Shown in pieces: positions 1 to 64,000 of a stretch of DNA of 64,000 bases. The notes beneath the pieces are model-generated. The model saw only the letters and a program-made list of their open reading frames with translations. It did not search any database and was not told the DNA's origin. The stretch's first letter is position 1, and the number at the start of each line of letters is the position of its first letter. Origin of the DNA: Apibacter sp. B3706 (GTDB lineage: Bacteria; Bacteroidota; Bacteroidia; Flavobacteriales; Weeksellaceae); assembly GCF_011082725.1 (NCBI RefSeq), contig NZ_CP049715.1, positions 1,550,001 to 1,614,000 of the forward strand, in the 5' to 3' direction. Position numbers and translations under genes: made by a program.

Positions 1-2311
1 ATCTTATAGTAAATCTTATAAATTGAGGATATTGATACAATATTTCTTTTGACTTATTTATTTTATTATAATCTGTCCTTAAATTAGCCTCAAGAGTTTT
101 AAAAATATCATTTGCGTATAAAGAAAACATTAATTTTTTATCCAAGAATAAAGCTTTTAATCCAAATCCTAAATTAAAATATGACTTCACTTTTTTTGTG
201 GATATATACTGCGGTAATGCGTATTGAGATATTATAGTTATATTAAATGTTTTTCCTTTATTTAGAGATAAATTATTATTTATATTAAAATTTGCGCTGA
301 TAAAGTTATTGGAACTTAATCCTTTTATCTGGGACTTATTTTCTTTATAGTATACATCAACATTAAAATAACTTTCTAACCATTCTGTTGAAGTAAAATT
401 ATAATTTTGGCTTAAGCCTATAGAATTCTCTGTAACAGAATTCTCTGCTTTTTTAAATATATATTCCTCTTCCTCTTCTAAATAATAAGCATAATCAATA
501 GCGTCTTTTGCTTTATAAAAATATATTCCCGTATTCCAATTATTTTTCCATGAATAATTCAATTCCAAGTTATCGGTGTAAGAGGGCTTTAAAAAAGGAT
601 TACCTGACATAACATCACCTTTACTTAAACGACTCTTAAATGGATTTAGATTTCTGTAAGTTGGTCTATTTACACGTCTAGTATAATTAACATTTAGTGT
701 ACGATCGTCACCTAAATTATAGGTTAAGTACATACTAGGAAACAATTTAGTAGAATTATATTTATGTTTTTCTTGAGTAAGTACAGAAAAAATTCTTCTT
801 TGAAAATTTTCTAATCTTAAACCCATTTTGATCTCCCACTTATCAACTATTTTACCTCTCCCGGATATATATGTTGCTTGCAAATTTTCTTTATATTCAT
901 AAGAATCATTTGCCTCACCTTGATGATATGAATCATTTGAAATAAGAGTAATATACCCTGCATCATTTGTCGTTTTTGTATGAGAAGTTTTTACACCATA
1001 TTCCAATCCGATTTTCCTAAAATGCTGTTCTACATCCAAATTCCCTGAATAATTGTAAATTTTCAAATTATTAAGATCGCGAGAACTAAAGTCATGACTA
1101 GGAATGTACGTTACAAAGTCCTCATAATCTTTAGAATTGAAAGTAACATCTTCTTTACGAGTATTTCCAAAATAATCTAAATTTAATTTAATTTTACTTC
1201 CTAATGTATCCAAACTATATTGAGAATGAAAATTTACATAAATATTGTTTGTACTACCAGGCCCCTTTGAATAAGTTTTTGTCAGTATAGGAGATATTGG
1301 TTTATAAAAATATTCATTAAGACTTATTCTATGTTGTACATCGTATGTTTCAAATATTGATTGAAATCCTAAAGAAAATTGATTTGTCCATTGATAATCC
1401 ATACCTAAACTCCCATTAAAACGTTTTTTCAATTTTGATTTAGACAAGGATTGAGAACATATATCTTCATCTAAATATGTAATATAATTTTTATCTCTTT
1501 GCGCATTATTTACACCATAAAAGAAGTTTATATCCGAATTAAGAGTTATTTTCTTATGATTTAAATTAAATCCTAAATTTGTATTATAATAATCATATTT
1601 TGATTGTTTATAAGTCCCACCGATATAACTTTTCCAGTTGTTCTTTTTACTTGTTTTTAACACAATATTTATTAATCCCGAATTACCTTCTGCATCGTAT
1701 TTTGCCGGTGGTGCGGTAATTACTTCAATACTCTTTATATTATCGGATGAAATAGATTTCAAATAATTAATTAATTCATCACCAGACAGTGGAATACTTC
1801 TTTCATTTACCATTACTTTTAAACTACTTTTTCCTATTATGGATATTTGTTCATTTTTAATTTGTATTCCGGGACTTAATTTTAATACATCCAATGCGTC
1901 TCCACCTGATGTAGCGGCTGAATTTTCAACGTTAAATATGGTTCGATCTATTTTTCGCTCTATTAATTTTTTATTTCCTGTTACAACCACTTGCTGAATT
2001 TCCTTACCTGAAGATAATTTTATGATTCCTAAATCCTTATTTTCTTTAAGCATAAATGAATTGGAATATAATTCTTCACTATCTTTTTCAATTTTTAATT
2101 CGTATAACCCTTCATATAATCCCTCAAAAATAAAACTGTTGTGATCAACTATATGAGTAGTTATTATGATTGAATCTTTATTGATTAAAGAAATTTTCAG
2201 ATGAACTCCGGATTTATTTTCGTCCCAATCCAACCTTCCTTTAACAATGATTTCTTGAGAATAGGAATAAATACATATTAATGCAGTAATTAATAAATAG
2301 TAAATTTTCAT
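1..2311 (-). CDS. TonB-plug outer-membrane beta-barrel receptor (receptor 1), 3' end cut by window edge
   Basis: The reading frame is open from an ATG at 2311 to the left edge, giving about 770 codons. Comparison with the paralogue at 5570-7960 suggests that about 25 C-terminal residues lie outside the window. It has an N-terminal signal peptide (MKIYYLLITALICIYSYSQ), a carboxypeptidase-regulatory-like beta domain to about residue 95, a TonB-plug-like region (VVVTGNKKLIERKIDRTIFNVENS, then LKLSPGIQIKNEQISIIGKSS) and a long aromatic-rich barrel. This order fits the Bacteroidota 'outer membrane beta-barrel family' (OMP_b-brl_3). It should sit in the outer membrane and bind or import a ligand, perhaps a peptide; the ligand is unknown. 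Its N-terminal half is strikingly similar at DNA level to the 5570-7960 receptor, indicating a fairly recent duplication. It is the last gene of the minus-strand receptor/peptide cluster. Confidence 0.85.
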   Translation of the reverse strand, partial: MKIYYLLITALICIYSYSQEIIVKGRLDWDENKSGVHLKISLINKDSIIITTHIVDHNSFIFEGLYEGLYELKIEKDSEELYSNSFMLKENKDLGIIKLSSGKEIQQVVVTGNKKLIERKIDRTIFNVENSAATSGGDALDVLKLSPGIQIKNEQISIIGKSSLKVMVNERSIPLSGDELINYLKSISSDNIKSIEVITAPPAKYDAEGNSGLINIVLKTSKKNNWKSYIGGTYKQSKYDYYNTNLGFNLNHKKITLNSDINFFYGVNNAQRDKNYITYLDEDICSQSLSKSKLKKRFNGSLGMDYQWTNQFSLGFQSIFETYDVQHRISLNEYFYKPISPILTKTYSKGPGSTNNIYVNFHSQYSLDTLGSKIKLNLDYFGNTRKEDVTFNSKDYEDFVTYIPSHDFSSRDLNNLKIYNYSGNLDVEQHFRKIGLEYGVKTSHTKTTNDAGYITLISNDSYHQGEANDSYEYKENLQATYISGRGKIVDKWEIKMGLRLENFQRRIFSVLTQEKHKYNSTKLFPSMYLTYNLGDDRTLNVNYTRRVNRPTYRNLNPFKSRLSKGDVMSGNPFLKPSYTDNLELNYSWKNNWNTGIYFYKAKDAIDYAYYLEEEEEYIFKKAENSVTENSIGLSQNYNFTSTEWLESYFNVDVYYKENKSQIKGLSSNNFISANFNINNNLSLNKGKTFNITIISQYALPQYISTKKVKSYFNLGFGLKALFLDKKLMFSLYANDIFKTLEANLRTDYNKINKSKEILYQYPQFIRFTIR

Positions 2312-2795
2312 AGTTTCGTTCTAATAAAGCCACTGCAAGTTTATAGCAAAAAAACAATATTTAAAAATTTATTATATTGTTTAAACAAATTGTTAAATAA
2401 TTTTCAATTTATTGAAAACATATTAGGATAAAATTTAAACAAAAATTTATTTTATTTTTTATTTAATTAAAAAAATTAAAATATTTTATCTCTATTGTGT
2501 ATATTTAAATATTTTTATGATTTTTATCATATAACGTGTGTTTATTATTTTGGATTAATATTTAATTTTTAAACTAAATGTTAAAAATAAATAATATAAT
2601 ACCCGTTTTTTAATCCCTAGATTTTATGGTATTGTAAAAAAATTGATTTTATAGAAAGAAAGGAATGAGCTAATTACGTATTTAATACGTATATTATTAG
2701 TGTTAATTTTTAACTAAATGGAAATAAAGTTACGAGTTAAATTACGTCTCTGCTTTGCCTAAAGTGTCAAATAAATATTGGCCTATTTCAAAAAT
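2312..2795. other. AT-rich spacer upstream of receptor 1
   Basis: No gene is visible in these 484 bases. They hold a degenerate -7 element (TAAACTTG on the minus strand, 2336-2343) at the same place as the promoter of the paralogue at 5570-7960. They also hold a perfect inverted repeat ATGAT-N4-ATCAT at 2517-2530, embedded in 25 bases that recur identically upstream of that paralogue. Confidence 0.5.
2517..2530. promoter_or_regulatory. ATGAT-N4-ATCAT inverted repeat, Crp/Fnr-like half-sites
   Basis: This is a perfect 5-bp inverted repeat with a four-T spacer. The core TGAT-N4-ATCA is that of the Crp/Fnr operator consensus (TTGAT-N4-ATCAA). It lies 206-219 bases upstream of the receptor 1 start, and an identical copy lies 202-215 bases upstream of the 5570-7960 receptor. 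The distance from the predicted transcription start is large for a classical activator site, so function is inference only. Confidence 0.35.
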
Positions 2796-5163
2796 TTAAT
2801 TTATTCGTTCTTTCTCTTCTTCATTACCTAATTTTCTTTTTCCTAAATTAAGTTTATTATTACCTAATTTATATACTATCGATATTTGAAAAAAATGATT
2901 AGTATCCCCATACCAGCTATACGTCTGCTTTATGCTGTTTGTAAAATCAGTGTATTTAGGCTTATTGGTTTGAAAAATATCTTCTCCCGAGATTGTTATT
3001 TGCAATTTTTTTTGTAAAAAAAACATTCTGAAAGCTAAATCAATACTTTGATATGAATTTATTTTACTTATCTCATCTACTCCTTTACCACTATAGATCC
3101 ATTTTATATTAAATATAAAATTTTTATTCTTGTGTAAGTAAAAGGAATTATCTGTTGAAAAATAAAATAACCAACCCATATTGCGGATTTTTCCTATTTG
3201 TGGATTATCTGACTTATATTCGGAATACTGTAAGTTCATTTCATTATTACTTTCCCACCAAGGAATTTCTGAAAATAAATAGAATATATCTAAATTTGAA
3301 GTAGATGAATTTACAGCATTCAATTGAGTAGAAACTTGTGTTTTATCAATAGTATTTAATAATGTCACATCTGTGTATTCATTTTTCACCCTTGAATAAG
3401 ACAAAGAAACTGATAAATCTTTATACTCATAATTTAATTCGAAATTATGTGTATAATAAGGTTTTAGATCAGGATTCCCTGTTATATAGGAATTAGGGGT
3501 TAAATACTGTTTAAATGGGTTTAAAACGGAAAACTTTGGTCGATGTATTCGCCTTCCATAATTTAAGGATATTACATTTTCTTCATCCATAGTATAAGAA
3601 AGATAGGCCGTTGGAAAGAATTTTATATAACTATTTTTGTTTATTTGTTGCAAAGTTTTAGATATGCCTTTTACTTGAGAAACTTCCATTCTTAATCCTA
3701 GCTGAGCCTTCCATTTAGCGTTAATTTCTTTAGATGTGTTCACATATAAACTTTCAATATTTTCTTGATATGTAAAATGATTACTATTGATTGTATCCGG
3801 AATTGGAACATTCTCTATATTCAAAATATAATAAGAGTATTTATTATCAACATGGTTAAAAGAAATCTTGCCGCCATAATTAAATTTAATATTTGAAAAT
3901 GGATGCTCCATATCTAGTGAGGTAGAATAATTTTCTAATTTTTGATCTAAATAATTTTTCGCTACATCCGTTTCATCAACAATTTGATCATGCAAAATAT
4001 AATTTGAATGAAACATACTACGAGGTTCGTTATTAAAACTAATATAATTAATATCCAAATTTAGCAACCGCCCTATACTGTCTATTTTATATTGAGTATG
4101 AAAATTAGCAATATGTATTTGTGAATTTTCTTTTATTAAAGTTGGAGTGTGAATAATGTTATAAGATTTATTACCTTCAATATCTACCAACGAATTTCTT
4201 TTCCCTATGAAATTAGATTGAGAATATGAATAATTTCCGCCTAAAGTAATATGATTATTTAATTTATAATCAAAATTTGTTCGAAATGATGGTTTTCTAC
4301 TTTTATCTGTACCATTAAATTTATTATACCACAATCCATCAGGGTAATAATAATTAATTTTATTTGTGAAATCACTAAATGTAAAATTATTAAATATATT
4401 AGCCGATACTGAGATTTTATTTTTATTAAAATTAAAATCAGCACCTTGACCGGAAGAAGTATGATGCGATTGTTTTAGATTTTCTTGCAAAGAAAGATTC
4501 CATGAATCTTTTTTTGCTTTTTTTAAAAGAATATTGATCAATCCACTATTACCTTCCGCTTCATATTTTGATGGCGGGTTCGTAATAATTTCTATACTTT
4601 TAATTGCTTCTGATGAAATACTTTGTAAATAATTAATGAGCGATTCACCAGATAATTCAACTATCCTATTATCAATCATAATTTTGACAGAGTTTTTACC
4701 TATAATTTTAATATTACTTCCATCAAACTTTAATTTAGGGGTCTTCTTCAATACATCAAGAGCAGTACCTGAAGAGGAGGCAAATGATTTTTCAACGTTG
4801 AACACCATTCTGTCTATTTTTCGCTCAATTAATTTTTTATTTCCTGTTACTAGTACTTGCTCTAGCTCTTTAGTTGGATATATTTTTATTTCACCTAAAT
4901 CGATGTCTTCATTTACATCCAAATTTTTCATATAAATATTTTTACCCAACTGTCTTATATTTAGGGAATAAACACCTTGTGATATATCATTAAAGATAAA
5001 AAAAACCGTCTTCTCCCATAATAGCATTTTTAATTATGGTATCGCGTTTATATAATAATATTTCTGCTGAATTTTCAATACTTAATTTTCCTCTAATTTT
5101 AAAAGACTGAGAAAAGGATATGTAAAAAGAAAATAATAGAATTATAAGATATTTAATTTTCAT
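2796..5163 (-). pseudogene. TonB-plug outer-membrane beta-barrel receptor (receptor 2), frameshifted in an 8-base homopolymer
   Basis: The gene starts at ATG 5163 (MKIKYLIILLFSFYISFSQ, a signal peptide). It reads in one frame to GEDGFF, then breaks at a run of eight A on the plus strand (4998-5005). The rest (FNDISQGVYSLNI... to ...EEEKERIN) continues in another frame to the stop at 2796. The span is 2368 bases, one more than a multiple of three. With seven bases in the run it would encode 788 residues, matching its paralogues (793 and 796). Plug (VTGNKKLIERKIDRMVFNVEKS) and barrel are otherwise intact, without further stops. It may be a pseudogene, a phase-variable gene now OFF, or a sequencing error; the intact remainder favours a recent or reversible event. 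A -7 element at 5187-5194 rules out the upstream ATG at 5220. Confidence 0.85.
4998..5005. repeat. (A)8 homopolymer at the receptor 2 frameshift
   Basis: Eight consecutive A on the plus strand (T on the coding strand) lie about 53 codons into receptor 2. Seven or ten would restore the frame; eight does not. A homopolymer in the early coding part of a surface receptor is a usual site for slipped-strand phase variation, and also for base-calling errors. Confidence 0.8.
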
Positions 5164-5186
5164 AATAGCATTCTCATTCGATGGCG

Positions 5187-5194
5187 CAAAACTA
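5187..5194 (-). promoter_or_regulatory. Bacteroidota -7 element for receptor 2
   Basis: The minus strand reads TAGTTTTG, matching TAnnTTTG, 24 bases before the ATG at 5163. It places transcription inside the upstream in-frame ATG (5220), which supports the 5163 start. Confidence 0.6.
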
Positions 5195-5417
5195 TAATAA
5201 TTAAACAATAAACCAAACAATTTTATTCGTTTTAAGACATAATAACAATTTACTAAATCAGAATATAAATAAAATAAGATAAATTTATTTTTTTACACTT
5301 GAATTTACTTTATCCTTATTTTTATCTTGGAAAAAGTGAAATATATTTATTTATCTTACAATTATTTAAAAAAATGATTTTTTTTCATAATTGAAATATG
5401 AATTTTTTTATTTAAAA

Positions 5418-5512
5418 ATTAATTTAGGATTATGCCCCTAATTCCAATTGATTTTTAACCAAATTATAGTAATTTGACCTTAATTTTACTAATTGGCTAT
5501 GATTTCCTGTTT
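5418..5512 (-). repeat. Displaced copy of the exporter gene's 3' end
   Basis: These 95 bases match 8359-8453 with only three mismatches, clustered just before the stop codon. On the minus strand the copy encodes the last residues of the C39 ABC exporter (LVKLRSNYYNLVKNQLELG) with A instead of T before an in-frame TAA. Nothing upstream of it (5513 onward) is exporter-like, so it is a truncated relic. The offset between copies is 2941 bases and spans exactly one receptor gene. Confidence 0.9.
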
Positions 5513-5569
5513 TTTTTAAATTTATACTCTTTTTAAAGATAAAAATTGATTGTCTTATATATCAAATAG

Positions 5570-7960
5570 CTATTTAGCTCTGTATTGTTCTTCCTCATTA
5601 CCTGTTTTGATAGACTTAGATTTTATTGAATTATTCCCAAAATTATATTTTATCGAAAACCGTAGATTTTGTGAAAATTCATAATCAGTAATTTTATTCT
5701 TATTTTGATTGTATACACTATATACTTTATATTTAAATGTTTTAAAAATATCATTGGCATATAAGGAAAGCACTAATTTTTTATCAAGAAACAGACATTT
5801 CAATCCTGCACCAAAATTTGAAAAGGATTTCAATTTATCCGTCCCATCATACTGAGGAAAATTATATTGATATACTATGGTAAAATATGCAGTTTTATTT
5901 CTATTTAGAAATAAATTATTATTTATCTCTAAGCTTGAACTTATAGTATTATTTGAATTAAAACCTTCAATTTTAGATTTATTTTCTTTATAAAATAAAT
6001 TTAATGTAAGAGTACTTTCCCAAAATTTAAATGTATTGAATACATAATTTTGATTTAGACCTACGGAATACTCGTTGACACTGTTTTCAAATTTATAATG
6101 CAAAAAATTAGTGTCGTCCTCTTTTAAGTAATTTACCATATTTATCACATCTTCCGCTTTATAAAAATAGATCCCACTTGTCCACTTATTTTTCCAGGTA
6201 TAATTTAATTCTAAATTATCTGAATTTGAAGAATGTAGATATGGATTACCTGCTTGTGTTGTATTTTTATTTATATGAAGAACAAAGGGATTTAATGCCC
6301 TATACCACGGCCTATTTATACGTCTAGTATAGGTAAATGTAAAAGTATTTTTTTCATTTAACACATACGATAAATAAAAGCTCGGAAACAATTCAATTGA
6401 ATTAGATTTATATTCTTCTTTAGATACTACGGAATTAATTTTGCTTTGAAAGCTTTCCAATCGTAAACCGATTTGTATTTCCCATCTATCCAAAATTTTT
6501 CTTCTCCCTGAAAAATAAATCGCTTGAATGTTTTCTTTATATTCCAAAAGATCTTTGTATTTTTCTTGAAAATCATTTTTTCCTTCTTTATTTTCACAAT
6601 AGCCTATATTATTAGTTATTTTACTATGCGATATTTTAATACCATAATCTATTCCCAAATTTTTTAATTTTTGCTCTACATCTAAATTTCCGGAATAATT
6701 TGAAATTTTTTGATTATTTGTATCCAGAGAGGCAAAATCGTTTGTAGGTAAATACGAATCAAAATCTATATAATCTTTTGAATTTAAAATTGCATTTTCT
6801 TTTCTCGTATTTTTAAAATAATTCAAATTTAATTTAATCTTACTTCCCAGACTATCCAATTTATAGTGTGTGTAAAAATTCGAATAAAAGTTTTCTCTTT
6901 CTTCGATTTCTTTTGATACACTATTCGTCAAAATATTTGGATTTAATAAATTATATTGATATTGTTTATTATATAGATTTAAAGAACCTTCAGTTTTCTT
7001 ATACAATAAGTGAACACCTAAATTTAATTTCTCTATTATTTGATAATCCAAATCAAGGTTTCCATTAAAGTATTTTTTTAGCTTAAAATTACTATTAATA
7101 TAATTATTGATATTTTTATCAGTAAATTCACTATATTTATTGATCAGTTGTGAAAAATTTTTACCATTATAAAAATCTATAGCAGTATTGAATGTTATTT
7201 TTTTATAATTAAATGTAAATCCTAAATTTTCATTAAATAATGCATATTTAGCCTGTTTATAAGTCCCACCTATATAACTGTTCCAATTATTCTTTTTACT
7301 TGTTTTTAAAACAATATTTATTAATCCCGAATTTCCTTCAGCATCGTATTTCGCGGGAGGTGCGGTGATCACTTCAATTTTCTTAATATTATCAGATGAA
7401 ATGGATTTTAAATAATTAATTAAATCATCATCAGATAGTGGAATGATCTTATCATTAACTAATATTTTCAAGCTACTTTTACCGAACATGGATATTTGAT
7501 CATTTTTAACTTGTATTCCCGGGGTTAATTTCAATACATCCAAACCATCTCCTCCTGAGGTTGCAGCTGAATTTTCAACATTAAATATAGTTCGATCTAT
7601 TTTTCGATCAATTAGTTTTTTATTTCCTGTAACTACTATCTGCTGTAATTTTACACCGGTAGACAGATTAATTATTCCTAAGTCTGTATTTTCTTTTATT
7701 ATTAACGTTTTGGAATATAATTCTTCATTATCTTCTTTAATTTTTAACTCGTATAATCCTTCGTATAAATTTCTAAAATTAAAGTTTTTATGATCATCTA
7801 TCTCTGAAGTAATGATAATAGAATCTTGCTTGATCAAATATATTTTGTATTTATTTTCAAATATATTTTCATTTAATTCAAGCCTCCCTTTAAGAGTAAT
7901 TTCTTGAGAATATGAATAATTACATACTAATATGATAACAAATAAATAGAAAATTTTCAT
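5570..7960 (-). CDS. TonB-plug outer-membrane beta-barrel receptor (receptor 3)
   Basis: This 796-residue protein is complete. It has a signal peptide (residues 1-18, ending YSYSQ), a carboxypeptidase-regulatory-like domain (about 20-95), a TonB-plug region (about 108-230, with VTGNKKLIDRKIDRTIFNVENS and EVITAPPAKYDAEGNSGLINIVLK) and a C-terminal beta-barrel ending in alternating hydrophobic strands (NLRFSIKYNFG). The length is usual for the family. It follows the peptide exporter on the same strand, with a 410-base gap and its own -7 element at 7984-7991, so it can be expressed alone. It is the closest paralogue of receptor 1. Its ligand is unknown; uptake or sensing of the peptide made by the neighbouring genes, or recognition of a competitor's peptide, is inference from context. 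Confidence 0.85.
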   Translation of the reverse strand: MKIFYLFVIILVCNYSYSQEITLKGRLELNENIFENKYKIYLIKQDSIIITSEIDDHKNFNFRNLYEGLYELKIKEDNEELYSKTLIIKENTDLGIINLSTGVKLQQIVVTGNKKLIDRKIDRTIFNVENSAATSGGDGLDVLKLTPGIQVKNDQISMFGKSSLKILVNDKIIPLSDDDLINYLKSISSDNIKKIEVITAPPAKYDAEGNSGLINIVLKTSKKNNWNSYIGGTYKQAKYALFNENLGFTFNYKKITFNTAIDFYNGKNFSQLINKYSEFTDKNINNYINSNFKLKKYFNGNLDLDYQIIEKLNLGVHLLYKKTEGSLNLYNKQYQYNLLNPNILTNSVSKEIEERENFYSNFYTHYKLDSLGSKIKLNLNYFKNTRKENAILNSKDYIDFDSYLPTNDFASLDTNNQKISNYSGNLDVEQKLKNLGIDYGIKISHSKITNNIGYCENKEGKNDFQEKYKDLLEYKENIQAIYFSGRRKILDRWEIQIGLRLESFQSKINSVVSKEEYKSNSIELFPSFYLSYVLNEKNTFTFTYTRRINRPWYRALNPFVLHINKNTTQAGNPYLHSSNSDNLELNYTWKNKWTSGIYFYKAEDVINMVNYLKEDDTNFLHYKFENSVNEYSVGLNQNYVFNTFKFWESTLTLNLFYKENKSKIEGFNSNNTISSSLEINNNLFLNRNKTAYFTIVYQYNFPQYDGTDKLKSFSNFGAGLKCLFLDKKLVLSLYANDIFKTFKYKVYSVYNQNKNKITDYEFSQNLRFSIKYNFGNNSIKSKSIKTGNEEEQYRAK

Positions 7961-7983
7961 AGTTTTTGTTATAAAAATTATGG

Positions 7984-7991
7984 CAAATTTA
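7984..7991 (-). promoter_or_regulatory. Bacteroidota -7 element for receptor 3
   Basis: The minus strand reads TAAATTTG (TAnnTTTG) 24 bases before the ATG at 7960, the same spacing as in receptor 2. Confidence 0.6.
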
Positions 7992-8161
7992 TATCAATAA
8001 ATATTATTTATAACGAGATGTTATATATTTTAAACATATTATTAAATGTTATAATATATTTTTAAAAAATTTGAAATAAAATTTAAAGATAATTTATTAT
8101 AATTTTAATCAAAACCAATATAAAACAGATATTTTATCCCTTTTATTTATTTTGTATTTTT

Positions 8162-8175
8162 ATGATTTTTATCAT
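8162..8175. promoter_or_regulatory. ATGAT-N4-ATCAT inverted repeat, second copy
   Basis: Identical to 2517-2530, within a 25-base identical block (8155-8179). It is placed about 200 bases upstream of receptor 3, as in receptor 1. Either this is a shared operator or it was simply carried along in the duplication of the two receptors. Confidence 0.35.
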
Positions 8176-8358
8176 ATAAAATATGTTGTTTTTTTATAAT
8201 TTTAATTTATTACAAACTTAATGTTTATTTTTTTAGTCGTTTGATATAATTTTTTGAATTATCTATGATATTTATATAGTACTAAAGAACTAGACCTCTT
8301 TATAAAATTATTGAAGAAATTAGTTTTTCATCGGTAATTGAGAATTTGGAAGGATTGA

Positions 8359-8453
8359 ATTAATTTAGGATTATGTGCCCAATTCCAATTGATTTTTAAC
8401 CAAATTATAGTAATTTGACCTTAATTTTACTAATTGGCTATGATTTCCTGTTT
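8359..8453 (-). repeat. Original copy of the 95-bp exporter-end repeat
   Basis: This is the 3' end of the ABC exporter gene plus 12 bases beyond its stop. It is repeated at 5418-5512 with three mismatches. Confidence 0.9.
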
Positions 8454-10587
8454 CTACTATTTGACCGTTTTTTAAAACTACTATTTGATCTGCATTTTTA
8501 ACCGTTGACAACCGATGAGCTATAATTATCACGGTTTTACCTTTAAAAAATTCTTGTAAATTGGCATGAATAATCCTTTCATTTTCAGAATCTAAAGCAG
8601 AAGTAGCTTCATCAAAAAATAAGTATTCAGGATTTTTATAAACAGCCCTCGCTATAAGAATTCTTTGTTTTTGCCCACCCGATAATTCTATCCCGGCATT
8701 CCCTACACGAGTGAAATAATGCATCGGTAAGTTTTCTATAAAATCTTGTATTCCCGCTATTTTTGCTGCTTTTCTAAGTTTGTCTACATCATAGCTTTTT
8801 CCGGACATGGAAATATTACTTGCAATGGTATCACTAAAGATGGTTCCATTTTGAAGCACTGTTCCACATCGCTCTCTCCATTCTTCGGCATTTATATCAT
8901 TCATGGAACAGGTATCTAAATATATTCCTCCTTTTTTTATAGGATAGTACGATAATAATAATTTCAACAGAGTTGTTTTACCACTTCCACTAGCTCCGAC
9001 AATGGCCGTTATGGAGTTTTTAGGTATTACCATATGTATATCCTTTAGTATAAAGGGATTATGGGTTCCCGGATATTTAAAGGACATATGATCAATATAA
9101 ATATTTTGAATAACGCAATTTTTTATATGCTTTTTATTTTGAGAATCTTCATCAGGTATTTCATAGATTAGTTCAATTCTTTTATTGGCAATAATGGTAT
9201 CTTGTGTATCACGAAGAAACATAATTAAATTTTGTAATGGTGTTGAAAGTTGTCCGATGACATAGGATATTCCCATTAAAGTTCCCAAAGACATTTGGTC
9301 CTCTATGATAAATGTTGCACAAAATGCTATGGCAATAATTTCTTTTAATTTGGAAAGTGTATCTACTCCAAAAAGCTGATAGGTATTTAAAAGTAACGAT
9401 TTAATTTCCAATCGGTTTAATTTATCTTGAGTAGAAATAATTCGATCAATAATTTTTTCCTGAGCATTATTAATTTTTATCTCAGGCATATTCATTATGA
9501 ATTCGTATATATTATTGCTGTTTTCTGATCTTTTTAAAAATGATGCATATTCAATTATATTTCGTTTATTAAAAAAAATAGAAAACCACAATACTGAAAT
9601 TATAGACAATACCAGATATACACAAAATATGGTTATGCTAAAATATGCCAATACACAGCTAAAAACAACCACATTTAAAAAACTCAATAGTAAAGTAACC
9701 CCTTTCCAGGTAAAAAACCGTTGAATGGTTTGCTGATCTTCCAACCGTTGTAGAATTTCCGTGTTAATTTGAGTGTCAAAGAAAACTATGGGTAAACGTA
9801 ATATTTTTAAAAGTAATGTTTTTCGTAATTCAATACTTAATATGAAATTTAGCTTAGTAAGCACAATTTGACTAAAAAAGTCCGAGGCAAAATTAGAGAT
9901 GAACAAAATAAATTGCGCTAATAAAAGATAATAAACTACTCGTAATGATTTTGAAGAAATTCCTAAATCAATAATGTTCTGAAAAGTAAAAGGAATGAAC
10001 CAATTCGTCACTAATCCTATGAAAACTAAAAATATAGCAAGGAAATAGTTACGTTTATTATTTTTTAAAAACCTATACGTATATTTTATTATACTGGATT
10101 GAAACAAACTTTTATTTTTTACATTATCAATTTTTATAGTGAAAAAATTTTCAGAAGGTTCCAAAAATAAAACGATCCCCTTAGTGTTGTTTTCTTTCCA
10201 CTCAGTTATAAAAGATTCTCTATCTAGTACGACCTTGCCATAACCGGGATCTGCTAAATGAAAATAAACTTGATTTTTCTTTTTAACTATTTTTTCTAAA
10301 ACTACAAAATGACTTTGTTTCCAATATAAAATATAAGGCGTGGGAATTTCATCTAATTCTTCAACAGTTAATTTTAACGCATGGGCTGTTAATCCTAATT
10401 TTTCGGAGACATCCACGAGATCTTGTACAGATACTCCAATACGAGTAAATTCAAAAAAAGATTTAATATAATTAAGTGAAGTTTTTTTGCCAAAATAACT
10501 CATGATCATGGCTAGACAGGCTGCTCCGCAATCGCTGCTTTCGAGTTGATTATAAAATTGTAAACGATGCCTTTTATTTATTCGCAT
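8371..10587 (-). CDS. Peptidase-containing ABC transporter (C39 protease, PCAT), peptide processing and export
   Basis: This 738-residue protein has three parts. The N-terminal C39 cysteine protease carries C20 in SSDCGAACL, H93 in QSHFVVL and D113 in LADPGYG. A six-helix membrane domain spans about residues 165-460. A nucleotide-binding domain carries Walker A GASGSGKTT, signature LSGGQKQR, Walker B YLFFDEATSALD and an AHRLSTV switch. Such enzymes cut leader peptides after a double glycine while pumping the core out of the cytoplasm. The start overlaps the end of the radical SAM gene by 14 bases, so the two are translationally linked. The obvious substrate is the GG-leader peptide at 12331-12513. 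All catalytic residues are present. Confidence 0.95.
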   Translation of the reverse strand: MRINKRHRLQFYNQLESSDCGAACLAMIMSYFGKKTSLNYIKSFFEFTRIGVSVQDLVDVSEKLGLTAHALKLTVEELDEIPTPYILYWKQSHFVVLEKIVKKKNQVYFHLADPGYGKVVLDRESFITEWKENNTKGIVLFLEPSENFFTIKIDNVKNKSLFQSSIIKYTYRFLKNNKRNYFLAIFLVFIGLVTNWFIPFTFQNIIDLGISSKSLRVVYYLLLAQFILFISNFASDFFSQIVLTKLNFILSIELRKTLLLKILRLPIVFFDTQINTEILQRLEDQQTIQRFFTWKGVTLLLSFLNVVVFSCVLAYFSITIFCVYLVLSIISVLWFSIFFNKRNIIEYASFLKRSENSNNIYEFIMNMPEIKINNAQEKIIDRIISTQDKLNRLEIKSLLLNTYQLFGVDTLSKLKEIIAIAFCATFIIEDQMSLGTLMGISYVIGQLSTPLQNLIMFLRDTQDTIIANKRIELIYEIPDEDSQNKKHIKNCVIQNIYIDHMSFKYPGTHNPFILKDIHMVIPKNSITAIVGASGSGKTTLLKLLLSYYPIKKGGIYLDTCSMNDINAEEWRERCGTVLQNGTIFSDTIASNISMSGKSYDVDKLRKAAKIAGIQDFIENLPMHYFTRVGNAGIELSGGQKQRILIARAVYKNPEYLFFDEATSALDSENERIIHANLQEFFKGKTVIIIAHRLSTVKNADQIVVLKNGQIVETGNHSQLVKLRSNYYNLVKNQLELGT

Positions 10588-11899
10588 TCTCTAAAATTTC
10601 ACTTATTTTATTTCTTATAACCTTTTCTTTTTCTGTTTCATCCCATGAATACACACAATACTCTCTATTAGCGGCCAGACTTTCCAAGGCAGTTTGAGAA
10701 CACCCTCCATTACATAAAGGTAAAATTTTACATTCTAAGCATGGACGATTCTTGAACTTTGAATTCATTCGTTTATTTAATGAGTCATTTTCCCAAAATA
10801 ATTCTCCGTTTTCCGTTAAATATCCTTCCCTATTTTTAGTTGAGAAATCACGGGCAGTACATTTAAATATATCTCCGTTATAATTGATAACAACACTATT
10901 TTTTTTATCTGCATAGCATGAATTTCGAAGGGTATCCGGGCTATATTCATGGCACGAGGTTTTTCCCCCTTTGCTATTTATTTGATTCATTTCTTCATCA
11001 GCAATATCTTGTGTCTGATCTATTTTTTTATTTTGCCATACTCTATGAAAATCGAATTTTAAAAATTGAGTTTTAATATCTTCTTCGATATCTTCAAAAT
11101 CGTCATAAATTTTGTTTGCATTAAAAATATTTGAATCAGTGAAATTTATTCTAACATTCACATAGAATTTATTCTTTATCAAGTTTTTTATATTTGAAAC
11201 AATTTTATCATAAGAACCCTTATTTTGACTTATATAGCGCACTTTATTATGTTCTTCTTTATGACCATCTAAAGTGATTTGTAAATTGCATCGGACGTTT
11301 TTATCCAAGAAAAAATTTATAAATTCTTGATTTGCTAAATATCCATTAGTAGTGAAAGATGTATAAGCATTTATATTTTTCTCTGTACATCTTTCTAAAT
11401 AATAATTAATTATAGGAATTACATTTTTATTAAAATATAATAAAGGTTCTCCGCCAAAAAATGAAATATTCATATTTTTTAAATCCTTATTATTGGTAAT
11501 GGTATCTATCAACCTTTTGATTTTAGAAAGTCCATTTTCATCTAACCTTGAACTTTTTACCAGATTTTCATAACAATACCAACATTTAAAATTGCAATTC
11601 ATAGTTGGATTGATAGTTAATAAAAACAATGAATTATCTTCATCAATGCTTTTACTTATTTTTTTTATTTCATCCAGCTCATCTATTTCATCATTAATAA
11701 TAAATTTTTCTTCTACCATATAATTGAAAAATTCCGGATGGATCTCTTTTAGCTCTGATGTTTTATACATTTCCATTAATTCTTTAAGTTCAGATTGTAT
11801 AAAAAGTAATCGTTGCTCAAGGGTATTATATAAAACATATTGCTCTCCATAAGGTAAGCATACATTATAATGACTATATTTCATAGAATGTATTTCCAT
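10574..11899 (-). CDS. Radical SAM/SPASM peptide maturase
   Basis: This 441-residue protein has a radical SAM core with the CX3CX2C cluster motif (C102, C106, C109 in CNFKCWYC) and a GGEP motif (residues 149-152). The C-terminal SPASM domain has the full ligand set for extra Fe-S clusters: C328-X13-G-X4-C347, then C387-X2-C390-X5-C396-X3-C400, then C415. SPASM enzymes install thioether, C-C or similar crosslinks, often at cysteine or other side chains of ribosomal peptides. The N-terminal 85 residues may serve peptide recognition; this is inference. It lies between the precursor and the exporter, overlapping the latter by 14 bases. Two starts are possible (11899 or 11884); both are short of a clear ribosome site. 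The precise chemistry cannot be read from the sequence. Confidence 0.92.
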   Translation of the reverse strand: MEIHSMKYSHYNVCLPYGEQYVLYNTLEQRLLFIQSELKELMEMYKTSELKEIHPEFFNYMVEEKFIINDEIDELDEIKKISKSIDEDNSLFLLTINPTMNCNFKCWYCYENLVKSSRLDENGLSKIKRLIDTITNNKDLKNMNISFFGGEPLLYFNKNVIPIINYYLERCTEKNINAYTSFTTNGYLANQEFINFFLDKNVRCNLQITLDGHKEEHNKVRYISQNKGSYDKIVSNIKNLIKNKFYVNVRINFTDSNIFNANKIYDDFEDIEEDIKTQFLKFDFHRVWQNKKIDQTQDIADEEMNQINSKGGKTSCHEYSPDTLRNSCYADKKNSVVINYNGDIFKCTARDFSTKNREGYLTENGELFWENDSLNKRMNSKFKNRPCLECKILPLCNGGCSQTALESLAANREYCVYSWDETEKEKVIRNKISEILENANK

Positions 11900-12330
11900 T
11901 ATATTTATTTAATTTATTAAGTTCTCTTCTATTACTAATTTTGAAAAATAAAATCCATTTATTTGCTTTATACTTATTTTATACATATATTATATTGTAT
12001 TTACATTTAGATGATCGTTATAGTAAATCTTATTAATCGTTATATATTTTAAAAAATGATTGCTAGATTAATATTTTAATAATACATAAGAAGTCATGAT
12101 AATTCATTTGATTATAAACCGAGTGCTCATAGGCAAAACTTAGTTTTGTTTAACTTTGACCTTTATATTTTAACACAGCTATGCTAGTATTTAAAATACA
12201 TCTGTTACTCATTTTTTACATATTTATAAAGCTTTATAAAAATCCAGCTGACATTTTTTTAAACTTATATATAATAGTCCATAACAGAGTATTGCTGCTA
12301 ACAATACTCTGTTAGATTAAAGTAAGATTG
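11900..12330. other. Leader region between peptide precursor and maturase
   Basis: No gene is found here on either strand. At the precursor end lies a perfect 13-bp hairpin (12282-12314). A small repeat CAAAAC-TTA-GTTTTG lies near 12135-12149. I see no confident -7 element for the maturase, so it may depend on readthrough of the hairpin. Confidence 0.45.
12282..12314 (-). terminator. Strong hairpin between precursor and maturase genes
   Basis: TAACAGAGTATTG (12282-12294) pairs perfectly with CAATACTCTGTTA (12302-12314) around a 7-base loop, 17 bases after the precursor stop. There is no T-tract directly behind it on the transcribed strand. It is therefore better seen as a partial terminator or mRNA-stabilising hairpin that would raise precursor over maturase and exporter levels, a common arrangement in peptide clusters. 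Confidence 0.65.
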
Positions 12331-12513
12331 TTAACATTTCCATCTAACCGGACCCGTACATTTATTTATACAAATTCCTACATTCATACATCCACCCATT
12401 ACATCCTTAGCATCAACTGCTGTTAATGATTTTGAAAAACCTCCTTTTAAAACTTCTCCTGACGTTTGTAATGTTTCAAATTTTTTAACGTCAACTTTTT
12501 TTGTTGTTTTCAT
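12331..12513 (-). CDS. Double-glycine-leader peptide precursor (RiPP), four-cysteine core
   Basis: This 60-residue peptide has a lysine-rich N-terminus (MKTTKKVDVKKFETL) and a leader ending LTAVDAKDVMGG. That fits the GG-leader rule: L at -12, T at -11, D at -8, V at -4, G at -2 and G at -1. Cleavage after G41 would release CMNVGICINKCTGPVRWKC, 19 residues with cysteines at 1, 7, 11 and 19 (CX5CX3CX7C) and one tryptophan. A second GG (KGGF, residues 23-26) lies inside the leader but lacks the rest of the motif. The gene is 81 bases downstream of receptor 4 and is followed by the maturase and exporter on the same strand. A radical-SAM-modified cysteine peptide is the natural reading; the bioactivity is unknown. 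Confidence 0.88.
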   Translation of the reverse strand: MKTTKKVDVKKFETLQTSGEVLKGGFSKSLTAVDAKDVMGGCMNVGICINKCTGPVRWKC

Positions 12514-12594
12514 ATTTGATTAATTATTGAAAATTTTAGAGTAACCTTTTTGTGTCTTGACTCATTTATGGACAACGATTGCAATCAGTATTTT

Positions 12595-14976
12595 TTATTT
12601 AATTCTATTCTGATCTTCTGTATTACTTCCCTCAATATTTTTTTCTTTTACTGTTGAACTTCCTAATTTATAGCTTAGTGATATTCGTATTGAAGGAGAT
12701 TCATAATACCCCCTATATTTAGCACTTATGCCGTTATTGGTGCTTTTATTTCTAAATTGATCTGCATTAAATAGATTAGTAACCTGTAAGGATAATTGCA
12801 TTTTTTTATCCAACAGTAGAGCTTTAAAAAACATATCCATTTGCGTTAATGAATAATTGGTACTTAAAGCTCCTTGACTGCGCGGGTAATAAGAAATTAT
12901 CAAGTCTGCTGACAATGTCTTACTTTTATTAAGGATAAATGTATTATTAGCTTGTATTCTACCCATAAATCCTTCTTGAGATTTATCCGTGATCGGATAA
13001 ATTTTAGATTTTAAATATAGATATCCCCCGACTAACATTAGATTACTTTGCAACCAATTCAATTTAGTATAGGTAAAAGATTGAATTATCCCTACTCCGT
13101 AATTATCAAAATAATTCTCCACTTTTGTTGCTTGTATATAACTATCTTTATCCAAATAGGTAACATCGTTAAAGTTATCTTTTTGAATCATAAATTGTAA
13201 AATGGTTTGTATAATGTCTTTATAATAATAAGATAATTCAATACTGTTATTAATGACAGGTTTTAAAAAAGGGTTTCCTTCAGAATATTGATAGGGATTA
13301 GAATAATTCCTGAAAGGATTAACGGAATTGTAATCCGGCCGGTCAATTCTTCTGGAATAGGTAAAAGAATAAGAATTATTCTCGTTTGCTTTATAAAGTA
13401 TATATAAGGTTGGAAAAAATTTCAAATAATTATTTTTATTATGTTCATTAAGTGAAATGGAATTTCCACGAGTTTGCGTATTTTCCATTCTAATCCCTAG
13501 TTGAATATCCCATTTTTTCATTTCTTTATTGACTGAAACATAAATAGCTTGCGAATTTTCTTTATATATAAAGTCATCTTGATGCGTTTTTTCAATTACA
13601 CTCTCACCTTTTATCAGGTAATTCCTTAAACTGCTTTTCGTTTTCGTAAAAGATATTTTAGCCCCGTATTGTAAGTTTATAAAAGAAAGGGGGTAATCAA
13701 TATCAACCCGGCCGCTATAATTATCTATATCTAGCGATCCCTTATTTTCAACTGGGAAATAACGCGTAATTAGATCGTTGTGAGTCCCATAAGAACGGGT
13801 TAAATAATTGTATTTTTTCTCAGTATTGTAGTTAAAATAATCAAAATTCAATTTTATTTTTTTACCTGAACTATCAATGGTAAAATGTGAATACCAATTA
13901 AGTGAATTCAATCTTTTTGTAGAATTTTCATAGCTTATAGTCCTGAGTAATGAATCCAATTTATTTTCATATGTATGGAAATTTGTTATATCCTTATATC
14001 GAGAATGCGGTTCTGAATAATTGAGCAAATATTGTATTCCTGAATTCCATTTAGAAGTTAATTGATAATCTAACAAAAATTTTGAACTGAGTGTATTTTG
14101 ATAATTTTTACCTGTTTCCTTTTCATCCCATAATTGCTCGGGATAATACACCTTACTTTTTTTTAAATTTTTGTAATTGCCGTTCGAGTAATTAGATGAT
14201 AGGCCTAAGTTTATTTTATTTTTACTGTAAGTAAAGTTTGCCCCAAAATTACCTGATGCGTAATACCCTTGTTTATATGAAGACGTAAGGTTAGATGCCC
14301 AAAAATCTTTTTTGATTTTTTTTAAATTTATATTTATAAGACCTGAGTTACCTTCTGCATCATATTGTGAGGGAGGCGTAGTTATAACTTCAATATTCTT
14401 TACCTGGTCAGAAGGAATACTTTTTAAATAATTAAATAAATCATCACCATTCAAAGAAACGATCTTATCATCAATCAGCACTTTTACCGAACTTTTACCT
14501 GTAAGAAATAATTGATTATTTCGTACCTCTATTCCCGGCATAAGGTGTAAAATATCTAAAACATCTGTTCCGGCGGATCCTATTGAATTTTCAATATTAT
14601 AAATCGTTCTGTCAACTTTCTTTTCAATTAACCTTTTTTTTCCGGTAACTAATATCTCCTGTAATTCGTTAGGCGTTCTTATGGATAGTATACCTAAATC
14701 AGTATTTTCTTTAAGTTCCAAGCTTTGAGCATATAAAACTTCCTCCGATTCTTTAATGATCAAATTATAATTTCCTAGAGACAAATGATCAAAACAAAAT
14801 TTACCTTCTTCTTTGACTATAACTTTTCCTACTATCGAATCTCGATTTGCCAGAATTACTTCAGCTAAATGACCGGAATTAACTTTTTCAAATTTTATTT
14901 CTCCTTTAATATGAACTTTTTGAGAAAAACTTAGGAAGAACTGAAAGAATAAAACTAATAAAATATTAATCTTCAT
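12595..14976 (-). CDS. TonB-plug outer-membrane beta-barrel receptor (receptor 4), first gene of the peptide cluster
   Basis: This 793-residue protein has a signal peptide (residues 1-18, ending SFSQ), a carboxypeptidase-regulatory-like domain, a plug region (VTGKKRLIEKKVDRTIYNIENS, then EVITTPPSQYDAEGNSGLININLK) and a barrel ending SIRISLSYKLGSS. It belongs to the same family as receptors 1-3 but is more diverged. It stands immediately upstream of the precursor on the same strand, with an 81-base gap and no promoter I can see between them, so the precursor may be cotranscribed with it. That linkage is the best argument that these receptors concern the peptide, for example through self-recognition, re-uptake or immunity; this is inference. 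The -7 region (TAAATGTG, 14982-14989 on the minus strand) matches the consensus imperfectly. Confidence 0.85.
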   Translation of the reverse strand: MKINILLVLFFQFFLSFSQKVHIKGEIKFEKVNSGHLAEVILANRDSIVGKVIVKEEGKFCFDHLSLGNYNLIIKESEEVLYAQSLELKENTDLGILSIRTPNELQEILVTGKKRLIEKKVDRTIYNIENSIGSAGTDVLDILHLMPGIEVRNNQLFLTGKSSVKVLIDDKIVSLNGDDLFNYLKSIPSDQVKNIEVITTPPSQYDAEGNSGLININLKKIKKDFWASNLTSSYKQGYYASGNFGANFTYSKNKINLGLSSNYSNGNYKNLKKSKVYYPEQLWDEKETGKNYQNTLSSKFLLDYQLTSKWNSGIQYLLNYSEPHSRYKDITNFHTYENKLDSLLRTISYENSTKRLNSLNWYSHFTIDSSGKKIKLNFDYFNYNTEKKYNYLTRSYGTHNDLITRYFPVENKGSLDIDNYSGRVDIDYPLSFINLQYGAKISFTKTKSSLRNYLIKGESVIEKTHQDDFIYKENSQAIYVSVNKEMKKWDIQLGIRMENTQTRGNSISLNEHNKNNYLKFFPTLYILYKANENNSYSFTYSRRIDRPDYNSVNPFRNYSNPYQYSEGNPFLKPVINNSIELSYYYKDIIQTILQFMIQKDNFNDVTYLDKDSYIQATKVENYFDNYGVGIIQSFTYTKLNWLQSNLMLVGGYLYLKSKIYPITDKSQEGFMGRIQANNTFILNKSKTLSADLIISYYPRSQGALSTNYSLTQMDMFFKALLLDKKMQLSLQVTNLFNADQFRNKSTNNGISAKYRGYYESPSIRISLSYKLGSSTVKEKNIEGSNTEDQNRIK

Positions 14977-15455
14977 ACAAGCACATTTATATCATTATCC
15001 TTAGTTTTACAAATACATTTCATAAATGATTACTAATTAAATTACTCTCATTGATAGAAATTTTTAAATTTAGATTTCCTGATCAGATACAACCTATAAA
15101 AACAGAGAACTTATAAAATTTAATACAGATAAATATAAAGAATTCATAGTAATTTTATTTTATATAAAATGCAAATTTATATTATAATACTATTTAAATA
15201 AAACTGAATTATATCATATTTTATTATTACTCAATGAGTACTTAGTCTTAAATACATCATTTTAAAATAAAATATCAAATTTTAAAATATTTTTCTCTCT
15301 CTACTTATTAGCCAATTGTAAACTTCTAACTTGTTATGTAGTTACTTTATACTATAAACTAGTGATTTAAATAACATTTCTTTTTTAATTTATTATTAAC
15401 AAGTAAAACGCTTTTTTATAAAAATCTGAAATATAAAAAACAGTACTTTTGTAAA
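14977..15455. other. AT-rich divergent promoter region
   Basis: 479 bases between the divergent receptor 4 and exonuclease genes. Apart from an imperfect -7 element for receptor 4 (14982-14989) and a good one for the exonuclease (15444-15451), I see no genes or clear repeats. Confidence 0.5.
15444..15451 (+). promoter_or_regulatory. -7 element for exonuclease III, suggesting a leaderless mRNA
   Basis: TACTTTTG matches TAnnTTTG and ends only four bases before the ATG at 15456. The start is fixed by family homology (MKLLSYNVNGIRAA), so the transcript would have almost no 5' leader. Confidence 0.55.
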
Positions 15456-16241
15456 ATGAAACTATTGAGTTACAACGTTAACGGAATAAGAGCCGCATTA
15501 AATAAAGGCTTACTTGATTGGTTGAAATCTGCCAATCCTGATATACTTTGCTTGCAAGAAATAAAAGCACACACTGATCAATTCGACTCAACAGTATTTG
15601 AAAGTTTGGGTTATCATTCCTACTGGTTTCCGGCAGAAAAAAAGGGATATAGCGGAGTAGCAATTTTATCTAAAGAAAAACCGGTTTCAGTGAAATATGG
15701 TTGTGATGAGCAAGAATACGATCAAGAAGGAAGAGTATTACAAGCAAATTTTGAAAACTTTTCAGTTTTAAGTGTTTATGTTCCCTCTGCAACCAATATT
15801 TCTCGTTTAGGTTTTAAAATGAAATTTTGCGAATATTTATTAAATTATATTAAAAAATTAGAAAAAGAGTTTAAAAACCTTATTATAAATGGCGATATAA
15901 ATATTTGTCATAAAGCCATAGACATCAATGATCCGGTTCGAAATGCTAAAGTTTCCGGTTTTCTTCCTGAAGAAAGAGAATGGATGGATCGTTTCTTTGA
16001 TCAATGTAATTTGGTAGATACTTTACGGGTTTTTAATCATGAACCCAATCAATATTCGTGGTGGACATACCGTGTAAAAACAGCCAGAAGCAATAATAAA
16101 GGATGGCGCATCGATTACACTTTGGTTACCAAGTCTTTGGTAAAACATTTGCAAAGAGCTTATATTTTAACTCAAGCAGTACACTCCGACCACGCTCCGG
16201 TAGGTATTGATTTCGACCTAAATAAAACACAAAATCTTTAA
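15456..16241 (+). CDS. xth: Exodeoxyribonuclease III / AP endonuclease
   Basis: This 261-residue enzyme of the exonuclease III family incises DNA at abasic sites and degrades 3' ends in base-excision repair. Family motifs are visible: SYNVNGIRAAL at the N-terminus, LCLQEIKA (metal-binding E35), INGDINICH, GWRIDYTLV and the C-terminal SDHAPVGID with the catalytic Asp-His pair. Length and start match the family. It is followed after 15 bases by an OmpA-type lipoprotein gene and may share its transcript. Confidence 0.95.
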   Translation: MKLLSYNVNGIRAALNKGLLDWLKSANPDILCLQEIKAHTDQFDSTVFESLGYHSYWFPAEKKGYSGVAILSKEKPVSVKYGCDEQEYDQEGRVLQANFENFSVLSVYVPSATNISRLGFKMKFCEYLLNYIKKLEKEFKNLIINGDINICHKAIDINDPVRNAKVSGFLPEEREWMDRFFDQCNLVDTLRVFNHEPNQYSWWTYRVKTARSNNKGWRIDYTLVTKSLVKHLQRAYILTQAVHSDHAPVGIDFDLNKTQNL

Positions 16242-16256
16242 TTAAATTATCTAATT

Positions 16257-17177
16257 ATGAAAAAAGCAACTTGTATTATTTCTCTTGTAATTCTCGCCGC
16301 ATCGTGTGTACCTCAATCAAGATACGATGAATTGGAAAAAAAATATTATGCTTCATTGCAAGGAGAAAGAAAAAGTCAAAAAGCAATTCAAGAAAAAGAA
16401 AACGAATTAAAATCTTTATCCGACCAATATTCTTCATTACAAGAACAACAAGACGCCCTGGCAAAAAAGAAAGCGCAACTTGATGCTGAATATTCAGATC
16501 TTCAAATAGAATATGCTACACGACTTAAAGATATGGAAGATCTTAAAGCCAAAAACGCACAAATAGTTGATCAAGTTCAAACTACGGAACAATCCAGAAA
16601 AAAAATATTAAATGAATTAGAGCAAACTCAAGGTCAGCTTCAAGAAAAAATTAAAAGAATTAATGAGTTGGAAAACTTAATTTCTCAACAAAAAGAATCA
16701 GTTTCCAAATTAAAAAACAAACTTCAAATCGCTTTAAAAAACTATTCAGGAAAAGGAATAACTGTTGAAGAAAAAGATGGAAATATTTACGTTTCCATGG
16801 AGAATAAACTTCTGTTTCCATCAGCAAGTTGGACGGTAGAAACGGAAGGTATAAAAGCCCTTCATGACCTTTCCGAAGTTTTATCTAAAGATAAAAATTT
16901 GAATATAATTATTCAAGGACATACGGATTCCGATAAATATGCCGGTAGCGGAATCATTAAAGACAATTGGGATTTATCTGTAATGCGTGCAACCGCCATA
17001 ACTAAAATTCTTCAATCCGAAGGAGTTTCGCCTAAGCAAATGACCGCTTCCGGTAAAAGTGAATATGCCCCACTAGCCAGTAATTCCACAGCTACCGGAA
17101 AAGCAGCTAATAGAAGGGTTGACATTATTATAGCTCCTAATTTGAGTGAAATTACTAAAATTTTAAATGATTTATAA
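16257..17177 (+). CDS. OmpA-family lipoprotein with coiled coil
   Basis: This 306-residue protein has a lipoprotein signal (VILAASC, lipidated C17). A long charged coiled coil (about residues 22-165, rich in E, K and Q) is followed by an OmpA peptidoglycan-binding domain (about 180-300, with IQGHTDSDKYAGS and ANRRVDIIIAP). It probably tethers the outer membrane to the cell wall, with the coiled coil as a spacer. It sits between exonuclease III and D-aminoacyl-tRNA deacylase, 15 and 17 bases away, so the three look like one operon. A YiaD-like lipoprotein is an equivalent name. Confidence 0.88.
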   Translation: MKKATCIISLVILAASCVPQSRYDELEKKYYASLQGERKSQKAIQEKENELKSLSDQYSSLQEQQDALAKKKAQLDAEYSDLQIEYATRLKDMEDLKAKNAQIVDQVQTTEQSRKKILNELEQTQGQLQEKIKRINELENLISQQKESVSKLKNKLQIALKNYSGKGITVEEKDGNIYVSMENKLLFPSASWTVETEGIKALHDLSEVLSKDKNLNIIIQGHTDSDKYAGSGIIKDNWDLSVMRATAITKILQSEGVSPKQMTASGKSEYAPLASNSTATGKAANRRVDIIIAPNLSEITKILNDL

Positions 17178-17194
17178 TTTTAAGATTTAATTTT

Positions 17195-17647
17195 ATGCGA
17201 GTGGTTATCCAAAGAGTTTTAGAATCTTCCGTGAAAGTTGATAATAAAATAGTTGGCCAAATTGATCATGGTTTGTTGATACTTTTAGGTATTGAGGAAG
17301 CAGACAACCGGGAAGATATAGATTGGTTGTCTAATAAAATTTGTAACCTTCGAATATTTAATGATGAAAATGAAATAATGAATAAATCAATTTTAGATAT
17401 TGGAGGGGACATTTTATTAGTAAGCCAATTTACCCTTCATGCTTCAACAAAAAAAGGTAATAGACCTAGTTATATAAAAGCTGCAAAACAAGAATTTGCT
17501 AATACTATGTATGAAAAATTTAAAGATCAATTGTCCAACATATTATCAAAGCCTGTCCAATCCGGGATATTCGGTGCAGATATGAAAGTTTCTTTACTCA
17601 ATGATGGTCCGGTAACCATTCTTATAGATTCTAAAAATAAAGAATAA
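17195..17647 (+). CDS. dtd: D-aminoacyl-tRNA deacylase
   Basis: This 150-residue protein begins MRVVIQRVLESSVKVD and carries both active-site motifs of the Dtd family, SQFTLHAST (catalytic Thr) and NDGPVTI (the cross-subunit GP motif). It removes D-amino acids wrongly attached to tRNAs in the cytoplasm. It is the last gene of the xth-OmpA-dtd run and ends before a bidirectional terminator. Confidence 0.96.
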   Translation: MRVVIQRVLESSVKVDNKIVGQIDHGLLILLGIEEADNREDIDWLSNKICNLRIFNDENEIMNKSILDIGGDILLVSQFTLHASTKKGNRPSYIKAAKQEFANTMYEKFKDQLSNILSKPVQSGIFGADMKVSLLNDGPVTILIDSKNKE

Positions 17648-17746
17648 TAAAAATGGATAGTTATTCAAATTAAAAGAGTTTTTTTTAAACTTTCACCTTT
17701 TGATTAATAATTTGAATACTTAAAAATAAATTGAAAACTTATCGCA

Positions 17747-17793
17747 TAAAAAAACCTGATTATTTAAAATAATCAGGTTATTATTTTTTTATT
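17747..17793. terminator. Bidirectional terminator between dtd and the PLP enzyme
   Basis: AACCTGATTATT (17753-17764) pairs with AATAATCAGGTT (17768-17779) around a 3-base loop, with an A-run before and a T-run after. It lies between convergent genes. Confidence 0.85.
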
Positions 17794-17805
17794 TAATCAG
17801 AAAGA

Positions 17806-19056
17806 TTAAATATTTAAATTTAAATCTGTCATTTGTTGTTTATATACGCCTCCAACCAGTTTGTCTCTAACAGCTTCGAAAGCATCCAAGGTTTTATCAA
17901 TTTCTTCATCTGTATGTGAAGCCGTTGGTATTAAACGTAAAAGTATCATTCCTTTAGGAATAACCGGATAGACTACAACACTGGTAAAAATTTTATAATT
18001 TTCACGAATATCTTTAATTAATAAAGTAGCCTCTATAGGATCTCCCTGCATATATACAGGAGTTACACAAGTGTTTGTTTTACCGATATCAAATCCCCTG
18101 GCTTTCAGCCCTTCTTGAAGTTTCTTTACGTTATGCCATAGTTTATCCTTAAGTTCGGGTTTGCTTCGTAGCAATTCCAATCTTTTTAACGCACCAATTA
18201 CCATAGGCATCGGCAAAGATTTAGCGAAAATTTGAGATCTTAAATTGTATTTTAAATATCTGATTATTTCTTTATTAGAAGCTACAAATGCACCTATTCC
18301 GGCCATAGATTTTGCAAATGTTGAAAAATAAACATCTATACCGTCCTGGCAGCCCTGCTCTTCTCCTGCTCCTGCTCCTGTTTTACCAAGTGTACCGAAT
18401 CCGTGAGCGTCATCAACTAATAATCTAAAATTGTATTTCTTTTTCAGTTCTACAATTTCTTTTAATTTACCTTGCTCTCCTCTCATTCCGAAAACTCCCT
18501 CGGTGATAACTAAAACACCACCTCCTGATTCTGCTGCATTTTTTTCCGCTCTTTTCAGATTTTTTTCCAAGCTTTCTATATCGTTGTGCTGATAGGTAAA
18601 TCTTTTTCCAAAATGAAGTCTTACTCCATCAACTATACAAGCATGGCTATCTACATCGTAAACGATTACATCATTTTTGGAAACCAATGTATCTATAATC
18701 GATAACATTCCCTGGTATCCAAAATTTAATAAATAAGCTGATTCTTTGTTTGCAAAATTAGCCAATTGTTTTTCCAATTCTTCATGGTAATGAGTCTGAC
18801 CCGACATGGCTCTCGCTCCCATTGGATAAGCCATACCATATTGAGCTGCTGCATCTGCATCTGCTTTTCGCACTTCAGGATGATTAGCCAATCCTAAATA
18901 ATCATTAATGCTCCAGATGATCATGTCATTACCCTTAAATTTCATTCTTGGGCTGATTTCTCCTTCTAGAACAGGAAATATATATTCTCCTTCCCCATAG
19001 TCCGCATATTTAGCTAGTGGACCGGGATTATTTTTTATTCTTTCAAAAATATCCAT
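17806..19056 (-). CDS. Serine-palmitoyltransferase-like alpha-oxoamine synthase, probable cysteate fatty acyltransferase
   Basis: This 416-residue PLP enzyme of the alpha-oxoamine synthase family condenses an amino acid with an acyl thioester and releases CO2. Visible are DVDSHACIVDG, LLVDDAHGFGTLG (the PLP-binding Asp and His) and the Schiff-base lysine in YFSTFAKSMAG. In flavobacteria such as Flavobacterium johnsoniae, the close homologue makes the 3-keto precursor of capnine-type sulfonolipids from cysteate. The adjacent cysteine-synthase-like gene (19080-20108), which could make cysteate, supports that substrate over serine. Serine palmitoyltransferase or 2-amino-3-ketobutyrate CoA ligase remain alternatives. 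It has its own -7 element at 19071-19078. Confidence 0.8.
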   Translation of the reverse strand: MDIFERIKNNPGPLAKYADYGEGEYIFPVLEGEISPRMKFKGNDMIIWSINDYLGLANHPEVRKADADAAAQYGMAYPMGARAMSGQTHYHEELEKQLANFANKESAYLLNFGYQGMLSIIDTLVSKNDVIVYDVDSHACIVDGVRLHFGKRFTYQHNDIESLEKNLKRAEKNAAESGGGVLVITEGVFGMRGEQGKLKEIVELKKKYNFRLLVDDAHGFGTLGKTGAGAGEEQGCQDGIDVYFSTFAKSMAGIGAFVASNKEIIRYLKYNLRSQIFAKSLPMPMVIGALKRLELLRSKPELKDKLWHNVKKLQEGLKARGFDIGKTNTCVTPVYMQGDPIEATLLIKDIRENYKIFTSVVVYPVIPKGMILLRLIPTASHTDEEIDKTLDAFEAVRDKLVGGVYKQQMTDLNLNI

Positions 19057-19070
19057 TGTTACAATTTAAC

Positions 19071-19078
19071 CAAAGTTA
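19071..19078 (-). promoter_or_regulatory. -7 element for the serine-palmitoyltransferase-like gene
   Basis: TAACTTTG on the minus strand fits the consensus. It lies between the end of the upstream gene (19080) and the start at 19056, giving this gene a promoter independent of its operon partner. Confidence 0.55.
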
Positions 19079-19079
19079 G

Positions 19080-20108
19080 TTATATTTTTTCTACAGTAGC
19101 GTGAGATTCTAACCCATTCAATTTGCTGTTAACAAAACCTTGAGATGACATCCATTCATCACTGAAAACTTTAGTCATATATCTGGAACCGTGATCCGGA
19201 AAAATTAAAACAGCCAATGAGTTATCACTAAAAGTATCTGCTATTGTACGTGCTGCTGTTAAGCTTGCTCCACTGGTATATCCTACCATCATTCCTTCTT
19301 TTAGAGCTAATTCTCTGGTAGCATAGGCACTGGGCTCATCTGATACTTTAACGTATTGATCGATAACAGAAAAATCTAAAGCACCCGGGATTAAATTTTT
19401 ACCTAAGCCTTCAATTTGATAAGGTTTGATCTCGTTACGGTCTAATTCTCCTGTTTCAAAATATTTTTTTAATACTGAACCTACTGCATCCACTCCTATC
19501 ACTTTAATATCAGGATTTTTTTCTTTGAGAAACTGTGCAGCTCCCGTAAGTGTTCCTCCGGTTCCTGTACATCCAATAAGATGGGTAATTTCCCCTTGCG
19601 TTTGCTCCCAAATTTCAGGTCCTGTACTTAAATAATGAGATTTTGTGTTTTCTTTATTAAAATATTGATTAATATATAAGGAATTAGGGGTATCTGCTGC
19701 TATTCTTTTGGCAACTTCATAATAGGATCTGGGATCATCTGCCGGAACATTAGCCGGACATAAATAAACTTTAGCTCCCATTGCTCTAAGAAAAGAGATT
19801 TTTTCAGGTTTTGTTTTATCGCTAACTGCTACTATACATTTATAGCCTTTTACGATACTTACCATAGCTATGGAAAAACCTGTATTTCCTGAAGTTGTTT
19901 CAACTATAGTTGCTCCTGGCTTTAATAAACCTTGTTTTTCAGCATTTTCAATAATATGAAGCGCAATTCTGTCTTTAGTTGAGTGTCCGGGATTATAGCA
20001 TTCTAATTTTGCAAAAAAAGAACCTTTCATTCCTTCTGTTACTCTGTTTAAGCGAACTAACGGCGTATTGTTAATTAACTCAAGAACATTATTATAAGTT
20101 CCAGCCAT
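19080..20108 (-). CDS. Cysteine-synthase-family PLP enzyme, probable cysteate synthase
   Basis: This 342-residue fold-type II PLP enzyme has the lysine in NPGHSTKDRIALHI, the phosphate/substrate loop ETTSGNTGFSIA and the glycine loop IGCTGTGGTLTG. By family alone it is a cysteine synthase homologue. Placed just upstream of an acyltransferase of the type used for capnine, it is more likely to make cysteate (from O-phosphoserine and sulfite in known sulfonolipid producers). The loop NPGHSTKDR, where CysK usually has NPxxSVKDR, is compatible with altered specificity. It has its own promoter at 20147-20154. A plain cysteine synthase or cystathionine beta-synthase-like role cannot be excluded. Confidence 0.78.
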   Translation of the reverse strand: MAGTYNNVLELINNTPLVRLNRVTEGMKGSFFAKLECYNPGHSTKDRIALHIIENAEKQGLLKPGATIVETTSGNTGFSIAMVSIVKGYKCIVAVSDKTKPEKISFLRAMGAKVYLCPANVPADDPRSYYEVAKRIAADTPNSLYINQYFNKENTKSHYLSTGPEIWEQTQGEITHLIGCTGTGGTLTGAAQFLKEKNPDIKVIGVDAVGSVLKKYFETGELDRNEIKPYQIEGLGKNLIPGALDFSVIDQYVKVSDEPSAYATRELALKEGMMVGYTSGASLTAARTIADTFSDNSLAVLIFPDHGSRYMTKVFSDEWMSSQGFVNSKLNGLESHATVEKI

Positions 20109-20146
20109 CCTATCTTATTATTAATTTATATAATTAATTCAAGGGG

Positions 20147-20154
20147 CAAATTTA
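20147..20154 (-). promoter_or_regulatory. -7 element for the cysteine-synthase-like gene
   Basis: TAAATTTG on the minus strand, about 39 bases upstream of the ATG at 20108. Confidence 0.55.
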
Positions 20155-20255
20155 TAATTTTTTTTTCTTACAAAAAATTTAACTGAATGAAATTTAACAT
20201 ATACAAATTGATTAAAAATTTATATTATACTTTATTAGAAAATCCGTATAAATTA

Positions 20256-21416
20256 TTAGTAATTGTTATAGATATATTCTATAATTTTCTTATCCTGTTC
20301 TGATAATTCAATTCCCCTTCTTTTCATAGTCCTTTCTGCAACTTCAAATACCTGTTCCAATTTAAAGTTAGGACTCTCTGACTTACCACCCCATGAGAAA
20401 GATTTTATTATATTAGGTGGAAAACCGGAAGTAAATATATTGGCCGAAACTCCTACTACCGTGCCGGTATTAAATTGTGTGTTTATAGCTGATTTAGAAT
20501 GATCCCCCATGATCATCCCTGCAAATTGTAATCCTGACTTAATAAACTTTTGTTTTGTATAATTCCAAAGCTTAACTTCTGCATAATTATTTTTCAAGTT
20601 AGAAGAATTGGTATCTGCTCCCAAATTACACCATTCACCTATTACCGAATTTCCTACAAAACCGTCATGACCTTTATTTGAATATCCTGAGATTATAATA
20701 TTATTAACTTCTCCTCCTACTTTGGAATACGGTCCGATTGTTGTTCCGCCATAAACTTTGGCTCCCATATTTATTTTAGAACCCGTACCTAAGGCAAAGG
20801 AACCTCGAATCATCGCTCCTTCCATAATTTCAGAATTTTTTCCTAAATAAATAGGTCCTTCTTTGGTATTGAGTATTGCACATTCGGCTACGGCACCTTC
20901 TTCAACAAATAGTTGTGAAGGATCTCCTATGATTCTAACGGTATTTGATAAGGTACATGATTTTCTGCCTTGTGTAATTAATTGGAAATCATAAGTAATG
21001 GCATCCGAATTATAAGTAAACAAATCCCAAGGATATTGTATATGAAAGCTTTCAAATATTATATCCAATTTTTTTACAAAATTATTTAATTGGAAATTTT
21101 CAAGAGTAGTTTTTGCTGCTACCAACTCTTCCTGATAATAAAAAGCTTCTCCGAATTTTAAATTTTTTAATTGGTAAATAAAATCTTGATTTGGAAAATA
21201 GGCGGGATTTATAAATACGTTTTCTTCTTCAATTTGAAGAGTATATTTTTCTGAAAGATATTCTTGAGTTAGATAAGAGATTTTTTCCGTTTGAAAAATA
21301 TGTTTCCATCTTTCTGCAAATGTTAATATTCCCATCCTTAATTCTGCCACCGGTCGCGTAAACGTTAAGGGTAAAAGATCGGAATACTCTTTACCATCAA
21401 AAAGAATAATATTCAT
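20256..21416 (-). CDS. GlmU-family left-handed beta-helix protein (nucleotidyltransferase-like)
   Basis: This 386-residue protein has an N-terminal part resembling a reduced sugar-nucleotidyltransferase fold (MNIILFDGKEYSDLLPLTFTRPVAELRMGI). The C-terminal part is a left-handed parallel beta-helix of hexapeptide repeats (about residues 180-330, for example GKNSEIMEGAMIRGSFALGTGSKINMGAKV), as in acetyltransferases. Bacteroidota carry such 'GlmU family' proteins as conserved single genes; their substrate is not established. The classical pyrophosphorylase signature GxGTRM is absent, so it should not be called a true GlmU. Its own -7 element lies at 21439-21446. Confidence 0.78.
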   Translation of the reverse strand: MNIILFDGKEYSDLLPLTFTRPVAELRMGILTFAERWKHIFQTEKISYLTQEYLSEKYTLQIEEENVFINPAYFPNQDFIYQLKNLKFGEAFYYQEELVAAKTTLENFQLNNFVKKLDIIFESFHIQYPWDLFTYNSDAITYDFQLITQGRKSCTLSNTVRIIGDPSQLFVEEGAVAECAILNTKEGPIYLGKNSEIMEGAMIRGSFALGTGSKINMGAKVYGGTTIGPYSKVGGEVNNIIISGYSNKGHDGFVGNSVIGEWCNLGADTNSSNLKNNYAEVKLWNYTKQKFIKSGLQFAGMIMGDHSKSAINTQFNTGTVVGVSANIFTSGFPPNIIKSFSWGGKSESPNFKLEQVFEVAERTMKRRGIELSEQDKKIIEYIYNNY

Positions 21417-21438
21417 AGTATATACTTTATTATTTTTT

Positions 21439-21446
21439 CAAATATA
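21439..21446 (-). promoter_or_regulatory. -7 element for the GlmU-family gene
   Basis: TATATTTG on the minus strand, 23 bases upstream of the ATG at 21416. Confidence 0.5.
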
Positions 21447-21562
21447 AAAAATTATATCATAGTTTTTATTCTTTTATTTCCGTTAAAAACTTTAATTATT
21501 TTATATATAAAATTGTTAAAATACTGACTCTCTATTTTTTAATAATGCCTTATTATTTATAT

Positions 21563-22252
21563 TTATAAAGCGTTCGCATAATGCTCTTTAAAATATTCCA
21601 ATCCTTCGGATGCTCCTTTTTGTATGAATATGATATCATTGCGTAATGAGGTTCGGAACGGTTTAGGATCTATGACAAATATTTTTGAAGTTACCGGAAC
21701 AAAATCAAGTAAAGATGCAGCCGGATATACTTGAAGAGAGCTTCCAATGACTAAAAAAATATCGGCATTTTGAGTTATTTCAATAGCATTTTCCATTTCA
21801 GGAACCATTTCACCAAACCATACTATATGGGGACGTAATTGTCCACCATCTTCTGCTAAGTCTCCCATATGAACATCTTGTAGCGTATCATAAATAAGTG
21901 ATTCATTAGTTTCGCTTCTTACTTTTGTCAGTTCTCCGTGTAAATGAAGTATATGTGTTGATTGAGCTCTTTCGTGAAAGTTGTCAACATTTTGAGTTAT
22001 AATTGAAATATCAAAAATGGATTCCAATTCTTTCAGCAAATGATGCCCCCGATTCGGGTCATGTTTTTGCAACTCTGCTCTGCGCATATTATAAAAATTC
22101 TGCACTAATTCCGGGTTTTTATACCATCCTTCTATGGAGGCTACTTCTTGCACTTTATAATTTTCCCATAATCCACCTGAATCTCTGAATGTGCTTAAAC
22201 CGCTTTCAGCACTCATTCCTGCTCCTGTTAATACAACTAATTTTTTTTTCAT
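21563..22252 (-). CDS. cobB: NAD-dependent protein deacylase (sirtuin) lacking the zinc cysteines
   Basis: This 229-residue sirtuin has GAGMSAESGLSTFRDSGGLW, TQNVDNFHERA and the catalytic histidine in HLHGEL. It removes acyl groups from protein lysines using NAD+. The YNMR sequence (residues 54-57) fits the Tyr-x-x-Arg pair that favours succinyl and malonyl groups in class III sirtuins. The region that normally holds the four zinc-binding cysteines (after HLHGEL up to HIVWFGE) contains none, so the small domain is reduced. It lies 61 bases downstream of dsbD on the same strand and may be cotranscribed with it. Confidence 0.92.
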   Translation of the reverse strand: MKKKLVVLTGAGMSAESGLSTFRDSGGLWENYKVQEVASIEGWYKNPELVQNFYNMRRAELQKHDPNRGHHLLKELESIFDISIITQNVDNFHERAQSTHILHLHGELTKVRSETNESLIYDTLQDVHMGDLAEDGGQLRPHIVWFGEMVPEMENAIEITQNADIFLVIGSSLQVYPAASLLDFVPVTSKIFVIDPKPFRTSLRNDIIFIQKGASEGLEYFKEHYANAL

Positions 22253-22313
22253 ATTTTATGCACTCAATTAGTTAACTAATTATTTTTAAATTAAGTTCTC
22301 TCCTTTTAAAATC

Positions 22314-24377
22314 TTATTTTAACTCATCATAAGTAGTATATCCACATAGCAGAAAATTTTTAAATTCTTCTTTATCCATATAACCTGCAACCGGAAAATT
22401 CAAAATTCTATTATCCGGTGTTACTAATACGTAGAATGGTTGAGAATTGGAATTAAAGTTCTCCCTTTGAAAAGTAGACCATTTATTTCCTATTGTTTTA
22501 ATTTTTCTTTTTCTTCCATCTTTTAAATGAAGGGTTTGTTGCTCATTATTAGGCAATTCTTCTGAATCATCAACATATAAAGATGAAATTATGAATTTAT
22601 CGTGTAAGATATTCCAAATATCCGGTTCACTCCACACATATTCTTCCATTTTTCGGCAATTTTCACATCCATAACCAGTAAAGTCAATGAGAATGGGTTT
22701 ATTTTCCTTTTTTGCCATTTCCCTTGCTTTTTCATAGTCATGAAAAAGGGTCAATCCTAAAACCCCATTTTTTTGGTTGTTTGGATATATGCTAATTTGC
22801 ATAGGTGGAGTAAGTCCACTAAGCAATTTTAAATTAGGCTTTTCTGAAGGAAACAATCCGGGGATCATATAAATTCCAATCAGTCCAAAGAGACAAGCCC
22901 CAATTATTCTTCCTACATTGATTTTTACTTTTTTATTATCGTGAGGAAATTTAATTACACCTAATAAGTATAATACAATTGAAATACAAATAAGGATCCA
23001 AATCGCAATAAAAATTTCTCTTTTCAACAAGAAAGTTTTAGCTACTAAATCTGCTTTTGATAAAAATTTGAACGCTAAAGCTAATTCTAAAAAACCTAAA
23101 ACAACTTTAACGGTATTCATCCATCCTCCTGATTTTGGCATCGTATGTAAAAATTGAGGAAACAATGCAAATATTCCAAACACTAGTGCCCAAGCTAATC
23201 CACATCCTCCAAATGCCACGGTCAATTGATTCGGGTTTTGAATTGCATTCGCCAGTATGCTTCCTAAAACAGGACCGGTGCATGAGAATGAAACGATTAC
23301 CAGGGTTAAAGCCATGAAAAAAAGACCTATTATACCTCCCGATTCGGAAGCCTTGTCAGATTTATTAGCCATCCATCCGGGTAACGTTATATCGTAATAT
23401 CCAAAAAAACTAAAAGCAAACAGTATAAAAATCACAAAAAAGATTAGATTCAACCATACATTGGTGGCAATCTGATTAAAAATATCCGGATTTATACCAC
23501 TTATAAGATGAAAGGGCAGTGTAAATAGTACGAAAATTAAGACTATGAAAAAAGCGTAAATTAAGGCATCTTTCTTGCCTTCTTTTTTACTTTTAGCATG
23601 TTTGGTAAAATAGGATATGGTTAATGGAATCATAGGATATACACATGGGGTTAGCAAAGCTACTAATCCTCCTAAAAAACCAAATGTAAAAATCCATATA
23701 TAACCTTCTTTTTTAATTATCCTATCTCCGCAATCTTTATTTATGGGTTCAGCTATATTAAAGCCGGGTATAATGATCTGATTTTTATTGCTTTCTGCAA
23801 TTGTTTTTATTGGTTGAACGGAATCTTTTATTGGAGTTGAAAGAACGGAATCTATTTTTGGATTCGGTTGAGTCAATTGCTTAACCGTGTCTTTAAATAA
23901 GACCGTTGACTTATCTTGATTTATTGACTTAGGAATCAATTTGAAAGAAAAGGTTTCTTCATCCGGTGCTAAACATACTTTATCATTGCATATCTGATAT
24001 TCAACATCTGCTTCAAATACAACCGGTTTAGAACCTAAAACCTCAACTCGTTGTCTATATTCAACTTTATTGGAATAATAAATCAAAGTTCCTTCAAATA
24101 CATCGGAATATTCTTCAATTTTTTTACCAATTTCTTTAGTTGGACCAATTAATTTTATTGAGGAATTTTCGGGGTATGAAAATGAAGTTGGAATTGCATT
24201 TTCAACCTTTATATCTTTGGAATATACATGCCACCCCGATTCTAAAATTGCAGTGAATACGGCTTCATAGATATTATCTTTTTCATGTTTTATTTCCGAT
24301 TTCCACTGGATAGGATTCTTAACTTGAGCATTGGCTACTAGGGCAAGAACAAAAAAAATCCAAATCAGTTTTTTCAT
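22314..24377 (-). CDS. dsbD: Thiol:disulfide interchange protein DsbD
   Basis: This 687-residue protein has a signal peptide (MKKLIWIFFVLALVANAQ), a periplasmic N-terminal domain, a DsbD/CcdA membrane core of about eight helices with redox cysteines in LLTPCVYPMIP and FSCTGPVLGS, and a C-terminal thioredoxin-like domain (TGYGCENCRKMEE). It carries electrons from cytoplasmic thioredoxin to periplasmic and lipoprotein thiol enzymes. I chose the ATG at 24377 over the in-frame ATG at 24416 because the signal peptide begins there and because a -7 element (24414-24421) covers the upstream ATG. Confidence 0.93.
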   Translation of the reverse strand: MKKLIWIFFVLALVANAQVKNPIQWKSEIKHEKDNIYEAVFTAILESGWHVYSKDIKVENAIPTSFSYPENSSIKLIGPTKEIGKKIEEYSDVFEGTLIYYSNKVEYRQRVEVLGSKPVVFEADVEYQICNDKVCLAPDEETFSFKLIPKSINQDKSTVLFKDTVKQLTQPNPKIDSVLSTPIKDSVQPIKTIAESNKNQIIIPGFNIAEPINKDCGDRIIKKEGYIWIFTFGFLGGLVALLTPCVYPMIPLTISYFTKHAKSKKEGKKDALIYAFFIVLIFVLFTLPFHLISGINPDIFNQIATNVWLNLIFFVIFILFAFSFFGYYDITLPGWMANKSDKASESGGIIGLFFMALTLVIVSFSCTGPVLGSILANAIQNPNQLTVAFGGCGLAWALVFGIFALFPQFLHTMPKSGGWMNTVKVVLGFLELALAFKFLSKADLVAKTFLLKREIFIAIWILICISIVLYLLGVIKFPHDNKKVKINVGRIIGACLFGLIGIYMIPGLFPSEKPNLKLLSGLTPPMQISIYPNNQKNGVLGLTLFHDYEKAREMAKKENKPILIDFTGYGCENCRKMEEYVWSEPDIWNILHDKFIISSLYVDDSEELPNNEQQTLHLKDGRKRKIKTIGNKWSTFQRENFNSNSQPFYVLVTPDNRILNFPVAGYMDKEEFKNFLLCGYTTYDELK

Positions 24378-24413
24378 GATAAGCTTTATGTTAGAATTAT
24401 TTAGTTTATGAAC

Positions 24414-24421
24414 CAAATGTA
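24414..24421 (-). promoter_or_regulatory. -7 element for dsbD, excludes the longer start
   Basis: TACATTTG on the minus strand, 37 bases upstream of the ATG at 24377. Confidence 0.55.
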
Positions 24422-24652
24422 ATAAATTTCACAAATATAATCGACCGATTTTATCTTAATTTTACTTTGGAAAATCCATCTTTTTTTTCCAAAAATGACA
24501 GTAAAATTTGAAATTTTTCTTATTTATTAAATGGTTATTATCTGATTTATAAACACTTCATGATTGAAACAATACATGATTGATTACCAAATTACAATCA
24601 TTTATTCAAAATTTTTTTGGTATATCTTATCTTTAAGTGTTGAATTTAATGA

Positions 24653-27600
24653 TTAAAACGAAGCTTTTATCTGAACACTTCCCGTATGTATGGTTTTTGA
24701 ATCTTCACTTTTGCGACCATCATATATAATATTCAATGTAAAAACAGAGCTAAGTTCTCGTTGAAGGTATGCTTTCCATATCATATTTTTTCCACTTAGT
24801 AGCCCTTCCATCATCTGACTGGATACCAAGGAAAAATTATTTCCTTTTAATTCATTTTTTATATATGAAAAAGTGCCGGTAAGAGAGGTTCTTTTCTCAT
24901 CATTCCAATGGCATTCAAATCCGGCTTGTTTCCATTCTAACCGTTCATTTCCTAATTTGTTTTTTTTATGTTGATACTTTAGTAAGGCTTTCAGGCTGAT
25001 ATTTTTTTGAATTTCATAGGTTAATGAAGGATGAAAAGCTGTGGTTTCAATGGTAAATCGTTTGGTAACAAAAAGTTGAGATCTACTTTTATCTGTGATA
25101 AAATTATTTTGAAGAGAAAAAATCCATAAATCCCAAGGTTTATAATTTACTAAAGTTTGAAAATTGACACTATTTCTTTTGTCTTTTCCGGTAAAAATAA
25201 ATTGTGTAGAGTTATTTTCCATGAATTGAAACGCTCCCGTCCATTTGTGTACACTGATTCGATTAAATGATAGATTTGTAGTTATATTCTGTGTCTGAGA
25301 CAAGAGATCTTTATTGGAAAAGGGATTAAGTTCAACGGTTTTATTTTTTTTCTTGTAAGATGAAATCGATTGAAAAGCAGATTGTAAGGTTATTCTTTTC
25401 CACCAGTCGGAATTAAGAAACCGAGAGGGATGTACATGTATGGTAAACAGTAATTTATTATTATTTGATTTTAAATAGTTTACATTGTCTGTATAAACTC
25501 GTATATATTGTGCTTGATCGCTGAATTCTGCCACTTCAAACTCATCAATTTCCTCTATTCCGTTCCCATTATAATCCGTCCATTTATATATGCCTTTTCC
25601 ATCCGTCACTTTTACATATTTAAATTCTCTTTGAGCTTCCTGACCACTCGACAACTCATATTCAGAATTTAAGACTAACCCGCTTTTAAGTAACATTTTA
25701 TTCCAATGAATAGATCCTAATAAGTAATTTTCATCTTTTTGATTTGTATATATAGCTTTACTGTAATGCACTTTACGATAATGGAAATCAATATTTAAAT
25801 TATGATTTTGAGATTGTATCAATTGATTGTTTATGATCGTTCCATAGGAAGTGGTAAAATTTTTCAGTTTACCAATACGTACGGAATCATCTGTTCTGGC
25901 ATAAATTTTTAATTCGGTAAAAAATTTTGCGCTATCTGTGAGTAAGGTTGCATATATTTCATTCCAGTTAAAACTGGATGAGGTATATTTTGAAAGTAAA
26001 TTGTTTTCAACTTTATTGGTTTCTCCTTTTAAACCGATTCCTACTTTCACCTTTCCTATTTGTTGATTAACTTCCGAAATATGCTTTATAAAATTTGAGT
26101 GGATACTGTCTTGTTGTTTGGAATATAAATAACTAACATTTGTAGATATGGCTGTATTATTAGTAGCATATCCCAGGTGTATATCATTTTTGTATCCTTT
26201 ATAAAAATTTTCTTCTTCTAAATAATTCAAGGTGTAATTTAACTTCCATTTTTCATATAGTATGTTTTGCCAACCCAGACTTAATTGGTTCTGATTTATG
26301 CCGTTGAATTCTTGTGAAATATTAAAATCCCTATCGAATTCAACTTGGTTAATTCTTTCTAAGATGTGAAAGTTTTTTTGAATAAAAATATGGGATAAAT
26401 TAAAATTACTATTCCAATATTCTTTATCTATATTCTTATTTAAATATAATTTGCTTGCAAAACCTTTATTTTTGCCATTTCCAATAGACGAAAACGTATT
26501 TTCATCATGATCGCTTAGTGCCAAATTAACACCCAAATTACCTTTATTAAACCTATATTCTGCATGAGTTGAAACTATTTGTGTTTTTTGAGGTGGAATC
26601 AATTGAGTTACGGGTTCATATTCCCCTTGTAATATGCCGTCAATTGGAGGAATATACTCATATACACGACCATTTACAGGAAGTGATACAATTTTATAAT
26701 TTCCTTTATTAGCCCCCATATAGGTAAATGAAAGTGTATATAATTCTTCTGAGCTATCGGTTGAATATTGATAAATTAATTCTTGACCCGTATTAATTTT
26801 TTTATATAAAATTTTGTTTGGATCATATTCGGTTAATACCGCATTCGGTGCATACATTCGGTCTATTTCGTTTCCTGCTTCACGTAAAACTTCTTTTTGT
26901 TTATCTGTCAGTTCCTGATTACTAGCTTTGGTATCATTTTCAGAAAATATATTGGCACTAAAAGTAAATCTTTCTGATTGATATTTTCCACCCGTATATA
27001 GTAAAAAACGTGTATAAGTGGTGGTATTATAAATATATTCTACTACTATACGACTATTGGACGAAATATAAGTTTTAGAGGTAAAAGTAAGTTCTCCCGT
27101 ATTATAATTGATCGTATAATCTTGATCTTCGCCCCTTTTTAATAATGCACCGTTCATATAAACTTTTTCTGAGCCAGATAATACAATTATAAAAAGTTCT
27201 CCCTGTTTTCCTTTTAATTTATAAGGCCCTTGATTTCCTTCTATTCCGGTAAATTTCATTCGATTAAATTCTCCTCTGGAAAGTGAACCTAAAGCATATA
27301 AATCGGTAAATGAATTTGTACGTTTTATTCGTGTTCCAATTTGCATACCCGTAATCTTTCTCGAGAAATTGGCTAAGTAATCTTGGTCTTGAATCAAATC
27401 TAAATGTCCCGCTCTTAAGTAAGATTTTTTATTAGACAGCTCAATATAGATTTTATCAAATTCATCCAATCGTTGGGTATATCCGTCGGCTTGTATAGGT
27501 ATATTATGATCCGATATAGCTGCTTTTATCATAACATCTTTACTTAAATGACCGGAGAGCTCTAAATCCAATGAAGACTGAACGGAAGCACTTTGATTGG

Positions 27601-28054
27601 TTCCAAAAGTGATTCCTCTAATTAAGGTCCCTGAACTTGTCAAATTTTGAAAAAATTCATTATTTTTCTTTACTTTTTCAGTTATTTCATATAGTTTTAC
27701 AGGCTTATTAATTCTCACTATTAGTGACGTATCTTTAGAATAAATTATTTTTTCTTTTTTTTCAGGAAATAGGTAATAACAAATTTTTAATTCCTGACCA
27801 ATCAATAAAGGATCAATTTTTATCGCATTTATTGGCGAATGGTATGAGTATAATTTAGGGTTTATTTCTTCATTATTTTTATTCTTTATGGAAATCGGCT
27901 CAGGTATAATCGTTAGAGAATCAAGTACTACTAAGGTGTCCTTTATTACAATTTTTTTACACTTGAAATTTGGATTTTTCCAATCAATATCCTGAGCCTG
28001 GATAAATAATCCCAAGCATATAGTAATTAGTATGAATATTGATCTACTTAGCAA
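24653..28054 (-). CDS. Large predicted outer-membrane beta-barrel protein of unknown function
   Basis: This 1133-residue protein has a signal peptide (residues 1-20, ending FIQAQ). After an N-terminal beta-rich region it shows [32 protein letters not shown], a motif typical of large conserved Bacteroidota envelope proteins. The rest is a long run of alternating aromatic/polar strands typical of a barrel. Around residue 825 lies [16 protein letters not shown], whose acidic loop resembles an EF-hand-type calcium site. I know no function for the family. It is monocistronic on the minus strand, between dsbD and thioredoxin. It is probably a surface or secretion-related barrel; nothing here names a substrate. 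Confidence 0.7.
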   Translation of the reverse strand: [1133 protein letters not shown]

Positions 28055-28304
28055 TTTTATAAATTAACGAATTTATACTTTTTTTTGATATACCCATTAA
28101 TTGATAAAACTTTATTTTATTCAATAAATTTTACTCACTACAATTTAGTTTACTACTTTTTATAACATTATCTTAATCTTCAACTAAAAAAATCAAAATG
28201 ACTTTTCAATAATTAAATTGTATTAAATAAATAACGATAAAAAATCTTAATAATCTTCCAACGGTTTAATTTTTGTAATACTATAAATAATAAATGAAAT
28301 ATTT

Positions 28305-28601
28305 ATGTCAAAATTTACCGAAATAATTCAAGGAGATAAAACCGTGTTAATTGATTTTTCCGCAGAGTGGTGTCAACCCTGTAAAATGTTAGCACCAATA
28401 TTGAAAGAGGTTAAAGAAAAAATTGGTGATAAAGCAACAATTATTAAAATTGATATAGATAAAAATCAAAAATTGGCAAGTGCATATCATATTCAGTCAG
28501 TACCCACCCTAATTATTTTTAAAAAAGGAGAAATAAAATGGAGAGAAAGCGGCGTAAGAGCTGCACAAGAAATTATAGATTTATTAAATCAATATTCTTA
28601 A
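28305..28601 (+). CDS. trxA: Thioredoxin
   Basis: This 98-residue single-domain thioredoxin has the active site EWCQPCK (C23, C26; WCxPC with Q rather than G), the cis-proline SVPTLIIFKKGE and no signal peptide, so it is cytoplasmic. It reduces protein disulfides and could feed electrons to DsbD encoded nearby. Its last four bases overlap the end of the convergent recX gene. Confidence 0.93.
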   Translation: MSKFTEIIQGDKTVLIDFSAEWCQPCKMLAPILKEVKEKIGDKATIIKIDIDKNQKLASAYHIQSVPTLIIFKKGEIKWRESGVRAAQEIIDLLNQYS

Positions 28602-29053
28602 TAATTCTTAAGTATTTCGTTGATTAAATTGTATTCATACCCTTTTTGTAATAGATAATTATATATTTTTTTCTTTTTTAAATATACTTCAGATTCCCTA
28701 ATAATATTCCATTTTTTTTCAGTCAACTCCATGAGAGTTGATTTGTAATCTTCCTCGTTAATTTCTTCAATCCCTTTATCTATTAAATTAGTTGGAATTC
28801 TCTTTTGCTTTAATCCTTGCTTAATTTTATTCTTCCCCCATTTTTTTTGATAAAATTTCCCTCTAGCATATGATTTAGAAAATCTTTCCTCATTCAAAAA
28901 GTTATTTTGTATCAACCATATGAGTATTTCACCCCTCTCATCCTCATTCAAAGTTCTCAATTCTTTCAATTTTTGTTCAACCTCATAATGACTGCGATCC
29001 TGATAGACGCAATAATCTGCTAATTTTTTTTTTATTTGGGACAAATCAAGCAC
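28598..29053 (-). CDS. recX: Regulatory protein RecX
   Basis: This 151-residue protein is built of repeated three-helix units typical of RecX (CVYQDRSHYEVEQKLKEL; LIQNNFLNEERFSKSYARGKFYQKKWGKNKIKQGLKQKRI; YNYLLQKGYEYNLINEIL). It binds RecA filaments and limits recombination and the SOS response. It converges on trxA with a 4-base overlap of stop codons. No recA is seen nearby. Confidence 0.9.
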   Translation of the reverse strand: MLDLSQIKKKLADYCVYQDRSHYEVEQKLKELRTLNEDERGEILIWLIQNNFLNEERFSKSYARGKFYQKKWGKNKIKQGLKQKRIPTNLIDKGIEEINEEDYKSTLMELTEKKWNIIRESEVYLKKKKIYNYLLQKGYEYNLINEILKNY

Positions 29054-29157
29054 GACATCTTATTTAAGTACTAAAATATAAAAAAGTTTCAAAATTTTTT
29101 GTATTAAGTTTATTAACCTGATTTTTTAAGTATTTTTATAACAATAATTTTTAAAGC

Positions 29158-29547
29158 ATGAAATCATTTAAGAGCTATTTACATATATTTTTAGTTGTAA
29201 CTACTTTTTCAATTTCCTATGCGCAAAATAATAATTCTTTTAAGCCTGAAGAAATTACTGAAAAGCAAATCACAACGTTAGATAAAGACCTTATTCTTGA
29301 CGATTTTCAAAAATTAGAGCTTAAAGAATTCATATTAGAAAAAACTACATATCTAAAAATTGCAATGGATGCAGGCATTGATAATCAAGAGATACGTTTT
29401 TTGATAGAAAACAACAACAGGGAAATTGATTTTAAATTAAAAGAAGTGTTATCATCTGAACAGTTTGATAAATATTTAAAACTAAAACGGGAAAATGCGA
29501 TTAATTCGGATCAGAAAAAAAAGAAAAAAAGAGAAACATCTAAATAA
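29158..29547 (+). CDS. Small secreted helical protein, unknown
   Basis: This 129-residue protein has a signal peptide (residues 1-22, ending SISYAQ), a helical, charged body and a very basic tail (QKKKKKRETSK). It loosely resembles small periplasmic LTxxQ/Spy-like helical proteins (LSSEQFDKYLKLKREN), but I do not recognise a family with confidence. It ends before a strong terminator. Confidence 0.6.
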   Translation: MKSFKSYLHIFLVVTTFSISYAQNNNSFKPEEITEKQITTLDKDLILDDFQKLELKEFILEKTTYLKIAMDAGIDNQEIRFLIENNNREIDFKLKEVLSSEQFDKYLKLKRENAINSDQKKKKKRETSK

Positions 29548-29621
29548 ATCTTGCTATCTAATACTATTTTGAGTAAAGTTTAGCATTGATTTCTGTAGGA
29601 TATTATTTTATATTTTAAAAC

Positions 29622-29650
29622 AAAAAAAGGCGATAAAATCGCCTTTTTTT
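29622..29650 (+). terminator. Rho-independent terminator after the secreted protein
   Basis: The stem GGCGAT/ATCGCC (29629-29634 and 29638-29643) is extended by seven A:T pairs and ends in a T-run. Confidence 0.88.
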
Positions 29651-29823
29651 AACCTTAATTTAATTACATAAAATTTTAAATTTTTGTAATTAAGATTTTA
29701 TATAGATATACTTAATTATCCAATTTTACACACAGTTTCATAAGCCACATTGCTTATGGAAAGTGATTTTGCTACTATAGGAACTAATGAAATCCAAATT
29801 CATTTTATAGGAGGTTATTAACG

Positions 29824-30216
29824 TTAAGTATTAGGCCATTCATTAACATGTTTACCTGTACCCATTTTAATAGTCCTTGCTGAAATAGTAAACGTTTCAG
29901 TTAGAGAATTGGCGCCGAAAGCATCAAAATTTTCTCTGTACTTAACCACATAACCATCTGTAAATGACAATTCTTTCAAAGTATCATCAGAATCTCTTTT
30001 TACAAAGATAACTTTACCATCTTTTCTCTCAAAACTATTAGTCATCCATTCGAAGATATCAGATTCTCCTGTTGATTCTACTGTTACTTCAATTCTTCCA
30101 CCTCTGGTCTGAGAAGATGGACGTCCGGTTGGATCAGTTTCTTGAGCTAAGGAATAATTAACACTCAAAATGTTGTACTTTTTTCCCCCTACTTCTAATT
30201 TAGATTTAAAAGACAT
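29824..30216 (-). CDS. tssD: Type VI secretion system tube protein TssD (Hcp), Bacteroidota type
   Basis: This 130-residue protein begins MSFKSKLEVGGKKYNILSVNYSLAQETDPTGRPSSQTRGG, the hallmark start of the Bacteroidota TssD/Hcp family, and continues IEVTVESTGESDIFEWM and TETFTISARTIKMG. Hcp hexamers stack into the inner tube of the T6SS (subtype iii in this phylum) and can carry effectors. No other intact T6SS gene is in the window, so this is an isolated copy. It is transcribed from its own -7 element (30256-30263). The sequence upstream of it on the same strand appears to be decayed coding DNA. Confidence 0.88.
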   Translation of the reverse strand: MSFKSKLEVGGKKYNILSVNYSLAQETDPTGRPSSQTRGGRIEVTVESTGESDIFEWMTNSFERKDGKVIFVKRDSDDTLKELSFTDGYVVKYRENFDAFGANSLTETFTISARTIKMGTGKHVNEWPNT

Positions 30217-30255
30217 AATAAAAAAACTAATAATTAATAAAATATATTTATATCA

Positions 30256-30263
30256 CAAATATA
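30256..30263 (-). promoter_or_regulatory. -7 element for tssD
   Basis: TATATTTG on the minus strand, about 40 bases upstream of the ATG at 30216. Confidence 0.5.
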
Positions 30264-30349
30264 ATTATATTATATAATCTTATCTCAATTCAACACGTTA
30301 ATTTATTGTTAAAATACCTATTTGTTATTATTCAATTACCTATAGACTT

Positions 30350-31055
30350 TTAAATCTCTTGTAATAATTTGTATACGTCTGCAATAAGTTTCCACCTTTG
30401 CAAGTAAGGTGTCGATTTCTGCCTTGCTTTTCCATAAGTTTTTTTGGTCTTTTTGGGTTCGATAAGTTCTCGGCAATCAATAAAAAACTTTTATACGACA
30501 ACTCTCTCCATATGCTATCTCCTCGGAAGATTTTGTTCCATTTTTATAACCATATCAATAGCTTTCTGTTGATAATAATACATATCATGGTTGGACATAT
30601 CATTAGAATCAATATATTTCTTTTAATTTCCATTTGATTTACAGACTTTTGCTGATATCTAAATTCATTAATAATCGATGTATTTTCTTTTCTAAGTTCT
30701 CAATTTTCTCTGAGACAATTGACAATTAAAGAATATTGGTATATCAATAATTATTACTGTTAAAGTATATGAAGATATAAAAAGTATGAAAGAAATCCAT
30801 CTATCTTTTTTAAATTAATACTTCCATATTATAAATTTTTAATTGTTTTATTTTCCTTCCTTTCCTTAAAGAATATTCCAGTATCTTTCTTTTTTCGATG
30901 TAATTGAGTTTATATAATGTGGCAAACAATTGATCTAACGTTCGCATAAAATTTTTACCTTTTTAATAGTTTATCAACTTGCAAATGATTATATCCGGCA
31001 CTAACCAGATCTGTGAACAGAACTTCAAAATCGTCTTGCGAAATGGATAATCAGG
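30350..31055 (-). pseudogene. Decayed coding region upstream of tssD (possible T6SS relic)
   Basis: Translation of the minus strand gives protein-like fragments broken by stops and frame changes. In order they are: SQDDFEVLFTDLVSAGYN... ending at a stop at 30955; a 45-residue open frame from an ATG at 30947 (MRTLDQLFATLYKLNYIEKR); a membrane segment (DRWISFILFISSYTLTVIII) followed by a coiled-coil-like SEKIENLEKKIHRLLMNLD; then MSNHDMYYYQQKAIDMVIKM and a clean C-terminus YLQRWKLIADVYKLLQEI with a stop at 30350. The spacing of stop and start (30955 and 30947) is operon-like. The membrane-plus-coiled-coil layout recalls the TssO component of Bacteroidota T6SS, but I cannot confirm it. Confidence 0.4.
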
Positions 31056-31314
31056 CTTAATAAATTTTGGTGAGCTTAAATATTTTGATTTTAAATAAAA
31101 ATTTAATATTTATAATGATCTTAATTCAATACCAATTAATTTACCTAAACTTTAAAATACTTATAAACAATCCAGATATAATATTTACAATAAAACATAT
31201 TATATCATATTTATTATACAAACCAATCAATTTTCTCATATATTTAAAAATTTTAAATGCTATCTTTAAAATTAACTTTATTATATTTTATTTATAATTA
31301 TAAAATACAAAAAA

Positions 31315-32157
31315 ATGAAAAAGAAATTTCTACTATTTAGAATTTTATTTATTACTATTAATGGATTAGTATTAATTAATAGTTGTAATAACGACAATGA
31401 TATCAACCCGATATCGAATAAGAAAGAAAGTATTACAACTTTCGAAAAAAAATATATAAGGTATCTTTATCCGGAATCAAATAATGATTCAATTAAATTA
31501 ATTGGATTCAAAACGGTCTATTTCAACAAAGATGAAGCACAAGAAATTAAGAATGCACAAGAATTATACAAAAAAGAATTAATTGAAATTAACAAATCAA
31601 TTTATTATGCTGAAGATTATTCTTTTATTCGAGTATATTTCCCCATGAGTGATGCTATAGTAAACTATAATGGAAAAACGTATGAAGCAAGTAATCGAGG
31701 AAGCTTTATTACAGATGCGTTTGTAAATTTAAAAACTACTTCTCGGATACAAGTGATTGGAAGAAAAGCATCCGAACACATTACGGGAACAGATTTTAAT
31801 AATATTGAAGGAAATCAAATATTACTTGCTGAAAAATTAGAAAAAGCAATGAAAGATCATACTACTGAAAATACCTTTGTATTTAATTTAGGAGAAAGAA
31901 GCTTTAATCATCACTCCTTAGAAAATAAAACTATAACTGAACGTTCCATTTCCTGTTATCAAAATCATGGAAATTTAAATTGTAGCACGGCTTTCGGTTA
32001 TAATGGAAAATGTGATAGAGAATTTACAAATTGCATGGATTATAATGGATGGCCTGCAAGATGCTTTGATAAAAGCAAAATTGGCTTTGTTGGTAGTGAT
32101 TGCCAAAGAGCAATGGCTGCCGGAAAATGTTGGAATGAGATTATGAATCGTAATTAA
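31315..32157 (+). CDS. Cysteine-rich lipoprotein, unknown
   Basis: This 280-residue protein has a lipobox (LVLINSC, C23-C24 region, followed by NNDND). The middle part is mixed alpha/beta. The C-terminal 70 residues carry seven cysteines (SISCYQNHGNLNCSTAFGYN, then KCDREFTNCMDYNG, ARCFDKS, DCQRAMAAGKC), suggesting a compact disulfide-bonded domain outside the cytoplasm. I recognise no family. It is monocistronic, flanked by AT-rich sequence, and 1.1 kb from tssD in the opposite orientation. The location in a variable region suggests an accessory surface or antagonism function, which is speculation. Confidence 0.7.
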   Translation: MKKKFLLFRILFITINGLVLINSCNNDNDINPISNKKESITTFEKKYIRYLYPESNNDSIKLIGFKTVYFNKDEAQEIKNAQELYKKELIEINKSIYYAEDYSFIRVYFPMSDAIVNYNGKTYEASNRGSFITDAFVNLKTTSRIQVIGRKASEHITGTDFNNIEGNQILLAEKLEKAMKDHTTENTFVFNLGERSFNHHSLENKTITERSISCYQNHGNLNCSTAFGYNGKCDREFTNCMDYNGWPARCFDKSKIGFVGSDCQRAMAAGKCWNEIMNRN

Positions 32158-32843
32158 AAACTTCTATCTATTATAAATCTATTAGTTTACTAAATGATTT
32201 TGTTTAGTTAATTTATCAAATTATCAAAAATATTACAGTATAGATAATTTTAGATAAATTATGTGATTATTATTTGTTAAATTAAGTTTTTTAAAAAAAT
32301 GAATCCGATCATTTATTATTTTCTTTGTCACTTAAATTATCATAGTTAATATTTTCTAACATATTATTTCCAGATTTTATTTTTTTCATTTTTTTATATA
32401 TTTTCATTCATATATTTAATTCAATAAAAAATCCTTTTAATTATTTGAGTTTTTAATTTCTATAATTCGTTAATTTAGCTAGATTTTTGATATGTCTTAA
32501 TGAATTTTCTTAAAAACACTATCTTTAGACGCAATAATAATCCTCCCAATTATCAAAATTCCTTATTATCAAACAAAAATTTAGTACATAATAAATAACA
32601 TTAAGAATCTATTATAACTTTCATATAAAATCATATAATACGTAAATTCATCTAAAACAGCCTTAAGGGTGGTTTAATTTATATAGCTAATTAAAACCAA
32701 ATCCCCTTTATTAAACATCCTATTTTATTTTATCTTTGTATAGTATTTCTAATGTAAGTTTTTTAATAATTTAAAATTTTTATTTCAAAAAATGTCCAAA
32801 AATAGCATAATAAAATGTCTTCAAATAAATTAAAACTTTTAAA
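32158..32843. other. AT-rich spacer with a promoter for the YCII/sigma pair
   Basis: 686 bases of very AT-rich DNA. A good -7 element (TATCTTTG, 32731-32738) lies 105 bases before the YCII gene. On the minus strand short protein-like stretches appear (around 32300-32560) but none is convincing as a gene. Confidence 0.45.
32731..32738 (+). promoter_or_regulatory. -7 element for the YCII/ECF pair
   Basis: TATCTTTG fits TAnnTTTG. It implies a 5' leader of roughly 100 bases, longer than for most genes here. Confidence 0.5.
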
Positions 32844-33200
32844 ATGAAACAATTCCTTTTATTATTACATGAAAACAATGAAAAACTAAGAGAATTATCA
32901 GAACAAGAAATGCAGGCATTAGCTGATGCTCATATGAAATGGGCTTCAAAATTAGCAAAAACAGGAAATTTAATTTCAGGGGATGGATTACATGAAAAAG
33001 GTGTACTTATTACGGGTAAAGACTGTGTTATTAAAGACGGGCCATACTTGGAATCCAAAGAAATAATTGGAGGCTATTATTTATTACAAAGCGAAAATCT
33101 AGAAACTATTATCGAGTTAGCTAAAGAGTGCCCGACACATTATTATGGGGGAACGACAGAAATCCGTCCGATCTTGAATATGGAAGATTATGATTCCTAA
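32844..33200 (+). CDS. YCII-related (DGPF-type) domain protein
   Basis: This 118-residue single-domain protein begins MKQFLLLLHENNEKLRELSEQEMQALADAHMKWASKL and carries the family landmark KDGPYLESKEIIGGYYLLQ, a DGPF-like motif. YCII-type proteins have a ferredoxin-like fold with a putative acid/base site; in most cases the substrate is unknown. Its stop lies inside the first codons of the next gene (11-base overlap), so the two are translationally coupled. This pairing is characteristic of the ECF42 sigma factor group, in which DGPF proteins are the usual neighbours and targets. Confidence 0.9.
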   Translation: MKQFLLLLHENNEKLRELSEQEMQALADAHMKWASKLAKTGNLISGDGLHEKGVLITGKDCVIKDGPYLESKEIIGGYYLLQSENLETIIELAKECPTHYYGGTTEIRPILNMEDYDS

Positions 33201-34395
33201 TTTACCTTTTGAAGATAAAATAAATTACAGAACGTTATACGGAAAGCTTTTTTCTGTATTAGTGATTCGATTTGGTGCTACCCATGTTTCTGAAATTGAA
33301 GATGCTATTCAAAATTCTTTTTTGAAGTATCTGAAAATCCGGGAACAAAATAATATACCAAAAAATATAGAAAATTGGCTATTCATGGTAGCTCGTAATG
33401 ATTTACTAAATATAATAAAACGCAAACAAAAAGAAGATTATAATTTTTCAATAGAACTTACAGAAGATGAAAAAGTAGAACCATATGAAACCGATCTTCG
33501 TTTACAAACGATATTATTTATCTCTTCGTTAAACAGCTTATCCACACAATCTAAAATTATTTTTATACTCAAAAATATATTTGGGTTAAGCATGCTTGAA
33601 ATTCGCGAATCCACTTTAATTAATCAAGAAGCTATTTATAAAAGCATTAACCGAACTAAAAAGAAACTTAATATTGATTTAAATTGCCAAAAAATCGAAA
33701 TAAATTCAGTTACTGCCAATCAAAATACAATTTCAATTGTTGAAGAAATTCTTTATGCCGTTTTCAATATTGGCTTTGATTCTTTTAATGAAAAGTCTGA
33801 AAATATTGTGAATAAAGATTTATGCTTAGAATCATTTGTCTTGACAAGATTATTATATAATAAATTTAATTATACTTCAACCAGTAATTTACTCGCCGTT
33901 ATATATTTTCACATATCAAGAATTCCTGCAAAAATTGATAACGGGAAATTAATTTCCTTTTTTAATCAAAATCGAGACAAATGGAATAAAGAACTACTTA
34001 CTATGGCTTTCCATCATATTAAAAAACCCCAAAATAGTAATAAATACTATATTGAAGCAATTATCATCAGCAAGTATATGGCTAAAAAAGATTTTAACTT
34101 AAAAGATTGGACTGAAATATCATATTTATATGAAATGATGCTTGAAATCTCGCAATCACCAATACTAAGACTTAATTACTCATTTTGCTTAAGCAAAATT
34201 GGAAAAACAGATAAAGCCATGAACATTCTTTCAGAAGTTCAAAATCAACTACCAGATCATCATCTATACTTTTCTTTAGTAAAAGCTATAATAATGAAAG
34301 AGTCCAACCCTAAAAAGTCACATGATATAATTCTTACACTTAGTAATAAAATGAACCAAAAAATAAGAAAAGAATATTTAAAAAGTTTTATTTAA
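33190..34395 (+). CDS. ECF sigma factor with C-terminal helical (TPR-like) extension, ECF42-like
   Basis: In this 401-residue protein, residues 10-75 form sigma region 2 (FGATHVSEIEDAIQNSFLKYLKIRE, PKNIENWLFMVARNDLLNIIKRKQ). Residues 100-150 form region 4 (SLNSLSTQSKIIFILKNIFGLSMLEIRESTLINQEAIYKSINRTKKKL). The remaining 240 residues are helical repeats (for example LEISQSPILRLNYSFCLSKIGKTDKAMNILSEV). That extension and the overlapping YCII gene match the ECF42 group, which works without a classical anti-sigma factor; the extension is thought to control activity. It would direct RNA polymerase to its own small regulon, likely including this operon. Confidence 0.88.
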   Translation: MIPNLPFEDKINYRTLYGKLFSVLVIRFGATHVSEIEDAIQNSFLKYLKIREQNNIPKNIENWLFMVARNDLLNIIKRKQKEDYNFSIELTEDEKVEPYETDLRLQTILFISSLNSLSTQSKIIFILKNIFGLSMLEIRESTLINQEAIYKSINRTKKKLNIDLNCQKIEINSVTANQNTISIVEEILYAVFNIGFDSFNEKSENIVNKDLCLESFVLTRLLYNKFNYTSTSNLLAVIYFHISRIPAKIDNGKLISFFNQNRDKWNKELLTMAFHHIKKPQNSNKYYIEAIIISKYMAKKDFNLKDWTEISYLYEMMLEISQSPILRLNYSFCLSKIGKTDKAMNILSEVQNQLPDHHLYFSLVKAIIMKESNPKKSHDIILTLSNKMNQKIRKEYLKSFI

Positions 34396-34716
34396 AAAAG
34401 CAAAATAAATAATTATTACATTGTTTTATATTTATTTTTTTAGAACAAATAAGTTTAAGTATATACTAAAAAATCAAAATTTATATTTTTTTATACTAAT
34501 TATTTCAATTTATATAGTTTTAGTATTTTATGCTATGTATATTGGAATATTACTCTCCGCCATGTAGATTAAATCTTACAAATGTATTAGAACTAAATAG
34601 ATAAAAACTAATTAACAACTAAAGTTTATAAGCAAAAAATTACTATCAATTAATTTTCTTAGTTTTAAGTATACAAAACAAAAAAGAGTTACAAATTATG
34701 TAACTCTTTTTTTTAG
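34396..34716. other. AT-rich gap before tRNA-Asn
   Basis: No gene seen. The right end holds the tRNA terminator (34681-34711). Confidence 0.5.
34681..34711. terminator. Terminator downstream of tRNA-Asn
   Basis: AAAAAGAGTTAC (34681-34692) pairs with GTAACTCTTTTT (34700-34711) around a 7-base loop, with A- and T-runs at the ends. On the minus strand it directly follows the tRNA. Confidence 0.85.
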
Positions 34717-34790
34717 CTCCTCCTGCTGGGCTCGAACCAGCGACCCTCTGATTAACAGTCAGATGCTCTAACCGACTGAGCTAAGGAGGA
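34717..34790 (-). tRNA. tRNA-Asn (anticodon GTT)
   Basis: The minus strand folds as a tRNA: acceptor stem TCCTCCT/AGGAGGA, D-arm TTAGCTCAGTCGGTTAGAG, anticodon stem-loop CTGACTGTTAATCAG with anticodon GTT, and T-arm with GGTTCGAGCC. It is 74 bases without an encoded CCA end. A terminator follows. There is no sign of an integrated element at its 3' end. Confidence 0.96.
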
Positions 34791-34947
34791 ATTTTGTGAG
34801 TGCAAATGTAGAAGAATTTTATATATGCTCCAAATATTTTTTAATCTTTTTTTCATCTTAAATTCTAAGTACATAAGTATCAATGAAAAAAAATTTTATT
34901 TTTTTAATATATAGCTCATATAAGATACTTTTTCTAATATAAAATAG

Positions 34948-34955
34948 TATTTTTG
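34948..34955 (+). promoter_or_regulatory. -7 element for the 34981 gene and radC
   Basis: TATTTTTG fits TAnnTTTG, 25 bases before the ATG at 34981. Confidence 0.55.
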
Positions 34956-34980
34956 TCTCTGTCTAACTTATATAATTATT

Positions 34981-35490
34981 ATGGACATATCTATATTGCT
35001 TGTATTCTTATTGATTTTAGTGCTCTTTATGGGAGGTTTTCTGTTTATGTTAACCCGTTTTTTTCAATCAGAAAGAGAAAGAAGAAGTTTTGAGTTGCGT
35101 CTAAAATATTCTGAAAATATTTTACCGAATAAATTACAAGCTTATGAACGTATGACTCTTTTTTTAGAAAGAATACGCCCTTCTTCTTTAATAAGACGAG
35201 TAACTCCTACGGATGATAGTAAATCTTATGAATTCACTTTAATAGAAACTATTCAAACAGAATTCGAACACAATTTAGCACAACAACTCTATATAAATCC
35301 GAATTCGTGGAAGATTATTTTATCGGCAAAGAATGCAACCCAATTGCTTATAAAAAATACTATTGAAGCTATGAAAGATTCTTCAATACAAGAAATTCAA
35401 GAGGAAATCATTAAACAATCGATGGAAGACGCTTCTCCTTCGTCTACGGCAATTTTGTATTTACAAAAAGATATTCAAGACGGAATCTAA
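34981..35490 (+). CDS. Conserved single-pass membrane protein, unknown
   Basis: This 169-residue protein has one N-terminal membrane helix (residues 3-24, ISILLVFLLILVLFMGGFLFML) and a charged cytoplasmic-looking helical domain (YERMTLFLERIRPSSLIRRV, EFEHNLAQQLYINPNSWKIILSAKN). Bacteroidota genomes carry such a protein just upstream of radC; its function is not known. It is 12 bases before radC and shares its promoter. Confidence 0.75.
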   Translation: MDISILLVFLLILVLFMGGFLFMLTRFFQSERERRSFELRLKYSENILPNKLQAYERMTLFLERIRPSSLIRRVTPTDDSKSYEFTLIETIQTEFEHNLAQQLYINPNSWKIILSAKNATQLLIKNTIEAMKDSSIQEIQEEIIKQSMEDASPSSTAILYLQKDIQDGI

Positions 35491-35502
35491 AAAATTTTCA
35501 CT

Positions 35503-36180
35503 ATGAACATCAAATCATTGGCTGAAGAAGAAAGACCCAGAGAAAAATTATTACTGAGAGGAAAACAATCCTTATCAGACGCAGAACTTCTTGCTATAAT
35601 TTTAGGTAGTGGTTCGAAATCTGAAAGCAGCATTACTCTTGCTCAACGAATTTTATCATCCGTAAATCATAATTGGAATGAATTGGCAAAGCTAACCATA
35701 CGAGATTTATGCAAATTTAACGGAGTAGGTAAAGTTAAAGCAATTGAAATTATCACTTCTCTTGAAATTGGAAGACGAAAATCCTTACAGCAAGCCTTAA
35801 AAAAAGAAAAAATTTCTTCTTCGAAAGATGCCTATAATATTCTTCAACCTATTATTGGTGATTTGATGATAGAGGAATTTTGGGTAATTTATTTAAGCAG
35901 ATCCAATAAAATATTAAGTAAAGAAAAAATTTCTCAAGGAGGAATAACCGGTACAATGGTTGATAATCGACTAATATTTAAACATGCTATAGAACTTAAT
36001 GCAGTTTCATTAATCATATCACATAATCATCCTTCAGGAAATATTCAGCCCAGCAATTCTGATATACAAATTACCCATGAAATAAAAAAAGCAGGGAACT
36101 TATTAAATATAACTTTGATGGATCATTTAATTGTTACGCAAACCTCTTTTTTCAGTTTTGCCGATGAAAATTTACTGTGA
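35503..36180 (+). CDS. radC: RadC-family JAB-domain protein
   Basis: This 225-residue protein begins with the usual RadC opening (AEEERPREKLLLRGKQSLSDAELLAIILGSGSKSES). It has a helix-hairpin-helix-like region (LCKFNGVGKVKAIEIITSLEIG) and a C-terminal JAB/MPN-type metalloprotease domain with the metal motif SHNHPSGN...SNSDIQIT. Despite the name, a direct role in DNA repair is not established. It is preceded after 12 bases by a membrane protein gene and followed after 15 bases by a deacetylase-like gene. Confidence 0.93.
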   Translation: MNIKSLAEEERPREKLLLRGKQSLSDAELLAIILGSGSKSESSITLAQRILSSVNHNWNELAKLTIRDLCKFNGVGKVKAIEIITSLEIGRRKSLQQALKKEKISSSKDAYNILQPIIGDLMIEEFWVIYLSRSNKILSKEKISQGGITGTMVDNRLIFKHAIELNAVSLIISHNHPSGNIQPSNSDIQITHEIKKAGNLLNITLMDHLIVTQTSFFSFADENLL

Positions 36181-36195
36181 AAGACCACTTTACCT

Positions 36196-37458
36196 ATGAT
36201 TCTTATATATGTTCCTGAAATCAATGAAAGAATTAAGTATATTTTTACTTTTATTTTCGAACAAATTTTGGGAATTTCTTTCCGGCTTACAGATTGCGCT
36301 ATTCTCTTCAATAAAGAAACTTTGCCTAAATTTTCTTATTCATTTTCAATAGTAAAAAACGAAATTCATTATTTGGCTTGTAATTTATTATTTGAAACGG
36401 ATATTAAAACACAAAACCTAGGGGAAGTTTTAAAAGACCCTTTTGCAACTGCATTTTTTTTACTTTCAAGATATGAAGAATATTTGCCATATCAAGAAGA
36501 TATTCATCATAGATTCTCATACAAAGCATCATCAATTAAAGATAAGATTGATCCGTTAGTTCCATGGATAGATACCTTTGCTTATAAACTATTTGATCAG
36601 CTAAAAAAAAACTTTCCTTCACTCAATTATAAAGCTCGGAAGTTTACCTATATAAATACCATAGATATAGATCATGCATGGTTATATAAAAATAAATTTT
36701 GGTTAAAAAAATGTAAAGCATTAGGAAAGAATATTTTAACTTTTCGTTGTAAAGATTTTTATCAACAAATTTTAGTTTTATCAGGATTAAAATCTGACCC
36801 TTATTACATTTATCCTTATATACAAAAATTAGAAATACCTACCATTTATTTTATTTCTTTTGGATTAGGAAGTCAATGGGATACTAATCATAACCCTAAA
36901 AATTCAGCTTACCAAAAATTGATACTACAATTATATAATGAAGATTATACTATTATAGGTCTTCATCCCAGCTATTTTTCCAATAAGGATTTCACAATCT
37001 TGAAAAAGGAAAAATTAGCATTGGAAAAACTTGTAAAACAAAAAATTGCTATTTCCAGACAACATTTTATAAAACTTCATTTACCCGAAACTTATGACAA
37101 CCTGATCCGATTAAATATTATAGCAGATTTTTCCATGGGTTTTCAAGACCATATCGGTTTCAGAGCAGGGACTTGTACCCCTTTTTATTGGTTTGATTTG
37201 AAAAATAATCAAGTTACCGAATTAAAAGTTTATCCATTCTGCGTGATGGATGTTACGCTTAAAAATTACATGCAACTATCTATTGAGGAAGCTGAAAATA
37301 AGCTACTAAATTTATTGCATGCCGTAAAAAAAGTAAATGGAACTTTTATATCTATTTTCCATAATGACAGCTTATCTAATCATGGAGAATGGAGGCTGTG
37401 GAAAAACGTATATGAAAAATTGATTAGTAAAGCCAATGATTTTAAAGTACAATCATAA
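36196..37458 (+). CDS. Polysaccharide-deacetylase-like protein
   Basis: This 420-residue cytoplasmic-looking protein (no signal peptide) has an N-terminal domain (residues 1-140) followed by a NodB-like region (YINTIDIDHAWLYKNK, IGLHPSYFSN, HFIKLHLPETYDNLIRLNIIADFSMGFQDHIGFRAGTCTPFYWFDL, ISIFHNDSLSNHGEWRLW). The DxDHxW-type metal site fits this Bacteroidota deacetylase-like group. It would act on a cell-envelope glycan; the substrate is unknown. The start is close behind radC, and its end overlaps the next gene by 23 bases, so the two are linked. Confidence 0.82.
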   Translation: MILIYVPEINERIKYIFTFIFEQILGISFRLTDCAILFNKETLPKFSYSFSIVKNEIHYLACNLLFETDIKTQNLGEVLKDPFATAFFLLSRYEEYLPYQEDIHHRFSYKASSIKDKIDPLVPWIDTFAYKLFDQLKKNFPSLNYKARKFTYINTIDIDHAWLYKNKFWLKKCKALGKNILTFRCKDFYQQILVLSGLKSDPYYIYPYIQKLEIPTIYFISFGLGSQWDTNHNPKNSAYQKLILQLYNEDYTIIGLHPSYFSNKDFTILKKEKLALEKLVKQKIAISRQHFIKLHLPETYDNLIRLNIIADFSMGFQDHIGFRAGTCTPFYWFDLKNNQVTELKVYPFCVMDVTLKNYMQLSIEEAENKLLNLLHAVKKVNGTFISIFHNDSLSNHGEWRLWKNVYEKLISKANDFKVQS

Positions 37459-38353
37459 AACCATCGATAAAACAAAATATTCTGCTTGTTTGGACCAATG
37501 CCTCAATTACAGAATTTATGCAGAACTGTGGTATTTAAATATTGTTTCTCCCGATGGTTATGATATTTTGGTTTTAAACGATTATGAAGCAGTGATGCCA
37601 ATTCCTTATCAGAAAAAATGGGGATTTAAATTAGTTATTCAACCTATTTTTTGCCAACAATTAGGCATATTTTATAAAAAAATCATATCCGCTGAAACCT
37701 TTCATCTTTTTATATCTTTCTTAAAAAAATATAAAGTCAGAAGCTATTGCTTTAACGAAGAAAACACCCCATATTTACCTTCCCACTATATAAAGAGAGA
37801 TAATCAAGTATTGAATTTAGATCGTGAATATTCAACTCTTGTAACTAATTATAATGCAAACAAAAAAAGGGTCCTTAAAAATTGTTTATTATCCAATAGC
37901 AAAATTGAAGAAAAATATACAGGTTCAATTGTGTCAGAAAAACCAAGTGATCTGCTCAATCGAATTTTATCAGCTTCACAACTTAATATTTTAAACACTC
38001 TTTTAGAAGAGTTAAATCGACAAAAAGTGTTAAAACAATATACCCTTTATAATAAAGATAATGTTCCTACAGTCTATCTATGGCTCATTTTTTCCAAAGG
38101 AAGGATTATAAATTTACTGTCAGTAAGAGACAAAAAGTTAGAAATTAAAAATTCGTATGCTTATCTGATAGACTTATTGATTAAAAATTATTCCGATCAA
38201 AAATTAATTTTAGATTTTGAAGGTTCTATGATACCGGGAATAGCCCATTTCAATAAAAGTTTCGGAGCAGCGACTAATCATTATTTGTTATACAAAAATT
38301 TAAAATGGATGTATAATTTGAGCAGCTTAACTATTTTTAAAACTTCTCGTTAA
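37436..38353 (+). CDS. FemAB/GNAT-like acyltransferase, unknown substrate
   Basis: This 305-residue protein begins MILKYNHKTIDKTKYSACLDQCLNYRIYAELWYLNIVSPDGYDILVLNDYEAVMPIPYQKKWGFK, followed by YNANKKRVLKNCLLSNSKI and a C-terminal LILDFEGSMIPGIAHFNKSFGA. This layout is that of FemAB-like acyltransferases found beside polysaccharide-deacetylase-like genes in flavobacteria. The 23-base overlap with the deacetylase-like gene suggests joint work on a surface glycan or cell-wall molecule. No enzyme activity can be assigned from sequence. Confidence 0.65.
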   Translation: MILKYNHKTIDKTKYSACLDQCLNYRIYAELWYLNIVSPDGYDILVLNDYEAVMPIPYQKKWGFKLVIQPIFCQQLGIFYKKIISAETFHLFISFLKKYKVRSYCFNEENTPYLPSHYIKRDNQVLNLDREYSTLVTNYNANKKRVLKNCLLSNSKIEEKYTGSIVSEKPSDLLNRILSASQLNILNTLLEELNRQKVLKQYTLYNKDNVPTVYLWLIFSKGRIINLLSVRDKKLEIKNSYAYLIDLLIKNYSDQKLILDFEGSMIPGIAHFNKSFGAATNHYLLYKNLKWMYNLSSLTIFKTSR

Positions 38354-38431
38354 CTTTCCTTTTATTAGTGTATTCATTAACCTATTTTTGATAGAGTTGA
38401 TTTCTCTGAACTCTAAAATATCACCATAAAA

Positions 38432-38457
38432 AAATGGTTTGAAATTTCAAACCATTT
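38432..38457. terminator. Bidirectional terminator between convergent genes
   Basis: A perfect palindrome: AAATGGTTTGAAA (38432-38444) and TTTCAAACCATTT (38445-38457), with an A-run before it. Confidence 0.8.
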
Positions 38458-38488
38458 ATTATATTATACTATCTAAAAACTCTTTTAT

Positions 38489-40525
38489 TTAATTGGTATT
38501 GGCTAGTAAACCGGCACGTTTAAGTAAGGCCTCCGATTGAGGTCTTCTACCCCGAAAACTTATATATAATTCCATAGGATCTTCAGTCCCGCCTTTACTT
38601 AATAAACTTTCAAATTTAGAAGCTGTTTCTTTATCAAAAATTCCTCTTTCTTTAAAGTAATCAAAAGCATCAGCGTCTAAAACTTCAGCCCATTTATAGG
38701 AATAATAACCAGCAGCATATCCCCCTTGAAATATATGTGAAAAAGATGTACTTATACATGTATTTTTGATATGAGGATACAATTGGGTTTCTTTAATCTT
38801 TTCTACTTCAAAATCTTCAATCCCTTGATCTGATGTCAACTCATCGGTATGATAGGCCATATCCAAAAGACCTAAACCAATTTGTCGAAGAGTTTGATAT
38901 CCTTGCATAAAGTTGGCAGATGCAACTATTTTATCAATTTTCTCCTCATCCAGCATATCCCCTTTTTGGTAATGAAGGGCAAAAGTTTTTAAAAATTCCT
39001 TTTCAAAAACATAGTTTTCCATAAATTGAGACGGTAGTTCAACAAAATCCCAATAAACATTCGTACCAGATAATGATTCAAAGGTTGTATTAGCTAAAAT
39101 ACCGTGTAATGCATGGCCAAATTCATGAAATAACGTGGTAACTTCACTAAATGTCAATAAAGAAGGTATTTCTCCGTTAGGACGTGAAAAATTACAAACT
39201 ATCGAAATATGCGGCCTGATATTATCACTTAAAGTTTTAAATTGCCCCTTATAAGAAGTCATCCATGCTCCTGCCCTTTTCCCTTCTCTGGGAAAAAAGT
39301 CGGTATATAACAATGCCTGATGTTTTCCTTTATCATTGATCACTTCATACACTTTAACTTCCGAATGATATTTTTGTATATCTTCTCTTTCAATAAAAGT
39401 CAACCCGTATAATTTTTTAGCTACATCAAATGCGGCATTCAAAACCTGATGCAACGGAAAATAAGGTTTTAGTTCTTCTTCTGAAAATGAAAATTTTTCT
39501 TGTCTTAATTTTTCAGCATAATAGGCATGATCATAAGTCATCATTTCTGTTATGCCGTCTCGTGAAGCTATATTTTTTAAGTCTTGAATTTCTTTTTTAG
39601 CAAATGGCTTAGCTTTATGTAACAAATCATATAAAAAATCATATACAAGTTTAGGTGCAGAAGCCATTCTTTCTTGTAAAATCAAATCGGCATAAGTTTT
39701 AAAACCTAATAATTTAGCTTTCTTGCTCCGTAATTCAACAATTTTATGAATAATATCTTCATTATTATACTCATTATCTTTACATGCTCGTTGCATATAA
39801 GCAGTATAAATTTCCTTTCGTAACTCTCGATTTGCAGAATACGTTATAAAAGGCACATAGCTGGGATAATGCAAAGTGAAAACCCAACCTTTCAAATTTC
39901 TAGTTTTCGCCTCTTGTTTTGCCATTTCTTTTATAGATTCCGGAATTCCTTCCATATCCATACTTTCGGATATATGAAGAAAATAATCATTGGTTTCCTT
40001 TAAAACGTTTTGGCCAAACTTTACGGATAAAATTGCTAATTCATTAGATATTTGTCGGAGATTATTTTTATCCTCAGAGGATAACAAGGCTCCATTTTTT
40101 GAGAAATCCTTATACGTTTTATCTAAAAGTCGTACTTCTTCTTGGCTTAATTTTGATTTTAAGGTTGTATCGTAAACGATTTTTATTTTTTCAAATAATT
40201 GTTCATTCAGTATGATGTCATTTGCATATTCAGTTAGCATAGGAGATATTTCCTCTGCTAAACTTTGCAAATAATCATTAGTTTCCGCTGAATTTAAATT
40301 AAAAAAAGTAGAGGAAATTATGGTAAGTTTTTTTCCAACATTTTCTAAAGCTACTATGGTATTTACAAAATTAGGTGGATCTGTATTTTGAACTATTTCG
40401 TTAATTTCGTTCTTAGCATCTTCAATTGCCTGTTCAATCGCTGGTTTAAAATCTTCATGTTTAATGTTTTCGAAAGGAATGCTTTCGTAAGGCGTATTAA
40501 ATTTTTCCACTAAATTATTACTCAT
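38489..40525 (-). CDS. dcp: M3-family metallopeptidase (peptidyl-dipeptidase/oligopeptidase A)
   Basis: This 678-residue zinc peptidase has the active-site HEFGHALHG motif around residue 467 and the downstream family signature (VELPSQFMENYVFEKEFL). It has no signal peptide, so it probably degrades short peptides in the cytoplasm. The C-terminal YAAGYYSYKWAEVLDADAFDYF and final GRRPQSEALLKRAGL fit Dcp/oligopeptidase A. It stands alone on the minus strand. Confidence 0.9.
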   Translation of the reverse strand: MSNNLVEKFNTPYESIPFENIKHEDFKPAIEQAIEDAKNEINEIVQNTDPPNFVNTIVALENVGKKLTIISSTFFNLNSAETNDYLQSLAEEISPMLTEYANDIILNEQLFEKIKIVYDTTLKSKLSQEEVRLLDKTYKDFSKNGALLSSEDKNNLRQISNELAILSVKFGQNVLKETNDYFLHISESMDMEGIPESIKEMAKQEAKTRNLKGWVFTLHYPSYVPFITYSANRELRKEIYTAYMQRACKDNEYNNEDIIHKIVELRSKKAKLLGFKTYADLILQERMASAPKLVYDFLYDLLHKAKPFAKKEIQDLKNIASRDGITEMMTYDHAYYAEKLRQEKFSFSEEELKPYFPLHQVLNAAFDVAKKLYGLTFIEREDIQKYHSEVKVYEVINDKGKHQALLYTDFFPREGKRAGAWMTSYKGQFKTLSDNIRPHISIVCNFSRPNGEIPSLLTFSEVTTLFHEFGHALHGILANTTFESLSGTNVYWDFVELPSQFMENYVFEKEFLKTFALHYQKGDMLDEEKIDKIVASANFMQGYQTLRQIGLGLLDMAYHTDELTSDQGIEDFEVEKIKETQLYPHIKNTCISTSFSHIFQGGYAAGYYSYKWAEVLDADAFDYFKERGIFDKETASKFESLLSKGGTEDPMELYISFRGRRPQSEALLKRAGLLANTN

Positions 40526-40604
40526 AATTTTTTTGTAAGTATATTCTATCGAATAAAGTTTCCCCTATATACAGTCTATATATTTAATTTATATGTGATT
40601 AAAA

Positions 40605-41297
40605 TTATTCAAATTTACTAATATCCATTGATTCTCCAATGGACAAAAAAGTTAACCGTTTTTCTTCGGCTAAGAATAAATGTTTAATCTTATCCTTATT
40701 AACTTTTATGGCAGGAAAAGTATCATAATGAGAAGCTATAGCATTTTTTGTTTTAACAAATTTTGCTGCAATAACAGCATCATATCCACCCATCGTATAA
40801 GTATTACCAATAGGTAATATAGCCACGTTAATATATCCATAGATAAATGGAAGTAATTTCATGTCTGTAGTAAGAGCAGTATCACCGGCTACATAAATTA
40901 CTTTTCCATCCATTTTCATCAAGAAACCACAAGCTAAACCGCCATAGGATCCATCGGGAAAAGAGGAACTGTGGGACGCCGATACCATTTTAATTTTACC
41001 AAAATCAAATTTCTTAACTCCTCCTATATTCATGGGTATAACATTTAAACCTAATTTTTCATAGTGAGCAGTAATTTCCGGATTAGCCAATATTTGGGAA
41101 TTATTGTTTTTAGCGATAGTTTCAACATCTAAAATATGATCATAATGGGCGTGAGTCAAAAAAATATAATCTGCTTTAATTCCATTTATATCTATATCTT
41201 TTGCTAATTCATTCCCCGAAATAAATGGATCAATTAAGACTGTTGATGATGAGGTTTTAAAACCAAAACATGCATGTCCGTAATATATAATTTCCAT
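40605..41297 (-). CDS. MBL-fold metal-dependent hydrolase (UPF0173 type)
   Basis: This 230-residue metallo-beta-lactamase-fold enzyme has FLTHAHYDHILD (metal ligands H49, H51, D53, H54), VYVAGDTALTTDMKLL and AIASHYDTFPAI. The short opening MEIIYYGHACFGF is typical of the UPF0173 group. The natural substrate is not known. Its -7 element (41327-41334) is divergent from and close to that of the next gene. Confidence 0.88.
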   Translation of the reverse strand: MEIIYYGHACFGFKTSSSTVLIDPFISGNELAKDIDINGIKADYIFLTHAHYDHILDVETIAKNNNSQILANPEITAHYEKLGLNVIPMNIGGVKKFDFGKIKMVSASHSSSFPDGSYGGLACGFLMKMDGKVIYVAGDTALTTDMKLLPFIYGYINVAILPIGNTYTMGGYDAVIAAKFVKTKNAIASHYDTFPAIKVNKDKIKHLFLAEEKRLTFLSIGESMDISKFE

Positions 41298-41326
41298 GAC
41301 TTTATCCTTTAATATTTAATGTTCTT

Positions 41327-41334
41327 CAAATGTA
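41327..41334 (-). promoter_or_regulatory. -7 element for the MBL-fold hydrolase
   Basis: TACATTTG on the minus strand, about 30 bases upstream of the ATG at 41297. Confidence 0.5.
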
Positions 41335-41346
41335 ATAAATAATAAT

Positions 41347-41354
41347 TATCTTTG
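41347..41354 (+). promoter_or_regulatory. -7 element for the beta-barrel protein, sets its start
   Basis: TATCTTTG lies 28 bases before the ATG at 41382 and overlaps the alternative TTG start (41352), which it therefore excludes. Confidence 0.6.
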
Positions 41355-41381
41355 AAAAAAATTAAGCAAAAATCATTATAT

Positions 41382-41984
41382 ATGAAAAGACTCTTTCCGA
41401 TATTATTTTTACTTTTTATTTCAATCGTTACTTATGCACAACAAGTTGAATTTGGAGCCAAAGCCGGAATGGCTTTCGGTTATAAAGGAACTTTAAAGCA
41501 AACTGTAACCAATATTAAAGAAAGTAAAGCCACAGATAATATCGGATGGCATGCGGGTTTTTTTAGTCGAATAAAATTTTTGGAATGGTTTATCCAACCC
41601 GAGATTTATTTTTCTTCCATGAAAACTAATTTCGATTATAGGAACGATGGTGAATTTACAGCACATTCCAACCGATTGGATATCCCTATTTTGTTTGGAT
41701 CTAAATTTTTAGAAGTTACCCGATTGTATGCCGGCCCTGTTTTTTCCACTTCTTTAAATGAAGATATTTCCTTAAAAGGAATAAGAAAAACAAAAACAGA
41801 TGATTTTTCACTTGCCGGTCAAGTAGGAGGAGGTTTTGACTTAGCTAAGCTCACTTTTGATGTGCGTTATGAATTCGGATTTAATAAAAGTCAAACAAAT
41901 TTTATAAAGAAACGTACCGGTGAAGAATTTAAATTGGAGAAAAGACAAAATTCTCTGGTATTAAGTGTCGGATATAAATTTTAA
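41382..41984 (+). CDS. Small outer-membrane beta-barrel protein (PorT-like family)
   Basis: This 200-residue protein has a signal peptide (MKRLFPILFLLFISIVTYAQ). It forms an eight-strand-like barrel with typical opening VEFGAKAGMAFGYKG and closing NSLVLSVGYKF. I place the start at the ATG at 41382 because the promoter lies on the upstream TTG. The family includes PorT-type proteins, but membership alone does not give a role. It is followed after 52 bases by a lipoprotein gene. Confidence 0.82.
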   Translation: MKRLFPILFLLFISIVTYAQQVEFGAKAGMAFGYKGTLKQTVTNIKESKATDNIGWHAGFFSRIKFLEWFIQPEIYFSSMKTNFDYRNDGEFTAHSNRLDIPILFGSKFLEVTRLYAGPVFSTSLNEDISLKGIRKTKTDDFSLAGQVGGGFDLAKLTFDVRYEFGFNKSQTNFIKKRTGEEFKLEKRQNSLVLSVGYKF

Positions 41985-42036
41985 GGCAAAACGAATTTAT
42001 TATTTTAGTGCCCATTCTTAGTATGATTAAACTGAT

Positions 42037-43443
42037 ATGAAAAAATTATCACTTTTATTATTTTTATCTTTTTTAGCTCTTTCAATTTTTTCATGCAGAG
42101 ATGATTATAATTATGATTCTGCTTCTAAACCGCTTCGTTTTTCTAAAGATACGGTTATGCTGGATACTGTATTTTCATCGGTTCGTTCAGAAACCTATGT
42201 ACTTAAAGTTTATAACCAACAAAACGATGATGTTGTAATTCCGAGGATTTATCTTGAAAAAGGCTCGTCTTCTCAATTTAAAATTAATGTAGACGGAACT
42301 CCCGGCAATGCAACCAATCAAAATAGCTTTCAAAACATACCTATAAGGTCTAAAGATAGTTTATTCATTTTTATTGAAGTTGCTCCTCAAGCCATTAATG
42401 CATCCGAAGCGTTAGCAGATGAAGACTTATTGTTTAGCACCATCGGATCTACACAAAAAGTTAAGTTACTTTCTTTAATTGAAGATGCAGAATTTTACTA
42501 TTCTAAATCAGGGACTAAAGAAATAGCAAAAGATCTGGCTTGGAACAATACTAAATCCAAAGTTATTTATGGAAATTTAAAAATTACAAATGGTGCCAAA
42601 TTATCCGTTTTGGAAGGAACCAAAATATACCTTCATAAGAATGCAAATATAATTATTGATTCGGGCAGCGAACTTACTATAGACGGTTCTTTGGAACATG
42701 AAGTATTAATTCGGGGAGATCGACACGAAACCAAATACGATTCACTTCCGGGTAATTGGAATCAAATTCATCTTGCTGCCAACGCCTCCGCAACAATTAA
42801 CCATTTAGTTATAAAAGGGGGTAATAATGCATTTTATTTAGAGGAAAATGCTCATTTGAACATCTTCAATTCCAAAATTTATAATTTTTTATATGGAGGA
42901 ATCTACTCTGTCGGAGGCAATGTGGAAGGTAAGAATCTTGCCATAAATAATTGTGGTACTTCAGATCTTATAGCAGAATATGGAGGAAACTATGATTTCA
43001 CTCATTGTACTTTTGCCAATTATTGGAATTTAAATGCTGGTGCAGGATATTCTGCCTACTTATCTAATGCTTATCAGAAATCAGGACAAACAACATACAA
43101 TTCGCTTACTGCTTCTTTTAAAAATTGTATCTTCTGGGTTAAAAATTATAACAGCTTATATTTAGATAAAAATGAGCATGCCCCTTTTAATTATATTTTT
43201 GATACTAATCTGATTAAAAATACTTCCAATAATTTATCTACAGAAACGGACGAACATTTTGTAAATATTATTCTTAATAAAGATCCTCAATTTTATAAAA
43301 CAGGATATTCGGATTGTTTACTTCTTCTTAACATAGGATCTCCAGCTTTAGGTAAAGGTAAGTTAAGTTATGCAAAAGAGGTTCCTGAAGACATGAACGG
43401 TATATCGAGAATTAACGATCCTGCTTTAGGAGCATATCAATGA
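42037..43443 (+). CDS. Lipoprotein with right-handed beta-helix region
   Basis: This 468-residue protein has a lipoprotein signal (LALSIFSC, with RDDYNYD after the lipidated Cys). An N-terminal beta-sandwich-like region (residues 30-150) precedes repeated short strands suggesting a right-handed parallel beta-helix (residues 185-400: GNLKITNGAKLSVLEGTKIYL, ATINHLVIKGGNNAFYLEENAHLNIFNSKIYN). It is probably surface exposed and may bind carbohydrate or protein; there is no catalytic motif I can name. Confidence 0.75.
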   Translation: MKKLSLLLFLSFLALSIFSCRDDYNYDSASKPLRFSKDTVMLDTVFSSVRSETYVLKVYNQQNDDVVIPRIYLEKGSSSQFKINVDGTPGNATNQNSFQNIPIRSKDSLFIFIEVAPQAINASEALADEDLLFSTIGSTQKVKLLSLIEDAEFYYSKSGTKEIAKDLAWNNTKSKVIYGNLKITNGAKLSVLEGTKIYLHKNANIIIDSGSELTIDGSLEHEVLIRGDRHETKYDSLPGNWNQIHLAANASATINHLVIKGGNNAFYLEENAHLNIFNSKIYNFLYGGIYSVGGNVEGKNLAINNCGTSDLIAEYGGNYDFTHCTFANYWNLNAGAGYSAYLSNAYQKSGQTTYNSLTASFKNCIFWVKNYNSLYLDKNEHAPFNYIFDTNLIKNTSNNLSTETDEHFVNIILNKDPQFYKTGYSDCLLLLNIGSPALGKGKLSYAKEVPEDMNGISRINDPALGAYQ

Positions 43444-43567
43444 TTTAAAATTATATTTAAATTAGAATTTATAAAATTAATGGAATGGCCGGATTATTTT
43501 TCAAAATAATTTTACATGGAAACCTTCTGGAAAATTTAAAAGGCTTAATAAAACTATCGATTAGCTT

Positions 43568-44884
43568 TTAGATATCTTTAAGTAAAACTCCGCTTTCATG
43601 CTTATAAATCATATTTCGTATTTCTAAAGTCTTATCCCAAATATTTTTAATATCTCCTTCCATATCGATCTTGAAGTTTTCAGATCCATATTGATCCAAT
43701 TTATTGAAAAAATAATTTATCGTAATGTGATTGATATCGATTCCGGGAATATATGCAACCACCATGTCATTTTCTGTTAGTGTTTCTACAATAAGTCCTA
43801 CTTGTAATAAATAGTATAAAGAATCACTAGTTAATCGGGTGGGTATTTTATAAGTTTCAGATAATTCATCTGCCGTGTAGGGCTTTTCGCCAGCTTCAAA
43901 TCGTTTTATGATGAGTGTAGTGATCATTAAAAGTATAAAATCCTTATATCTTCTGCTTATGTTGCTAATATCTTTTTCAAAACTAAACTTATTTACATTT
44001 TGATAGGAAAAAGATAATTGAACCCCGAACAAGCAAATAAACCAGCTCAATTGCAGCCACAGCATTAACAAAGGCAATGCGGCAAAACTCCCATAAATAG
44101 CATTATATTTTGCTATCCAAAATTGTCCGGATATATACAGCATTTGAAAGATTTGAAAACAACTCCCGCTCACTATACCTGCTAAAAAGGCAGCACTAAA
44201 TTTGACTTTTGTATTAGGAATGTAAATATATATAAATGTAAAAAGTAAGATGATTATAACGTAGGGAATAAACTTTATGATCGGACTAATGACCATACCA
44301 ATGATATTGATATTGGTGGTTGAGTTCAAAAAAATTGACAATCCGGCATTGCAAATTAAAAATAAAGGAGCTATAAGAATTAAGGCTAAATAATCCGTAA
44401 ATTGTCGAGAAAACTTCCTTCCTTTTTTAATTCTCCAAATAGTGTTAAAATTATCTTCAATACTTACCAATAAAGTTATAACCGTGTAAAAGAGAATGAT
44501 TATTCCTAAACCTAAAAATACGCCTCCTTGTGCATAATCAATTGAACCGTCTATAAATTGCATAGCCTTGGAAAGAGCAACTTTCTGTCCCGTAAAATAT
44601 TGAAACAGTTGTGTTTCCACTAAATTTTGAAAACCAAATCCACGGGCTATAGCAAATAATACTGCCAATAAAGGCACTATAGACAAAAGAGAATTATATG
44701 TTAAGGCGGCTGCACGAGTATTGATCTGTGAGCCGTTACTATTTCTAAAAGTTAATAAAAAAGCTTTGGTAATATTGATGAAAAAAGTTTTTATATGAGG
44801 ACCATCGCTTCCGTTTACCCGCCATATATCATAGGTTAAAAAATGTATAATATTTTTGATTTTTTCCTTTATCTTAGAATACAT
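43568..44884 (-). CDS. YihY/BrkB-family inner-membrane protein
   Basis: This 438-residue protein has at least six membrane helices. The family landmarks are RAAALTYNSLLSIVPLLAVLFAIARGFGF near the start and NAIYGSFAALPLLMLWLQLSWFICLFGVQLSFSY later, followed by a soluble C-terminal winged-helix-like domain (about residues 310-420, EKPYTADELSETYKIPTRLTSDSLYYLLQVGLIV). Older annotations as ribonuclease BN are wrong for this family. The function is uncertain. Confidence 0.88.
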   Translation of the reverse strand: MYSKIKEKIKNIIHFLTYDIWRVNGSDGPHIKTFFINITKAFLLTFRNSNGSQINTRAAALTYNSLLSIVPLLAVLFAIARGFGFQNLVETQLFQYFTGQKVALSKAMQFIDGSIDYAQGGVFLGLGIIILFYTVITLLVSIEDNFNTIWRIKKGRKFSRQFTDYLALILIAPLFLICNAGLSIFLNSTTNINIIGMVISPIIKFIPYVIIILLFTFIYIYIPNTKVKFSAAFLAGIVSGSCFQIFQMLYISGQFWIAKYNAIYGSFAALPLLMLWLQLSWFICLFGVQLSFSYQNVNKFSFEKDISNISRRYKDFILLMITTLIIKRFEAGEKPYTADELSETYKIPTRLTSDSLYYLLQVGLIVETLTENDMVVAYIPGIDINHITINYFFNKLDQYGSENFKIDMEGDIKNIWDKTLEIRNMIYKHESGVLLKDI

Positions 44885-44983
44885 AAGATATTTTTCAAAT
44901 TATTATTAAAAGATACAAACATGATACCTACTAGCTTTAAATAAGAAAAAATTTACTTTATAAAAGTTTATTATCCTTAACTC

Positions 44984-46273
44984 TTATGCTTTATAATTTA
45001 AATGAAGAAATTTTTGAGTGGAAGGTGATATTTTGAAACGATCATCTAAACGAAACCCTACCAACCAAATAATTTCTCCTGAATTATTACATAAAACCAA
45101 TACTTTCTCTTTTTGAAAATTAGATACCTTATGATCCTTTAAAAATTTACTTACCTTCTTTTTACCTAATCCATTAATAGGGTAAAAATAATCCCCTTCC
45201 TTCCAATTTCTTAAAACTAAAGGAAATTCAACTTTTTGAAAATCAATACTTTCTCCTTCCTTAAATATAGCTTTATCAACTACACAACAAGTAAATTCAA
45301 ACGGTTGCTTAAGTATCCACGGAACCGATGGAATTAAAAAATTAACAGTTGAAAATTCCGTTTTACTTCTATTAGCTAACAACAACGTTCCCCTATCCAC
45401 CCAAGCTTTATACTCTTGTGATTCAAATAAACTTCCTGTATGAGCATTTAAGATATTTTCACAATCTTTTTTATTAGTAAAACCATATTTGGAAAGTAAA
45501 TGGTAAGACAAAAGAAAATCAGCTTGTAGGAGTTTATCTAATGAGTAAGCCTTCACCCCTGTCTCAACAAAAACTTCTGCTTTTATTTGTAATTCTTGCA
45601 CCTGTGATTCTAAAAAAGATTGAGTTTCATGTAAAATACTCATACTTTTTTCTACTTGATGTAAAAAAACGGGTGATATATCTTGAAATTCAGGAATAAT
45701 CTGATGACGAATTTTATTTCTCAAATAATCCAACGTTTGATTCGAAGCATCTTCTCTCCAAGTGATTGAATGATTCCGAGCAAAATTAACGATTTCATTT
45801 CGGGTAAAAGGCAATAAAGGTCTTACAATATAATTTGCAATCATTTGCATTCCTGATAGTCCCTTAATGCCTGAACCTCTCAATAGATTTATAAAAAAAG
45901 TTTCTACATTATCATTAAGATGGTGTGCGGTAACAAGATAATCAAAAGAGTGCTTTTTTATTAATTCTTGAAAATAATCATACCTTAAGTTCCTGGCAAC
46001 CATTTCAATAGATTCTCTATTTTTCTTAATTTTTAAGGTATCAAAGGTTTTAACGAAAAGCTCAATATCATGATCATCACAAAAGTCCTTCACCAATTTT
46101 TCGTCTAAATCTGAATTCTCCCCTCTTAGCCGAAAATTACAATGAACTACACTAAAACGGTAAGGAGAATTATAAAATAAATGCAACAATACCATACTAT
46201 CGACTCCTCCACTAACTGCTAATAAATATTTTTTTTCAACAGGTAAGTTACTCAATGAATCCGTTAACCTCAT
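44984..46273 (-). CDS. tilS: tRNA(Ile)-lysidine synthase
   Basis: This 429-residue protein has the PP-loop motif SGGVDSMVLLH (residues 21-31), the family motif VTAHHLNDNVETFFINLLRGSGIKGLSGM and a C-terminal substrate-binding domain. It ligates lysine to C34 of tRNA-Ile(CAU), essential for reading AUA, a codon very frequent in this AT-rich genome. It has its own -7 element at 46325-46332. Confidence 0.95.
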   Translation of the reverse strand: MRLTDSLSNLPVEKKYLLAVSGGVDSMVLLHLFYNSPYRFSVVHCNFRLRGENSDLDEKLVKDFCDDHDIELFVKTFDTLKIKKNRESIEMVARNLRYDYFQELIKKHSFDYLVTAHHLNDNVETFFINLLRGSGIKGLSGMQMIANYIVRPLLPFTRNEIVNFARNHSITWREDASNQTLDYLRNKIRHQIIPEFQDISPVFLHQVEKSMSILHETQSFLESQVQELQIKAEVFVETGVKAYSLDKLLQADFLLSYHLLSKYGFTNKKDCENILNAHTGSLFESQEYKAWVDRGTLLLANRSKTEFSTVNFLIPSVPWILKQPFEFTCCVVDKAIFKEGESIDFQKVEFPLVLRNWKEGDYFYPINGLGKKKVSKFLKDHKVSNFQKEKVLVLCNNSGEIIWLVGFRLDDRFKISPSTQKFLHLNYKA

Positions 46274-46324
46274 ACGTTTTATTTATCCGAAAAAATTGGT
46301 AAATATCAGAATTTTAATTTTTAA

Positions 46325-46332
46325 CAAAGATA
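46325..46332 (-). promoter_or_regulatory. -7 element for tilS
   Basis: TATCTTTG on the minus strand, about 52 bases upstream of the ATG at 46273. Confidence 0.5.
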
Positions 46333-46488
46333 ACTGAAAAAATTTTTGAGTAAAACCTTTCATTAAGCACAATCTTTGCTATCACTATAAATTGTACAAT
46401 AAAATGCTAAAATAATATAAATACCTAGATTTATTTACTTTAGAATGATTATAAATAACAAAATTATCTATAAAATTAAAAATCTATT

Positions 46489-47235
46489 ATGAAAATTGGT
46501 TTATTTATTCCATGTTATATTGATGCTATTTACCCGGAAGTAGGAATAGCAACTTTGGAATTATTAGAAAAATTGGGTTTGGATGTAGAATATCCAATGG
46601 AGCAAACATGTTGCGGCCAACCCATGTCCAATGAGGGCGATTACAAAAGTGCAGAAACTGCACAAAAATTATTTATTCAAAATTTTAAGGATTATGAGTA
46701 CATCGTTGGTCCTGCCGGAAGTTGTGTAAAGCAAGTCCGTTTACATTTTGATAATTTAGAGCAAACCGATGAGGTAAAGCAAGTCAGAAAAAACACCTAT
46801 GAATTGGTTGAATTTTTACACGACATCCTACAAGTAAAAAGTTTTCCGGGTGTTGAATTCAAACACAAAGTTGCTCTACACAATAGCTGCAGCTCCATCC
46901 GAGGATTGGGTATTGCCAAACCTTCGGAAATCATAGGAACTCCCTATAATAAATCTGCTGATTTATTAAAAATGATTGATGGACTGGAAATAGCAGAGAT
47001 GAGCAGACCGGACGAATGTTGCGGTTTTGGAGGCACTTTTTGTGTAACTGATGAAGTAGTGAGCGGAAAAATGGGTAAAGACAAAATTTCAGATTACGTA
47101 ACCAGTGGAGCAGAATATGTAGTTTCTCCCGATATGTCTTGCTTAATGCACCAAAAGGGAGTTGCTTTAAAAAATGGCATTACCCATTTACCTTTTCTTC
47201 ATATTGCCCAAGTTCTTAACGGAGGTCCATTTTAA
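46489..47235 (+). CDS. lutA: L-lactate oxidation protein LutA (Fe-S oxidoreductase subunit)
   Basis: This 248-residue protein has two cysteine-rich CCG domains (EQTCCGQPMSNEGD near residue 43 and DECCGFGGTFC near 180), each expected to help bind a 4Fe-4S cluster. With LutB and LutC it oxidises L-lactate to pyruvate in the cytoplasm, feeding electrons to the quinone pool. The three genes are contiguous (9-base gap, then a 14-base overlap) and end at a terminator. Confidence 0.93.
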   Translation: MKIGLFIPCYIDAIYPEVGIATLELLEKLGLDVEYPMEQTCCGQPMSNEGDYKSAETAQKLFIQNFKDYEYIVGPAGSCVKQVRLHFDNLEQTDEVKQVRKNTYELVEFLHDILQVKSFPGVEFKHKVALHNSCSSIRGLGIAKPSEIIGTPYNKSADLLKMIDGLEIAEMSRPDECCGFGGTFCVTDEVVSGKMGKDKISDYVTSGAEYVVSPDMSCLMHQKGVALKNGITHLPFLHIAQVLNGGPF

Positions 47236-47244
47236 ACTTTGAAA

Positions 47245-48642
47245 ATGAAAAAGAAGATTGTCAACATTGAAAAAAATTCTGCTGATTTTATAAATCAAGA
47301 TAACATACACGAAAAGGAACACGATAAAAACCTTTGGAATGCCCGAGTAAAAAGAGATCGAATAGCCCAATCCATACCGGAATGGGAAGAACTTAAAGAA
47401 TTAGCATCTAAAATAAAGGAACACACTTTGTCTCACTTGGACGAATATGTATCTACTTTTGCAGAAAATGCCTCTAAAAGAGGAGCAGTGGTTCACTGGG
47501 CTAGAGATGCCCAGGAACATAATGAAATCGTTTACAATATCTTACAAGAAAGAAAAGTAACTGAAATTATAAAAAGCAAATCCATGCTACAAGAAGAGTG
47601 TGAAATGACAAGCTTTTTAGAATCCAAGGGAATTGAAGTTACTGAGTCTGATTTGGGCGAAAGAATACAGCAGCTTTCGCATCAACCACCGGCTCATATT
47701 GTTATGCCCGCCATTGAAAAAACCACGGAAGATATCGCCCAACTCTTTGCGAAAACCATAGGTACTGATCCTAATGATACGGATCCGCATTCTTTAAATG
47801 AAGCGATGAGGAATAATGCCAGACCTAAATTTTTACGAGCAGGGGCAGGAATGACCGGTGCCAATTTCGCGATAGCTGAAACAGGAACTTTTGTTGTCTG
47901 CACTAATGAAGGTAATGCGGATATTGGAGCAGCCGTACCTCCTCTTCATATTGCTAGTATAGGTATTGAAAAAATAATTCCAAAGGTGGAAGATTTAGGA
48001 ATTTTTATACGCCTCTTATCCAGAAGTGCACTGGGAACTCCGGCAACCCAATATACTTCGCATTTCACCGGACCTCGAAAAAATGGAGAACTTCATATTA
48101 TTATAACTGATAATGGAAGATCTACCCGTTTAGGCATGGAAGATTTTTGGACTTCTCTAAAATGTATCCGTTGCGGTGCATGTATGAATACTTGTCCGGT
48201 TTACAGAAGAAGTGGTGGTTTATCTTATGAATCAACCTATTCCGGTCCGATAGGAATTATATTAAGCCCGACTTTCGATCTTGAAAAATATAAAGAGCTT
48301 CCGTATCATTCCACTTTATGCGGCTCTTGTTCTGATGTTTGTCCGGTAAAAATTGACATATCCAATCAAATCTACAAATGGAGGAAATTGGTTGTCGACA
48401 AAGGATACATGCCTTCAAATCGAAAATATGCGCTGAAAGCAGCCGGTGCTGTTTTAGGTCATCCGCATCTATTTAGAACAACGGAAGCTTTTGCAGAAAA
48501 AGCACTGCCCATAGTGCCCGATTTTCTTATATACAGCAGTTTAAATCCATGGACTCAAGAACGTAAAATGTTTTCCATGGCAAAAAATACATTTAGAGAT
48601 TGGTATATTAAAAACAGAAAAGAAAAAAATGATAAGTACTAA
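47245..48642 (+). CDS. lutB: L-lactate oxidation protein LutB (Fe-S/LUD-domain subunit)
   Basis: This 465-residue protein has an N-terminal LUD domain (RGAVVHWARDAQEHNEIVYNIL, ATGANFAIAETGTFVV-like segment MTGANFAIAETGTFVVCTNEGN) and two ferredoxin-type clusters near residues 308-370 (CIRCGACMNTCPVYR and CGSCSDVCPVKI). The start is the ATG at 47245; a TTG two codons earlier is less likely. It works with LutA and LutC in lactate oxidation. Confidence 0.93.
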   Translation: MKKKIVNIEKNSADFINQDNIHEKEHDKNLWNARVKRDRIAQSIPEWEELKELASKIKEHTLSHLDEYVSTFAENASKRGAVVHWARDAQEHNEIVYNILQERKVTEIIKSKSMLQEECEMTSFLESKGIEVTESDLGERIQQLSHQPPAHIVMPAIEKTTEDIAQLFAKTIGTDPNDTDPHSLNEAMRNNARPKFLRAGAGMTGANFAIAETGTFVVCTNEGNADIGAAVPPLHIASIGIEKIIPKVEDLGIFIRLLSRSALGTPATQYTSHFTGPRKNGELHIIITDNGRSTRLGMEDFWTSLKCIRCGACMNTCPVYRRSGGLSYESTYSGPIGIILSPTFDLEKYKELPYHSTLCGSCSDVCPVKIDISNQIYKWRKLVVDKGYMPSNRKYALKAAGAVLGHPHLFRTTEAFAEKALPIVPDFLIYSSLNPWTQERKMFSMAKNTFRDWYIKNRKEKNDKY

Positions 48643-49216
48643 AGAACATATATTAGAAGCTATTCGTAAAAATAAGCCTCAAGGGACCCAATATCCCTAT
48701 CCTGTAATTCCTTCATTTCCCAAAAGCTCAAAAGATATTGTGGAAGAATTTAAGGAAAATTTAATCTTAAATGCCGGTACTTGCTTCACCATAAATTCCA
48801 TTGAGGAAGGCGAAAACAAAATTAAAGAATTGCATCCGCAAGCTAAAGTAATTTGTTCTTCTGCCATCGAATTTCCGGGAAATAAAGATTTATCCAAAGT
48901 AACTGATCCTCATCAATTGGATGATGTGGATGTTGGAATTATTCGAGCGGAATTTGGTGTTTCAGAAAACGGTATGGTCTGGTTGACAGAAAAAGGTATG
49001 ATGGTTACTTCGTTAGGTTTTCTTTCTCAACATTTAATTATTTTGTTAAAGCCTCAAGATATAGTTAGAGACATGTATGAAGCGTATTCGAGAATTAATC
49101 TTAATGATAACAATTACGGTTGTTTTATGTTAGGTCCTTCTGCTACGGCTGATATAGGAGCTGTTATGGTTCGAGGAGCACAAGGAGCCAGAAGCTTATC
49201 GGTATTTTTTATGTAG
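48629..49216 (+). CDS. lutC: L-lactate oxidation protein LutC (LUD-domain subunit)
   Basis: This 195-residue LUD-domain protein (GIIRAEFGVSENGMVWLTEKG, LGPSATADIGAVMVRGAQGARSLSVFFM) completes the LutABC complex. It overlaps the end of lutB by 14 bases, indicating translational coupling. A strong hairpin follows. Confidence 0.92.
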   Translation: MISTKEHILEAIRKNKPQGTQYPYPVIPSFPKSSKDIVEEFKENLILNAGTCFTINSIEEGENKIKELHPQAKVICSSAIEFPGNKDLSKVTDPHQLDDVDVGIIRAEFGVSENGMVWLTEKGMMVTSLGFLSQHLIILLKPQDIVRDMYEAYSRINLNDNNYGCFMLGPSATADIGAVMVRGAQGARSLSVFFM

Positions 49217-49254
49217 TTTTATACGTTACCGAAATATAAACAAATGAAAAGTAA

Positions 49255-49285
49255 AAAAGAGGAGAAAATTAATTTCTCCTCTTTT
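49255..49285. terminator. Terminator after lutABC
   Basis: AAAAGAGGAGAAA (49255-49267) pairs with TTTCTCCTCTTTT (49273-49285). It lies between convergent genes and probably serves both. Confidence 0.88.
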
Positions 49286-49301
49286 AAATTCTATCCTATT
49301 T

Positions 49302-50429
49302 TTATTGGATTATAACTTTTCTGTTTACTTCAAAATCATTTCCCATTACTTTTATTATGTAACTTCCTGATTTTTGAATAGTAATCGTCAATAAATCGCT
49401 GTTATAGGAATTGACAATGGTTTGTAATAAAATTCCGTTTAAAGAAAAAACCATCACTTTTTTTATTGCGGATTTATAATCGTTGGATTTTATATAAACA
49501 GTTCCCGAAGAAAGAGTAGGATAAATTTCTAAAAAATCTCTGGGTTGATATTCAAAACTTTCCACTTTTAAATTATTTCCCCATACCATTTCCACCCACT
49601 CGGGATGGTCTATATAGGGATTACGATTTTTTTGTTTACTATAAATAGCTTCATTCATAGCTATTTCTCGATCGCTGACAGGATCCATCACATGCCAAGT
49701 CAGCAATATATTTCTAAAGGTATCGGTAAACACTTGATTTTTTGTTCTATTAAACATATCAAAACTCCAAGAACTGATTTCATCTTCATATCGGGTTGCA
49801 AAATAAAAGAATGCTCGAGCTATATCGCCCTTAAATTCATCAATGGGTTCAAAAACGACTCCTTTATATCCTTTAGAATACCCTGAATTAGCATTGCTAC
49901 CCAATTGAGACCCGTTTTTGGATACCCATTTGCTGTTACCTACTCTGCCAAAAGGATAATCGCTTCTCATCGCATTCACTTTTCCGTCCGTTGGCCAAAT
50001 ATGAAAGGCATCAGACAGCATGGGATTTTTTTTATAAAATACAGATTGAGGTATCAGGTGCTCTCTATTATAACAATCTCCTTCTTTAGTATAATTTCCG
50101 CACTGATCTACTCCAAACCGATAATTGTAGGGATCCGCACCGTTTGGTATCTCAGAATAAATATCCAAAACAGTTCCGTCGTTTTCATACCATTGATCAC
50201 CAAAAGCACTCATGGACTTATATAAATTCCACAAACCTTTATATCCAATGGGTACATGTCCCTGTTTGATAATTTCTTTCAAACGTGTTTTTAAGTCATA
50301 TCCCGTACCGTATGCATCCGCATAATAGTTGAGAGGTATTGACTTATTTTCTATAAACGGTATCTCAGCTTGCTGAGAATAAAAAAAACAAGTGGATAGT
50401 ACAATCCAAAATAATAAAATTTTCTTCAT
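49302..50429 (-). CDS. Secreted endonuclease I-family nuclease with T9SS sorting domain
   Basis: This 375-residue protein has a signal peptide (residues 1-18, ending FFYSQ) and an endonuclease I domain (about 25-285) with metal/catalytic motifs DCYNREHLIPQSVF and FHIWPTDGKVNAMRSDYPFG. The C-terminal beta domain of about 80 residues (LEIYPTLSSGTVYIKSND to NRKVIIQ) has the form of a type A sorting signal. It should be exported by Sec, then carried across the outer membrane by the type IX system, and cut extracellular DNA for nutrient use or biofilm turnover. The T9SS machinery itself is not in the window. Confidence 0.9.
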   Translation of the reverse strand: MKKILLFWIVLSTCFFYSQQAEIPFIENKSIPLNYYADAYGTGYDLKTRLKEIIKQGHVPIGYKGLWNLYKSMSAFGDQWYENDGTVLDIYSEIPNGADPYNYRFGVDQCGNYTKEGDCYNREHLIPQSVFYKKNPMLSDAFHIWPTDGKVNAMRSDYPFGRVGNSKWVSKNGSQLGSNANSGYSKGYKGVVFEPIDEFKGDIARAFFYFATRYEDEISSWSFDMFNRTKNQVFTDTFRNILLTWHVMDPVSDREIAMNEAIYSKQKNRNPYIDHPEWVEMVWGNNLKVESFEYQPRDFLEIYPTLSSGTVYIKSNDYKSAIKKVMVFSLNGILLQTIVNSYNSDLLTITIQKSGSYIIKVMGNDFEVNRKVIIQ

Positions 50430-50527
50430 ATTATTTGTAATTTTAGCGTTGGTAATAACTTTGATAAAGTTTTTAACTTTTGTTCAAGTTAAGATAAATA
50501 TCTCACTAATTATAATTATTTTTTTAT

Positions 50528-51538
50528 ATGATACAGGCAAATTTCACCTCATACGAATTACAATTTAAGCGTCCGGCAGGAACTTCTCGCGGAACATTAA
50601 ATTCTAAGCTAACTTATCTTTTAAAAGTTCAAAATTCAGATACGGAATATGTTGGCGAATGTAGTTTTTTTAGGGGTTTAAGTGCTGATTCCGAAATGGA
50701 ATATGAGCCTAAACTGCAATGGGTATGTGATCATATCAATGAAGGAAAAGAATTTTTGCTTACGAATTGTCAAGAATTTCCTTCCATACAATTCGGTATT
50801 GAACAGATTTTTGCTCAAATTGAAAACAGGAAAGACGGGATGTTTTTTCCTTCTGAATTTACCGAAGGAAAACAAGGAATTAAAATCAACGGATTAATTT
50901 GGATGGGAAATTTGGACTTTATGCGTGAGCAAATCCAACAAAAACTTGAACAAAATTATAGTTGTATAAAACTTAAAATTGGTGTTAACTGGCAAGAAGA
51001 ATATAAAATATTACAAAACTTACGGAATGAATTTTCTGCTTCTCAATTGGAATTGAGAGTGGATGCTAATGGCGGATTTTCTTTTGAGGAAGCAAAAAAG
51101 GTATTAGATAAACTGGCTCAACTTGAAATTCATTCCATTGAACAACCTATTAAAGCCGGAAATGAAAATCAAATGGCTGAATTATGCAAATATACTCCCA
51201 CTCCTATTGCTTTGGACGAAGAATTGATCGGTAAGTTTTATAAAGATCTAAAGGAAAAAACGTTAGAAATTATAAAACCTCAATATATAATTTTAAAACC
51301 TTCTTTAATTGGCGGATGGAAAGGATCGGAAGAATGGATTGAAATAGCCGAATCTAAAAATATAGATTGGTGGATCACTTCAGCCTTAGAATCCAATATT
51401 GGATTAAATGCTATAGCGCAATGGACTGCTTTATTTCATAAAGATATGCCGCAAGGTTTGGGTACAGGAAGTTTATATACTAATAATTTCCCTTCTAAAC
51501 TTTCCGTAAGGGGTGAATATCTATTTTATAATCCATAA
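50528..51538 (+). CDS. menC: o-Succinylbenzoate synthase (enolase superfamily)
   Basis: This 336-residue enolase-superfamily enzyme has the KxK pair in CIKLKIGVNW, metal ligands in LRVDANGGFS, SIEQPIK and ALDEELIG, and a late lysine in ILKPSLIGGWKG. It dehydrates SHCHC to o-succinylbenzoate in menaquinone synthesis. MenE lies 85 bases downstream, as in other flavobacteria, which favours MenC over a dipeptide epimerase. Confidence 0.9.
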   Translation: MIQANFTSYELQFKRPAGTSRGTLNSKLTYLLKVQNSDTEYVGECSFFRGLSADSEMEYEPKLQWVCDHINEGKEFLLTNCQEFPSIQFGIEQIFAQIENRKDGMFFPSEFTEGKQGIKINGLIWMGNLDFMREQIQQKLEQNYSCIKLKIGVNWQEEYKILQNLRNEFSASQLELRVDANGGFSFEEAKKVLDKLAQLEIHSIEQPIKAGNENQMAELCKYTPTPIALDEELIGKFYKDLKEKTLEIIKPQYIILKPSLIGGWKGSEEWIEIAESKNIDWWITSALESNIGLNAIAQWTALFHKDMPQGLGTGSLYTNNFPSKLSVRGEYLFYNP

Positions 51539-51623
51539 ATTGAAAAAAGTATCCGTTAAATACTTCTGAAATATATAGTTTCATTGATAGTAATCATTAT
51601 CGTATAAAGATAAAAAATTTCTT

Positions 51624-52619
51624 ATGATTCATCTGAATTTTTCAAAACCTATAGACGTAAATGCAATACCTTGTCAAGAAAAATGGCAAATAGACCTTGT
51701 TGATTTTTTAAAAGATTGGTATTCTGCTTCACCCACTATAATCACAAAGACATCCGGTTCCACCGGAACTCCAAAAAATATTGAACTGACTAAAAAAGCT
51801 ATGGCTGAAAGCGCAAAGATGACGGGTACTTTTTTAAATCTTAAAGCTAATGACAGCGCTCTCCTTTGTATGCCTTCTTCCTATATAGCAGGTAAGATGA
51901 TGTTAGTAAGAGCTATCGTTTGGAAATTAGATCTTTATTGCATTAAGCCCGTATCTCATCCCCTTGAGAATCTTAACAGAGAATTTACCTTTTCTGCAAT
52001 GACGCCTATGCAAGTTGAAAATTCATTGGATAAGATTTACCTTATAAAAAAATTGATTGTAGGAGGCGCTCAGCCTTCCGCTCAATTGGTATCCGAATTA
52101 AAAAACCAAACTACCGATATTTATGAATCTTTTGGAATGACGGAAACGATATCTCATATTGCACTAAAAAAAATATCGGGTCATGCGGCAAATTCGGCTT
52201 TTAAAGTTATGCCCTATACTAAAATTCGTGTGGATGAAAGAGGTTGTTTGTGTATTCTTCCTCCATTTTTGGATGAAGAAATTGTAACTAATGATCTGGT
52301 TTCGCTCATTTCTGACAATGAATTTGAATGGAAAGGAAGAATGGACCATGTAATTAATTCCGGAGGAATTAAAATTTTTCCTGAACAAGTCGAAAAACAA
52401 CTCAAATCTATTATTCAATCTGATTTTATCATTTCATCCGTACAAGATCCTTTACTAGGTAGTAAAGTAGTGATTATTATAGCCGGAAAAAAAGATCTCA
52501 ATTTGGAAAAACAAATTCTAGATTTCAATTACGAAAATAAATATGAAAAACCTAAAGAGTTTATTTATGTTGAAAGCTTTGCTAAAACTCCTACCGGAAA
52601 AATCATCCGAAAAATATAA
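51624..52619 (+). CDS. menE: o-Succinylbenzoate-CoA ligase, short form
   Basis: This 331-residue AMP-forming ligase has the P-loop-like TSGSTGTPKNIELTKKA, the ESFGMTETISHIA motif, GRMDHVINSGGIKI and the catalytic lysine in TPTGKIIRK at the C-terminus. It is clearly shorter than MenE of Escherichia coli or Bacillus (about 450-490 residues), mainly in the N-terminal domain, which seems usual for Bacteroidota. It activates o-succinylbenzoate with CoA for menaquinone synthesis. Confidence 0.88.
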   Translation: MIHLNFSKPIDVNAIPCQEKWQIDLVDFLKDWYSASPTIITKTSGSTGTPKNIELTKKAMAESAKMTGTFLNLKANDSALLCMPSSYIAGKMMLVRAIVWKLDLYCIKPVSHPLENLNREFTFSAMTPMQVENSLDKIYLIKKLIVGGAQPSAQLVSELKNQTTDIYESFGMTETISHIALKKISGHAANSAFKVMPYTKIRVDERGCLCILPPFLDEEIVTNDLVSLISDNEFEWKGRMDHVINSGGIKIFPEQVEKQLKSIIQSDFIISSVQDPLLGSKVVIIIAGKKDLNLEKQILDFNYENKYEKPKEFIYVESFAKTPTGKIIRKI

Positions 52620-52702
52620 GCTCTATTTTTATTTCGATTGTTTTTAAAATGATTTTTTATTTCTATTAAGTTTAAATTTTACATTTAAAAAATTAAGGTA
52701 TA

Positions 52703-52737
52703 AAAAAAGCCTTATAAATAAATTATAAGGCTTTTTT
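52703..52737. terminator. Terminator between menE and the aspartate operon
   Basis: AAAAAAGCCTTATA (52703-52716) pairs with TATAAGGCTTTTTT (52724-52737). It works for the menC-menE transcript and for the convergent asparagine/aspartate operon. Confidence 0.88.
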
Positions 52738-52768
52738 GTCAAAATATTTGAGTATAATCGTACAATTT

Positions 52769-53905
52769 CTATTTGATTTTCAAGAACCAACGCATACCTG
52801 CAATAATTTGATTTCCATTAATTCCATCTAAACCATTATATATTCCGTTAAAATTGGTTCTGTTATATGCATACATAAGGTGGAATCTAAGGTCTTTAAT
52901 AGCCGGATCTGTAAATGGATAATATTCAACTGCTGCTTGAACACCTCCATTAATATAGGATGAAGAATTTATTTGATCTCTTCTTTTATTCCATACTCCT
53001 TTAATTAAAGGTTTTATCTTTCCTAAATCGTATTTAAAATTAACTGAAACAGAATTGTCTCTAACATGTCTTAATCCTAAATCTTCATTTTGAACGACAT
53101 CCCCGTAATCCATATCACGATCTCCCATATACCAATCTAATTCAGCTGTAAATTTTTTAAGATTGATTTGGTTACCAATGGTTATCCAGTTATAATATTT
53201 GCTCGCATCATGTTGAAAAGCCCCGTATCCATATCGAGTTCTAAATACATTGTTGAAAAGGCTACCTTCCCATAAGAATAAACCTGCTAACGATTTATTT
53301 TTATATTTATCGGTAGCAAATTGAGGAGCATCCGAATTTACCACTTCAAAATTTAAGGTTTGTCCTGCTACTCTATAAGCTACATTAACCCCCGTTTTAT
53401 ACGCATCCAGGTCATTATAGGTCATAGTATATAAGTAAACATCAGCAGCATTATAGTCAAATTCAAAAGTACCGAATTGTACTGCTTGTTTACCTACACG
53501 GAATGTTAAATTTTTTCCTGCATCAATTTCGAAATATGCTTGATCGGTTGCTGATGAATAGTTATCTCTGTACAATGCGTTTTGAGGGGTATTTAGTCTA
53601 TGACGTACCCTGTAACGAAACCCGGGAATTATTTCACCTTCAAACCATACTTTTACAGTATTTCCTCTGAAACTGCTTTGATCCGTTTTACTTCCTTTAA
53701 AAGTAGCTTGATAATCTACACGAGTATCAAACATAATATTTAACATTTTGTCATCTTTCAATAACTTATCCAGAACGGATTTGAAAGATGGTTCATTGAC
53801 AGTGTTTTCTCCTGTACTTGGATTGGTTTGCTGTCCGAACATGGACAAACAAAATAAACAATTAGCCGCTATGAGAATTTTTTTCGTAATACTTAATTTC
53901 TTCAT
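52769..53905 (-). CDS. Outer-membrane porin of the asparagine operon
   Basis: This 378-residue protein has a signal peptide (residues 1-25, ending SMFGQ), then beta-strand-rich sequence (FEGEIIPGFRYRVRHRLNTPQN, LTFRVGKQAVQFGTFEFDYNAADVYLY) ending in the aromatic closing strand GNQIIAGMRWFLKIK. It resembles phosphate-selective-porin-type barrels of Bacteroidota. It is the last gene of the aspT-aspD-ansB-porin run, 6 bases after ansB, so it likely admits asparagine, aspartate or related anions to the periplasm. Confidence 0.8.
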   Translation of the reverse strand: MKKLSITKKILIAANCLFCLSMFGQQTNPSTGENTVNEPSFKSVLDKLLKDDKMLNIMFDTRVDYQATFKGSKTDQSSFRGNTVKVWFEGEIIPGFRYRVRHRLNTPQNALYRDNYSSATDQAYFEIDAGKNLTFRVGKQAVQFGTFEFDYNAADVYLYTMTYNDLDAYKTGVNVAYRVAGQTLNFEVVNSDAPQFATDKYKNKSLAGLFLWEGSLFNNVFRTRYGYGAFQHDASKYYNWITIGNQINLKKFTAELDWYMGDRDMDYGDVVQNEDLGLRHVRDNSVSVNFKYDLGKIKPLIKGVWNKRRDQINSSSYINGGVQAAVEYYPFTDPAIKDLRFHLMYAYNRTNFNGIYNGLDGINGNQIIAGMRWFLKIK

Positions 53906-53911
53906 AAATTT

Positions 53912-54973
53912 TTAATATTCTGTAAACATTCTTTGTATTTCCTTATAATTATTTGTTTTGGTTAAAGCAAGCATCAACAATACTCTGGATTTATACGGAT
54001 TTAAGTACCAAGATGCTGTAAATCCATATTTATCGTCATCTACTTCATCATATTGAGCAGTTGGCCCCATTGAAATTCGGGAGGAGCGAACTACTGCAAT
54101 TCCTTTTTTTACTGCATTTGCAAGTGCATTTTGTAGATCGGTGGTAATGTTTCCGTTACCTACTCCTGCAGTTACTATTCCTCTTACTCCGGCATTAACT
54201 GCAGCATCTACAAATAATGACTTAGCGTTGGAATAACTTAAAATTACTTCAACTCTAGGCAGTTTAGTTATGTTAGTTATGTCAAATTCTGAATTTATTG
54301 TATGTCTTTTAACAGATTCCCTGGTATAGATGGGTTTACCGTTATACACGATTCCCAAATTCCCATAATTTGGATCTTCAAAAGTTCCTACAGAAAGAGT
54401 ATGTGTTTTGGTAATATCATCAGCCCCTATAATTTTATCATCCATTACTACCATTACTCCTTTACCTAAAGATTCCGGCGATCCAGCACATGCAACTGCA
54501 TTGTAAATATTTCTAGGACCGTCTGCACTAATGGCAGTAGATGGACGCATGGAACCTACTAATACTACAGGCTTGTTGCTTTTTACGGTTAAGTTAAGAA
54601 AATATGCTGTTTCTTCTTGAGTATCGGTACCGTGGGTAATTACAATTCCGTCTACATCTTTTTGTTTAAGCAATTCATTAACTCTTTTCGATAATTTTAG
54701 CCAAACATCGTCATTCATGTCCTGACTTCCGATATTTGCTACTTGCTCTGCTTTAATGTTAGCAATGTCTTTAATGGAAGGAACTGCTTTTAAAAGTTCA
54801 TCTACTGTAATAGAACCGGCTGTATATGCCTGAGTTACAGAGGATGACCCTTGTCCTGCGATGGTTCCTCCTGTTGCTAAAATGTAAATAGTTGGTTTAT
54901 ACTGTGCGTTAACCGCCATAAAAATAAACAATACAAACAAACTGAACAAATTTTTTAAACTTTTTGTTTTCAT
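53912..54973 (-). CDS. ansB: Periplasmic L-asparaginase (type II)
   Basis: This 353-residue protein has a signal peptide (MKTKSLKNLFSLFVLFIFMAVNAQ), then the two threonine active-site motifs ILATGGTIAGQ and VITHGTDTQEETAYFL. Type II enzymes hydrolyse asparagine to aspartate and ammonia in the periplasm. The ATG at 54973 starts the signal peptide; the in-frame ATG at 55024 lies inside aspD and would mask the signal. It sits between aspD and the porin, supplying aspartate to the rest of the operon. Confidence 0.94.
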   Translation of the reverse strand: MKTKSLKNLFSLFVLFIFMAVNAQYKPTIYILATGGTIAGQGSSSVTQAYTAGSITVDELLKAVPSIKDIANIKAEQVANIGSQDMNDDVWLKLSKRVNELLKQKDVDGIVITHGTDTQEETAYFLNLTVKSNKPVVLVGSMRPSTAISADGPRNIYNAVACAGSPESLGKGVMVVMDDKIIGADDITKTHTLSVGTFEDPNYGNLGIVYNGKPIYTRESVKRHTINSEFDITNITKLPRVEVILSYSNAKSLFVDAAVNAGVRGIVTAGVGNGNITTDLQNALANAVKKGIAVVRSSRISMGPTAQYDEVDDDKYGFTASWYLNPYKSRVLLMLALTKTNNYKEIQRMFTEY

Positions 54974-55002
54974 AGTTAAATAATTATAATTAATATTTGA
55001 AT

Positions 55003-56643
55003 TTATTTTTTTGAATTTTTCCATGCTTCTACGTATTCGTACATTGTTTCGGAAAGCTTTTTTCCTATTGTTTTATAATCATCGTCATCTAAATTAGCTA
55101 ACGATACTCTTACGGACCATTCCGGACCGGCAAATCCTCCTCCATTTAATAATACTATGGAAGATTTTTCGGCTAATCTGAAAAGTATATCTACGGGTTC
55201 AAAATTCTTTTCCAAGAAAGTAACAAAATCTTTATCGTAATTTTTAGATGCCCATTCATGAATATCTATTTCACAATAATAAGATGCTCTTTCCGGATCG
55301 GGTTTGATAGGTATATTCATTCCTTCCCAAAGTAGATTAAATCTATGTTTTACTAAATCTGTACATACTTTTTTATAGTGATTTTGCTTATCCAATAATG
55401 CAAACGATGCAAACAACATCATTTGTATTTGTTGAGGTAAGGATAATCCTGCAGTATGATTCAATGCAACTTGACGACTGTCTGCTACTAATCGGTCAAT
55501 AAATTTCAGTTTTTCAGGATATAAAGTCAAACTGGAATATAATTTTGCTGTTTTGGCTTTTTCTTTTTCAGGTATTGCTTTTAGCATTTTATCATAAATA
55601 TTATCTTCATATAAAGCAATAGCCCCTAAACGCCATCCTGTGGCTCCGAAATATTTTGAGAATGAATAAACACAAAGTGTATTTTGTGGTAATTCGTTCA
55701 TTAATGAGCTAAATTTGGGAACAAAAGTACCATAAACATCATCCGTCAATATCATTAAATTTGGATTGAGGTTTTTAACTATTTTTATGAGATATTTTCT
55801 ACTCTTATCGCAAATTTCTACTGAGGTGGGATTACTTGGGTTAACAATGAAAAAGGCTTTGATGGTTTTGTCTCCTAACTTATCTAATTCTTCATCCGGA
55901 TATTGATAGTTGGAAGTTCCGTCGCTATTTTTTCCTGTACCATGAACGTAAGTTACCTTAAAGTCATACCTTTTTAATTCAGGTATTTCTAAGTAAGGAG
56001 TAAAAACGGGAACTCCTAAAGCAATATGATCTCCTTTTCTTAATAAATAGTTTTCCATCAAAGAATCAAAAATATAACACATGGCAGCCGTACCTCCTTC
56101 TACGGCAAAAATATCATATTTACCACTTCTTTGCGGATTATTCCCGCACATTTCTTGAATGAGATAATCGTGAACTATGGGTTCTATGTGTTTTAACATC
56201 CTTACCGGACTTGGATATTGATCTCCGATAATTCCTTCCGCTAATTCATGCGCCCAACTGTCGCGATCGTATTTATGTTTTTCTATACCATATTTATAGG
56301 TATTTTTTAAATGTTCGATACCGGGTTGGTCTTTATTTTTTTCCAAAAATGCTTCAAATCTTTTACCTATTCCTTTTTTTTCGGGTATACCCGCCAATCC
56401 TTCGGGTTTATTTAAGGTTCTTTTACATTCTTCTATTCCGAACCTTCCTAAGGTAAAAAATGCTTCTCGAGGAACTGTTGCTATCCAATTGGGATTTCCA
56501 CGACCTGCATTTAACATGGTTCTGGTTGGTTTAGTTTGTTGATCTGAGGCCAATTTAATCAAATCATTCTTTAACTCAAAAGGGCTTAGTTGTTCTAATT
56601 GCTGCTCTTTACGACGAGAGGTTTTTAGTTTAGAAATATCCAT
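55003..56643 (-). CDS. aspD: Aspartate 4-decarboxylase
   Basis: This 546-residue PLP enzyme of aminotransferase fold type I has the Schiff-base lysine in VYSFSKYFGATGWRLGAI and the ILTDDVYGTFVP motif. The length of about 540 and the opening (PFELKNDLIKLA...RTMLNAGRGNPNWI) are those of bifunctional aspartate aminotransferase/beta-decarboxylases. It converts aspartate to alanine and CO2, consuming a cytoplasmic proton. The antiporter gene aspT lies 46 bases upstream. Confidence 0.94.
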   Translation of the reverse strand: MDISKLKTSRRKEQQLEQLSPFELKNDLIKLASDQQTKPTRTMLNAGRGNPNWIATVPREAFFTLGRFGIEECKRTLNKPEGLAGIPEKKGIGKRFEAFLEKNKDQPGIEHLKNTYKYGIEKHKYDRDSWAHELAEGIIGDQYPSPVRMLKHIEPIVHDYLIQEMCGNNPQRSGKYDIFAVEGGTAAMCYIFDSLMENYLLRKGDHIALGVPVFTPYLEIPELKRYDFKVTYVHGTGKNSDGTSNYQYPDEELDKLGDKTIKAFFIVNPSNPTSVEICDKSRKYLIKIVKNLNPNLMILTDDVYGTFVPKFSSLMNELPQNTLCVYSFSKYFGATGWRLGAIALYEDNIYDKMLKAIPEKEKAKTAKLYSSLTLYPEKLKFIDRLVADSRQVALNHTAGLSLPQQIQMMLFASFALLDKQNHYKKVCTDLVKHRFNLLWEGMNIPIKPDPERASYYCEIDIHEWASKNYDKDFVTFLEKNFEPVDILFRLAEKSSIVLLNGGGFAGPEWSVRVSLANLDDDDYKTIGKKLSETMYEYVEAWKNSKK

Positions 56644-56689
56644 TGTTATTTACTTTTTTCTTGTTTTACTGATTTTTAGTGTTCAATGG

Positions 56690-58393
56690 CTAGCTCATTA
56701 ACAAAACAATTACTACACCCCATATAATAAGTAGTGTATTACCAACGGCATAAGTAGTGGTATAAGACAGGGCCGGAACTTTACTTTGTAATGTATCTTC
56801 CAAGGCTCCCAAAGCAGCAGTTGTAGTTCGGGCTCCTGCACAAGCACCTAAGGTAATGGCAGGATTGAATTTAAATACATATCTTCCCAATAATATACCA
56901 ATGAACATGGGTACGATACTTACAAATATTCCTGCGATAAATAAGCTTACTCCGGCCGTTTTCAATCCAGAAATAAAATCGGGTCCTGCATTTATTCCCA
57001 CTACAGCAATAAACATATTTAAACCCAAATTATTCATCAGCCAAACTGAGGGCGAAGGAATGTATCCAAAAGTAGGTCGCAAGGATCGTAACCATCCGAA
57101 TATAATTCCCATAATTAAAACTCCTCCACTGGCACTTAAACTTAAGGGAATATTTCCGGTACGGATTGATAATGACCCTAATAATCCTCCTAAAAAAATA
57201 CCCAGTCCTATATAAAGAATATCAGTAACATTAGTGGGTCTTTCCGGATAACCTAAATAGGAAGCAAATTTATCTACGTCTGTTTTCCTGCCTTCTATTT
57301 CTACAATATCTCCTCGTTGGATGGTTACATTTTTTAATAATGGAATTGTTGTTTTTCCTCTATGTATTTTTAATATGATTACTCCGTGTCTGTTTTTATT
57401 GTATTTTAAGGTATGCAAACATTTTCCAATTATTTCTTTATTGGCAACCATTACCTTCAAACTTTCTACCTTAAAATCCAATAATTCCAAATCTGCTACT
57501 TCTTTACCAACCAGATTTTCATCGGATAAAATGGTATCTAACGGGCCATTTAAAACCATTCGATCTCCCCTATTGATAGTAGTATCAGGATTGGGATCTG
57601 AAATAATTTCATTGTTGGAAGCTGAACGAATTTGTTCAACATAGACGGGCCATCCTTTGTTTACTAGTAAATTTTCAACCTCTTGAACGGAGCGTTTTTG
57701 ATTAAAAAATGAACTTCCTGCTTCAATTACTCTAAAAGTTGCTCCATCGTAAGCATATTCTAAACTTGAATCATCATCTTGTATTTCTCCTCCTAGTGAT
57801 TCTTCATATTTTTTGGTTTGCCCTATAACATCTTTTCCTAAAAGTTTAGGTCCAATGGATGATAAAAACCATGCTGTCCCTGCTGTTCCAAATATATAAG
57901 TTACTGCATACGCAACGGGAATGTGATTTATTAATTGTTGTTTTTGAGAAGAGTCTATACTTAACTGATTTATCGTATCGGATGCTACTCCAATTACTGC
58001 TGATATGGTATTAGCTCCGGCTAATAATCCTGCTGCATTTCCTACATCAAAACCTGCAATAATTGCGGCAACCCATCCCACTAATAAACAAGATACACAT
58101 ACTAAGGCTGCAAATGCAATTTGCGGCAATCCTTCTTTTTTTAATCCGTGCACAAATTGAGGACCCACACTATATCCAACGGCAAATAAAAATATGAGAA
58201 AAAATGCTGATTTTACAGTAGGCGAAATGGAAATACCCAGCTGTCCGATTAATACTCCCATTAAAAGAACGCCCGTAACGGCGCCTAAACTAAATCCTTT
58301 AATTTTTATTTGTCCGATTGCAAAACCTAATGCTAAGGTGAGAAAAATAGCTAATTCAGGAGAACCTTGAATAGTTTTTAAAATCCATTCCAT
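56690..58393 (-). CDS. aspT: Aspartate:alanine antiporter
   Basis: This 567-residue membrane protein has the AspT plan: membrane half 1 (residues 1-180, with AVGYSVGPQFVHGLKKEG), a cytoplasmic part with two TrkA-C-like domains (about 205-375) and membrane half 2 (about 385-567, with VVGINAGPDFISGLKTAG and GACAGARTTTAALG). Electrogenic exchange of aspartate for alanine, paired with decarboxylation by AspD, makes a proton-motive force. It is the first gene of the operon. Confidence 0.95.
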   Translation of the reverse strand: MEWILKTIQGSPELAIFLTLALGFAIGQIKIKGFSLGAVTGVLLMGVLIGQLGISISPTVKSAFFLIFLFAVGYSVGPQFVHGLKKEGLPQIAFAALVCVSCLLVGWVAAIIAGFDVGNAAGLLAGANTISAVIGVASDTINQLSIDSSQKQQLINHIPVAYAVTYIFGTAGTAWFLSSIGPKLLGKDVIGQTKKYEESLGGEIQDDDSSLEYAYDGATFRVIEAGSSFFNQKRSVQEVENLLVNKGWPVYVEQIRSASNNEIISDPNPDTTINRGDRMVLNGPLDTILSDENLVGKEVADLELLDFKVESLKVMVANKEIIGKCLHTLKYNKNRHGVIILKIHRGKTTIPLLKNVTIQRGDIVEIEGRKTDVDKFASYLGYPERPTNVTDILYIGLGIFLGGLLGSLSIRTGNIPLSLSASGGVLIMGIIFGWLRSLRPTFGYIPSPSVWLMNNLGLNMFIAVVGINAGPDFISGLKTAGVSLFIAGIFVSIVPMFIGILLGRYVFKFNPAITLGACAGARTTTAALGALEDTLQSKVPALSYTTTYAVGNTLLIIWGVVIVLLMS

Positions 58394-58624
58394 ATATCTT
58401 GTTTTTTAATAAATATTTTTTAGGTTAATTAGAGATAAAAAAAGAAAATAATATTTTTTATCCCATAAAATAACTCTATATAAAATACAATTAATATGCC
58501 AACAAAATGAACTTATATTTTTTCACTATTCTTATTTAATGTCTAAAAAATTCTTCCTTAAAAGTATTTATATTAGGTTCAATATTTCAATGAATTTCTT
58601 GATAGTATATATAACTAAAAAAGA

Positions 58625-58652
58625 AAAAGCAATTGATTTCTCAATTGCTTTT
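58625..58652 (-). terminator. Terminator after aspA
   Basis: AAAAGCAATTGA (58625-58636) pairs with TCAATTGCTTTT (58641-58652) around a 4-base loop. On the minus strand it is followed by a T-rich tract. Confidence 0.8.
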
Positions 58653-58662
58653 CAAGGTTATA

Positions 58663-60063
58663 TTAGTCTTTATACTTATGAGGCCCCAGCATATTTTGCG
58701 GGTTCAATATTTCATCTAATTTTTCTTTTGATAAAAGCTTATTTTCGAGCACTAAGTCATAAACACTTAAATTTTTCTCTAAGGCTTCTTTAGCTATCTT
58801 GGTGCTGTTTTTGTATCCTATATAGGGATTTAATGCTGTAACAATTCCTATACTGTTTAATACCATATCTTTGCAATGTTGTTCATTAGCTGTTATACCG
58901 TCGATACAATTTATACGTAAACAGTCCATTGCGTTCATTAAGATATGAACTGATTCTAACAAGCTGTATGCAATTACAGGTTCCATTACATTTAATTGGA
59001 GTTGCCCGGATTCTGCCGCCATAGTTACTGTTAAATCATTTCCAATAACTTTAAAGCAAGTTTGATTCATTGCTTCCGGAATAACGGGATTAACTTTTCC
59101 CGGCATAATGGAAGATCCCGGTTGCATAGCCGGTAGATTGATTTCGTTCAGTCCACAACGAGGTCCGGATGATAATAGACGTAAATCGTTACAAATTTTT
59201 GAAAGCTTGATGGCTACTCTTTTCAAAGCTGACGAGTAAATAACATATGATCCGGTATCCGGGGTTGCTTCAACTAAATTTTTCGCAGATATAAACGGTA
59301 ATTTTGTTATTTCCGCTAATTTTTTAGCACATAATTCAGCATATCCGGGGATTGCGTTTAATCCGGTTCCGATGGCTGTAGCACCCATATTGATTTCTAA
59401 AAATAAATTAGAATTTTGAGTCAACCGGTCCACATCTTCACTTAATGTTTCTGCAAAAGCTTCAAATTCTTGACCTAAAGTCATTGGTACTGCATCTTGC
59501 AATTGGGTTCTTCCCATTTTTAAAACATGCATAAATTCTTTTCCTTTGTTGCGGAAAGATTCAATTAATTGTTTTAAATGATCAATTAAGATCATGTTCG
59601 AATTAATTGCTGCTAATTTTATAGAAGTTGGATAGGCATCATTAGTAGATTGGGAAAGGTTTACGTGATCGTGAGGAGAACAGTATTGGTATTCTCCTTT
59701 TTTATGTCCCATTATTTCTAATGCAATATTGGCTACCACTTCATTTATGTTCATGTTGGTTGAAGTTCCTGCTCCTCCTTGAATTACATCACTTGGAAAT
59801 TCTTTGTCGTATTTACCGGTTATAATTTCCTGACATGCTTTTACAATTGCATTTTTGATATTTTCATCTAACACTCCTAATTCACAATTAGTTTCTGCTG
59901 CCGCCCATTTTACATAAGCTAATGCTTTAATTAATTCCGGATAATTAGATAATTTTATACCTGTTATATGAAAATTGTTTACAGCCCTTTGAGTTTGAAT
60001 TCCATAATATGCATTTTCAGGAACTTCTAAATCTCCTATCAAATCGTTTTCGACTCTGTACAT
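58663..60063 (-). CDS. aspA: Aspartate ammonia-lyase (aspartase)
   Basis: This 466-residue member of the fumarase/aspartase superfamily begins YRVENDLIGDLEVPENAYYGIQTQRAVNNF and carries the signature GSSIMPGKVNPVIPEA. It converts aspartate to fumarate and ammonia. It lies 42 bases downstream of the dcuB-type transporter on the same strand, so fumarate production and C4-dicarboxylate exchange are coordinated. Confidence 0.96.
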   Translation of the reverse strand: MYRVENDLIGDLEVPENAYYGIQTQRAVNNFHITGIKLSNYPELIKALAYVKWAAAETNCELGVLDENIKNAIVKACQEIITGKYDKEFPSDVIQGGAGTSTNMNINEVVANIALEIMGHKKGEYQYCSPHDHVNLSQSTNDAYPTSIKLAAINSNMILIDHLKQLIESFRNKGKEFMHVLKMGRTQLQDAVPMTLGQEFEAFAETLSEDVDRLTQNSNLFLEINMGATAIGTGLNAIPGYAELCAKKLAEITKLPFISAKNLVEATPDTGSYVIYSSALKRVAIKLSKICNDLRLLSSGPRCGLNEINLPAMQPGSSIMPGKVNPVIPEAMNQTCFKVIGNDLTVTMAAESGQLQLNVMEPVIAYSLLESVHILMNAMDCLRINCIDGITANEQHCKDMVLNSIGIVTALNPYIGYKNSTKIAKEALEKNLSVYDLVLENKLLSKEKLDEILNPQNMLGPHKYKD

Positions 60064-60105
60064 AATTTTTTATTTATTAATTTTTTTACGGTTGTTTTTT
60101 TATTT

Positions 60106-61428
60106 TTAAAATAGTAAATAAGCTAAACCAAAACCTACACTTACAGCTACAATGGTTGCGATAAATCCCGGTAATTGGAAAGAGTGATTGACTACGTATT
60201 TTCCTATACGAGTAGTACCGGTACGATCAAAGTTTATTGCAGCTATTATGGTTGGATAATTTGGAATAAAGAAATATCCATTTACTGCCGGAAACATAGC
60301 TATCAAACTAGGGATAGGTATGCCCAGGGAAACCCCTAACGGCATAAGTGCTCGTACGGTTGCTGCTTGACTAAACAGCATGATGGACATAATAAATAAG
60401 GCTATTGCAAAGGTCCACGGATATTCTGTAACCATAGTGGTTAACAATCCTTTGAAGAAATCTAAATTTCCACCAAAAAAAGTATCACCCATCCAGGCTA
60501 TACCAAAAATAGCTATTACTGCTTGCATTCCTGCAGAGAAAATGGAACCGGTTGCTATTTTTTCTACATTGGTTTTAGTGAATAGTAAGATACATCCTGC
60601 TGCTGCCAACATAAGTATTTCTATGATATGAGGCATAGCCATTGGTACTCCATTAAAAGTGGGCTTCATTCCGTCTATGGAGCCAAATACCACTATCCCT
60701 ACAACACTAACCAAAAAGATGATCACAGATAGTTTTGCTCCAAAACTTACTTTATTTTTGCTGCTTTTTTCTTTTATTTCTAATAAGCCTTCGTTTATTC
60801 TTTTTTGATATTCAGGATCTTTTTCTAAATCTACTCCTATAAACATTTGTACAATTGCAGCAACTATGACTCCAATTAGAGTGGATGGGACTGATATCAT
60901 TAAAATATCCGTAAGTCTTAATTCCGGGTTTTTTACCATAATTACGCTAAGTAAAGCTGCCGTAGCTGCTGAAATGGGACTTGCGGTTATGGCTTGTTGT
61001 GACGCGATGACCGAAATGCTTAACGGTCTTTCAGGCCTCACCTTTGCATCGGTGGCTACTTCTGATATTATAGGCAACAGTGCATAGGCTATGTGTCCGG
61101 TACCTGCAATCATCGTAAAAATATAAGAAACAATAGGGGCTACTATGGTAATGGCAGGAGGATAAGCTCTTAAAAGCTTTTCAGCGATATTTACCATATA
61201 GTCTATACCCCCGGATGCTTGTAATGTACTTGCTGCCGTAATTACGGCAACTATCATTAACATGACATCTATGGGTGGATTTTGCGGCTTCAGCTTAAAA
61301 ACAAAAACTAAAACAGCCAATCCCAGACCTCCGAAAATACCTAATCCTAAACCTCCTTTTCTCGCCCCGATAAATATGGCTGCCATTACAACCATAAATT
61401 CCAGCAAAATCATTAAAGTGTTACTCAT
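60106..61428 (-). CDS. dcuB: Anaerobic C4-dicarboxylate transporter (DcuA/DcuB family)
   Basis: This 440-residue protein has about ten membrane helices and a cytoplasmic charged loop near residues 205-225. Its sequence (GGLGLGIFGGLGLAVLVFVFKLKPQNPPIDVMLMI, GTGHIAYALLPIISEVA, ASQQAITASPISAA) is typical of Dcu exchangers. It would exchange aspartate or fumarate for succinate during fumarate respiration. It is cotranscribed with aspA from a promoter at 61512-61519 and is divergent from a Crp/Fnr-type regulator. Confidence 0.94.
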   Translation of the reverse strand: MSNTLMILLEFMVVMAAIFIGARKGGLGLGIFGGLGLAVLVFVFKLKPQNPPIDVMLMIVAVITAASTLQASGGIDYMVNIAEKLLRAYPPAITIVAPIVSYIFTMIAGTGHIAYALLPIISEVATDAKVRPERPLSISVIASQQAITASPISAATAALLSVIMVKNPELRLTDILMISVPSTLIGVIVAAIVQMFIGVDLEKDPEYQKRINEGLLEIKEKSSKNKVSFGAKLSVIIFLVSVVGIVVFGSIDGMKPTFNGVPMAMPHIIEILMLAAAGCILLFTKTNVEKIATGSIFSAGMQAVIAIFGIAWMGDTFFGGNLDFFKGLLTTMVTEYPWTFAIALFIMSIMLFSQAATVRALMPLGVSLGIPIPSLIAMFPAVNGYFFIPNYPTIIAAINFDRTGTTRIGKYVVNHSFQLPGFIATIVAVSVGFGLAYLLF

Positions 61429-61511
61429 CTAAAAATTAATTTTATTTAATTTAAACCTAATAATATGTATAATATTTATAACAAATCTTAGTTTTAATTA
61501 TTTAATATTTG

Positions 61512-61519
61512 CAAATGTA
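61512..61519 (-). promoter_or_regulatory. -7 element for dcuB-aspA
   Basis: TACATTTG on the minus strand, implying a leader of roughly 75 bases before the ATG at 61428. Confidence 0.5.
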
Positions 61520-61546
61520 AACAGATAATTAAGATTTTCATTATTT

Positions 61547-61611
61547 TTTGTAAGTGATGTTATTTGTATTTTAAAAACAATATAACTACCTTTGTAAGTG
61601 AAAAATCTTAC
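61547..61611. promoter_or_regulatory. Repeated TTTGTAAGTGA motif and promoter of the Crp/Fnr-type gene
   Basis: TTTGTAAGTGA occurs at 61547-61557 and again at 61591-61601, 44 bases apart (about four helical turns). The second copy is part of an inverted repeat GTAAG-N8-CTTAC (61594-61611). The -7 element TACCTTTG lies at 61587-61594. Placed between divergent genes, the repeats could be operators for autoregulation; this is inference. Confidence 0.4.
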
Positions 61612-61621
61612 TTTTTTGAAC

Positions 61622-62272
61622 ATGGAGAAGCTGATTACTACCATCCCTTTTTATGCTATATTAACTGAGGAGGAGAAAATGTTTCTCTCTCAAAATTGTA
61701 GTATTGTTGACTTTGATTCCAGAGAAGCTCTTTTTAAACAGGGTAGTTTTGCGGTTAATATATATTTTGTTTTGGAAGGGTATTGTAAAATGACGTACCA
61801 ATCCGGCAATAAAAGAAAAATTGTTTATATAGCTCGAAAGGGTGAAATTATAGGTAAGGATTATATATTATTGGAACATTATCCTTACAGTACTCACTCG
61901 CTTACCGCTTCTAAATTAATGGTTTTTCCTAAAAACTTGTTTCAAAAAATATGTGAATTAAATAAATCATTTTATCTTAAAATCAGCAATAAATTAGAAT
62001 TTAAACTACGGGAAACCATGGAATGGTTGATTAATCTTAGTTTTAAAAATGTAGAAGGAGCTATGGCAATGTTTATTTTAAAATTTTGTAATAAAAATTT
62101 TAAGGACATAAGTTTAACTCGAGCTGAAATTGCTGAAATTATAGGATATTCCAGAGAAAGCATTATTCATACCCTTACAAAATTTGAACAAGAAAAACTG
62201 ATCAAAACGAAGGGCAAAGACATTATTATAAAAGATATCGAAAAACTGGAAGAAATAATAAAATACGGATAA
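61622..62272 (+). CDS. Crp/Fnr-family transcriptional regulator
   Basis: This 216-residue protein has a cyclic-nucleotide-binding-like beta domain (DSREALFKQGSFAVNIYFVLEGYCKM) and a C-terminal winged helix-turn-helix (LTRAEIAEIIGYSRESIIHTLTKFEQEKLI). There is no N-terminal cysteine cluster as in FNR, so a 4Fe-4S oxygen sensor of that type is unlikely. I start it at ATG 61622 rather than the upstream GTG at 61598, because the -7 element ends at 61594. It is divergent from dcuB-aspA and is the obvious candidate regulator of them. Confidence 0.9.
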   Translation: MEKLITTIPFYAILTEEEKMFLSQNCSIVDFDSREALFKQGSFAVNIYFVLEGYCKMTYQSGNKRKIVYIARKGEIIGKDYILLEHYPYSTHSLTASKLMVFPKNLFQKICELNKSFYLKISNKLEFKLRETMEWLINLSFKNVEGAMAMFILKFCNKNFKDISLTRAEIAEIIGYSRESIIHTLTKFEQEKLIKTKGKDIIIKDIEKLEEIIKYG

Positions 62273-62332
62273 ATTCAGTAATTATTAAAAAACATAAATC
62301 AATTCTTGAATTGTTAATTAACAAACAAATCA

Positions 62333-62340
62333 TATCTTTG
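62333..62340 (+). promoter_or_regulatory. -7 element for the DEAD-box helicase
   Basis: TATCTTTG, 22 bases before the ATG at 62363. Confidence 0.55.
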
Positions 62341-62362
62341 TATTGATTTTTAAAAATTATTG

Positions 62363-64000
62363 ATGAATTTATTCAAAGAGTATGGCCTATCAGAAGATTT
62401 GTTAAAGGCCATAACAGAGTTGGGTTACACTCAACCCACTGAAATCCAAAAGCAAACCATTCCCTATTTATTATCCAAGGAAGAAGACTTAATAGCTTTA
62501 GCACAAACCGGTACCGGTAAAACTGCTGCATTTTCATTACCTATATTGGAAATGATAGATCCCTATCAAAAACATGTTCAAGCCTTAATTCTTTGTCCAA
62601 CTCGTGAACTGTGTTTACAAATTTCTAAAGATATTGCCAGTTATTCAAAATATTTATCCAAAATACGCTCATTGGCAGTATATGGCGGATCCAATATTTC
62701 TGAGCAAATCAGAGGTTTGAAAAATAATCCTCAAATTGTAATAGGTACACCGGGAAGGGTTAATGATATGCTTAAAAGGGGGGTTCTAAAAATTAATCAA
62801 ATTCAATGGTTGATTTTAGACGAAGCAGATGAGATGTTATCTATGGGCTTTAAAGCCGAATTGGAAACAATTCTTAAAGAAACGCCTAAAGACAGACAAA
62901 CTTTATTATTTTCAGCAACAATGTCTAAACAAGTAGAGGCTATTGCTAAAAATTATATGAAGGGTGCACAAAAAATATCAGCAGGAGGAATTAATGAAGT
63001 AAAGAAAAATATTACTCATAAATTCGTAATGGTGCGTGACCGTCAAAAAAATAACGGTTTACGAAGAGTATTGGATGCAAATCCCAATATATATTCAATT
63101 ATTTTCTGCAGAACGAGAGTGGAAACTCAACATGTTGCAGATTTCTTAATGCACCAAGGATATGCAGCTGATGCTTTGCATGGAGATTTATCACAATCTC
63201 AACGAGATATGGTAATGAAAAAATTCCGATTAAAAAATTTACGAATCCTTGTTGCTACGGATGTTGCAGCCAGAGGATTGGATGTAAATGACCTTACTCA
63301 TGTGATTCATTATTCATTACCTGATGATCCGGAAGTTTTCATTCATAGAAGCGGTAGAACCGGTAGAGCAGGAAAAGACGGAGAATCTATAGCTATTATC
63401 CGTCCTAGCGAAATGGTTAAATTTAATCGTATTAAAAAGGAAACTTCTATTAAGGTAGAAGAAATGAAAATTCCTACTAAAGAGGATATTTTAAAAGCGA
63501 AAGAACTTTATTTATCGGATAAGCTGCTTAATTCCGATTTTGATTCCGAAGAATTTGAACTTTCCACTATTCCTGATCTATCCAACATTTCTAAAGAAGA
63601 ACTTTATAAAAGGGTAATGTTCCTTGAATTAAAATCAACTTGGGAATTCTATAAAAACGAGAAAGATATTGCTCCTATTGATAAGAACGAAAGAGCAGCC
63701 GAAAGAGGTAAAAAATCTTCCACAAGCCGAAACAGAAAGGATAGAAAAGACTCAAAAGACGGAAATAAAAGAAACAGAAAAAGTAAAAAAGGGAATTTCA
63801 CTCGTTTTTTCTTTAATTTAGGCAAAAGAGATAATCTTAACAAAGTAACGGTTATTGACTTAATTAATAAAAACACGAAAGGTGCGAGAGCGGATATTGG
63901 CGAAATTGATATTAGAGATAAATTTACCTTTTTCGAAGTTGACGCCAATTATACTGATCAATTATTAAAGAAAATTAATCAGTTAAGTTTTAATGGTAAA
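62363..64000 (+). CDS. DEAD-box RNA helicase, 3' end cut by window edge
   Basis: The frame is open from ATG 62363 to the right edge (546 codons). All helicase motifs are present: Q-motif (GYTQPTEIQ), AQTGTGKT, PTRELCLQ, TPGRV, DEAD (LILDEADEM), SAT, and in the second domain IIFCRTR, TDVAARGLD and HRSGRTGRAG. After a basic linker (RGKKSSTSRNRKDRKDSKDG) comes the start of a DbpA-like RNA-binding domain (NFTRFFFNLGKRDNLNKVTVIDLINKNT). It unwinds RNA in ribosome assembly or mRNA decay, probably in cold or stress conditions. The stop lies outside the window. Confidence 0.95.
   Translation, partial: MNLFKEYGLSEDLLKAITELGYTQPTEIQKQTIPYLLSKEEDLIALAQTGTGKTAAFSLPILEMIDPYQKHVQALILCPTRELCLQISKDIASYSKYLSKIRSLAVYGGSNISEQIRGLKNNPQIVIGTPGRVNDMLKRGVLKINQIQWLILDEADEMLSMGFKAELETILKETPKDRQTLLFSATMSKQVEAIAKNYMKGAQKISAGGINEVKKNITHKFVMVRDRQKNNGLRRVLDANPNIYSIIFCRTRVETQHVADFLMHQGYAADALHGDLSQSQRDMVMKKFRLKNLRILVATDVAARGLDVNDLTHVIHYSLPDDPEVFIHRSGRTGRAGKDGESIAIIRPSEMVKFNRIKKETSIKVEEMKIPTKEDILKAKELYLSDKLLNSDFDSEEFELSTIPDLSNISKEELYKRVMFLELKSTWEFYKNEKDIAPIDKNERAAERGKKSSTSRNRKDRKDSKDGNKRNRKSKKGNFTRFFFNLGKRDNLNKVTVIDLINKNTKGARADIGEIDIRDKFTFFEVDANYTDQLLKKINQLSFNGK

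Follow-up and report, generated by a model that had tools for sequence, protein, structure and literature searches.

In colicin V-type export, a peptide with a double-glycine (GG) leader leaves a Gram-negative producer through a C39 peptidase-ABC transporter (PCAT), a membrane fusion protein (MFP) and TolC. The locus described here shares the leader, the C39 peptidase-ABC protein and the Gram-negative host. It differs in having no MFP gene but a TonB-plug barrel instead, and in the addition of a radical SAM maturase.

Other systems resemble the locus in single features. The Bacteroidales RiPP clusters BGC6-9 also have a PCAT and an outer-membrane protein (OMP) without an MFP, and the excerpted text of the paper raises the question of a distinct transport mechanism for such clusters (PMC10352776). 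Those clusters carry YcaO (BGC6-8) or LanM (BGC9), whereas here the pattern was counted over 80 loci and two draws of C39 regions. Some graspetide clusters likewise place TonB-receptor-related proteins, with a predicted role in export, beside RiPP genes, mostly in Bacteroidetes, though these clusters are defined by ATP-grasp enzymes (PMC8939145, in part). In Myxococcus, the TonB-dependent transporter Oar is required for secretion of the protein PopC; the cargo is a protease, and the excerpted text mentions neither a C39 exporter nor a RiPP (PMC6434023). Amyloid export involves a gated barrel together with the cysteine protease FapD (PMC5557850, in part).

A description of the present precursor and maturase family was not found in the excerpts of open-licence PubMed Central literature searched, and a radical SAM RiPP atlas (J. 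Am. Chem. Soc. 2022, cited in PMC10352776) may include it. The antiSMASH table for Chryseobacterium herbae, the source of locus L026, contains no radical SAM region as far as it is shown (PMC10459008), and the excerpt of PMC9576775 holds nothing on this family.

Gene layout and conservation

The window is a stretch of 64,000 nucleotides from Apibacter sp. B3706. At 8371-14976 it holds four minus-strand genes, for an OMP, a GG-leader precursor, a radical SAM/SPASM maturase and a C39 ABC exporter. This four-gene kit probably produces, trims and exports a small cysteine-rich peptide. A second, diverged module lies immediately left of the window, making this one of two tandem modules.

12595..14976, minus strand: OMP1, TonB-plug outer-membrane beta-barrel (PF14905), first in the module, N terminus signal peptide-like (Pfam, AF2, Foldseek)
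12331..12513, minus strand: precursor, 60 aa (ORF, family motif alignment)
12282..12314, minus strand: 13-bp perfect inverted repeat, immediately 3' of the precursor stop (repeat and RNA hairpin scans)
10574..11899, minus strand: radical SAM/SPASM maturase, 441 aa (NCBIfam, Pfam, alignment, structure search)
8371..10587, minus strand: C39 peptidase-containing ABC exporter, 738 aa (Pfam, alignment)
5570..7960, minus strand: OMP2, TonB-plug barrel paralogue, placed between the two modules (ORF, Pfam, tree grouping)
2796..5220, minus strand: OMP3, paralogous barrel in two frames (4990-5220 signal peptide; 2796-5027 plug and barrel)
1..2311 (in-window part), minus strand: OMP4, barrel gene heading the second module and leaving the window at its left edge (full gene L003:13924-16311)

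The frame change in OMP3 is located near a T tract. The maturase and exporter genes overlap by 14 nt (10574-10587), and the ORF listing and Pfam matches agree with the sequence-only reading on this overlap and on the gene positions. A degenerate second precursor was sought in the 431-nt gap ahead of the maturase by reading three frames, and none was seen.

The inverted repeat folds as an RNA hairpin (z = -3.7). No T-run stands directly behind it and the terminator scan did not call it; it is a possible attenuator or mRNA stabiliser. Other regulatory scans gave 62 promoter-like sigma-70 sites, not clearly above the 52.6 (sd 8.3) in shuffled sequence, and 1 terminator-like site against 1.7. Bacteroidota promoters follow a -33/-7 pattern, which occurs 8 times in the window against 4.5 expected by chance, with no instance upstream of OMP1 or the precursor.

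Maturase relatives were collected by keeping the best 80 of 98 found, nearly all from Bacteroidota. Near the maturase, a C39 ABC gene was found in 76 of the 80 loci, an OMP in 74 and precursor candidates in 78, in counts that include related, non-independent genomes. The OMP figure varies with the method (70 by BLAST from OMP1, 74 by clustering, 69 by a profile on the same strand within about 6 kb, so that 11 of 80 loci lack an OMP placed in that way). Where an OMP is present, the nearest one lies upstream on the same strand in 65 of 74 loci; in L006, L029 and L036 gene order is altered and the OMP is still adjacent. At the sequence level, the four-gene, one-direction layout is common to relatives across Bacteroidota. 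Because relatives show the same neighbours, the grouping goes beyond chance. The link to a TonB receptor, taken at first for unusual, is therefore the rule: it is near-constant, and the OMP co-varies with the exporter.

The initial rule for precursors left 8 of 80 loci without a candidate, and SGF-type candidates were later found in six of these. L007 has a fitting frame whose start codon is not clear, none was found in L029, and one ORF of L063 was left out ahead of counting. Conservation of the precursor beside the maturase, proposed as a check by the sequence-only reading, thus withstood the survey. A plasmid search matched 102 records, 13 of them with 80% query coverage, the best at 54% (Flammeovirga).

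Precursor and maturase

The precursor leader carries the family motif LKGGFS at residues 22-27, with GG at 24-25. A second GG follows at 40-41 (VMGG), and the C terminus is rich in cysteine (C42, C48, C52, C60). Together with the adjoining modifying enzyme, the conserved leader motif and variable cysteine core mark a RiPP, although the counts are partly circular, since candidates were picked via the GG motif and mostly one cysteine after it. A leader-cleaved, radical-SAM-modified, C39-exported peptide had been implied by the gene families, and the candidates adjoining the maturase in relatives bear this out. The product is very probably an exported RiPP.

Two products are possible, a 35-residue core from cutting at the first GG and a 19-residue core from cutting at the second. 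Before modification, their calculated monoisotopic masses are 3730.795 for the 35-mer (FSKSL...) and 2123.992 for the 19-mer (CMNVG...), and each cross-link would lower them by 2.016. The double-glycine leader reported earlier is present, but that report took the second GG, while the one common to relatives is the first, 16 residues upstream; its 19-residue core remains one of the two products. The close relatives L005, L010, L012 and L017 have no such second site, and therefore exporters near the window's own should cut at the first. The precursor frame of L007 lacks the second site as well.

Cleavage after VMGG, with GGFS acting as a recognition motif within the leader, is nevertheless a substantial possibility. 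C39 leaders usually have hydrophobic residues at -12 and -4 and an acid at -8, a spacing that the second GG fits. Moreover, a second xGG stands no more than 22 residues from GGF in 47 of 158 precursors. In 23 of these 47 it ends exactly 14 residues past GGF (15 in the window's precursor) and has the canonical spacing; these 23 come mostly from more distant loci.

Neither Pfam nor NCBIfam has a family that matches the window's precursor. As a name for the group, three families from NCBIfam and three from Pfam were rejected, each matching 1-2 of 109 relatives weakly. TIGR04149 (GG-Bacteroidales rSAM-modified RiPP) leaves the window's precursor unmatched and finds one of the 109 scanned (best E 0.0017). 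The earlier statement that the core belongs to no recognisable class holds for these databases. The core does have kin, however, as the pattern C-x(4,5)-C-x3-C occurs in 49 of 75 close precursors, the window's own among them.

The maturase matches Radical_SAM (51.9 bits) and, under the cut-off of 21.5, SPASM (15.1 bits). Alignment shows that its two cysteine sets, claimed from the sequence alone, are there in spite of the low SPASM score. All 81 aligned rows (window and 80 loci) have the three cysteines of CxxxCxxC, and of the C-terminal SPASM cysteines seven recur in 79-80 of the 81, as expected of peptide maturases with CxxxCxxC and 7-8 SPASM cysteines. Predicted strands and helices make the N-terminal region possibly a leader-binding (RRE) domain. 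The maturase would bind the 60-aa precursor by its leader and introduce cross-links, most likely thioethers, at the precursor's cysteines.

The closest named maturase families match over nearly the full length, yet far under their curated cut-offs: TIGR04463 (180.4 against 525 bits), Clo7bot (TIGR04334, 149.1 against 600) and CefB (NF038107, 147.1 against 600). Among solved structures, the best relative is 5wgg by profile (E 2.7e-22) and 5why, titled thioether bond formation, by fold (E 2.4e-14). Both are presumably CteB, which has the same radical SAM and SPASM fold at 21-22% identity and acts on another substrate.

In ranthipeptides and sactipeptides, a cysteine thioether is attached to the beta/gamma or alpha carbon, respectively. 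Cysteine thioethers are more likely than not the chemistry here, going by the closest solved relatives. All 75 close cores have at least two cysteines, of which one after the GG had been required beforehand for most candidates. A different bond, such as a cyclophane or an epimer, is possible but less likely. It would agree with the many SPASM families that match at comparable strength, cyclophane formers included though lower in the list, and with the second structural neighbour, SuiB, a former of carbon-carbon bonds. The window's core also holds a tryptophan (WKC), and 59 of the 75 close cores have W, Y, F or H past the third residue; but 16 have none, and tryptophan occurs in only 3.

Exporter, barrel and membrane fusion proteins

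The exporter matches Peptidase_C39 (108.8 bits), ABC_membrane (80.6) and ABC_tran (95.2). Its catalytic Q/C/H/D residues are present in all 69 aligned exporters longer than 600 aa (window, second module and 67 loci). This agrees with the intact C39 protease and ATPase motifs read earlier from the sequence, and the fusion of C39 residues to both ABC domains identifies a PCAT. The C39 domain would cut at one of the GG sites as the ABC exporter passes the peptide into the periplasm.

The HlyD_D23 and HlyD_3 matches of this genome all lie outside the two modules, whose ORF listings likewise contain no MFP. The module is therefore not colicin V-like in the sense of encoding an MFP in the locus, and an MFP acting from elsewhere is possible. 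HlyD-type and TolC/OEP-type proteins are indeed encoded away from both modules, as they would be if the OMP were a hitch-hiker, or served another nutrient, while the peptide left by an ordinary MFP-TolC route. This is very improbable given an OMP in 74 of 80 loci, even where gene order differs, and given its co-divergence with the exporter. In addition, a search of this genome for a counterpart of the C39-linked MFP of L167 found none, though it was run without a positive control.

The relationship between barrel and MFP was examined in two draws of C39 exporter regions, taken regardless of maturase (frames about 700 aa long or longer, at least 65 bits, own genome excluded). Over the pooled 102 regions, a module-type OMP occurs in 12, and full-length MFPs accompany 0/12 of these against 77/90 of the others, a pattern of gene neighbourhood rather than function.

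Draw 1 (48 regions). A first count, made with a 6-kb, same-strand rule and no minimum OMP score, found both proteins in 2 regions, the OMP only in 3, the MFP only in 35 and neither in 8 (p = 0.07). The OMPs of the two shared loci, L181 and L206, are 1024 and 972 aa long and score 76 and 35 bits. Under a rule of 300 bits over the whole region, fixed after this count was seen, a PF14905-type OMP occurs in 6/48 regions, with an MFP of any length in 0/6 against 38/42 (Fisher 1.7e-5); 37 of those 42 have one of at least 320 aa. Over the whole region, an OMP threshold of 30 bits leaves MFPs in 4/10, thresholds of 100 and 150 in 1/7, and 200, 300 and 400 in none.

Draw 2 (54 regions). In previously unused genomes, an OMP occurs in 7/54 regions, with full-length MFPs in 0/7 against 40/47 of the others (Fisher 1.9e-5), though L250, L258 and L260 are probably the same places as L020, L060 and L062. 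The OMP profile for the draws was built jointly from module and other PF14905 barrels and included L020 and L062. Rescoring with separate profiles placed the OMPs of 12/13 regions nearer the module than housekeeping barrels; L250, picked up through its own near-copy, scored 79 against 77 bits.

Short MFPs also occur. Ten OMP-bearing maturase loci encode MFPs of 241-244 aa without a predicted coiled coil. Their match to the 415-position MFP profile is limited to about positions 1-104 and 263-408, and they lack a heptad-like middle poor in proline and glycine. Draw 1 has MFPs of 152 and 194 aa with no longer one present (L185, L209). Those of draw 2 are in L217 (133 aa, no OMP), L222 (138 aa, beside a full MFP) and L260 (241 aa, with OMP).

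Barrel and exporter also diverge together. Over 63 sets, the partial Mantel correlation of OMP and ABC given the maturase is 0.39 (0/2000 permutations), and that of OMP and maturase given the ABC is -0.13 (1889/2000); results are alike after collapse to 52 and 46 sets, and raw OMP-maturase distances correlate as well (0.28). OMP divergence tracks the exporter rather than the maturase.

Direction of transport and its meaning

The barrel is probably tied to the exporter in function because barrel-bearing C39 regions lack full-length MFPs, because it accompanies SPASM enzymes as well as lanthipeptide dehydratases (the OMP regions L195 and L198 encode a dehydratase and LanC), and because the two diverge in step. 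A preplanned context test was weak and counts against this reading, with C39 genes adjoining 2/5 OMPs that the tree placed in the module clade (L147, L148) and 1/15 controls (L156). The dedicated TonB-plugged barrel, rather than MFP and TolC, would then carry the modified peptide across the outer membrane. Such an exit in place of MFP-TolC, its outward direction read from gene patterns, is plausible at a little under even confidence.

Most TonB-dependent transporters import their substrates. OMP1 matches OMP_b-brl_3 (268.5 bits, cut-off 27), TonB_dep_Rec_b-barrel (35.1, cut-off 27) and, below the cut-off of 23.9, Plug (17.3). Its AF2 model (pLDDT 83.8) finds the siderophore receptor 5fr8 as best Foldseek match (E 1.9e-21), so that a plug and large barrel are indicated in spite of the low Plug score. 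The model looks like an ordinary TonB-dependent transporter, which speaks against an exit role. The two exporters are accompanied by four OMP paralogues in three groups, a number more in keeping with several receptors than with a single exit per exporter. OMP1 groups with OMPs of L005 and L007, and L007 has three tandem OMPs, one per group.

The main rival is accordingly a receptor for uptake or immunity. It would re-import or capture the same modified peptide, whether for self-protection, for sensing or for the recovery of nutrients, while exit followed a housekeeping route and several OMPs recognised kin peptides. This is possible but somewhat doubtful. TonB-dependent receptors are the entry gates of microcins, and the matches by profile and by fold include Cir with microcin V (9nn6). 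Besides the paralogue numbers, the loci contain no further gene family common enough to be a shared immunity gene. By itself, however, a receptor leaves unexplained the missing full-length MFPs, the MFPs without a coiled coil, and a barrel that tracks the exporter and not the peptide-shaping enzyme.

Signalling, competition and metal capture had been put forward earlier as candidate roles of the receptor link. Of these, a metal-capturing peptide, with the OMP as its uptake receptor, is highly improbable. The cores are rich in cysteine and siderophore receptors are among the OMP matches, but such structures would match any TonB-dependent receptor. No Fur-box-like site with up to 3 mismatches lies in the window (by an E. 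coli consensus that may not apply here), and the commonest neighbours in the 80 loci include no metal-handling family.

A compact RiPP module whose product is exported via a dedicated barrel is, as a whole, as good as an even call. Its extension to the clade is more tentative. The TonB-plugged barrels would be dedicated Bacteroidota exporters of C39-ABC peptides, radical-SAM RiPPs and lanthipeptides alike, one barrel standing in for the MFP-TolC duct. The MFPs that lack a coiled coil in some lineages would be relics, or periplasmic adaptors to the barrel.

The pairing of barrel and exporter without the usual periplasmic tube hints at an uncharted route of peptide release or recapture. How C39 peptides cross the outer membrane without an MFP had already been asked for Bacteroidales clusters (PMC10352776, in part); the two draws and the coiled-coil-less MFPs turn this question into a one-gene-deletion test. 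An exit function would give TonB-dependent transporters of a large phylum a clearer part in outward transport. A receptor function would mean that every cluster holds a matched peptide-receptor pair, which would help in finding targets. Under either reading, there is a widespread family of cysteine-rich RiPP precursors that is unnamed in Pfam or NCBIfam.

Module genes and the tandem copy

The sequence-only reading had described four genes: a TonB-plug outer-membrane barrel (OMP1), a precursor, a radical SAM/SPASM maturase and a C39 exporter. All four are present as described, on the minus strand, as judged from the window sequence and Pfam. The maturase was found in four of the nine Apibacter genomes searched, that of B3706 included.

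A single protein query found 98 maturase relatives, and 80 were kept as loci. By name these are mostly Bacteroidota; two metagenome-derived loci (L039 and L063) bear proteobacterial names, perhaps through mis-binning. When the large ORFs of the 80 loci were clustered, the leading families were the maturase (80), the C39 ABC exporter (76) and the OMP (74), followed by a lantibiotic dehydratase (15), a family of 286-aa proteins with no Pfam match (14) and a short family resembling membrane fusion proteins (MFPs; 11). Of the 73 loci with the exporter downstream, 44 show an overlap between the longest frames of maturase and exporter. Precursor candidates occur in 78/80 loci, and the conservation check proposed in the sequence-only reading did not refute that reading.

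A second module lies just left of the window, in a region designated L003. It comprises a C39 ABC exporter, a radical SAM/SPASM protein, an OMP and a GG-leader ORF of 58 aa. The array of two modules holds four PF14905 barrels, and a genome search for C39 hits returned the two module exporters only. The two maturases are 27% identical, and for the second radical SAM enzyme TIGR04463 is the closest family (211.8 of 525 bits). An NCBIfam search with the second precursor gave no match. Across most of their length the two exporter genes agree at about half of their positions, and they reach 81-91% DNA identity in the last ~300 alignment columns, likely a trace of gene conversion between tandem copies. 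The third barrel gene, OMP3, changes frame near a T tract and may be inactive, phase-variable or affected by a sequencing error; a Bacteroidota promoter pattern was matched in its region at window 5187-5217.

Features of the two modules and other window genes
L003:13663-13839, minus strand: second-module precursor, canonical leader EKLSTDEIKIIKGG, core with two Cys and a Trp
Window 8371-8700 and L003:9487-9800: exporter 3' ends of high similarity (DNA alignment, 81-91% identity)
Window 2796-5220, minus strand: OMP3, third OMP paralogue, in two frames, with the signal peptide in one and the plug/barrel in the other
Window 12282-12314: 13-bp hairpin with perfect pairing, immediately behind the precursor stop codon (z = -3.7), no T-run directly following
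Window 29824-30216, minus strand: type VI secretion tube protein TssD/Hcp (Pfam, 170.5 bits)
Window 31315-32157, plus strand: 280-aa lipoprotein-like protein, Cys-rich C terminus, no Pfam match

Precursor cleavage and maturase chemistry

The 75 close precursors are that of the window and those of 37 of the 39 loci L005-L043. NC-x-[GAS]-x-NC is found in 47 of them and C-x(4,5)-C-x3-C in 49; among 83 precursors from other loci, each pattern occurs in 2. The core in the window reads C-x5-C-x3-C, a diverged variant.

Two cleavage sites come into question. The candidate common to relatives is LKGG|FS, with GG at residues 24-25, and a cut there is fairly probable. The sequence-only reading had placed the cut after a second GG, at residues 40-41. 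C39 leaders follow a usual spacing rule, and this site has that spacing; a second GG also lies at most 22 residues after GGF in 47/158 precursors, ending exactly 14 residues after it in 23 of those 47, mostly from more distant loci. However, among the 158 precursors compared, the closest relatives have no second GG beyond GGF, and the later cut is somewhat doubtful. That F follows the first GG even where a second GG is nearer the core suggests that GGF could be more than a cut mark, bearing in mind that the motif itself helped select the candidates.

The precursors of four loci (L075, L053, L080 and L063), six of them in L075, combine GG leaders of the type GGF-x-IKGG or IRGG with repeated CTN/CSN-rich cores. 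They adjoin the OMP, maturase and exporter.

The ten Fe-S cysteines of the maturase are nearly invariant in the alignment of relatives. It reached no NCBIfam equivalog cut-off among the best 25 of 52 families. Profile and fold comparisons both give 5wgg/5why, with thioether bond formation in the title, as the closest structures solved, and SuiB next. Close cores are Cys-rich, with Trp in 3/75 and some aromatic residue or His in 59/75. The likeliest predicted products are Cys thioether cross-links.

Barrels and membrane fusion proteins at C39 exporters

According to PMC10352776, colicin V export requires a C39 peptidase-containing ABC exporter (PCAT), an MFP and TolC, and MFP absence is remarked on for four Bacteroidales clusters. 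Two samples of C39 exporters were drawn regardless of the maturase. Draw 1 covered 148 genomes of the phylum and 48 fetched regions. A PF14905-type OMP (at least 300 bits) was present in 6/48; an MFP accompanied 0/6 of these and 38/42 of the others (p = 1.7e-5, with the cut-off and the whole-region rule set after an earlier, suggestive-only count at p = 0.07). Draw 2 started from 126 genomes of the order and took 54 exporters from genomes not sampled earlier; the OMP rule was unchanged, and only profile matches of at least 320 aa counted as MFPs. The OMP was present in 7/54 regions, with an MFP in 0/7 and in 40/47 of the others (p = 1.9e-5; because the genomes are related, both draws' p-values overstate the evidence). 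Under this MFP definition, draw 1 gives 0/6 with the OMP versus 37/42 without.

Module and housekeeping barrels had both gone into the OMP profile, so hits were rescored with separate profiles. The OMP was closer to module profiles in 12/13 regions; the undecided one, L250, is tallied as lacking a module OMP in the combined count (12 of 102 regions). The L204 OMP is on the opposite strand, and in L195 and L198 slightly more than 6 kb separates OMP and exporter. The latter two regions encode a lantibiotic dehydratase and a LanC-like protein, so the barrel associates with the exporter rather than with one enzyme.

Ten maturase loci with an OMP do encode MFPs, of 241-244 aa, nine of them together with a lantibiotic dehydratase. 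These were found at E 2.3e-36 or better by a profile built without them. They match both profile ends and skip from about 95-105 to 262-270 of 415, a Pro/Gly-poor stretch that is the predicted coiled coil of full MFPs. Draw 1 MFPs have 329-482 aa, except two of 152 and 194. The coiled coil is the part of an MFP that meets TolC, and its apparent loss in barrel loci fits a barrel replacing MFP-TolC.

Co-divergence was measured in 63 sets (window and 62 loci). The correlation of OMP distances is 0.46 with those of the exporter and 0.28 with those of the maturase. When maturase distance is fixed, the OMP-exporter correlation is still 0.39 (0 of 2000 permutations); fixing exporter distance leaves no OMP-maturase link (-0.13). 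This pattern is unchanged after collapse to 52 sets and without the short-MFP loci (46).

In the OMP tree, where backbone support is low in places, OMP1 groups with OMPs of L005 and L007 (Apibacter mensalis), apart from most other PF14905 proteins of the family. OMP2-4 cluster with two more barrels from the L007 tandem array, and the L018 and L020 OMPs fall outside the module clades. Five module-clade OMPs, picked by tree, and 15 controls were chosen before their context was known. In this weaker test, C39 genes adjoin 2/5 module-clade OMPs versus 1/15 controls (L156). Around L147 are a GG ORF, a SPASM protein and a C39 frame that is broken; L148 has radical SAM and C39 ABC genes. Controls L160-L162 are absent from the tree, and L160 has BLAST likeness to OMP1 and no C39 nearby.

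A run of genes in L156 (550-6738), consisting of a GG-leader ORF, a 340-aa protein that Pfam does not match, an OMP and a C39 exporter, may be a RiPP system whose modifying enzyme is a different one.

Novelty and direction of transport

RiPPs, SPASM enzymes, PCATs and TonB barrels are kinds already known, and PCAT with an OMP and without an MFP is already remarked on in PMC10352776. As far as can be told from open-licence literature, the widespread precursor family, the counted barrel-MFP exclusion and the MFPs without a predicted coiled coil are new.

The structure model and fold search give OMP1 the fold of an ordinary TonB-dependent receptor. Such receptors import as a rule, and the barrel might serve uptake or immunity. 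The neighbourhood data favour a role of the OMP with the exporter, and uptake or immunity, the main rival reading, is less likely than export. In Myxococcus, export depends on a TonB-dependent transporter, according to PMC6434023. That the barrel acts in export is put forward tentatively, as a nearly even prospect; it would then be the outer-membrane exit for the C39-exported peptide, in place of MFP-TolC.
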